From: Chloroflexota bacterium
GTDB lineage: Bacteria > Chloroflexota > Dormibacteria > CF-121
Direction: 5' to 3'
NCBI GenBank assembly: GCA_005882045.1
Contig: VBHO01000070.1
Location: forward strand, 1 to 38,694
Length of the DNA: 38,694 nt
The notes below the pieces were generated by a model. That model had not been told where the DNA came from. It did no database searches and saw nothing but the letters and a program-made list of their open reading frames with translations. The position numbers and the translations under genes were made by a program. Below, piece after piece: positions 1 to 38,694 of this stretch. Numbering within the stretch: position 1 is the first letter of the stretch; the number at the start of each line of letters is the position of its first letter.

Positions 1-2
1 TC

Positions 3-152
3 GTCTGCGCGTTTATCTGGAAGATGATCGCGATCGAGCCGCGCAGCGTGATGGAGGCCAAGCGCTGGATCGGCCGGATCGTCTTCGGCACCATCGGCGT
101 CGAGATGGCCGGTCTGCTCGTCCGCGTGCTGGTGGATTCGGTCAATCACTAG
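3..152 (+). CDS. C-terminal fragment of a small membrane protein, possibly TrbC/VirB2 pilin-like (5' truncated by window edge)
   Basis: Open frame from the window edge: VCAFIWKMIAIEPRSVMEAKRWIGRIVFGTIGVEMAGLLVRVLVDSVNH*; hydrophobic, directly upstream of a TrbL-like gene. Confidence 0.4.
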   Translation, partial: VCAFIWKMIAIEPRSVMEAKRWIGRIVFGTIGVEMAGLLVRVLVDSVNH

Positions 153-185
153 TCGGGTTGAAGGCTGCGGTTCTGATGGTGGTCG

Positions 186-1061
186 GTGTTAGAGATCTTT
201 TCCGGACTACTCACCGGTTTCTTCAACAACCTGATCAACGACCTTCGCGACTCGATCGCCGACGGGGTCGAGACCTATCTGCTCAGTACCCACGACCTTT
301 CGACGTTCACGCCGCGACCTCTGACCGAGGAACCGGCGCTGCAGGGGATGTTCCACCTGACGCTCGCCATGGCCGACCTCTTACTGCTGCTGATCTTCAC
401 CTGGGCCTTTCTGCGCAGCCAGTGGGAACGGAGTTTCCGCGCCCACTACACCCTCAAGGTGATCCTGCCGCGAGCGATGGCGGCGCTGGCGATGGGGCAC
501 TTCGCGCTCCTCTTCGGCCAGATGGCGATCGACCTCAACAACGCGATGGTCCACGCGGTCTGGACGCAGCCGCTCCCCGGAGGCGCCCCCCGGCTGCCCT
601 GGACGTTCGCCTTGAACAACGGCTTTGGGCTGCCGCTGTTCGAGATCGCGATCCGGCTGGCGATCGTTGTGATGCTGGTCATCGTCGCCTTCACTTACGT
701 GGTGCGCTTCGCCCTGCTGGCCGTACTGCTGGCGGTGGCGCCGCTGGCAGCCATCTGCATGATCCTGCCGGAGACCAAGCGTTACGCACAGTCGTGGCTG
801 CGCCTCTTCTTGCTCACGGTCTTCATGCAGTTTGGTCAGGTGCTGGTGTTGCGCTTCGCCAGCCTCTTCGCCGATCAAGTTGGTGTCCGTCCGCTTGAGG
901 CGCTCTATGGGGTCGCCGTGCTCTATCTCATGATCAAGGTCCCGGGGCTGATGAACGCCTCATCACACCTCGAGACGAAGGCGCAGCACCTGGCCGAGGG
1001 GCTGGCCAAGAAGGCTGTCAAAGGCGCGATGGGAGCCGCCACGCGGGCGTCCAGCGCATAG
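186..1061 (+). CDS. Polytopic membrane protein, TrbL/VirB6-like conjugal transfer family
   Basis: GTG start; multi-TM, with N-terminal helix and TM arrangement typical of TrbL/VirB6; context with M23 peptidase and SSB. Confidence 0.5.
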   Translation: MLEIFSGLLTGFFNNLINDLRDSIADGVETYLLSTHDLSTFTPRPLTEEPALQGMFHLTLAMADLLLLLIFTWAFLRSQWERSFRAHYTLKVILPRAMAALAMGHFALLFGQMAIDLNNAMVHAVWTQPLPGGAPRLPWTFALNNGFGLPLFEIAIRLAIVVMLVIVAFTYVVRFALLAVLLAVAPLAAICMILPETKRYAQSWLRLFLLTVFMQFGQVLVLRFASLFADQVGVRPLEALYGVAVLYLMIKVPGLMNASSHLETKAQHLAEGLAKKAVKGAMGAATRASSA

Positions 1062-1063
1062 CG

Positions 1064-1618
1064 GTGCTGACCACGACTCGCGTCGCCCTGTTCGCCTGGT
1101 CCTGGCGCCGGCCGCTACTCGTGATGACTGCCGCCCTCCTCGGCGTACCGCTCCTGATGGCCGGCATCGTGGTGCAGGCGCAGCAGGGGCACGTGGGCTC
1201 GCTGCACATGCCCGTGAACCACGCCACCCTGACCCAACCGTTCGGCTGTACGACCCTCGAGATCGAGCCCTGGTCAGCGGCATGCGCCGGCGGTCACTTC
1301 CACAGCGGCATCGACCTGGCGGCGCCGCTCGATACCCCGATCCATGCCGCGACCGGCGGGTTGGTGACGATGCACCGCGAGCGCGGCGGCTACGGCCTCT
1401 ACATCGTGGTGGTACGCGATCCACAGCTCAGCACGCTGTACGGGCATCTCGACTGGCCGCTCGTCCAACCGGGCGACGTGGTTGCCGCCGGGCAGCCGAT
1501 CGCGCTGATGGGATCGACCGGCAACAGCACCGGACCGCACCTTCATTTCGAGGTGCGCATTGCAGGCATTCCTGTCGATCCACTCCCATTACTCGAGTCA
1601 ACAGGAGGTGGTCGCTAG
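1064..1618 (+). CDS. M23 family (LytM-type) metallopeptidase with N-terminal TM
   Basis: HFHSGIDLAAPLDTPIHAATGG...YGHLDW...GSTGNSTGPHLHFEVR motifs. Confidence 0.87.
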   Translation: MLTTTRVALFAWSWRRPLLVMTAALLGVPLLMAGIVVQAQQGHVGSLHMPVNHATLTQPFGCTTLEIEPWSAACAGGHFHSGIDLAAPLDTPIHAATGGLVTMHRERGGYGLYIVVVRDPQLSTLYGHLDWPLVQPGDVVAAGQPIALMGSTGNSTGPHLHFEVRIAGIPVDPLPLLESTGGGR

Positions 1619-1666
1619 AGGTTGATTTCGGACTACTGCCCGCAATCGCTTGGAAGGGAGAACGAC

Positions 1667-2044
1667 ATGGTCAACAGAGTTATTTTGGTCGGTCGCCTCA
1701 CGCGTGATCCGGAGATCGTGACGAGTCCGAAAGGGCTGACGATCGCCAAGCTTCGGCTGGCGACCAACAGCTACTCGAAAGACGACGACGGCAATCGACA
1801 GGAGGACGTCCAGTATCACTCGCTCGTGGCGTTCGACCGGCTGGCATCTGTCTGCCAGGAATTCCTGACCCGCGGCAAGCTGATCTATGCCGAAGGCAGG
1901 CTGCGCAGTCACGAGTGGGATGGCAAGGACGGCTTGCGCCGCTACACCACCGAGGTGGTCATGGACCAGATGAAGATGCTCAGCCCGAAAACGGAGAGCC
2001 CCGTCGAGAACAGTCAGCCGCTGGCCGAACCGGTCGGCGCATAA
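1667..2044 (+). CDS. ssb: Single-stranded DNA-binding protein
   Basis: MVNRVILVGRLTRDPEIVTSPKGLTIAKLRLATNS... OB-fold SSB; ATG at 1667 preceded by GGAAGGGAG. Confidence 0.92.
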   Translation: MVNRVILVGRLTRDPEIVTSPKGLTIAKLRLATNSYSKDDDGNRQEDVQYHSLVAFDRLASVCQEFLTRGKLIYAEGRLRSHEWDGKDGLRRYTTEVVMDQMKMLSPKTESPVENSQPLAEPVGA

Positions 2045-2059
2045 GGAGTACGTCTTGCG

Positions 2060-2194
2060 ATGATTCCCGAACCGCACCCATATGACCCGGACGACCCAAC
2101 CTATGACGACGCCACGGATGAGCTCGCCTACCTCTTCCCGGACCGCTCGAATCCCTACGACCTCGTGAGCCTCGACGATCCATCCAACTACTGA
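2060..2194 (+). CDS. Small acidic 44-aa ORF of unknown function
   Basis: MIPEPHPYDPDDPTYDDATDELAYLFPDRSNPYDLVSLDDPSNY*; AAGGAG upstream; absent from the supplied ORF track. Confidence 0.35.
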   Translation: MIPEPHPYDPDDPTYDDATDELAYLFPDRSNPYDLVSLDDPSNY

Positions 2195-2230
2195 TCGCCG
2201 GCGTTCATCGCTCGCGACCCGATAGCATTT

Positions 2231-2257
2231 GCCCACACCGGACGCTCCGGCGTGGGC
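2231..2257. terminator. GC-rich stem-loop, possible terminator/attenuator between ssb and ychF
   Basis: GCCCACaCCGGA-CGC-TCCGGcGTGGGC inverted repeat; no T-tract on + side. Confidence 0.35.
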
Positions 2258-2284
2258 GTCTGCTCAAGTTTCAGGAGGTGGCTG

Positions 2285-3382
2285 ATTACCCTCGGCGTCG
2301 GCATCGTTGGCCTGCCCAACGTTGGCAAGACCACACTGTTCAACGCGCTCACCCGCGCTGGCGCCGGGGTTGCCTCCTACGCATTCAGCACGGTCGAACC
2401 GAATACCGCCATGGTCGAAGTGCCGGACAAGCGGCTCGACGTGCTGGCGCAGATGTACAAGCCGAAGAAGGTCACGCCGACCGTGATGAAGTTTGTCGAC
2501 GTCGCCGGCCTGGTGGCAGGAGCCAGCCGCGGCGAGGGAATGGGCAACCAATTTCTCTCGAATATCCGCGAGCTCGACGCGCTGGCGATGGTGGTCCGCT
2601 CCTTCCAGGATCCGAACGTTCAACACGTCGATAGCAAGCTCGACCCACGCCGTGATATGGGGATGGTTAACCTCGAGTTGGCGCTGGCCGACCTCGATGT
2701 GGTCAACAAACGGCGGGAGAGGATCGGCTCCGCCGCGCGACTCAAGCCCGGCGCCAAGGAGAAGGAGGAGCTCGAGCTCCTCGACCGGCTGGCGGCCCAC
2801 CTCGACGAGGGGAAACCGATTCGCACCCTGAGCTTCGAGCCAGAGCAGGCGAAACTTCTCAAAAGCTTTTCCTTCCTCACCGCTAAGCCGGTGCTCTACG
2901 TCGCCAACATCGGAGAAGACCAGATAGGCAAGGAGACCCCCGAGCTGCAGGCACTTCGGGCCGAGGCCATGGCGGAGCATGCCGACGTGATCGCCCTATC
3001 GGCGCGGCTGGAAGCCGAGATTCGTGAACTACCCGACGACGAGGCCGCCGTCTTCCTCGAAGACGCGGGTCTGAAGGAGGCGGCGCTCCCGACCTTCATC
3101 CACGCGGCTTACCGATTGTTGAACCTGGTCACTTTCCTCACGGCCGGCGATCCGGAGGTGCGAGCCTGGACGGTTCGTCAGGGGGCCAAGGCCCCCGAGG
3201 CCGCCGGTGTGATCCACAGCGACATCGAACGTGGCTTCATAAAGGCGGAGATCGTCGCCTACGACGACCTGGTGGCGGCCGGATCGTACGCGGCCGCCCG
3301 GGACCGAGGCAAGGTGCGGCTCGAAGGGCGCGACTATGTCATGAAGGACGGGGATGTCTCCCTCTTCCGCTTCAACGTCTGA
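2285..3382 (+). CDS. ychF: Redox-regulated ATPase/GTPase YchF (OLA1/EngD family)
   Basis: GVGIVGLPNVGKTTLFNALT, C-terminal TGS domain ending KDGDVSLFRFNV; best-placed start is ATT at 2285 (AGGAGG 6 nt upstream); the ORF track uses GTG at 2252. Confidence 0.9.
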   Translation: MTLGVGIVGLPNVGKTTLFNALTRAGAGVASYAFSTVEPNTAMVEVPDKRLDVLAQMYKPKKVTPTVMKFVDVAGLVAGASRGEGMGNQFLSNIRELDALAMVVRSFQDPNVQHVDSKLDPRRDMGMVNLELALADLDVVNKRRERIGSAARLKPGAKEKEELELLDRLAAHLDEGKPIRTLSFEPEQAKLLKSFSFLTAKPVLYVANIGEDQIGKETPELQALRAEAMAEHADVIALSARLEAEIRELPDDEAAVFLEDAGLKEAALPTFIHAAYRLLNLVTFLTAGDPEVRAWTVRQGAKAPEAAGVIHSDIERGFIKAEIVAYDDLVAAGSYAAARDRGKVRLEGRDYVMKDGDVSLFRFNV

Positions 3383-4211
3383 CGCCACCTGGCGTCTGCT
3401 GCTCGATCCACCGGCGACGGGCGCCTGGAATATGGCGGTCGACGAGGTCCTGCTCGATGGCGTGGCTGCGGGCGATACCCCGCCCACCCTTCGCTTTTAC
3501 GAATGGGCGCCGCCCTGCCTCTCGCTCGGCTACTTTCAAGCCTTCGAGGTGGTGGACGTCGCCGGATGCCGCAGCCTTGGCGTCGACGTGGTCCGCCGGC
3601 CGACTGGCGGCCGCGCCATCCTGCACGATCGCGAGCTGACTTATAGTGTGGCGCTGCCGCTGAGCCTGCTGGGCCTGGACGGCGGGGTCCTGCCGTCCTA
3701 CCACCGCCTGAGCCTGGCGTTGGAACGTGGACTCAAGCGGCTCGGGGCGCCGGTGGTGTTAGCCGCTGAGACCGCGGCGCCAGCGGCCCCGGATCATGGT
3801 CCGGCCTGCTTCGACCGGCCGTCCGCGCACGAGATCCTGCTCGACGGCCGCAAGCTGGTTGGCAGCGCCCAGGTGCGTCGGGCGACGGCCATCCTGCAGC
3901 ACGGCAGCATCTTGATCGAGCCCCGGACCGACCGGCTCCTGGCCTGTCTGCGGCTCCCCGACGGCCCGCCAGGCCGTCTCGAAGACGGCGTCGCCGGCCT
4001 GGGCGAGGTGGGCGACTTCGAGGCCGCGCAGATCGCCCATGCACTGGCGGACGCCTTCGCTGAGGAGTTCGGCGCCCGGCTGGTCCCCAGTCCCCTACGG
4101 TCGGCCGAGCGGCAGGCCGCCGAGGGCCTGGCGGCCTCGAAGTACCAGTCGGTCGCCTGGACCGAGCGGCCGGCCCCACTCCTGGCTAGAAATACAACAA
4201 GGACCAGATGA
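3354..4211 (+). CDS. lipM: Lipoate-protein ligase A family / octanoyltransferase LipM-like
   Basis: RRPTGGRAILHDRELTYS and ACFDRPSAHEILLDGRKLVGSAQVRR..LQHGSILI (LipM-type Cys motif). Confidence 0.82.
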   Translation: MSPSSASTSDATWRLLLDPPATGAWNMAVDEVLLDGVAAGDTPPTLRFYEWAPPCLSLGYFQAFEVVDVAGCRSLGVDVVRRPTGGRAILHDRELTYSVALPLSLLGLDGGVLPSYHRLSLALERGLKRLGAPVVLAAETAAPAAPDHGPACFDRPSAHEILLDGRKLVGSAQVRRATAILQHGSILIEPRTDRLLACLRLPDGPPGRLEDGVAGLGEVGDFEAAQIAHALADAFAEEFGARLVPSPLRSAERQAAEGLAASKYQSVAWTERPAPLLARNTTRTR

Positions 4212-4303
4212 GGAGGGGCATTGCAGCGGCGATGGCAGGACGGCTGCAGGGATCTGGCCCTTGTTGGCTCGCGGCTTCGGGTACACGCTATATGTAGTAC
4301 CCG
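4190..4303 (-). ncRNA. Candidate structured small RNA (minus strand), partly antisense to the 3' end of lipM
   Basis: 5' hairpin CGGGTAC/GTACCCG (4278-4303); 3' 15-bp stem 4195-4209/4252-4266 that is fully paired (one G-U) only in minus-strand RNA; inner stem TGCAGC/GCTGCA; followed by TATTTCT; promoter upstream. Confidence 0.4.
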
Positions 4304-4309
4304 GGTGAG

Positions 4310-4338
4310 TTTGTACCACAGCCCGTTGAACGTGTCAA
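4310..4338 (-). promoter_or_regulatory. Sigma70-like promoter firing leftward
   Basis: Minus strand TTGACA (4333-4338) - 17 nt - TACAAA (4310-4315). Confidence 0.5.
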
Positions 4339-4385
4339 GCGCTTTTCCACGTTCGCGGTAAACTCCACTCGGCTCAGGAATCCCG

Positions 4386-4745
4386 ATGGCGCGAAAGAAC
4401 AAACGTAACCAACTCAGGAAGCCCCAGCGCGGATCGTCCGGTGGTGGGCGAGCAGCCCGGCCTGCGGGCATCCCGCCAGCGTCGCCGGCGGCCTCGGCCG
4501 AGAGCAATCCTACCGCGCCTGCGGCCCAGCCGGCCAAATCTGGGACGCCCGCCGTTCGTCCCCTGCCGCGCGCGACACGGGGTCGTCAGATGGCCGGGCC
4601 GCTGCCCACACAGGACGCCGCGATCCCACTCGAGCGGGTGCCCTACTTCCGATCGGACCTGCGGCGGATCGCGATCACAGCCGGCCTGATGTTCGCCCTG
4701 CTGATCGTGGGGTCGATCGTGCTTCGCGGTTTGCTCCAAGCGTGA
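4386..4745 (+). CDS. Hypothetical single-pass membrane protein, basic/Pro-Ala-rich N-terminus
   Basis: MARKNKRNQLRKPQRGS... with C-terminal TM IAITAGLMFALLIVGSIVL. Confidence 0.6.
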   Translation: MARKNKRNQLRKPQRGSSGGGRAARPAGIPPASPAASAESNPTAPAAQPAKSGTPAVRPLPRATRGRQMAGPLPTQDAAIPLERVPYFRSDLRRIAITAGLMFALLIVGSIVLRGLLQA

Positions 4746-4823
4746 CCTTTTAACAGGCAAGCAAGAAAGCCGATCGTGTAACCGTTCTGGCACAAAGGTC
4801 CAACAACTTGCCAGGAGGTTTGC

Positions 4824-5234
4824 GTGTTCGATAAGAGATCCCCGCGAGAAGCTGCTCCGATCGTTGCCGAGACGGTGCTGAGCAACCAGATCAAGCTCGA
4901 AGGCCGGCTGCAGTCGACGTCCAACATCCGGTTCGATGGCGAAATGAACGGTGACCTGACCACGGAAGGCGACCTGTCGGTGGGCGAGGCCGGCCGCGTC
5001 AAAGGCAACGTCACTGGCCGCAACGTGGTCGTGGGTGGCAGCATCCAGGGCAACGTGAACACCACGGGCCGCCTCGAGATCCTGGCCACCGGTAAGGTCT
5101 TTGGCGACATCGTCGTCGGCTCGCTCATCATTGACGAGGGCGGCATCCTCCGCGGCAAGAGCGCGGTTCACTCGGAAGAGTCGGCCGCGTCCACCGTCTC
5201 GGTCGGTATGCGTCCCGAGCCCGCCGCCGCGTAG
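4824..5234 (+). CDS. Bactofilin family polymer-forming cytoskeletal protein
   Basis: IRFDGEMNGDLTTEGDLSVGEAGRVKGNVTGRNVVVGGSIQGNVNTTGRLEILATGKVFGDIVVGSLIIDEGGILRG; AGGAGG before GTG start. Confidence 0.88.
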   Translation: MFDKRSPREAAPIVAETVLSNQIKLEGRLQSTSNIRFDGEMNGDLTTEGDLSVGEAGRVKGNVTGRNVVVGGSIQGNVNTTGRLEILATGKVFGDIVVGSLIIDEGGILRGKSAVHSEESAASTVSVGMRPEPAAA

Positions 5235-5256
5235 CCGCCGGGTTTCATTCGTTCAA

Positions 5257-5288
5257 AGGCTCCGAGCGATCGGGGCCTTTTTCTTTTT
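5257..5288 (+). terminator. Rho-independent terminator after bactofilin gene
   Basis: AGGCTCCGA-GCGA-TCGGGGCCT stem followed by TTTTTCTTTTT. Confidence 0.85.
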
Positions 5289-5307
5289 GCCGATACTTAC
5301 TAACGTC

Positions 5308-5949
5308 ATGTTCAGCGATCCCGTCCAGTTCGTCATCAACGCGATCTATCTCGTGCCAGGCCTGCTCGTCGGGCTGATCGGACACGGGCTGGCGCAGGCA
5401 GCCTTCGCCGTCGCCCGCGGCGATCAGACGCCACGCGTCGACGGTCGGCTTTCGCTGGACCCGAGTCGCCATCTCGACCCGCTGGGCACGATTGCCGCGT
5501 TCTTCATCAACTTCGGTTGGGCCAAGGAGGTCCGGATCAACCCCTATCGCATGCGGAGCACGTTGGATCCTGCGCTCGTCGCGCTGGCCGGGCCGGTCGC
5601 CAACCTGCTGATCGCCATCGTGCTGTCGATCCCCATCAAGCTGGCGCTGGCGGCAGGCTCATTCGACCCCGCGGGGCCGCCCTGGCGCCTGCTGCTGGTG
5701 GCCTTCTATTTCAACGTCGCGCTCGGCGTCATCAGCCTGGTGCCGATCCCTCCGCTGGACGGCTACCTCTTCCTTGAGAGACTCTTCCGCCGGCGCTACG
5801 GCCGGCAGTTTGCCCGGATCGACGCCCAGCGGCAGCTCATCCAGCTGGTGTTCGTTCTCCTCGTGTTGCTGACCGGGATCCTGAGTTTTCTATACCTCCC
5901 GGTGGCACGACTCATCCTTCGTTTGCCGCCCTTCGCGGTAGGGTCCTGA
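5308..5949 (+). CDS. Site-2-protease (M50)-like membrane protein with degenerate HEXXH
   Basis: GHGLAQAAFAVARGDQTPRVDGRLSLDPSRHLDPLGT...LAGPVANLLIA...PIPPLDGYLFLERL; HEFAH-type motif replaced by HGLAQ. Confidence 0.75.
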   Translation: MFSDPVQFVINAIYLVPGLLVGLIGHGLAQAAFAVARGDQTPRVDGRLSLDPSRHLDPLGTIAAFFINFGWAKEVRINPYRMRSTLDPALVALAGPVANLLIAIVLSIPIKLALAAGSFDPAGPPWRLLLVAFYFNVALGVISLVPIPPLDGYLFLERLFRRRYGRQFARIDAQRQLIQLVFVLLVLLTGILSFLYLPVARLILRLPPFAVGS

Positions 5950-5951
5950 CG

Positions 5952-7304
5952 ATGGATGCGCTTCGCGCCCTGCCGAGTGTGCATCAGGTTCTCGAGCTCG
6001 CCGAGGCACAGGCCCTGGTTGCCGTCCACGGCCGGGCACTGGTTCTGTTCGCGGTGCAGCGGGCCCTCGATGAGGAGCGCACCACCGGCACGATCGCCGA
6101 CCCAGCCGCCCGTATGGCACGGATCGAGGCGCTGGCTGGCGAGTTGCGACGGCCGCGCCTGCGTCCCGTGATCAACGCGACGGGGGTTGTTCTTCATACC
6201 AACCTGGGCCGAGCCCCGATGGCCAGCGCGGCGGCGCAGGCCGCCGCGAATATCGCGGGTCGCTATTCCACGCTGGAGTTCGACCCCCGGACGGGGCGGC
6301 GGGGACGCCGTCACGACCTGGTGGCCGACCTCCTCCGCTACCTGACCGGCGCCGAAGCGGCGGCGGTTGTCAACAATTGCGCCGCGGCGGTGCTCTTGAT
6401 GTTGACGGCCCTCGCCAAGGGTAAGGAGGTCATCGTCGGGCGTGGAGAGCTGGTCGAGATCGGCGGTGGGTTCCGGATGCCCGACGTCATGCGCCTCTCG
6501 GGTGCTCGCCTGGTCGAGGTGGGCACCACCAATCGCACCCGAGCCGAGGATTACGCCGCCGTCATCACGCCGAAAACGGCCGCCATCTTGAAGGTGCATG
6601 CGAGCAACTTCCAGGTGGTCGGCTTTACGGAGAGCGTTGAGATCGAGGCGCTGGCTCGGGTGGCCCGCCATCAGGGTGTGCTACTGCTGCATGACCTGGG
6701 CAGCGGGTCGCTGCTCGACACCGCCGCCTATGGACTTGCGGTGGAGCCGCGGATCCAGGACAGCCTGCGAGCCGGAACCGACCTGCTTGCGTGCAGCGGC
6801 GACAAATTGCTGGGTGGGCCGCAAGCCGGGTTGCTACTCGGCCGCGCCGAGGTGGTCGATCGAGTGATGAAACATCCGCTCGCGCGCGCGGTGCGCATCG
6901 ACAAGCTCACGCTCGCGGCGCTGACGGCGACCCTGGACCTGTACCTGACCCAGTCGATGGCCGAGCTTCCGATCTGGAACATGCTCGGTACCTCCGCCGA
7001 TGCGATTGCCGCCCGCGCACAGAGCTGGCAACGCTCGCTCCTGCAGCGTGGCATCGCGGTGGAGGTCGTCCCGACGGAGTCGACAGTGGGCGGTGGTTCG
7101 CTGCCCGGTGAGCGGCTGCCCACGTCCGCGCTGGCCATCACGCCACGCCCCGGCCGCGCAGCAGATCTCCTCCGCCGCCTGCGCGAGCACGAGCCGCCCG
7201 TCATCGGCCGCATCGAGCAGGAGCGCGTGCTGCTCGACCCGCGAACCGTGCTGCCCGGCGAAGACGATGCCCTCATCGACGCGGTGGTTGCCGCGCTCGC
7301 ATGA
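5952..7304 (+). CDS. selA: L-seryl-tRNA(Sec) selenium transferase
   Basis: NATGVVLHTNLGRAP, NNCAAAVLLML, SGDKLLGGPQAG (PLP lysine). Confidence 0.95.
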   Translation: MDALRALPSVHQVLELAEAQALVAVHGRALVLFAVQRALDEERTTGTIADPAARMARIEALAGELRRPRLRPVINATGVVLHTNLGRAPMASAAAQAAANIAGRYSTLEFDPRTGRRGRRHDLVADLLRYLTGAEAAAVVNNCAAAVLLMLTALAKGKEVIVGRGELVEIGGGFRMPDVMRLSGARLVEVGTTNRTRAEDYAAVITPKTAAILKVHASNFQVVGFTESVEIEALARVARHQGVLLLHDLGSGSLLDTAAYGLAVEPRIQDSLRAGTDLLACSGDKLLGGPQAGLLLGRAEVVDRVMKHPLARAVRIDKLTLAALTATLDLYLTQSMAELPIWNMLGTSADAIAARAQSWQRSLLQRGIAVEVVPTESTVGGGSLPGERLPTSALAITPRPGRAADLLRRLREHEPPVIGRIEQERVLLDPRTVLPGEDDALIDAVVAALA

Positions 7305-9193
7305 CCGAATCCAGCGGCGCGTCCTTCGTCGTCGGGACCGCCGGCCACATCGATCACGGGAAGTCGGCGCTGGTCAAGGCCTTGACGCAGATCGACCCCG
7401 ACCGGTTGGAGGAGGAGAAGCGCCGTGGCATGACGATCGACCTCGGTTTCGCCTACATGACGCTGCCCAGCGGCCGCCGGGTGGGGTTCATCGACGTGCC
7501 GGGGCATCAACGCTTTCTCAAGAACATGCTGGCCGGCGTCCATGGCATGGATGCCGTGCTGCTCGTGATCGCGGCGGACGAGGGTCCGCGGCCACAGACG
7601 CGCGAGCACCTCGCCATCATCGATCTCCTGGGAATCGAGCACGGTCTGGTGGTCCTCACCAAGGTGGACCTGGTGGACGACGCCTGGCTCGCGCTGGTTC
7701 GCGAGGAGGTGGCCGGCGTGCTCGCCGGAACGTCGCTCCAGCGGGCGCCGATCGTCGCCGCCTCCAGCGTTACCGGCGCGGGGCTGACGGAACTGCGGGC
7801 GGCGCTGGACGGCGAGCTCGCCAACACCGTGGCGCGACCGGACGTCGGCCGCCCGCGCCTACCGGTCGACCGATCGTTCGCCATGTCGGGCTTCGGCACG
7901 GTGGTGACAGGGACGCTGGTGGGTGGGGCCCTCCGCCAGGGCGCGGAGGTCTCGGTGCTGCCTGCCGGGCGCCGGGTAAGGATCCGCGGCCTGCAGCAGC
8001 ACAACCAGCCGGTCGAAGAAGCGCGACCGGGGAGTCGCACCGCGGTGAACCTCAGCGGCCTCGACCATTCCGACGTGCACCGTGGTGACGTGCTGGCGCT
8101 ACCCGGGACCCTGGCGCCCAGCCGACGCCTCGACGCGCGCCTGCACGTGCTGTCGGGAGCTGCTCAACCGCTGCGTCATCGCCAGCGGCTGCTGATGTAT
8201 CACGAGACGGCCGAGGTGATGGTGGAGATCAGCCTGCTCGAACGCGATGAGCTCGCCCCCGGAGACACCGGCTGGGCGCAGCTGTTTGCGGCCGGACCGC
8301 TGGTCGCCCTGGACGGCGATCGCTTCATCCTGCGCGTCCCCTCTCCGGCGGCCACGGTCGCCGGTGGCGTCATCGTCGACCGCGCGCCGCGCCGTCACCG
8401 CCGTCGCGATCCCGCGCTGCTCATCAATCTCGCCGCTCGCGAGCGTGCCGACCCGGCAACGGCGGCGGTCCTCGAGCTGGGCAAGCATCCCTGGGGTCTG
8501 CGTGACAAGGAGCTCGCTCGCTTTCTGGGCGTCCCCAGTGGACAGTTGGCGGAGGTCCTCGCCCCACTCACGGAGGGTGGCGTCGTGCGCCGCATGCCGT
8601 CGGGCTGGTTGGCCCGGGACCAATGGGACGGCTTGCAGTCACGCGTCACCACCTCGCTCGAGGCCTACCACGAGGCGCAACCGCTCCGTCGCGGGATGCC
8701 CAAAGAAGAGCTCCGCAGCCGGACCAGCATCCCGGCCGAGGTGTTCGCGGAGGTGCTTGGCCTGCTGGCGGACGAGGGTCGGATCGTGGAACGAGGAGGC
8801 GAGGTCGCGGTGGCCAGCCATAAGCAGTTGCTGAGCCGCGAGCAGGAAACCCTAATCGGCGAGTTTCTGGCCGAGCTCGAGTCGCAGCCGTTCAACCCTC
8901 CGCCGCTGGCCGACCTCTTGCGCCGGCACCCGCTGACGCCGGCGCTTCTGCAATACGTGGTCGTCGACGGGCGGATCGTGCGCCTCAACGAGGACACGGT
9001 GTTTGCCCGATCCGCCTATGACGAGGCGGTCAGGCTGTTGCGCGCCCATCTGACCGCGCATCGGACGCTGACCGTGGCGGCCGCCCGCGACCTGCTGGGT
9101 TCGAGCCGCCGTTACGTTCTTCCCTTGCTCGAGTGGATGGACGCGCAGAAGATCACGCGCCGGGTCGGAGACGACCGTATCCTGAGAAGTTGA
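7301..9193 (+). CDS. selB: Selenocysteine-specific translation elongation factor
   Basis: VGTAGHIDHGKSALVKALT, DVPGHQRFLKNM, C-terminal winged-helix repeats; ATGA overlap with selA. Confidence 0.95.
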   Translation: MTESSGASFVVGTAGHIDHGKSALVKALTQIDPDRLEEEKRRGMTIDLGFAYMTLPSGRRVGFIDVPGHQRFLKNMLAGVHGMDAVLLVIAADEGPRPQTREHLAIIDLLGIEHGLVVLTKVDLVDDAWLALVREEVAGVLAGTSLQRAPIVAASSVTGAGLTELRAALDGELANTVARPDVGRPRLPVDRSFAMSGFGTVVTGTLVGGALRQGAEVSVLPAGRRVRIRGLQQHNQPVEEARPGSRTAVNLSGLDHSDVHRGDVLALPGTLAPSRRLDARLHVLSGAAQPLRHRQRLLMYHETAEVMVEISLLERDELAPGDTGWAQLFAAGPLVALDGDRFILRVPSPAATVAGGVIVDRAPRRHRRRDPALLINLAARERADPATAAVLELGKHPWGLRDKELARFLGVPSGQLAEVLAPLTEGGVVRRMPSGWLARDQWDGLQSRVTTSLEAYHEAQPLRRGMPKEELRSRTSIPAEVFAEVLGLLADEGRIVERGGEVAVASHKQLLSREQETLIGEFLAELESQPFNPPPLADLLRRHPLTPALLQYVVVDGRIVRLNEDTVFARSAYDEAVRLLRAHLTAHRTLTVAAARDLLGSSRRYVLPLLEWMDAQKITRRVGDDRILRS

Positions 9194-9885
9194 TGCGCGC
9201 GGCGTCGCCGCTCCGTGTCGTGGCGGCCGGTCTGGCGCTCGTCATGGCGCTGGCGGCCTGCGGGCCCCAACCTCCAGACGCCGCGACATTGCTCAAGCAG
9301 TCGAGTCAGCGCATGCTCGGTCTGAAGGGCTTTCATTTTCAGATGCAGATCACTGGCTTCACCGGTCCCGCCGAGCCGGTGCAAAGCGCCCAGGGTGATG
9401 CGCACCCGCCGGACTTGCACGCGAAGGTGAATCTCAAGGAGGGCGGAATTCTGCTGGAGGTCGAGGTCATCTTCAACGCCGACAAGATCTATCTGAAATC
9501 GTTCACCGGCGGCTGGCAGCAGCTCACGGCCGCGCAGGTCGCGGAGTTCTTCGATGCGCGGCTGCTTTTCGATCCACAGGCCGGCCTGTTCGCCGCGATG
9601 CGTGATACCACGGCGCCATACCGCGGCAACAGCGAAAAGGTGAACGGGCATGACGCCTATCCGGTCGACGGCGTCCTGCAGGGGCCCCGGGTCAATCAAT
9701 TGCTTCCGTTGATTCGCGAGCAGGGTGCGTACCACGCCACCTATTGGATCGAGAGTTCGAGCAGCAACCTCTGGCGCGCCCGGGTCAGCGGTAATCTCTT
9801 CGATGCGTCACAGCCGGCAACGATCGTTTTCGACTTCTCCAATCATGATCACCCCGTTTCGGTCAGCCCGCCTCCGCTCGGTTAA
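9193..9885 (+). CDS. LppX/LprA/LprF/LprG-like lipoprotein
   Basis: Lipobox LALAAC-type (MALAACG), SSQRMLGLKGFHFQMQITGFTG..., KIYLKSFTGGWQQL; TGATG overlap with selB. Confidence 0.72.
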   Translation: MRAASPLRVVAAGLALVMALAACGPQPPDAATLLKQSSQRMLGLKGFHFQMQITGFTGPAEPVQSAQGDAHPPDLHAKVNLKEGGILLEVEVIFNADKIYLKSFTGGWQQLTAAQVAEFFDARLLFDPQAGLFAAMRDTTAPYRGNSEKVNGHDAYPVDGVLQGPRVNQLLPLIREQGAYHATYWIESSSSNLWRARVSGNLFDASQPATIVFDFSNHDHPVSVSPPPLG

Positions 9886-11368
9886 CCGCCCGGCCCTGCT
9901 CGCGCTGACGGGCGCCGGGCTGTTCCTGGCCTCCCTCGACGCCTACGTCGTCGTCACCGCCCTGCTGCCCATGCTGACCTCGGTTCACATCGCGGTCAAC
10001 CGGCCCGAACAGGCGACGCCGATCATCACCGGGTTTCTCCTCGGCTACCTCGCCGTCATGCCGATTGCGGGCGGGCTCAGCGATCGGTTCGGGCGGATCC
10101 GGATTTTCGCCGCCTGCCTCGCCCTCTTCGCCTTCGGATCGTTTTTGACGGCCAGCGCACCATCGCTCTCGCAGCTCGTCACCGGCCGGCTGCTGCAGGG
10201 CGCCGGTGGGGGCGCGCTCGTGCCCGCCGTGCTGGCGCTGGCCGCCGATCTGTACCCGGCTGGCGACCGCAGCCCGGTGCTGGGGGCAGTCAGTGCTCTC
10301 CAGGAGATCGGCAGCGTCCTGGGGCCGCTCTGGGGCGGTCTCGTCACGGCATCATCCTTCGGCTGGACCTGGATTTTCTGGCTCAACATCCCCGCCGCCG
10401 CCGCGATCATTTGGGCCCTCTGGCCAGAGATTCGCTCGCGGCGTGAGGAGCGCCGTCCCACGCACCTCGATTGGATCGGCGCCTTGCTGGCCACCGCGGG
10501 ACTCGCCCTCTTGACGCTGGCGCTGTATGCGGCCAATCCCGAAGAAAGTCCGGTGGGTGCCGGATTCATCTGGCAGGCGCCGCTGGCGATCGTGTTTTTA
10601 GCCCTCTTTGTCTGGTACGAGCGGCGCGCGGCGCAACCGTTGATCAATGTCAGCCGGTTCCGTGATTCGTCATTCAGCGGGTCGGCGCTCACGAACGCGA
10701 TCGCGGGCGCTGGTCTGATGGTCGCCCTCGTCTATATCCCGGTGCTCGCCAACGCGGTCTTCTCGATGAATGCGAGCGGGTCAGCCCTTTTGCTGGTGCG
10801 GCTGATGCTTGGCATTCCCATCGGCGCCTTGCTTGGCGGCTGGCTCGCGCACCGGCTGCGGAGTTACCGATTCGTCGCCGCGCTCGGTCTGGTCCTGGCG
10901 GCCGTGGGATTCTTCATGCTGTCGGGTTGGAACGAGGGATCGCTCAAGCCCCACCTGATCGGACCACTGACGCTGGCGGACGGCGAGCTGTTTCTCACCG
11001 GGCTGGGGCTCGGCATCGAGATCGCGCCGGTCAGCGCGGCGTTGCTGGACGCGGTGGGGGAGGCGGAGCGAGGCGCGGGCGCATCGTTCCTGATCGTCAT
11101 GCGACTGGTCGGGATGCTGGTCGGCTTCTCGCTGGTCGCGGGATTTGGGCTCTGGGAATTTCATCGCGCCACCGCCCACCTCTTGCCGCCACTGCCCGGT
11201 CTCAATCCAAACTTCGCGGCCCAGTTCGCCATCTACACGCTGAAGGTCAAGCAGGCGATTTTCGACGAATACCACCTGATCTTCCGCGCGACCGCGATCG
11301 CTCTGCTGGTTGGCGCCGCGGTGGCCGCGGCGACCCTGCGGCCGCTGGCTCGACCGCGCTGGCGATAG
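9845..11368 (+). CDS. MFS transporter (DHA2/14-TM type)
   Basis: LASLDAYVVVTALLPMLTS, GGLSDRFGRIRIF, GRLLQGAGGGALVPAVLALAADLYP; overlaps the lipoprotein gene by 41 nt. Confidence 0.88.
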   Translation: MITPFRSARLRSVNRPALLALTGAGLFLASLDAYVVVTALLPMLTSVHIAVNRPEQATPIITGFLLGYLAVMPIAGGLSDRFGRIRIFAACLALFAFGSFLTASAPSLSQLVTGRLLQGAGGGALVPAVLALAADLYPAGDRSPVLGAVSALQEIGSVLGPLWGGLVTASSFGWTWIFWLNIPAAAAIIWALWPEIRSRREERRPTHLDWIGALLATAGLALLTLALYAANPEESPVGAGFIWQAPLAIVFLALFVWYERRAAQPLINVSRFRDSSFSGSALTNAIAGAGLMVALVYIPVLANAVFSMNASGSALLLVRLMLGIPIGALLGGWLAHRLRSYRFVAALGLVLAAVGFFMLSGWNEGSLKPHLIGPLTLADGELFLTGLGLGIEIAPVSAALLDAVGEAERGAGASFLIVMRLVGMLVGFSLVAGFGLWEFHRATAHLLPPLPGLNPNFAAQFAIYTLKVKQAIFDEYHLIFRATAIALLVGAAVAAATLRPLARPRWR

Positions 11369-11394
11369 CGGGTCTATTCTGAGCCGCGACACCC

Positions 11395-12354
11395 ATGGCC
11401 CTGGTCGGGATCGATCTCGGCGGTACGCAGCTGCGCGTGGCGGTCGCGGACGACCGCGGCCGTCTGCGTACGATCGTGCGCCGTCCGACCGAGGCCGCCC
11501 GCGGACGGCAACATGTCATCAATCGCATCGTGGCGGCGGTCGCGGACGGCCTGGCGGAGGACGGGACACCGGCGCGCCGAGTGCGAGCGCTGGGAATCGG
11601 CCTGCCTGGGCCGGTGGACCCGTCCGCCGGCCTGGTCATCAGCCCCGCGAACCTGCCGGGATTCCGGAATGTGCCGCTGAACCGGATCCTCACCCGCGCC
11701 ACGGGTATTCGCAGCTACCTCCATCACGACGCGCACCTGGCGGCCCTTGGCGAGCACCGGCGCGGCGCCGGTCGCGGCGCCAGCGAGCTGATCTACGTCA
11801 CGGTTTCCACCGGCATCGGGGCCGGGCTGCTGATTCGGGGCGAGCTCTACGCCGGCGCGCATGGGAGCGCCGGGGAGATCGGCCACATCGTGGTCCAGCG
11901 CGACGGGCCCCTCTGCACCTGCGGCAATCGCGGCTGCGTCGAGGCACTCGCCAGCGGCACCGGCATTGCCCGGGCCGCGCGTGAGCTGGGGGCGCGAACC
12001 CCCGCGAGCGCGCTTCATGAACTGCCAGCGCCGGCGGCCGAAGATGTGGTGCGGGCCGCTCGCGCAGGCGATCAGCTGGCGATGAGCATTCTCGACTCAG
12101 CCGGCACCTATCTTGGGATCGCGATGGGGACGCTCATCAACCTCTTCAATCCACAGTTGATCGTGCTCGGCGGCAGTGTCCTCAAGGCTGGGGCGCCGCT
12201 GCTGGCACCGATGCGTCGCTCGATGCTCGCGTCCTCATGGAAGGCGGCGCGGCGCGGTCTTCGCATCGTCCCGCCCGCGTTGGGCGACGACGTGGGACTC
12301 ATCGGTGCCGTCGAGTTCGCGCGCCTCCGCGCCGGGCATGCCCGTTCGGCTTGA
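11395..12354 (+). CDS. ROK family sugar kinase (glucokinase-like)
   Basis: GIDLGGTQLRVAVAD; GHIVVQRDGPLCTCGNRGCVEALASG ROK zinc motif. Confidence 0.9.
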   Translation: MALVGIDLGGTQLRVAVADDRGRLRTIVRRPTEAARGRQHVINRIVAAVADGLAEDGTPARRVRALGIGLPGPVDPSAGLVISPANLPGFRNVPLNRILTRATGIRSYLHHDAHLAALGEHRRGAGRGASELIYVTVSTGIGAGLLIRGELYAGAHGSAGEIGHIVVQRDGPLCTCGNRGCVEALASGTGIARAARELGARTPASALHELPAPAAEDVVRAARAGDQLAMSILDSAGTYLGIAMGTLINLFNPQLIVLGGSVLKAGAPLLAPMRRSMLASSWKAARRGLRIVPPALGDDVGLIGAVEFARLRAGHARSA

Positions 12355-13732
12355 TCCGCCGGCGCTCCCGGGATGGGAGCCGGCGTTCGCCGCCGTGCGG
12401 GAGCAAGCCCGCAAGCGCGGACTGCGCGCCTTGGTGGTCGGCGGCTACGTGCGCGACCACCTGCTGGGTGGGGACCGAGAAAATCAGATTCGCGAAGTCG
12501 ACATCCTGGTGGAAGGGAAAGGCGCGATCCAGCTGGCGACCGATGTCGCCGCCGCGATGAAGCTCCACCCGCCGGTCGTCTTCGAGCGATTCGGGACCGC
12601 CCATCTCGACTTCGATCATCGCGCGCTGGAATTCGTCTCCAGCCGCGTCGAGACCTACGATCCATCGAGCCGTAAACCGCAGGTAAGCCCGGGCACGCTC
12701 AAAGACGACGTCATGCGCCGTGACTTCACCGTCAACACGCTGCTGATGGATTGGGATGGCACCGTGCTCGATCTCACCGGGCGCGGCCTTGCCGATCTAG
12801 AGTCGCGCCGGATCGTCACGCCCCTCGAGCCCACGTCCACCTTCGATGAGGATCCGCTGCGCATGTTGCGAGCGATCCGCTTTGCCGCGACGCTCGACTT
12901 TACCCTCGATGCGTCGGTCGAGGCGGCCATCCGAAACCACTCGGGCCGGCTGCAGCCACCGACAGTTTCGATGGAGCGGATCCGCGATGAATTCTCCAAG
13001 CTGCTTGTGGCGGACCAGGTGGGGCGTGGATTGGAGCTGCTCGATGCGACCGGGCTGCTGGTGCGGATCCTGCCCCAGCTCGAGTCGGGCAAAGGCATGC
13101 AGCAGGGCGGATGGCACAGCCACGATGTGTTCGGCCACGCCCTGCTGGCGGCAATGCTCGCCCCGCCCGATCTCACGACGCGACTCGCCGCGCTGCTGCA
13201 CGATGTCGGCAAGCCGGCCGTCCACGAGCTGCGCGAGGGAAAGCCGACCTTCATCGGCCACCAGGAGGTTGGTGCGACGATGGCGGGACCTGCACTGAGA
13301 CATCTGCGCTATCCGGGCGAGCTGGTCGACGCCGTGACGACCTTGATTCGCCTGCACATGCGCCCCATCCAGTACGACCCGCAGGGTTGGGAGGACAAAG
13401 CGGTGCGCCGCCTGGTGCGCGATGCGGGTGACCAGCTTGACCGGCTGCTGGCGCTGGCGCGCGCCGACATGCGCGCCAGTCATTACCCGGACGTCAAAAA
13501 AATCGATGACCTCGAGGCCCGCATCCGGCGGCTCGATGCCGACGCCATCGCGGCCATCCGTTCGCCGCTCACCGGCGAGGAACTGATGAAGCGCTTTGGA
13601 CGGCCGCCCGGTCCATGGATCAAGCGCGTCAAGTCGGCGCTCGAAGAGGCGATCGTCGATGGCGCGCTGGCGTCGGACACGCGGGCCGCCTGGGATTACC
13701 TCGAAGCGCACCCCGAACTGCTTTCCGAGTGA
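12338..13732 (+). CDS. cca: CCA tRNA nucleotidyltransferase / poly(A) polymerase family with HD domain
   Basis: VVGGYVRDHLLGG..., DDVMRRDFTVNTLLMDWDG, DEDPLRMLRAIRFAATLDF, HDVGKPAV. Confidence 0.85.
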   Translation: MPVRLDPPALPGWEPAFAAVREQARKRGLRALVVGGYVRDHLLGGDRENQIREVDILVEGKGAIQLATDVAAAMKLHPPVVFERFGTAHLDFDHRALEFVSSRVETYDPSSRKPQVSPGTLKDDVMRRDFTVNTLLMDWDGTVLDLTGRGLADLESRRIVTPLEPTSTFDEDPLRMLRAIRFAATLDFTLDASVEAAIRNHSGRLQPPTVSMERIRDEFSKLLVADQVGRGLELLDATGLLVRILPQLESGKGMQQGGWHSHDVFGHALLAAMLAPPDLTTRLAALLHDVGKPAVHELREGKPTFIGHQEVGATMAGPALRHLRYPGELVDAVTTLIRLHMRPIQYDPQGWEDKAVRRLVRDAGDQLDRLLALARADMRASHYPDVKKIDDLEARIRRLDADAIAAIRSPLTGEELMKRFGRPPGPWIKRVKSALEEAIVDGALASDTRAAWDYLEAHPELLSE

Positions 13733-13737
13733 CCGCC

Positions 13738-14833
13738 ATGCGCCGCTGGCCGTGGCCGTTCTTGCTACTGCTGGTGGGGGCCGTGCTGGCTACCACACGG
13801 GTGATGCCAGCCTTCACCGTGAGCCCGACCCTGGTGCTGGTTGTCTTCCTGCCGCCATTGCTGTTTGATGCCGGCTTCTCGTTGCGGGTCGCCGCGGTGC
13901 GTCGCGAGCTGCCCTGGATCCTGTTGCTCGGCGTCGGCGGTGCCGTGCTGGCGGCCGCGCTGGTCTTCGTTCTCCTTCGTGCGGCCGGATTTCCCTCAGA
14001 CGAAGCACTGCTGCTGGCCGCCATCCTGGCTGCGACGGACCCGGTTTCGGTGTTCGCCGCCCTGCGCCGATTGCATACACCCGAGCGGCTTCGCGTCGCG
14101 CTCGAGGGCGAAAGCCTGGTCAACGACGGCGTCGCGGTGGTGCTCTTCGTCGTCGCGCTGGCGGTGGTTCAGCGCCGTGTGCTCGCGCCACCCGGTGTTC
14201 TCGGCCTCTTCCTGCTGCTGACGCCTGGCGGTCGGCGCGGCCCTCGGGCTGCTGACACGCCAGGTTCTCGCGACCCTCCCAAAGCCGGTGCAAATCGCGC
14301 TCACGGTGGTGGCCGCCTACGCGTCGTACTTGCTGGCTGACCGAATCGGCGCGAGCGGTCTCCTCGCGGTGATTGCGCTGTCGTTGATCCTGGGAAGCGC
14401 TTATCAACCAACGACTCACCATCAAGTCCATCGGTTCTGGCGCCAGCTGGGTTTTGCCATGTCGAGTGTTGTCTTCCTGTTGGTCGGCCTGCAGGTCCAT
14501 CTCGACCAGGTGGTGCGGGTCGCCGGCCGCTTGCTGCTGCTGGTCGCGGTGGTGATGCTTGCTCGAGCGCTGATGGTGACCCTCGTCACGCTGGCCAGGA
14601 GCGATCTCTGGCCCTGGTCCTGGCGGGCCGCGCTGGTCTGGGCCGGGTTGCGGGGCGCGCTGTCGCTTGCGCTCGCGCTGGCACTCCCTGCGGATCTGGC
14701 GGGCCACGACGAAATCCTGGCCCTGACCTTCGGTTTCGTCTTCCTTTCGCTGGTTGTTCAGGGTCTTTCCACAGGCCCCGTATTCCGACTCCTGGGGATA
14801 TCGCGACAGACAGCTGTCGCAACGGTTCATTAG
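13738..14833 (+). pseudogene. CPA1-type Na+/H+ antiporter, frameshifted near 14222
   Basis: N-part ...LAATDPVSVFAALRRLHTPERLRVALEGESLVNDGVAVVLF in frame of ORF 13615-14340; C-part AVGAALGLLTRQVLATLPKPVQIALTVVAAYASYLLAD... in the +1 frame (ORF 14288-14833). Confidence 0.75.
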
Positions 14834-14916
14834 GCTGATGCTCTGCTAAACTCTGCGTCGCCACGGACGCGTCGGAGCAGGCTCGACGCGACCAAGGCTC
14901 GCGGGTATAGGGGAAC

Positions 14917-15318
14917 ATGCTGCTCAGTCTTCGGCTGCTCCGGCGAATCGCGCGGGAACTTCCGCGCTACGGCAAGCTCACTTATTGTCTCTACCGCGAT
15001 CCACGCGTCCCGCAGCGCAACAAGATCGCGTTGGCGGGGGCCATGGCCTTGATCCTCAACCCGGTGGTCGACGTCCCGCTGCGGTTGCCGATCTTTGGCG
15101 AGATGGATGCGGTCGCCCTCACAGTGTTGGCGGTGCGGCTATTCGTCGAAAAGGCGCCCAAAGACGTCGTGGCCGAACATCAGGAACAGATCGCCCTGGG
15201 GACCAGCCTCTTCGACCAGGACCTGCGCAACAGTCGACAGGGCCTGCAGGCCAGATTGAACGATTTGCGTGGGCGTGGACGTCTGGTCGTCGCCCGCCAT
15301 CGGAGGAATGCAATATGA
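14917..15318 (+). CDS. DUF1232/YkvA-like small protein
   Basis: [67 protein letters not shown] pattern. Confidence 0.6.
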
Positions 15319-15761
15319 AGGTTGTCTTGATCCAGGACGTGAAAGGCACCGGGAAAGCCGGCGAGACGAAAGACGTCGCCGACGGCTTTGCCCGTAACTT
15401 CCTGCTGCCGCGAAAGCTGGCCCAGCAGGCCACCCGCGGCGCTCAGGAACAGGTCGATCGCCAGAAGGCCACCGAAACCAAACGCGAGGAGCGCGAGCTG
15501 GCCGATGCCCGGGCATTGGCCGTACGGCTCGAGGCGGCGCAGGTCGTATTGAAGCTCCGCAGCGGGAAGGATGGCAAGCTGTTCGGCGCCGTGACGAATG
15601 CCGACGTGGCATCGGCGCTCAAGCAGCAACATGGGATCACCCTCGACCGTCGCAAGATCGAGTTCGAGCAGCCTGTCAAGGCGATGGGGCCGGGCAGCGC
15701 GCACGTAAAGCTGCACCGTGAGGTCACGGCCCGCATCCCGTTGATGGTCGCCTCCGCTTGA
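15315..15761 (+). CDS. rplI: 50S ribosomal protein L9
   Basis: [36 protein letters not shown]. Confidence 0.95.
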
Positions 15762-18421
15762 CGGTCGACCTGAGACGTTCGCCGGCCCCGCCGGCGGCCG
15801 GTGGCCGCGTGCCGCCGCACAACCTCGAAGCGGAAGCATCGGTCCTCGGCTCCTTGATGCTCGACCGCAACGCGATCGTGCGGGTGGCTGACTTTTTGCG
15901 ACCCGAAGATTTTTACCTGGATCATCACGCCCAGGTGTACCGCGCGGCGCTGAACCTGTACGATCGCGCGGATCCCATCGACCTGCTCACGCTCGCCGCC
16001 GAGCTGGAGACGATGCGCGTGCTGGAGCGGATCGGCGGTCAGGCGTTCCTTGCCGAGCTGCAGAGCGGCGTGCCGACGGCCGCCAACGTCGAGTACTACG
16101 GCCACCTGGTCGAGGAAGGCGCGACCAAGAGAAAGTTGATCGGCGCCGGCGGACGAATCACGGCGCTTGGTTTCGACGAGAGCACGCCCGCCAGCCAGGC
16201 GCTGGATACCGCGGAAAGCGTCATCTTCAACATCGCCGAAGGCCGCATCACCCAGGACTTCGTCGCCCTCAAGGACATTCTCAAGACGACCTGGGATCAG
16301 ATCGAGCAGATCCACAAAGATTCGTCGGTCATCTCCGGCGTGCCAAGTGGTTTCCACGATCTGGATGCAAAAACCGGCGGTTTCCAGAAGTCAGATCTGA
16401 TCATCATTGCTGCAAGACCTGGGGTGGGAAAATGTGTGGTTTGGAACACGCTCGTCGATGATCCGGTCACTGGCGCTCGGGTCACGATCGAACAGATCGT
16501 TCGTGAGCGGAGACCAATCGTGTTTGGGTTGTCGCCGCGAGGACGGATCGAATGGCGTCACGTCAGCGATTGGGTTGATAGCGGTGTTCAGCCATGTTTT
16601 GCGGTGACGACGCAGACCGGCCGGCGCATCGAGGTGACCGGACATCATCCGTTTATGACGGTCAGCGGCTGGCAGCCGCTACACGATCTGGTCGTTGGCG
16701 ACGCGATCGCTGTGCCACGGGCACTGCCGAGTTTCGGTAAGGAATCGATCGATCCGCAGCGCGCTCGGCTACTAGGATATTCCATTGGCGATGGGGGCCT
16801 CTCCCGTGGATCGCCCGCTTTCACAAATACGGACCCGATCATCATTGACGATTTCAAAGAGAGCGTCGCGTCGCACTTTCCAAACTGCCACATTGCCCAG
16901 CGGGGCATAACCTACTTCGTCTGTGCGTGGGCACGAGTGAGGTCGCTCAAGTTGAAAGAACGCCTCGCCGTCTATCTCCGCCGCGTGCGGAGGCCAATTG
17001 CGAAGAGTCCAATCATCGGCTGGCTCACACAGTTCGGTCTATGGGGAAAAAAGGCAGACATCAAGCGCTTTCCTGATCAGGTGTGGCGATGGAACCGCGA
17101 GACGCTTCGGGAGTTCCTGCGAGCATTAATGTCCTGTGACGGCAGCATCTTCGCGACCCAAAATGGCCATCCCCGGATCGAATTCGCGGTCGCGTCAGAA
17201 GGCTTAGCAAAGGATGTTCACCACGCCTTCGTCCGGTTCGGCATCGTATCGCGCCTCTACCGAAAGTCTGAGCGTTGCTGGCGCGTTCAAATCACCGACT
17301 CCGAGTCCGTGGCTCGATATCAAGCCGAAATTGGCTGGATCGGCGAAAAGGCAGGTCGGTTCCCAAATGACTTGCCGCAATTCCGGAGCAACAACGGGCA
17401 TCTGCCCAACGCGGTCTGGAAGTTGGTCGGTCAGGCAGCTTCGGCGCGTAATCTGTCGTGGGCGAAGCTCGCGGTCGTCTCCGGCGAGCGCGTTCGCACC
17501 TCCAAATTTGAGACCTACAATCCACGGACCAATCACGGCTTGTCTCAGCGTCGCCTGGCGATCTTCAACGAAGTGCTCGACGATCCACAGCTCGCGGCGC
17601 TAGCGAATCCGGAGTTGTACTGGGATCGGATCGTTTCGATCGAGCCGGCTGGTAACCACCAGGTCTATGACCTGACGGTTCCCGAGGGCGCCAACTTCAT
17701 CGCCGAGGACGTTATTGTCCATAACACCTCGCTGACACTCAACATCGCACAGCACGCATCGATCCAATACAAGGTTCCTGTGGCGATTTTCTCGCTCGAA
17801 ATGTCGGAGCAGCAGCTCGTTACCCGACTGCTGTGTAGCGAGGCGTCCGTCGATTCATATCGCCTTCGGACTGGACTTTTGAAAGACGCGGAGTGGCCGC
17901 GGATCGCGCAGGCGATGGGGGCGCTCTCGGAGGCCCAAATCTATATCGATGACTCGCCGAGCATTTCGGTGATGGAGATGCGAACGAAGGCACGCCGCTT
18001 GAAATCGGCGAACAATCTTGGGCTGATCATCGTCGACTATCTGCAGTTGATGCAGGGTCGGAATCAGGAAAACCGCGTGCAGGAGGTCTCTGAGATATCA
18101 CGTTCACTGAAGAGTCTGGCTCGCGAGTTGCAAGTTCCGGTCATCGCTTGCTCTCAGCTGAGTCGAGAGCCGGAGAAGCGAATTGACCACCGTCCGCAGC
18201 TTGCAGACCTCAGAGAAAGTGGCGGCATCGAGCAGGACTCGGACCTCGTGCTCTTCATTTATCGCGAGCGTTTTTACAACGACAACGTCGCAGAGGACAG
18301 GCGCAACATCGCCGAGATCATCATCGCGAAGCACCGCAATGGTCCCACCGGAAAGATCGAGCTGCTCTTCATCGATGAGCAAACCAGGTTTGCCAACCTC
18401 GATCGGGCACGCGGGCGCTAG
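15758..18421 (+). CDS. dnaB: Replicative DNA helicase DnaB, intein-containing precursor
   Basis: N-extein [18 protein letters not shown]...; C-extein [40 protein letters not shown]. Confidence 0.95.
16433..17725 (+). mobile_element. Intein (431 aa) in DnaB Walker A, with LAGLIDADG homing endonuclease domain
   Basis: PGVGK^C...VHN^TSLTLN junctions; block [15 protein letters not shown], block [10 protein letters not shown], endonuclease [12 protein letters not shown] and [12 protein letters not shown], block [26 protein letters not shown]. Confidence 0.93.
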
Positions 18422-21079
<2,658 letters not shown>

Positions 21080-21112
21080 TGTAGTCGAGCTCCGGCGGAA
21101 TTTGGCCCAGAC

Positions 21113-21129
21113 TTGGACGCTGCGTCCAA
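21113..21129. promoter_or_regulatory. 17-bp perfect palindrome in divergent intergenic region (operator candidate)
   Basis: TTGGACGC-T-GCGTCCAA between rnfD-like (-) and BNR gene (+). Confidence 0.4.
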
Positions 21130-21189
21130 AGCCGCGGCGATCCGCCGAAGAACGTCTGCTATCCTTACTCCGTTTTTCCGGGCACCCAC

Positions 21190-22473
21190 GTGAGATTTTC
21201 GCGCCGCATTACGCTGCTTACGCCCATCACCCTGGCCGCCGGGTTGCTCGCCACCGTTGTCGCGGTTTCCGCGGCGGACACGCGTTGGACGTCGACTGGT
21301 GCCCAGCAGCCCGGGTCGCCGGATCGGCCCGTCTGGTCGATCGCGGTGTCACCGACTCATCCGGCAGTGTTGCTCGCTGCAACGCAAGGCCGTGGCGTCC
21401 TGCGAAGCACGGACTCCGGCACAACCTGGACATCGGCGATCGCGGGCGTCGACGGCGCGTGGGTGGTGGGATTCGACCCGCAACAGCCGGCGACAGCTTA
21501 CGCCGGCACCCAGACCCTGGGCCTCTACAAGTCTCTCGACGAAGGCAAGACCTGGAGGGCACAGAGCCAGGGACTCAACAACCTGGACGTCCGGTCGATT
21601 GCGTTCGGCACCGGCCTGGTCCTCGCCGGGACGGCTCTGGGCGTCTATTACTCAAGCGACGGCGCCGGCTCCTGGCACGCCCTCGGCCTTGACACCCAGT
21701 CGATCGCCGCGGTCGCCGTGCTCCCCAGCGCCAACGGCTTTACGCTCTTTGCCGGGGTCGATAACGGCCCGGTGGGTGCTGCCTTCTTGCTGAAAAGCGA
21801 GGGACTGGGCGGCAGCTGGGCGGTCGTCAAAGGCAACTTTCCCGCCGATGCGGTCGTTCCCTCGCTGGCGGTCGCGTCGGCCCCATCGGGAGGGACCGAT
21901 CCGCCGCTCCTCGCCGGCACCTCGGAGGGCCTCTTTCGCAGCGACGATCGAGGCGTGACCTGGAATCCATTGGCCGGCCTGCCTTCGACGGACTTCAACC
22001 TCGTCCTCTTCAATCCGGCCAACCCTGACCAGATCTACGTCGGCAGCGACGGCGACCAGGGTAATGGCGGCGTTTTCCGGTCCCTCGATCGGGGCGCGAG
22101 TTGGGGCACCTTCGGTGCGGGTCTCCCGGCCAAGCCCCGCGTCACGGCGCTGGCACTGCAGCCGCTCAACCCAGCGCAGGTGGTCGCGGCCACCTGGAAT
22201 CCGACCGATGGCTCGGCTGGGGCCTACCGGATCGAGGACCCCGCCGCGAGTGTGGCTGGCGTGACTCCGACAGCCGCACCCTCCGCGAGCGGCAGGGCTT
22301 CGGCGACGCCACGGGCCAGCACCCCGAGTCCGGCGCCGGTTCGGCGTTCCAGCGGTTCGCCGGCCTACGCGACCTACGCCGTTGCCCTGGCGCTGCTCGT
22401 CGCCCTCGGCGGTGCGATCCTGGCGCGGCGCTGGCGCATGCGGCGCGAGGACAGCCGCATTTACCGCCCGTGA
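21190..22473 (+). CDS. Secreted/anchored BNR (YCF48/sialidase-like) beta-propeller protein with C-terminal TM
   Basis: Signal peptide; repeats RSTDSGTTWTS, KSLDEGKTWRA, RSDDRGVTWNPLAG, RSLDRGASWGTF; Ser/Pro/Ala linker and TM at C-terminus. Confidence 0.82.
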   Translation: MRFSRRITLLTPITLAAGLLATVVAVSAADTRWTSTGAQQPGSPDRPVWSIAVSPTHPAVLLAATQGRGVLRSTDSGTTWTSAIAGVDGAWVVGFDPQQPATAYAGTQTLGLYKSLDEGKTWRAQSQGLNNLDVRSIAFGTGLVLAGTALGVYYSSDGAGSWHALGLDTQSIAAVAVLPSANGFTLFAGVDNGPVGAAFLLKSEGLGGSWAVVKGNFPADAVVPSLAVASAPSGGTDPPLLAGTSEGLFRSDDRGVTWNPLAGLPSTDFNLVLFNPANPDQIYVGSDGDQGNGGVFRSLDRGASWGTFGAGLPAKPRVTALALQPLNPAQVVAATWNPTDGSAGAYRIEDPAASVAGVTPTAAPSASGRASATPRASTPSPAPVRRSSGSPAYATYAVALALLVALGGAILARRWRMRREDSRIYRP

Positions 22474-22627
22474 CTCAGCGTCACAAGCAGCGCTCCGCCG
22501 TTAACCATCTCTTCACCGGTTCAGGCTGGCGGTGGGCGGCCCACGCCGGTACCCTCATGGCTACGGCCCGTCGAAGGCGGGCTCAGGAGGTCGATCCCGC
22601 GTGCTCACGACCCGGAGGCGTGTCCTG

Positions 22628-23095
22628 ATGGTGGACTCGGCTGAGGCGACCCTGAAGACGCTGGCACTGGAGTTGCCGTCGCCGCCCAAGGCGCTCGCCT
22701 CCTATGTGCCCGTCCAGCAAGTCGGCGAGCTCCTCTACACCTCGGGGGTCATCCCCAGCTGGAACGGCGATGTCCAGTTCCGCGGGGTCGTCGGCGCGGA
22801 TGTGAGCGTCAAGGATGCCGCCCGCGCCGCCGAGATCTGCGCCCTGAACATCATGGCGCTGATTCGCCAGCACGCCGGGTCGCTTGACCGGGTGGAGCAG
22901 TTCATCCAGCTCAGCGGGTTCGTGCGCTCCGCCGCCGGCTTCGAAGAGCAGCCGAAGGTCCTCAACGGCGCCTCAGACCTGATCTACAAGGTGTTCGGAG
23001 AACGCGGGCGGCACACCCGGCAGGCGCTGGGCACCAGCGAGTTGCCGCTCGGGGTCCCGGTCGAGATCTCGGCGATCATCCGCCTCAAGCCCTAA
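22628..23095 (+). CDS. RidA/YjgF-YER057c-UK114 family protein
   Basis: LLYTSGVIPSWNGDVQFRGVVGADVSVKDAARAAEICALNIMALIRQ ... TRQALGTSELPLGVPVEISAIIRL. Confidence 0.88.
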   Translation: MVDSAEATLKTLALELPSPPKALASYVPVQQVGELLYTSGVIPSWNGDVQFRGVVGADVSVKDAARAAEICALNIMALIRQHAGSLDRVEQFIQLSGFVRSAAGFEEQPKVLNGASDLIYKVFGERGRHTRQALGTSELPLGVPVEISAIIRLKP

Positions 23096-24534
23096 GCCGC
23101 CAGCGGCAGCCATGCCGTGAACGTGGCTCCCTGGCCGGGCTCGCTGGATGCCTCGATGGTGCCCTGGTGCGCCTCGACGATCGACTTGGCGATGGCCAGC
23201 CCTAGCCCCGAACCGCCGGTCGACCGGTCGCGCGCCTTCTCCCCCCGGTAGAAGCGCTCGAAGATATGGGGGAGGTCCTGGCGCGAGATCCCAGGGCCGG
23301 TGTCCTGCAACCGGATGGCGGCTCGCCCGTCCGCCTGGAAGACGCTCCAGTGCTGCTCCGCGCCGGGGGCGTACTTGAGGGCGTTCTGGGCCAGGTTGGT
23401 CACCACTTGCTTGAGCGCCTCCGGGTCGGCTCGCACCGTGACGCCCGGCTGAAGGTCGCGTGACTCCACGGCTCCCTTGTCGCGCAGGCTCAACTCGTCG
23501 AGCGCCTGGCCGACGAACTGGTCCAGCATGACCGGCTGGCGGCTGGGTGCGCGGCCCGATTCGAACCGGGTCAGCGTGAGCAGGTCATTGACCAGCCGGG
23601 TCATCCGCGCGCTCTCTTGCTGCATGGCGGCGAGAGACGTCTGGAGCGTCTCGGGGTCGACAACCTCCCGCCGCCCCAGCACATCGATGTAGCCGGCGAT
23701 CGACGTCAGTGGCGTGCGTAACTCGTGCGAAGCGTCCGCGACGAAGTGCCGCATCTGCTCCTCCGACTGACGGCGGACCTCGAAGGCCTGGTCGATGCCC
23801 GCCGCCATCTGGTTGAAGGCAACCGCCAGCGTGCCGATCTCATCGCTCGACCTCGGCACCGTAACTCGCTGCTTGTAGTCGCCGGCCGCCAGCTTGCCCG
23901 CGGTATCCGACATCTGCTTCAGGGGACGGAGCGCGCGGCCGACGATCAGCGGACTCAGCAGCAGAGCCAACAGCAAGACAGAGAGCGACCCGATGACGGC
24001 GACCTGGCGGTCGAGGCTCAGGGTGCGGTCGATGTCATCGGTTGGGATCGAGAGCTGCGCCAGGGCGATCGCCTTGGTGCCGTTGCGGATGACGTTGAGC
24101 ACCACGAGAGAGGTCGAGCCGTCGGCGGCGGTCGCCATGTAGTAGGCCTTGGGCCTGCTCAGGGCGGCGGTGCGGTAGTCCTGGATGGTCAGCGTCGGCA
24201 CATCGGGACTGGTGGCGAGCGTCGCCGGCGTGGACGCGATCAAGCCGCCATTCGGTCCGAGGATCGCGGCCGAGGTCCGTCGAGAGCGGAGCTCGTCGCT
24301 GAACGTCTGCGACAGGATGAGCGCGCGCACGACGGTGGCGGGCCGGCTTGCGTTCTGTCTCTTGAAGGCGGTGAAGACCGCGTTGTATTCGCTGACCAGG
24401 ACATCGGCGTTGCTGCGAAAGAGGACCTCGCGCGCGGCGAAGTACTGGGCGATGCCTCCGGCGAGCAGCAACACCGCCAGCAAACCGAGATAGAGGAAGG
24501 TCAGACGCCAGCGCAGCGATCGGAAGCGGGCCAT
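23092..24534 (-). CDS. HAMP-domain sensor histidine kinase
   Basis: FVADASHELRTPLTSIAGYIDVL, NLAQNALKYA, LQDTGPGISRQDLPHIFERFYRG, GSGLGLAIAKSIVEAHQG. Confidence 0.92.
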   Translation of the reverse strand: MARFRSLRWRLTFLYLGLLAVLLLAGGIAQYFAAREVLFRSNADVLVSEYNAVFTAFKRQNASRPATVVRALILSQTFSDELRSRRTSAAILGPNGGLIASTPATLATSPDVPTLTIQDYRTAALSRPKAYYMATAADGSTSLVVLNVIRNGTKAIALAQLSIPTDDIDRTLSLDRQVAVIGSLSVLLLALLLSPLIVGRALRPLKQMSDTAGKLAAGDYKQRVTVPRSSDEIGTLAVAFNQMAAGIDQAFEVRRQSEEQMRHFVADASHELRTPLTSIAGYIDVLGRREVVDPETLQTSLAAMQQESARMTRLVNDLLTLTRFESGRAPSRQPVMLDQFVGQALDELSLRDKGAVESRDLQPGVTVRADPEALKQVVTNLAQNALKYAPGAEQHWSVFQADGRAAIRLQDTGPGISRQDLPHIFERFYRGEKARDRSTGGSGLGLAIAKSIVEAHQGTIEASSEPGQGATFTAWLPLAA

Positions 24535-24568
24535 GACTAGCCGCGCCCGCCGCGGCGCGACTGACGGC

Positions 24569-25254
24569 TCATGCCTTGATGCGGTACCCGACGCCCCTTA
24601 CCGTCTGGATCAACTTATGCGGCTCATCGCTGAGCTTCTGGCGAAGGTACCGGATATAGACCTCGACGTTGTTGGCGTCGCCAAAGAAGTTGTACCCCCA
24701 CACCTGGTCGAGAATGCGGTCGCGGGCCAGGACCTGGTTGGGATGCATCATCAGCAGGCGCAGAAGGTCGAACTCGCGAGCCGAGAGCTCGATGGCGCGC
24801 CCGTCCCTGCGCACCTCGCGCGTCGTTTCATCCATGGTGAGGTCCTGTACCTGGAGGAGCGGCCCTGCGCTCGGATTTCGCCGGCGCATCACGGCCCGGA
24901 TTCGCGCCAGCAGCTCGCCGAAATCGAAGGGCTTGACCAGGTAATCGTCGGCACCGACCTCGAGGCCCTTGATGCGATCAGCGACCTCGTCCTTAGCCGA
25001 CAGGATGATGACGCCGGTGTCCTTGTTGCCACGGATCGGCCGTCGAGCTTGGGCATCATCACGTCCAGCACGACGACGTGCGGCTTGAACTCGCTGATCA
25101 TGCGTAGCGCGGCCTGGCCGTCAGGTGCGGTCTGGACCTGGAACCCTTCGTACTGCAGCCCGAGGCGAATGAAGTCGACGATGCTGCGTTCGTCGTCGAC
25201 GACGAGCACCCGCGGGCTGCGGGAGGGCGACACCTCGGGAGCCGTCTCTGCCAT
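24569..25254 (-). pseudogene. OmpR/PhoB-family response regulator disrupted by a frameshifting deletion in the receiver domain
   Basis: MAETAPEVSPSRSPRVLVVDDERSIVDFIRLGL...VVLDVMMPKLDG | IRGNKDTGVIILSAKDEVADRIKGLEVGADDYLVKPFDF... continues in another frame to ...IQTVRGVGYRIKA. Confidence 0.8.
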
Positions 25255-25294
25255 GTCGAGTCTCAATATAACGGCGGTTTTGGCGAAATCCCAT

Positions 25295-25325
25295 CTTCTG
25301 ACGGGCTTCTAAGGGGGCTTTAAGC
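25295..25325. promoter_or_regulatory. Three direct repeats at 11-12 bp spacing, OmpR/PhoB-like box candidate
   Basis: CTTCTGACGGG CTTCTAAGGGGG CTTTAAGC between divergent RR and PAP2 genes. Confidence 0.4.
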
Positions 25326-25362
25326 AAGGCGATTTTGCGCCGTCCTTGAGTAAGCTTTCCCG

Positions 25363-26280
25363 GTGCAGCCGGCTGACGCGCCACAGCGTCCACCCGTGAC
25401 CCGCCGGCGCTCGTGGCTCCTGCCGTCGCTGGTCGGCGGGTACCTGGCGGTCGTGACCCTTTTCATGGTCTTCGTCCTCCACCTGTCGGTGTCGCCCGAG
25501 CGTCTGCTGCTCCTGATGCTGATCGCGGCCCTGATCCTCGGGCGGGCCAGGCTGTTCCTCGCGGATTGGATCCCGTTTCTCGTTCTCTTTCTTTCCTACG
25601 AGTACCTGCGCGGCCTGAGCGGCAAGCTGGGAATGCCGATTCATGACGTGACATCGCTCGAACGGCTGATCAGTTTCGGGCAGATCCCCAGCCTGCTCCT
25701 GCAGCAGGCCTTCTATCACGCGGGTCAGGTCAGCTGGTACGACATCGCCGGTACCATGTTCTATTTCCTACACTTTGCGTTTCCGCTCGGGCTCGGCTAC
25801 CTCTTCTGGATCGTCGACCGGCACAGCTTTCTACGATTCTCGCGGGCGCTGATCGCGATGTCGTTTGCCGCTTTCGTCTTCTACCTGTTGCTGCCGGTCG
25901 CACCACCGTGGAAGGCGGTGCCCGGTGTGGTCAAGATCATCGATCACACGTTGCCGAGCTTCACCGACATACCCGGGCTGCCGGTGCCGGCCACTATCTA
26001 CCACTGGCTGACGCCCAACCAGTATGCGGCGATGCCGTCCCTACACGCGGCCTTCCCCTTTATGGGTGCACTGTTCGCGTTACGCCTCTGGGGCCGCCGC
26101 GCCTGGCTGACGCTCGCCTATACCGCCTGCGTGTGGCTCAGCATCGTCTACCTGGGCGAGCACTACATCGTCGACATCATCGGTGGGGTCATCTTCGCCC
26201 TCGCCGTCTTCTTCGGCGAAGACGCCTTCACCACCTGGTGGCACTCGCGTCATGCAAGTGCACAGTTACACAGAACCTAA
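25363..26280 (+). CDS. PAP2-superfamily membrane phosphatase/phosphotransferase (inositolphosphorylceramide-synthase-like)
   Basis: Multi-TM; AAMPSLHAAFPFMGALFAL and LGEHYIVDIIGG motifs. Confidence 0.82.
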   Translation: MQPADAPQRPPVTRRRSWLLPSLVGGYLAVVTLFMVFVLHLSVSPERLLLLMLIAALILGRARLFLADWIPFLVLFLSYEYLRGLSGKLGMPIHDVTSLERLISFGQIPSLLLQQAFYHAGQVSWYDIAGTMFYFLHFAFPLGLGYLFWIVDRHSFLRFSRALIAMSFAAFVFYLLLPVAPPWKAVPGVVKIIDHTLPSFTDIPGLPVPATIYHWLTPNQYAAMPSLHAAFPFMGALFALRLWGRRAWLTLAYTACVWLSIVYLGEHYIVDIIGGVIFALAVFFGEDAFTTWWHSRHASAQLHRT

Positions 26281-26377
26281 CCGGGCGGGTGCGTCGTCCA
26301 GCGGCCCATCGCGCACTCGGCCGAAATCACGACGGCCTCGTGTGCGCGTACAGGCCGCATACGACGCCCGCCCTATT

Positions 26378-26408
26378 CCGCCCGAAAGGGCGGCGGCCCG
26401 AGGGCCGC
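26378..26408. terminator. Tandem GC hairpins between convergent genes (bidirectional terminator or REP-like)
   Basis: CCGCCC-GAAA-GGGCGG followed by overlapping GCGGCCC-GA-GGGCCGC. Confidence 0.45.
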
Positions 26409-26439
26409 TGCTCGGCCTGCGGCCTCGCTCCTGCTTAGC

Positions 26440-27765
26440 TCAGGACCGCCAGATTTTTTTCATGATGGCGCGGGCGAGCTTGTCGGGATCGTGGTGGGTG
26501 GAGATCCGCGGATTCACCACGTCGACGAGGACGGCGTGGATGCTGCGCTGGTTGACCGTCGCCGGGTCGTAGACCACGCGTTTGATGCCGGCGGTCTGGG
26601 CCGACGTCGGCAGTGGGAAGTTGTTGTTGCTGTTGACGACCACGAAGTCGAAGATGTTCGTCCCCAGGTGGTTCTCGATCGCCTTCAGGTGGTCGCTGAC
26701 GCGGAAGAAGTCGGTCTCGCCCGGCTGGGTGGCGACGTTGCAGATGAAGACCTTGATCGCGGGCGACGCTTTGAGTGCCTCCGCCATCCCATCGACGACC
26801 AGGTTGGGCAGGATGCTGGTGTAGAGGCTGCCCGGGCCGACGGTGATCATCTCGGCGTTGAGGATCGCCTCCTCGGCTTCCGGGTTGATGGTGGACTCGG
26901 GTTGCAGGAAGACCCGCTTGATGGCGGTGACGGTCGCGAGCGCGCCGTGGCCGTCGCCGTCACCGTTGCCGTTCGCATGCGGGATGCTCGACTCACCGAC
27001 CCGGGTCTCGCCGTCGGCCATCTCGGCGATCAGCGTCACGTCGCGCAAGGTCGAGGGCACGATCTGCCCGCGGACGGCGAGGACCCGCCCGGACTCACGG
27101 ATAGCGTGCTCGAAGTCGCCGGTGATCTCGGCCATCGCCATGATGAAGAGGTTGCCGAAGGAGTGCCCGTTGAGGCTGCCCTCTTTGAAGCGGTGCTGGA
27201 AGAGGGTCGTCATCAGGGGCTCGACGTCGGCCAGTGCCGTGATGCACTGCCGGAAGTCGCCGGGGGGCAGGATGCGGTATTCCTTGCGAAGCCGTCCCGA
27301 GCTCCCGCCGTCATCGGCCACGGTGACGATCGCGGTCAGGTTACCGGTGTATTTCTTCAGCCCCCGGAGCAAGGTGGAGAGCCCGGTACCCCCGCCCAGG
27401 GCCACCACCCGCGGGCCTTTTTGCAGGAAACGGTAATTGTAGATGATCTCGGAGAGGGCCCGGTCCCGGCCTGGCAGGAACGGCCCCAGCACCGACTGGG
27501 TGAGCTTGTAAAGCGCGTACAGGATGATGCTCAGGCCGAGGGCGCCGAAGAGTCCGCCCCTCACGTAGCGTGGGAGGAACTGCAGCGTCAGGTAGTAAAA
27601 GATCGCCGGAAGCCGTACGCCCGAACGGTAAACATTGGCCAGCGCGTAGCCGATCCCGAGGCTGATCAGGACCATCCCAACCATCAGGAGGACGAGCCAA
27701 CGCTTGACGTGGAGGCCGGGGGTGAACCAGCGCACCACCCGGGGGTTCATACGGAAGGGGGCCAC
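26440..27765 (-). CDS. yvcK: YvcK/CofD-like (gluconeogenesis factor) protein with N-terminal TM
   Basis: VVALGGGTGLSTLLRGLKKYTGNLTAIVTVADDGGSSGRLRKEYRILPPGDFRQCITALAD; MITVGPGSLYTSILPNLVVDG. Confidence 0.92.
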   Translation of the reverse strand: MAPFRMNPRVVRWFTPGLHVKRWLVLLMVGMVLISLGIGYALANVYRSGVRLPAIFYYLTLQFLPRYVRGGLFGALGLSIILYALYKLTQSVLGPFLPGRDRALSEIIYNYRFLQKGPRVVALGGGTGLSTLLRGLKKYTGNLTAIVTVADDGGSSGRLRKEYRILPPGDFRQCITALADVEPLMTTLFQHRFKEGSLNGHSFGNLFIMAMAEITGDFEHAIRESGRVLAVRGQIVPSTLRDVTLIAEMADGETRVGESSIPHANGNGDGDGHGALATVTAIKRVFLQPESTINPEAEEAILNAEMITVGPGSLYTSILPNLVVDGMAEALKASPAIKVFICNVATQPGETDFFRVSDHLKAIENHLGTNIFDFVVVNSNNNFPLPTSAQTAGIKRVVYDPATVNQRSIHAVLVDVVNPRISTHHDPDKLARAIMKKIWRS

Positions 27766-27941
27766 CGGCGCCCCAAGCTTAGCACAGCATTTTTTGAACT
27801 CATTTCACGCCGATTTCGTTACGTCCATTGGACTCTATTCGGGCCCCCGGAGGCGGGCATATAATCGGCCCAGGGTCCTCGGGAGCGTTCTGGGCCCAGT
27901 TCACGCCGCCTCGTGTCAAGGCAAAAGGAGGTCGTCGGTCG

Positions 27942-28913
27942 ATGGCGATCAAGACAGAAGGCGTTACCCGCGCGTCCGAGGGGCGGCGGAAGGAGCAGGG
28001 GCAGTACTGGGTGTACCTCGACGGGGAGGTCAAGCGCTACGCCGACGCCAAGGTCGGCCTGATGACCCACGCGCTGCAATACGGGACCGGGGCCTTCGAG
28101 GGCATCCGGGGCTACTGGAGCCCCGAGCACGAGCAGCTCTTCGTCCTCAAGCTACGGGAGCACTACCGCCGGATGCAGAACTCCGTCAAGCTGCTAAAGC
28201 TCAAGATCCCGATGAACCTGGACGAGCTCTGCGAAACCAGCATCGAGCTGATTCGGCGCAACAACTTCCGACAGGACGTCTACATTCGACCCTTTGCCTT
28301 CAAGAGTTCCGAAGAGATCGGGGTGCGTCTCCACAACCTCAAGGACTCGTTCGCCATCTACGTCACCCCGTTTGGCAACTACGTCGAGGTCGATGGCGGC
28401 ATCCGCTGCATGGTGTCGAGTTGGCGGCGTATCGACGACAACGTCGCACCGGCTCGCGCCAAGATCACTGGTATCTACGTCAACTCCGCACTGGCGAAGA
28501 CCGAGGCGATGGAAAACGGGTTCGATGAGGCGATCATGCTGACCCATGACGGCCACGTCTGCGAGGGCAGCGCCGAGAATATCTTCCTGCTTCGCGACGG
28601 CAAGGTCTCTACGCCGCCCACCTCCGACAACATCCTCGAAGGTCTGACCCGGCTGGCGATGATCGAACTGCTACGCAAGGAGTTCGACATCGAGGTCGTG
28701 GAACGCTCCATCGACCGCTCCGAGCTCTATATCGCGGATGAGATCTTCCTGTGCGGAACCGGCGCCCAGATCTCACCGGTGATCGATGTCGACCGCCGGC
28801 CGATCGGCGATGGCCAGGTTGGCCCGGTAGTCAGTCAGCTCCAGAAGCTCTACTTCGACATCGTCCGCGGACGAAACAACAAATACCGGTCCTGGCTCTC
28901 GCCCGTCTACTGA
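27942..28913 (+). CDS. ilvE: Branched-chain amino acid aminotransferase
   Basis: LQYGTGAFEGIRGYW, RPFAFKS, EGSAENIFLLRDGKVSTPPTSDNILEGLTR; AAGGAGG upstream of ATG. Confidence 0.93.
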   Translation: MAIKTEGVTRASEGRRKEQGQYWVYLDGEVKRYADAKVGLMTHALQYGTGAFEGIRGYWSPEHEQLFVLKLREHYRRMQNSVKLLKLKIPMNLDELCETSIELIRRNNFRQDVYIRPFAFKSSEEIGVRLHNLKDSFAIYVTPFGNYVEVDGGIRCMVSSWRRIDDNVAPARAKITGIYVNSALAKTEAMENGFDEAIMLTHDGHVCEGSAENIFLLRDGKVSTPPTSDNILEGLTRLAMIELLRKEFDIEVVERSIDRSELYIADEIFLCGTGAQISPVIDVDRRPIGDGQVGPVVSQLQKLYFDIVRGRNNKYRSWLSPVY

Positions 28914-28944
28914 CCGCGACCGTATCTCTGCTGGCGGGGCGCTG

Positions 28945-30084
28945 ATGCGCATCGTCATCGCGCCCAATGCCTTCAAAGGGTCGCTGTCGGCGCTCGAGGC
29001 GGCGACCGCGATCGGCGAGGGCGTGCGGATCGCCGCTCCGGATGCGGATCTGGCGCTGGTCCCGATTGCGGACGGTGGTGACGGCACCGTCGACGCGCTG
29101 GTCCAAGGGACCCAGGGCGAGCGACGCAGCCGCCGGGTTCGCGGGCCACTCGGTGATCCCGTCGATGCGGAGTACGGGCTGATCGATGGGGGCTCGACGG
29201 CGGTGATCGAAATGGCGAAGGCAGCCGGCCTGGCGCTGGTACCGCCCGACAAGCAAGATCCACGGGTCACGACCACCTACGGCGTCGGCGAACTCATGCA
29301 ACACGCGTTCGACGCGGGCGCGCGCCATTTCATCGTCGGTATCGGCGGCAGCGCGACCAACGACGGCGGCGCCGGGATGGCGCAGGCGCTCGGCTATCAC
29401 CTGCTCGACAAAAACGGTCGCGAGCTGCCCCCTGGCGGCCTGGCGCTGAAGCGTTTGGCGCGGATCCATGTGGGCGGCGTGCACGCCAACTGGAAGGAGA
29501 CGGAGGTCGACGTTGCCTGCGACGTCACCAACCCGCTGACCGGACCACGTGGGGCGAGCGCCGTCTACGGCCCGCAGAAGGGCGCGACGCCAGAGATGGT
29601 CGCGGAACTCGATGACGCGCTCCATCACTTCGCCGAGATCATCCGCCGCGACCTCGGGGTGGACGTCGAGCCATTGCCCGGCGCCGGGGCAGCGGGCGGA
29701 CTTGGTGCCGGGCTCATGGCTTTTTCAGGCGCCCGGCTGCGGCCCGGCGCCGAGATGGTGATGGAGGCGCTGCACCTGGACGAGCGGCTGACCGGTGCGC
29801 AGCTCGTGATCACGGGCGAGGGCCGCATCGATTCGCAAACGGCGCGTTTCGGGAAGGGGCCCGCCGCCGTGGCGCGCCACGCGAAACAGGCTGGCATCCC
29901 GGTGGCCGCGATCGGCGGAAGCGTCGCCGACGAGACCGAACTCCGGCTGTTGTTCGACGGGCTGGAGGCGACCGTGGTCGAGCCCGGGACGCTCGAAGAG
30001 GCGATCGCCCAGGCGCGGCCGCTGCTGGTGCGGGCGGCGACCCGCCTGATGTGGCTGGTGTTGACCGGTCGTCGCCTCCGGTAG
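28945..30084 (+). CDS. Glycerate kinase (GlxK/GarK family)
   Basis: IAPNAFKGSLSALEAATAIGEG, VPIADGGDGTVDAL, GIGGSATNDGGAGMAQALG, ITGEGRIDSQTARFGKGP. Confidence 0.93.
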   Translation: MRIVIAPNAFKGSLSALEAATAIGEGVRIAAPDADLALVPIADGGDGTVDALVQGTQGERRSRRVRGPLGDPVDAEYGLIDGGSTAVIEMAKAAGLALVPPDKQDPRVTTTYGVGELMQHAFDAGARHFIVGIGGSATNDGGAGMAQALGYHLLDKNGRELPPGGLALKRLARIHVGGVHANWKETEVDVACDVTNPLTGPRGASAVYGPQKGATPEMVAELDDALHHFAEIIRRDLGVDVEPLPGAGAAGGLGAGLMAFSGARLRPGAEMVMEALHLDERLTGAQLVITGEGRIDSQTARFGKGPAAVARHAKQAGIPVAAIGGSVADETELRLLFDGLEATVVEPGTLEEAIAQARPLLVRAATRLMWLVLTGRRLR

Positions 30085-30114
30085 GCGCCGGCCCCACCGC
30101 CTAAGATCGCATGA

Positions 30115-30462
30115 GTGCCGCACCGCCACGACGATGAGTACCTCCACCGTCATGCCTTTGATGCGGCGCCCCACCGGCACCGCCTCATCGAGGTGATCGA
30201 GCATGCGCACGGGGCTCATGGCGACGACCGCCACGACCACACGCACATCATCATGACCGCGCCGGCTGAGAGCGGCGGTAAGGCATCGCAGCACCGTCAC
30301 CGGCTGGAGTCGCCCTTCGAGCACGACCATCCCTCAGAGGATCCGCGGCACCGTCACCAGCTGGGCGAGATCGAGCACGAAGAACGGGATCGCCACTGGC
30401 ATGGGGTGGAGATCACGGAGATCGAAGTGACGGTCGAGCCCCCGAAACGCCGCCGGAACTAG
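30115..30462 (+). CDS. Histidine-rich 115-aa protein with internal HRHxL(x4-5)EH repeats
   Basis: 21 His in 115 residues by hand count; GTG start; ends on a stop shared with the convergent sigma factor gene. Confidence 0.6.
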   Translation: MPHRHDDEYLHRHAFDAAPHRHRLIEVIEHAHGAHGDDRHDHTHIIMTAPAESGGKASQHRHRLESPFEHDHPSEDPRHRHQLGEIEHEERDRHWHGVEITEIEVTVEPPKRRRN

Positions 30463-31340
30463 TGCTTGCGGTAACCGCCCTGCACGCGCCCGTCCATGAA
30501 GGAGATCTTGGGGTGGCGCACTTTCGACGTCAGACGCCGCGTGACCACACCGGTATTCAGCTGGACGATGACGTCGTTGCGCTGGAGATGCGGCGGGTTT
30601 GGATACCGATCGGTGCAGGCGGGGCAGGACTCGAGGTGCTGCGCCACCATCTTCCGTTGCTCCCGCCGAAGCGTTCCCGGCGGGAAGTTATCGAGCAAGT
30701 AGGCGATCGTCGGGCAGCGTGTCTCCTCGGTCTGGGCCTTGCCCTCCATGAAGAGGTATTCCTCCTTGAAGCGGCGGCGGGCCCGGTGCAGCAAGGTCTC
30801 CACCGCGCTCTCGGAAACCTTCATCTTGCGGGCGATGTTGGCGTAGCTGAGACCCTGCAGCTCGCGGAGGGTCAGGACCAGGCGGTACTTCTCCGGCAAG
30901 CGGCGCGCCACTGACCAGACGGCGTCCCGCAGTTCGCTGATCTCAAGGGCGACCTCAGGGCTCTTGCGCGCGTCGCCATCCGGCACCTGGAGCACGGAAT
31001 CTTCGCTTTCTTCGTCGTCGATTTCCTGGGCCTCGGGGAACTTCTTGCGGCGGCGAAGCTCGTCGTAGCAGAGGTTGGTCGCGATGCGGTGGATCCAGGC
31101 CGAGAAGTTGAAGCTGTCGTTGATGCGGTGGATGGTGCGGAGGATCTGGAAGAAGGTCTCCTGGGTCAGGTCCTCGGCCAGCTGTCGGTCGCGTAGCAGC
31201 CGGAAGGTCAGACCGTAGATCGCTTTGTGATATCGGCGGAAGAGAGTGTCGAAAGCCGCCACATCGCCGCCGAGGTAGTCGCGTATGAGATCGAGATCCG
31301 AGGGCCCTTTGGCAACTCGCGTCACTACTTTGTCTCCCAC
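30459..31340 (-). CDS. ECF-type RNA polymerase sigma factor with C-terminal zinc-finger-like (HxxxCxxC) extension
   Basis: DLTQETFFQILRTIHRINDSFNFSAWIHRIATNLCYDELRRRKK; LQGLSYANIARKMKVSESAVETLLHRARRRFKE; tail QHLESCPAC. Confidence 0.9.
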   Translation of the reverse strand: MGDKVVTRVAKGPSDLDLIRDYLGGDVAAFDTLFRRYHKAIYGLTFRLLRDRQLAEDLTQETFFQILRTIHRINDSFNFSAWIHRIATNLCYDELRRRKKFPEAQEIDDEESEDSVLQVPDGDARKSPEVALEISELRDAVWSVARRLPEKYRLVLTLRELQGLSYANIARKMKVSESAVETLLHRARRRFKEEYLFMEGKAQTEETRCPTIAYLLDNFPPGTLRREQRKMVAQHLESCPACTDRYPNPPHLQRNDVIVQLNTGVVTRRLTSKVRHPKISFMDGRVQGGYRKH

Positions 31341-31497
31341 CCGGACTCGGCAAAATCGTTCGACGAGAGGTTTCTCCCGCCGAGTCGCTGGCGAATCATA
31401 GCACCCAGTCTTGCGCCGATTGCACGACTCAGCGAGGCAATTTCCAACTTTGTCACACGGCCGCGATCTTTTCGCAGGAGTTCCGCAATTGGCTCGT

Positions 31498-31503
31498 TAT
31501 AAT
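31498..31503 (+). promoter_or_regulatory. Consensus -10 TATAAT upstream of the SHOCT-like gene
   Basis: TATAAT at 31498-31503; overlaps the track's 31502 ATG, favouring ATG at 31535. Confidence 0.4.
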
Positions 31504-31534
31504 GCCGCTGACGTCACCTTCACGAGGGCCACAC

Positions 31535-32116
31535 ATGGGCAGTCCCCAGGCTGGAAAAGCCACCACCGTAACAGTCCGCTTTATGGACGACGAGATCATG
31601 GAGGGCCGGGTCGGCGGGATCGATCTGGACCAACCCAACATCGAGCTCGAGATGCCGGACGAGGGGAGCAACAACGAGCGTGCTCTCATTCCGCTGCCGT
31701 CGATCAAGCGCATCACCCTTTCCGCCGGGCCCCCGACCACAGACGAGCAGGCGCGGGCCGGAAAGAAAGTCGCCATCCGCTTTCAGGATGGTGAGGTTTT
31801 GCGCGGCTACCTCGATGGCGAGCTTCGGCACGCGAGCCACGGGGTAACAATGCGCCTGCTGACGGTGGAGAAGGACCGGATCGAAACCCTCGGCATTCCG
31901 TACACCGCCTTGAAGGCGCTCTTCTACTTGAAGACCTGGGACACCAGACCGATGGAGTTCGACGGCACCAAAGATCGGCATGTGAGTAAGCGGCTTTCCT
32001 CGCCTCTCGTGGATCTGATCTCCAACATGGGTCAGCTGGAAAAGCTCCGCAAGCGGGGCGCCATCACCGAAGGCGAATTCCAACGGAAGCGCCGCAAGAT
32101 CCTCGATAACATCTAA
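31535..32116 (+). CDS. Conserved-type hypothetical with C-terminal SHOCT-like motif
   Basis: MGSPQAGKATTVTVRFMDDEIMEGRV...; second similar segment VAIRFQDGEVLRGYLDG; C-term LISNMGQLEKLRKRGAITEGEFQRKRRKILDNI. Confidence 0.65.
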   Translation: MGSPQAGKATTVTVRFMDDEIMEGRVGGIDLDQPNIELEMPDEGSNNERALIPLPSIKRITLSAGPPTTDEQARAGKKVAIRFQDGEVLRGYLDGELRHASHGVTMRLLTVEKDRIETLGIPYTALKALFYLKTWDTRPMEFDGTKDRHVSKRLSSPLVDLISNMGQLEKLRKRGAITEGEFQRKRRKILDNI

Positions 32117-32119
32117 CAC

Positions 32120-32227
32120 GCGGCCCTTTTCACACCGGGGGCCGCTGAAAGCCTCGCGGCCCTTTCCACACCGGGGGCCGCTGAAAGCCCCGCGGCCCTT
32201 TTCACACCGGGGGCCCCTGAAAGCCTC
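32120..32227 (+). repeat. Three tandem 36-bp repeats
   Basis: GCGGCCCTTTTCACACCGGGGGCCGCTGAAAGCCTC at 32120-32155, 32156-32191, 32192-32227 with few substitutions; each of the first two carries GCGGCCC/GGGCCGC inverted arms. Confidence 0.95.
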
Positions 32228-33950
32228 AGTCGTTGCCCTGGCGCTGCTGCCCCTGCTTGGCGGCTGCAGTTCACTGCCCTCGGTCCCGCGGATCTCTCTG
32301 GGCACCGCCAGCCCTTCCGGGTCTCAGTACCAGCCGGAGCCCGCTCGCCACGAGGGCGGAACCCTGCTGGTGGGGGACTGGGAGAGCCCCACGAACTTTT
32401 CCCCGCTCTTCAACGAAGAAGTGCCGGCTGCGCAAGTCGACGCGCTGCTCTACGGCGGCCTGGTGAAGCTCGACAACAGCCTGCAGCCGATCGCTGATCT
32501 CGCCGAACGCGTCCCGACGCTGCAAAACGGGGACGTGAACTGGAACCGTGCCGCCGGCACGATGGACGTGTCCTACCGGCTGCGGTCCGGGTTGCGCTGG
32601 TCCGACGGACAGCCGATAACTGCGGACGACGTGGCGTTCACCTGGGGGGTGATCGTGAACCCGCAGGTCCAGGGCGTTCTTTCGCCCGACGGCTACCGGT
32701 CGATCTCGCGGGTCGACATCCACGACGCGCAACGCTTCACGCTGCACTTCGATCGGGTCTATCCGAAGTATCTCAACCTCTTCCCGGCGATCCTGCCCAA
32801 GCATCGATTGGGCGGAATTGCCCCTGAGGCGCTGGGCGGCGATCCCTTCTGGTCCCGACCGGATGTGGTGAGCGGCCCTTTCAAGATCTCCGAGATGGTT
32901 CCGGACGACCACATCACACTGATTCGCAACGACGCCTGGTCGCAGGGTCGGTCGGGTCGGCGACCGCACCTCGACAGCATTGTCTACAAGCTCTACCCGG
33001 AATCGGGCCAGCTCGTCGATGCGGTGCGCGCCGGCCAGGTGTCGGTGGCGCTGGAAATCCCTGATGACCAGCTGGCGACGCTGACCAACACCGGATTGGC
33101 GACGACGCAGCATCGATCTCAGCTCGCCTACGAGCATGTGACCTTCAACCAGGCCGATCCGAATCCGGCAACCGGCCAGCCGCCGCCGTGGAAGGACGAT
33201 CCGGCGCTCCTCCAGGCGCTGCGCACGGCGATCAACCGCGGGGCGATCGTCAAGAAATTCTTCCGCGACCAGGCACAGCTCGCCCAGTCGCCCATCCCCA
33301 GCGCCCTGGCTGCATTTCATGATCCCAACGTCTCGCTCGTTTACGACGCGGAGGCCGCGACCCGATTGCTCGATGGCGACGGGTGGGCCGTCGGTTCGGA
33401 TGGGATTCGCAGCAAGCAGGGACGGCGCCTGAGTTTTCACCTGGTGACGGCGCTGGGCAGCCCCTTGCGCAACGCCGTCCGCGATCAGCTGATCGCCGAT
33501 TGGCGCAAGATCGGCGCCGAGGTGATCCCAACCGACGCGCACCCCAGCGAGCTATTCAGCGGCTATGCCGAGGGTGGGCTGCTCGAGCGTGGCCAGTTCG
33601 AGGCTGGGTTGTGGACCTGGAGCATCGGTCCCGACCCTGACGGCGTCTATCCGCTCGAGAATTCCTCGCAGATCCCGACCGATCAGAACCAGGGGCTGGG
33701 CTCGAACTTTGGCCGCTTCAGCAATCCGGATCTCGATCGCCACCTCGATCGCGGTCGCAGCACGCTCGTGATGGTCGAGCGGGCCAAAGCCTACGCCGCC
33801 TTCGAACGCACTTACGCGCATCTTGGCTTTGAGCTGCCCCTTTTTGAGCGGGTGCTCGTCGTTCTGGGGAGTCCCCATTTGCACAACCTGTTGCCCAACC
33901 CTGCCCCCGATACCACCCTCTGGAACGCGGCCGACTGGTGGATCGACTGA
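32217..33950 (+). CDS. ABC transporter family 5 (dipeptide/oligopeptide) substrate-binding lipoprotein; start codon uncertain
   Basis: Frame reads ...LKASVVALALLPLLGGCSSLPS (signal peptide + lipobox) into EGGTLLVGDWESPTNFSPLFNEE...; no ATG/GTG/TTG in frame until 32370, CTG at 32217 is the best-placed candidate. Confidence 0.75.
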   Translation: MKASVVALALLPLLGGCSSLPSVPRISLGTASPSGSQYQPEPARHEGGTLLVGDWESPTNFSPLFNEEVPAAQVDALLYGGLVKLDNSLQPIADLAERVPTLQNGDVNWNRAAGTMDVSYRLRSGLRWSDGQPITADDVAFTWGVIVNPQVQGVLSPDGYRSISRVDIHDAQRFTLHFDRVYPKYLNLFPAILPKHRLGGIAPEALGGDPFWSRPDVVSGPFKISEMVPDDHITLIRNDAWSQGRSGRRPHLDSIVYKLYPESGQLVDAVRAGQVSVALEIPDDQLATLTNTGLATTQHRSQLAYEHVTFNQADPNPATGQPPPWKDDPALLQALRTAINRGAIVKKFFRDQAQLAQSPIPSALAAFHDPNVSLVYDAEAATRLLDGDGWAVGSDGIRSKQGRRLSFHLVTALGSPLRNAVRDQLIADWRKIGAEVIPTDAHPSELFSGYAEGGLLERGQFEAGLWTWSIGPDPDGVYPLENSSQIPTDQNQGLGSNFGRFSNPDLDRHLDRGRSTLVMVERAKAYAAFERTYAHLGFELPLFERVLVVLGSPHLHNLLPNPAPDTTLWNAADWWID

Positions 33951-33989
33951 TAAGTCTTGTTAGTGAACCTTAGAAAAGCCCGGGTTTCG

Positions 33990-34019
33990 TTGACCCTCTC
34001 GGGCGGGCGCCCGTACAAT
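33990..34019 (+). promoter_or_regulatory. Sigma70-like promoter for second SBP gene
   Basis: TTGACC (33990-33995) - 18 nt - TACAAT (34014-34019), 30 nt before ATG. Confidence 0.55.
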
Positions 34020-34049
34020 GCGCCAAGCATCAGGGCCACCAGAGGTCGT

Positions 34050-35858
34050 ATGACAGAAACCTGCCCACGCTGGTTGCGCCTCCTTGTGGTCGCGACCGCG
34101 GGTACCGTGCTGCTGGTGGCCTGCGCTCCGACGGCCGGCCCGCCGACCACGTCGCCCAAGGCGGGTGGGAGGCTTACCGTTGCCTCGTGGCAGGAGCAGG
34201 ACAGCCTGCTGGCCTGCAATATCACGTCCGCCGCATCGCACGCATGCGCCTATATCAACCCGGCGATGGAAGGACTGCTGACCGTCAAGGCCAACCAGGA
34301 TCCGCTGCCCACCAATCCGAAACTGTCCGATTACTGGGTTCCCGAACTGGCGACGGAGGTCCCCACGCTCGAAAACGGGGACGTCAAAGTCAACGGAAAC
34401 AAAATGGACGTCACCTGGAAGCTGCGACACGGCGTCAAGTGGCACGACGGCGTGGCCTTCAGCTCCAAGGACGTCAAGGCGACGTTCGACTTCTGGTGGC
34501 TCAAATACCGTGATAAGAACCCGACGCCATTGATATCAACCAGCGGATGGGACCAGGTCGATAGCGTGGATACGCCAGACGACTTCACGGCCATCGTCCA
34601 CTTCAAGAGCGTCTACGCCGCCTACCTGACGCTCGGCACCGGCCCCTACGGCGTCCTGCCCGAGCACCTGTTGCAGCAGGTCTGGGCCCAGACCGGCGAT
34701 ATCACCCACGACAAAGTCACGGTCAGCATCGCGAACGGCTACAGCGGCTCGGACACGCTCGACAAGATCATGGTCGGCACGGGGCCCTTCATGTTCAAGG
34801 AATGGGTGACGGGGGACCACCTGACGTTGGTGCGAAATCCCCACTGGTGGGGTGGTGGTGGCCGCCCCTACCTCAACGAGATCCGGGTCAAATTCGACGC
34901 GGATGCCAACACCGAGCTCAACGAGCTGCGCACCAACACCATCGACATGGCGCTGGACTTGCGGCCGTCATTGTTGCCATCACTCTCGAGGCAGAGTGAT
35001 GTCACGACGGTGACGATCCTCGATAGTGCCACCGAGCACCTCGACATCAACCTGCACAACACCTTCCTCAAGGACGTGACCCTGCGAAAGGCGATCCTGA
35101 TGGCGATCGACCGGCAGAGAATCGTGGACACCTTGCTGCTCGGCCGGACAGTGGTGCCCCCCGACGCCTGGATGTGCATCCAGACGGGCGCCTGGTGCCT
35201 GGATCCGAATGCCAAGCACACTCCCTACGATGTGGCGGCGGCCAACAAGCTGCTCAACGACGCCGGTTACAAGCTCCAGACCTCCGGGCCCTGCAAGGGA
35301 TTCCGCACGGACCCGCAAGGACGTTGCGTGCAGCTCCATCTGATCACGACCACCCTGCCGCTGCGCGAAGAGCAGGAGGTCGTGATCGCCTCCGACCTCG
35401 CGGGGATCGGGATTCAGATCATCAAACCCTTCGCCAACGTCCCGGCCAGCCGCATGTTCGGCTCCTGCACCAGCGGCGGGATCATCTACAGCCACAACTT
35501 CGATCTCGCCATGTACACCAACAACTACAGTTACCCGGCGGAGCCCGACTCGCTCGCCTACACCGCCTACCACAGCTCCCAAATCCCGACCGACGCCAAT
35601 GGGTGCGTCGGTCAGAACACGACCTACATGAGCGACCCCCAGCTTGACCAGGCGCTCGACCAGGCGCGGCTGTCGGTCAAACTGTCGGATCGGAAGGATA
35701 AGTACATCGTGGCCCAGAGGCGGCTGGCCGACGTCATCCCCGAGATTCCGCTTTACCAGGCGGTCGACGTCGAGGCCTACAACAAGAAGCTGGCCGGCTA
35801 CAAGGGCAACGAATTCTGGTGGATGAACCAGTCCGCCGATTGGTACATCAGCCAATAA
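34050..35858 (+). CDS. ABC transporter family 5 peptide-binding lipoprotein (second, tandem)
   Basis: MTETCPRWLRLLVVATAGTVLLVACAPTAG lipobox; WKLRHGVKWHDGVAFSSKDVKATFDFWW. Confidence 0.9.
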   Translation: MTETCPRWLRLLVVATAGTVLLVACAPTAGPPTTSPKAGGRLTVASWQEQDSLLACNITSAASHACAYINPAMEGLLTVKANQDPLPTNPKLSDYWVPELATEVPTLENGDVKVNGNKMDVTWKLRHGVKWHDGVAFSSKDVKATFDFWWLKYRDKNPTPLISTSGWDQVDSVDTPDDFTAIVHFKSVYAAYLTLGTGPYGVLPEHLLQQVWAQTGDITHDKVTVSIANGYSGSDTLDKIMVGTGPFMFKEWVTGDHLTLVRNPHWWGGGGRPYLNEIRVKFDADANTELNELRTNTIDMALDLRPSLLPSLSRQSDVTTVTILDSATEHLDINLHNTFLKDVTLRKAILMAIDRQRIVDTLLLGRTVVPPDAWMCIQTGAWCLDPNAKHTPYDVAAANKLLNDAGYKLQTSGPCKGFRTDPQGRCVQLHLITTTLPLREEQEVVIASDLAGIGIQIIKPFANVPASRMFGSCTSGGIIYSHNFDLAMYTNNYSYPAEPDSLAYTAYHSSQIPTDANGCVGQNTTYMSDPQLDQALDQARLSVKLSDRKDKYIVAQRRLADVIPEIPLYQAVDVEAYNKKLAGYKGNEFWWMNQSADWYISQ

Positions 35859-35890
35859 GTTTCTCCAGGGTGGAGGATTAGGGTGGGGGC

Positions 35891-36886
35891 GTGACCACCT
35901 ACGCCGTTCGCCGGATTCTGCAGGCGATCCCGCTCCTGCTCGTGATTTCCTTCGTGCTCTTTGCCATCCTGCAGGTGCTGCCGGAGAAGCCGTGGGACCT
36001 GCTGCTGCGCAATCCCCGGATGACCGCCGCCGATCGCGCCCGCCTGTTGGCCTACTACGGGTTCAATCAGCCGTTTCTTACGCAGTACCTGACCTACATG
36101 CGCAACCTGTTGCATTTCGACCTCGGGTTTTCGTATTTCAGCCACCAGACCACCGTCAGCCTGATCGCCGAGCGGCTGCCCAACACCGCGCTCCTGATGG
36201 GCACCGCCTACATCTTCACGCTGCTGGTCGCGATCCCGATTGGGATCGTGGCGGCGGTGAGGCAATATTCGAAGCTCGACAACTTCCTCACCACGGGCGC
36301 CTTCATTGGTATCTCGCTGCCCCAGTTCTGGTTCGGCTTGATGCTGATCATCCTGCTCTCGGTGCTGCCCTACCAGCACCTCGGCTTCCGCCTCTTTCCC
36401 ACAGACGGCATGTGGGACTCGGGCCACGAGGGCAACCTCGCGCACCTGAACCTGGGTGATCCGCTCAACCTGGCCTGGCACCTGGTGCTGCCGGGAATCG
36501 TGCTGGCGGTCCAGTCGATCGCGCAGTACAGCCGGTTCGTGCGCAGCAGCATGCTCGACGTCCTGGGCCAGGACTACATTCGGACCGCCCGCGCCAAGGG
36601 CCTCTCCCAACTGCGCGTCGTGGTTCGGCACGGATTTCGCAACTCGCTCTTGCCCCTCATCACACTGATGGGTCTCGACGTGCCGCAACTGTTCGCGGGT
36701 GCGCTGATCACCGAACAGGTCTTCACCTGGCCCGGCATGGGGCGGTTGTTCTGGGAATCCGCGGGCAAGGGCGATTACCAGGTGCTGCTCGGCATCATGA
36801 TCATCCTGGCGGTCCTCGTCGTGCTGGGCAACTTGATCGCCGACCTGGCCTATGGTTGGGCCGACCCCCGGATCCAGTACCGATGA
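35891..36886 (+). CDS. Dipeptide/oligopeptide ABC transporter permease (DppB/OppB)
   Basis: RILQAIPLLLVISFVLFAI, DYIRTARAKGLSQLRVVVRHGFRNSLLPLITLMG, ITEQVFTWPGMGRLF. Confidence 0.93.
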   Translation: MTTYAVRRILQAIPLLLVISFVLFAILQVLPEKPWDLLLRNPRMTAADRARLLAYYGFNQPFLTQYLTYMRNLLHFDLGFSYFSHQTTVSLIAERLPNTALLMGTAYIFTLLVAIPIGIVAAVRQYSKLDNFLTTGAFIGISLPQFWFGLMLIILLSVLPYQHLGFRLFPTDGMWDSGHEGNLAHLNLGDPLNLAWHLVLPGIVLAVQSIAQYSRFVRSSMLDVLGQDYIRTARAKGLSQLRVVVRHGFRNSLLPLITLMGLDVPQLFAGALITEQVFTWPGMGRLFWESAGKGDYQVLLGIMIILAVLVVLGNLIADLAYGWADPRIQYR

Positions 36887-37797
36887 TCAATCCCACCCTC
36901 GAACAATCGGAGCTACCACCGGGAGCAGGACAACTCGTCCCCGACTACGACCTCACGCGGGAGATCGGCTACTACCAGTTGGTGTGGCGCCGGCTCCTCC
37001 GCCATCGCCTGGCGGTGATCGCCGGCGGCTATCTTGGCCCGCTGCTGCTGCCCATGCGCTGGGATGAGCCCGACCTCTTCAATCGCTACGCCCCGCCGTC
37101 CTTCCCGCATGTGATGGGCACCGACGACCTGGGACGCGATCTCTTCAAGCGAATCCTCGAGGGCGGCCAGGTGTCGCTCGCCGTCGGCGTATTGGCCATG
37201 CTGGTCACCATCGTCCTGGGCGGCCTGATCGGCGCGCTGGCCGGGTATTTTGGGCGCCTTGCCGACAACGCCATGATGCGATTCACCGACGCTGTCCTCG
37301 CCATTCCGCAGATCTTCGTCCTGATCTTGATCATCGCCTCGTTCCGTCAGGCCGGTCACACGCCGGCCGTCATCATCTTCGCGATCGGGGTGACGTCCTG
37401 GCCGTACACCGCTCGCATCATCCGGTCGGTGGTACTGTCGATCCGCGAGAAGGAGTTCGTCGAGGCCGCCCGCGCGACCGGCTCGGGCAACTGGAAAATC
37501 CTGGCGCGCCACGTGCTGCCCAACGCCCTGGGACCGATCATGGTGGCGGCCACCCTCACCATCGGCTTTGCCATCATCCTGGAGAGCGCGCTCAGCTTTC
37601 TCGGCTACGGGTTGGGCCCGCCGATCGCCTCCTGGGGCGGGATGTTGTTCAACGCCAACGCCTTCATCTATGACGCGCCGTACGCACCCTTCGCCGCTCT
37701 GTTCCCAGGCCTGATGATTCTGATCGCGGTGCTCTGTGTGAACTTCGTCGGAGATGGGCTGCGGGATGCCTTCGACCCGCGGTCCTTCGAGCGCTGA
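36883..37797 (+). CDS. Dipeptide/oligopeptide ABC transporter permease (DppC/OppC)
   Basis: HVMGTDDLGRDLFKRILEGGQVSLAVG, EFVEAARATGSGNWKILARHVLPNALGPI; TM1 region unusually short. Confidence 0.9.
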   Translation: MINPTLEQSELPPGAGQLVPDYDLTREIGYYQLVWRRLLRHRLAVIAGGYLGPLLLPMRWDEPDLFNRYAPPSFPHVMGTDDLGRDLFKRILEGGQVSLAVGVLAMLVTIVLGGLIGALAGYFGRLADNAMMRFTDAVLAIPQIFVLILIIASFRQAGHTPAVIIFAIGVTSWPYTARIIRSVVLSIREKEFVEAARATGSGNWKILARHVLPNALGPIMVAATLTIGFAIILESALSFLGYGLGPPIASWGGMLFNANAFIYDAPYAPFAALFPGLMILIAVLCVNFVGDGLRDAFDPRSFER

Positions 37798-38694
37798 TGG
37801 GCAGCGGGCCGCCAGACGCAGCGGCCGTGCTCCGCTTGGAGCAGCTGCGGACCTACTTTGCCACCGGGGACGGGATGGTCAAGGCGGTCGATGGCATCGA
37901 TCTCCAGGTGCGCCCTGGGCGCACCCTGTGCGTGGTGGGCGAATCCGGATGCGGCAAGACGGTGACGGCGCTTTCCATCATGCGCCTCCTGCCGAGAACC
38001 GGACACATCGTCGGCGGCCGCATTCTGTTAGGAGGCCGCGACCTCGTGCAAGCCGATGAGGACGAGATGCGCGAGCTCCGCGGCAATGCGGTCTCGATGA
38101 TCTTCCAGGAGCCGATGACGTCGCTGAAGTCTACACAGTGGGCGATCAGGTGGGCGAGGCGATCCGCCAGCATCTCGACCTGCCGGAGCGGCAGGTGCGC
38201 GGTCGAGTGCTCGAGATCTTCCAGCTGGTCGGGATCGCGGGCAAACGGGTGCGGGACTATCCCCACCAGATGAGCGGCGGGATGCGCCAGCGGGTGATGA
38301 TCGCCATGGCGTTGGCCTGCAACCCAGCCGTGCTGATCGCCGATGAGCCGACCACCGCGCTCGATGTCACCATCCAGGCGCAGATCCTCGAGTTGATGCG
38401 GGAGCTGCAGCGGCGCAACCGAATGGCCATCATTCTTATCACGCACGACCTCGGCGTCGTTGCCGAGATGGCTGACGAGGTCGCGGTGATGTATGCGGGG
38501 AAAATTATCGAGCACGGCAGTGCCGACCAGATTTTCGACAACCCCCGTCATCCGTATACCCGGGGCCTGCTGGCCTCGATCCCAAGCCTGGCGGCGCGTG
38601 GCCGGCCGCTGACCGCCATCACCGGGACCGTCCCGCACCCGCTGAACCTTCCGCCGGGTTGCACCTTCGCCCCTCGCTGCCCCCGGGCGTTCGA
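37797..38694 (+). pseudogene. Peptide ABC transporter ATP-binding protein (DppD/OppD), frameshifted at about 38127 and truncated by window end
   Basis: GESGCGKTVTALSIMRLLP...FQEPMTSL | [22 protein letters not shown]...[36 protein letters not shown] in two frames. Confidence 0.8.

Follow-up and report, generated by a model that had tools for sequence, protein, structure and literature searches.

Does a short, unusually histidine-rich open reading frame in the genome of an uncultured soil member of the Chloroflexi encode a real protein, and what might such a protein do? The frame occupies positions 30115–30462 on the forward strand of the window, by which we mean the whole stretch of 38,694 nucleotides that was analysed, contig C136 of a 3.2-Mb draft genome. 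It begins with GTG, ends with TAG and specifies 115 residues, 21 of which are histidine, as a sequence-only reading of this DNA had reported; the N-terminus reads M(GTG)PHRHDDEYLHRH... Of the window's 260 open frames with 80 residues or more, it has the highest histidine fraction, 18.3%, the runner-up having 10.4%. There are 10 HxH pairs; residue shuffles average 3.6, and none of 2000 reaches 10. The 13.7-kDa product has no cysteine, a pI of 6.2 and a GRAVY of −1.47, and its 14 arginines and 24 aspartates and glutamates, the acidic residues being interspersed, leave the net charge near neutral. Its N-terminus (MPHRHDDEYLHRH) is very hydrophilic with no hydrophobic stretch, which, together with the GRAVY value, is consistent with the earlier claim that no signal peptide is present.

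Full or partial orthologues were found in 10 of the 15 genomes of the genus, that is, in the window's own genome and in 9 of 14 congeners; four of the orthologous loci belong to public Chloroflexi metagenome-assembled genomes. The copy in G009 runs off the end of its contig, and that in G006 (locus L009, 1505–1560; contig G006:C147) has a frameshift where some 106 nucleotides are missing between short direct repeats, reflecting either gene decay or an assembly error. G003 carries two diverged copies, on contigs C24 (L008) and C167 (L013), which may be paralogues or may come from mixed strains, this draft genome having 5% contamination.

Long spurious open frames are common in the window, and several orthologues also have an open antisense frame; both observations lend some colour to the idea that the frame arose by chance in G+C-rich sequence or merely mirrors an antisense gene. 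The pattern of substitution refutes this idea, and we give it practically no credence. Only the proposed frame (+1) is free of internal stops in all orthologues (the one stop scored in G005 is the terminator of the gene), the variable columns at codon positions 1, 2 and 3 number 43, 40 and 93 of 108, respectively, and across all orthologue pairs the mean pS is 0.56 and the mean pN 0.18, with a median dN/dS of 0.19. Moreover, the start and the −10 box described below are conserved, and valine-rich antisense frames are to be expected opposite CAC and CAT codons. In the nine full-length orthologues, 20 of the 21 columns in which histidine is the commonest residue are invariant, compared with 31 of the 93 other columns. 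As CAC and CAT are exchanged at 17 of these 20 invariant positions, it is the histidine residue itself that selection keeps. We conclude that the histidine-rich frame is a genuine gene under purifying selection. The sequence-only reading had taken a lack of homologues with a conserved frame as the result that would count against it; the search returned orthologues, a conserved frame and selection.

The region immediately upstream bears on how the gene is expressed. A −10-like box of the form TANNNT (TAAGAT, 30102–30107, forward strand) has its first T 13 nucleotides from the GTG start and is predicted to be a leaderless promoter. In all nine orthologues with an intact start, such a box (TAAGAT or TAACAT) begins 12–13 nucleotides before the ATG or GTG, the background frequency of TANNNT being 0.0015 per position, and the same arrangement precedes the deleted G006 copy. 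A TANNNT sequence some 12 bp upstream of the start is a signal of bacterial leaderless genes, and some Chloroflexi are listed among the bacteria that have them (PMC3160421). With this spacing found in nine of nine cases, the box is a credible predicted signature of a leaderless mRNA, and no Shine–Dalgarno sequence is evident by eye. An in-frame stop directly precedes the GTG at 30115; the position of the box nevertheless makes this start credible. Since the promoter-like element is conserved and the gene's own, the gene probably has expression of its own, beyond read-through from the gene before it.

That upstream gene encodes a glycerate kinase (PF02595, E = 6.8e-143; 28945–30084, forward strand), and a glycerate kinase precedes every orthologue whose contig extends far enough; in G004 and G005, the TANNNT box overlaps the kinase stop codon. 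The gene downstream, in contrast to that upstream, differs between genomes. In the window it is a convergent gene for an ECF-type sigma factor (30459–31340, reverse strand), the stop codon of which overlaps that of the histidine-rich gene; in relatives it is, for example, a glyoxalase/VOC-like or an acyl-CoA-synthetase-like gene, these names coming from reading of the sequence and not from a profile. The window's sigma factor carries, in the same chain, a C-terminal HxxxCxxC resembling an anti-sigma zinc finger (zf-HC2, under the Pfam cut-off). No metal-related gene is a conserved neighbour at the orthologous loci, no metal-responsive operator was identified and there is no Rfam match at the locus.

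Elsewhere in the window, genes for SelA (PF03841) and SelB (PF00009, SelB-wing) adjoin at 5952–9193 (forward strand), from which it appears that this lineage makes selenoproteins; the window yielded no tRNA. A gene for the DnaB replicative helicase, split by an intein that carries a LAGLIDADG endonuclease domain, lies at 15758–18421 (forward strand), and a peptide/nickel-type ABC transporter cluster at 32370–37797 (forward strand) comprises two family-5 solute-binding proteins and, after them, two permeases.

The kinase locus also gives a view of the history of the gene. Five congeners have the kinase and lack the histidine-rich gene. In three sister genera, the sigma factor comes next after the kinase, and the interval holds nothing recognisable. 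On a tree of the kinase, in which many branches are weak, presence and absence of the histidine-rich gene require at least two changes, so that it was either gained in the genus and then lost or gained more than once. A horizontal or mobile origin was considered and set aside, there being no match to the family in plasmids, phages or viral contigs.

When a profile of the protein was run against 18 genomes from the taxonomic family, 110 from the class and 400 drawn from the phylum, all matches fell within the genus. Two weak matches elsewhere in the class (G046 and G052, E ~1e-4) look unrelated or like chance frames, and they vanish when the profile is used. Pfam gave nothing above its cut-offs, the only hit being DUF5880 at E = 0.15, under its cut-off, and NCBIfam, PHROGs and the PDB sequences gave no match, in agreement with the original impression that no recognisable family is represented; a literature search turned up no relevant description of a Chloroflexi histidine-rich protein. 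At the sensitivity of these searches, which for other phyla used patterns from the single window sequence, the sequences mark the family as an orphan restricted to the genus; distant relatives in those other phyla may exist.

Alignment of the orthologues resolves the protein into a series of elements, all on the forward strand, in which an H-x-H recurs, in many cases with R-L after it and E-H further on. The first, HRHDDEYxHRH (residues 3–13; 30121–30153), is found in every orthologue that has the N-terminus. It is followed by HxHRLxEVIEHAH (residues 20–32; 30172–30210), HxHTHI(I/V)MT (residues 40–48; 30232–30258), in which HTHI and MT are invariant, HRHRLxxPFEHDH (residues 60–72; 30292–30330) and HRHxLG(D/E)(L/I)xHxxxDRHWH (residues 79–96; 30349–30402). 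The chain continues in a histidine-free C-terminal tail of alternating hydrophobic residues (GVEITEIEVTVEP, residues 97–109; 30403–30441), with Ile100, Ile103 and Glu108 invariant. The spacing of the elements is fixed, with few insertions or deletions across the orthologues. The three similar units quoted in the sequence-only reading were located exactly where it had placed them, starting at 30172, 30292 and 30349, and the recurrence of HxH on which they are built is solid. Its further suggestion, that they are duplicated units, was not borne out. In the window's protein, the self-similarity of the best triple is matched by 7 of 300 residue shuffles, a borderline result, and by 107 of 300 shuffles that keep the HxH blocks intact, which is not significant; the likeness of the units is thus no greater than chance in the latter comparison, and we have discarded an origin by duplication of such 13-residue units. 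Two orthologues display the same self-similarity pattern.

What, then, is the function? The near-absolute conservation of the histidines favours multivalent metal binding, which is chemically likely for such a sequence, and on balance we lean towards a small cytosolic metal buffer or store built on the ten HxH pairs. A spacing suited to chelation that occurs far more often than in shuffles, histidine columns far more constant than the rest, the lack of cysteine, the acidic residues among the histidines and the pI of 6.2 all speak for this reading. The protein would bind several transition-metal ions through the ten pairs together with glutamate and aspartate, most likely Zn(II) and possibly Ni(II) or Cu, and would act as an intracellular buffer or store of the metal. 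We infer metal binding, the buffering role, the cytosolic site and the identity of the metal solely from composition and conservation. Against a buffer are the lack of a conserved metal-related neighbour and of an identified metal-responsive operator, and the distribution of candidate partners, since neither ZnuA, nor FUR, nor the Ni superoxide dismutase tracks the presence of the gene across the genus.

As to the metal, ZnuA-like proteins occur in 12 of 18 genomes of the family and FUR-family regulators in 17 of 18, with one of the latter close to a znuA-like gene in G000. The Ni superoxide dismutase (PF09055) is found in 16 of the 18, the window's genome included, and the HCDxPCGxY nickel hook is present in both relatives whose sequences were read, from which it follows that nickel is in use in these cells. 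Histidine-rich proteins of Helicobacter pylori serve in nickel storage (PMC4671568), and the present protein might by analogy be a nickel-specific store or chaperone, with a role like that of Hpn, that supplies or protects the dismutase. We consider this unlikely, however, because relatives without the histidine-rich gene (G001, G007, G011, G013 and G014–G017) possess the dismutase equally and because searches for [NiFe]-hydrogenase (PF00374) and urease (PF00449), which are the enzymes supplied in Helicobacter, detected neither in the 18 genomes although they were positive in control genomes. This takes away the clients that Hpn-type stores usually have. The drafts are 75–95% complete, which makes such gene absences soft. 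For the metal buffer, our first guess is zinc and our second nickel.

Conservation outside the histidines raises a different possibility. The strictness with which non-histidine residues are kept (HTHIxMT, PF, LG and DRHWH) exceeds the requirements of a loose store, a hint that the protein has a defined structure or a partner. The HxH pairs might thus lie on strands and form a defined site, housing a catalytic or structural metal or acting as a metal-triggered sensor rather than a store, and the fixed spacing of the elements would fit such an arrangement. Two AlphaFold runs gave pLDDT values of 38 and 39, too low for a fold search; the models, though unreliable, contain strands only and show nothing that suggests a compact apo fold. 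These values would fit a protein that is disordered in its apo form or that folds only on metal, and the small depth of the alignment, 10–11 close sequences, may be all that lies behind them. With models too poor to use, no profile match to a catalogued family or PDB sequence, and some 20 fixed histidines that far exceed the needs of one site, a structured protein with a defined site of this kind seems to us improbable. More speculatively, and with little weight attached, the ten fixed pairs may sit on successive short strands as a multi-metal ladder that folds only when loaded, a store or sensor confined to one genus of soil Chloroflexi and without relatives in known families.

A function other than metal binding, in which the protein responds to pH or binds phosphate, nucleic acid or protein through His/Arg and Glu/Asp patches, is suggested by the arginines beside the histidines, by the recurring HRH and by the same lack of a metal-related neighbour. 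Metal chelation accounts better, however, for the abundance of acidic residues and the exactness of the HxH spacing, and the near-neutral net charge and the pI also argue against a non-metal role, so that we rate such a function as quite unlikely.

If the metal buffer is the correct reading, the closest functional parallels are the Hpn-type proteins, which have stretches of His and Gln and store nickel in Helicobacter (PMC4671568). Like Hpn and Hpn-2 (Hpn-like), the protein described here is small, soluble, rich in histidine, a proposed multivalent store and restricted to one lineage. It differs in having HxH pairs, only 18% histidine and histidine positions that are fixed across species, and in belonging to a genus without detected urease or [NiFe]-hydrogenase; searches of Pfam, NCBIfam and PDB sequences found no sequence relationship. 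Clustered histidines with acidic residues also bind nickel or zinc in the histidine-rich extensions and loops of HypB, SlyD, the HspA C-terminus, ZnuA and CDF/ZIP transporters. The resemblance lies in this clustering, whereas here the whole free-standing protein is histidine-rich, with no catalytic, chaperone or transport domain attached. The cupin metal motif is HxH(x)3–4E, which HxHRLxE resembles locally, but neither a cupin profile nor a PDB sequence matched the protein; the models, with the low pLDDT noted above, are too poor to judge the fold.

Overall, the histidine-rich protein is best taken as a small new family of a familiar kind: histidines at chelating spacing are kept by selection, as would be expected of free-standing histidine-rich metal-binding proteins, a grouping by function and not by homology. 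Its histidine positions are fixed far more rigidly than would be expected of a loose histidine-rich store, which makes a defined structure plausible. If it is indeed a metal buffer, it would provide a compact scaffold for metal binding by histidine only and would be a way of storing metal peculiar to one genus of an uncultured lineage from soil.
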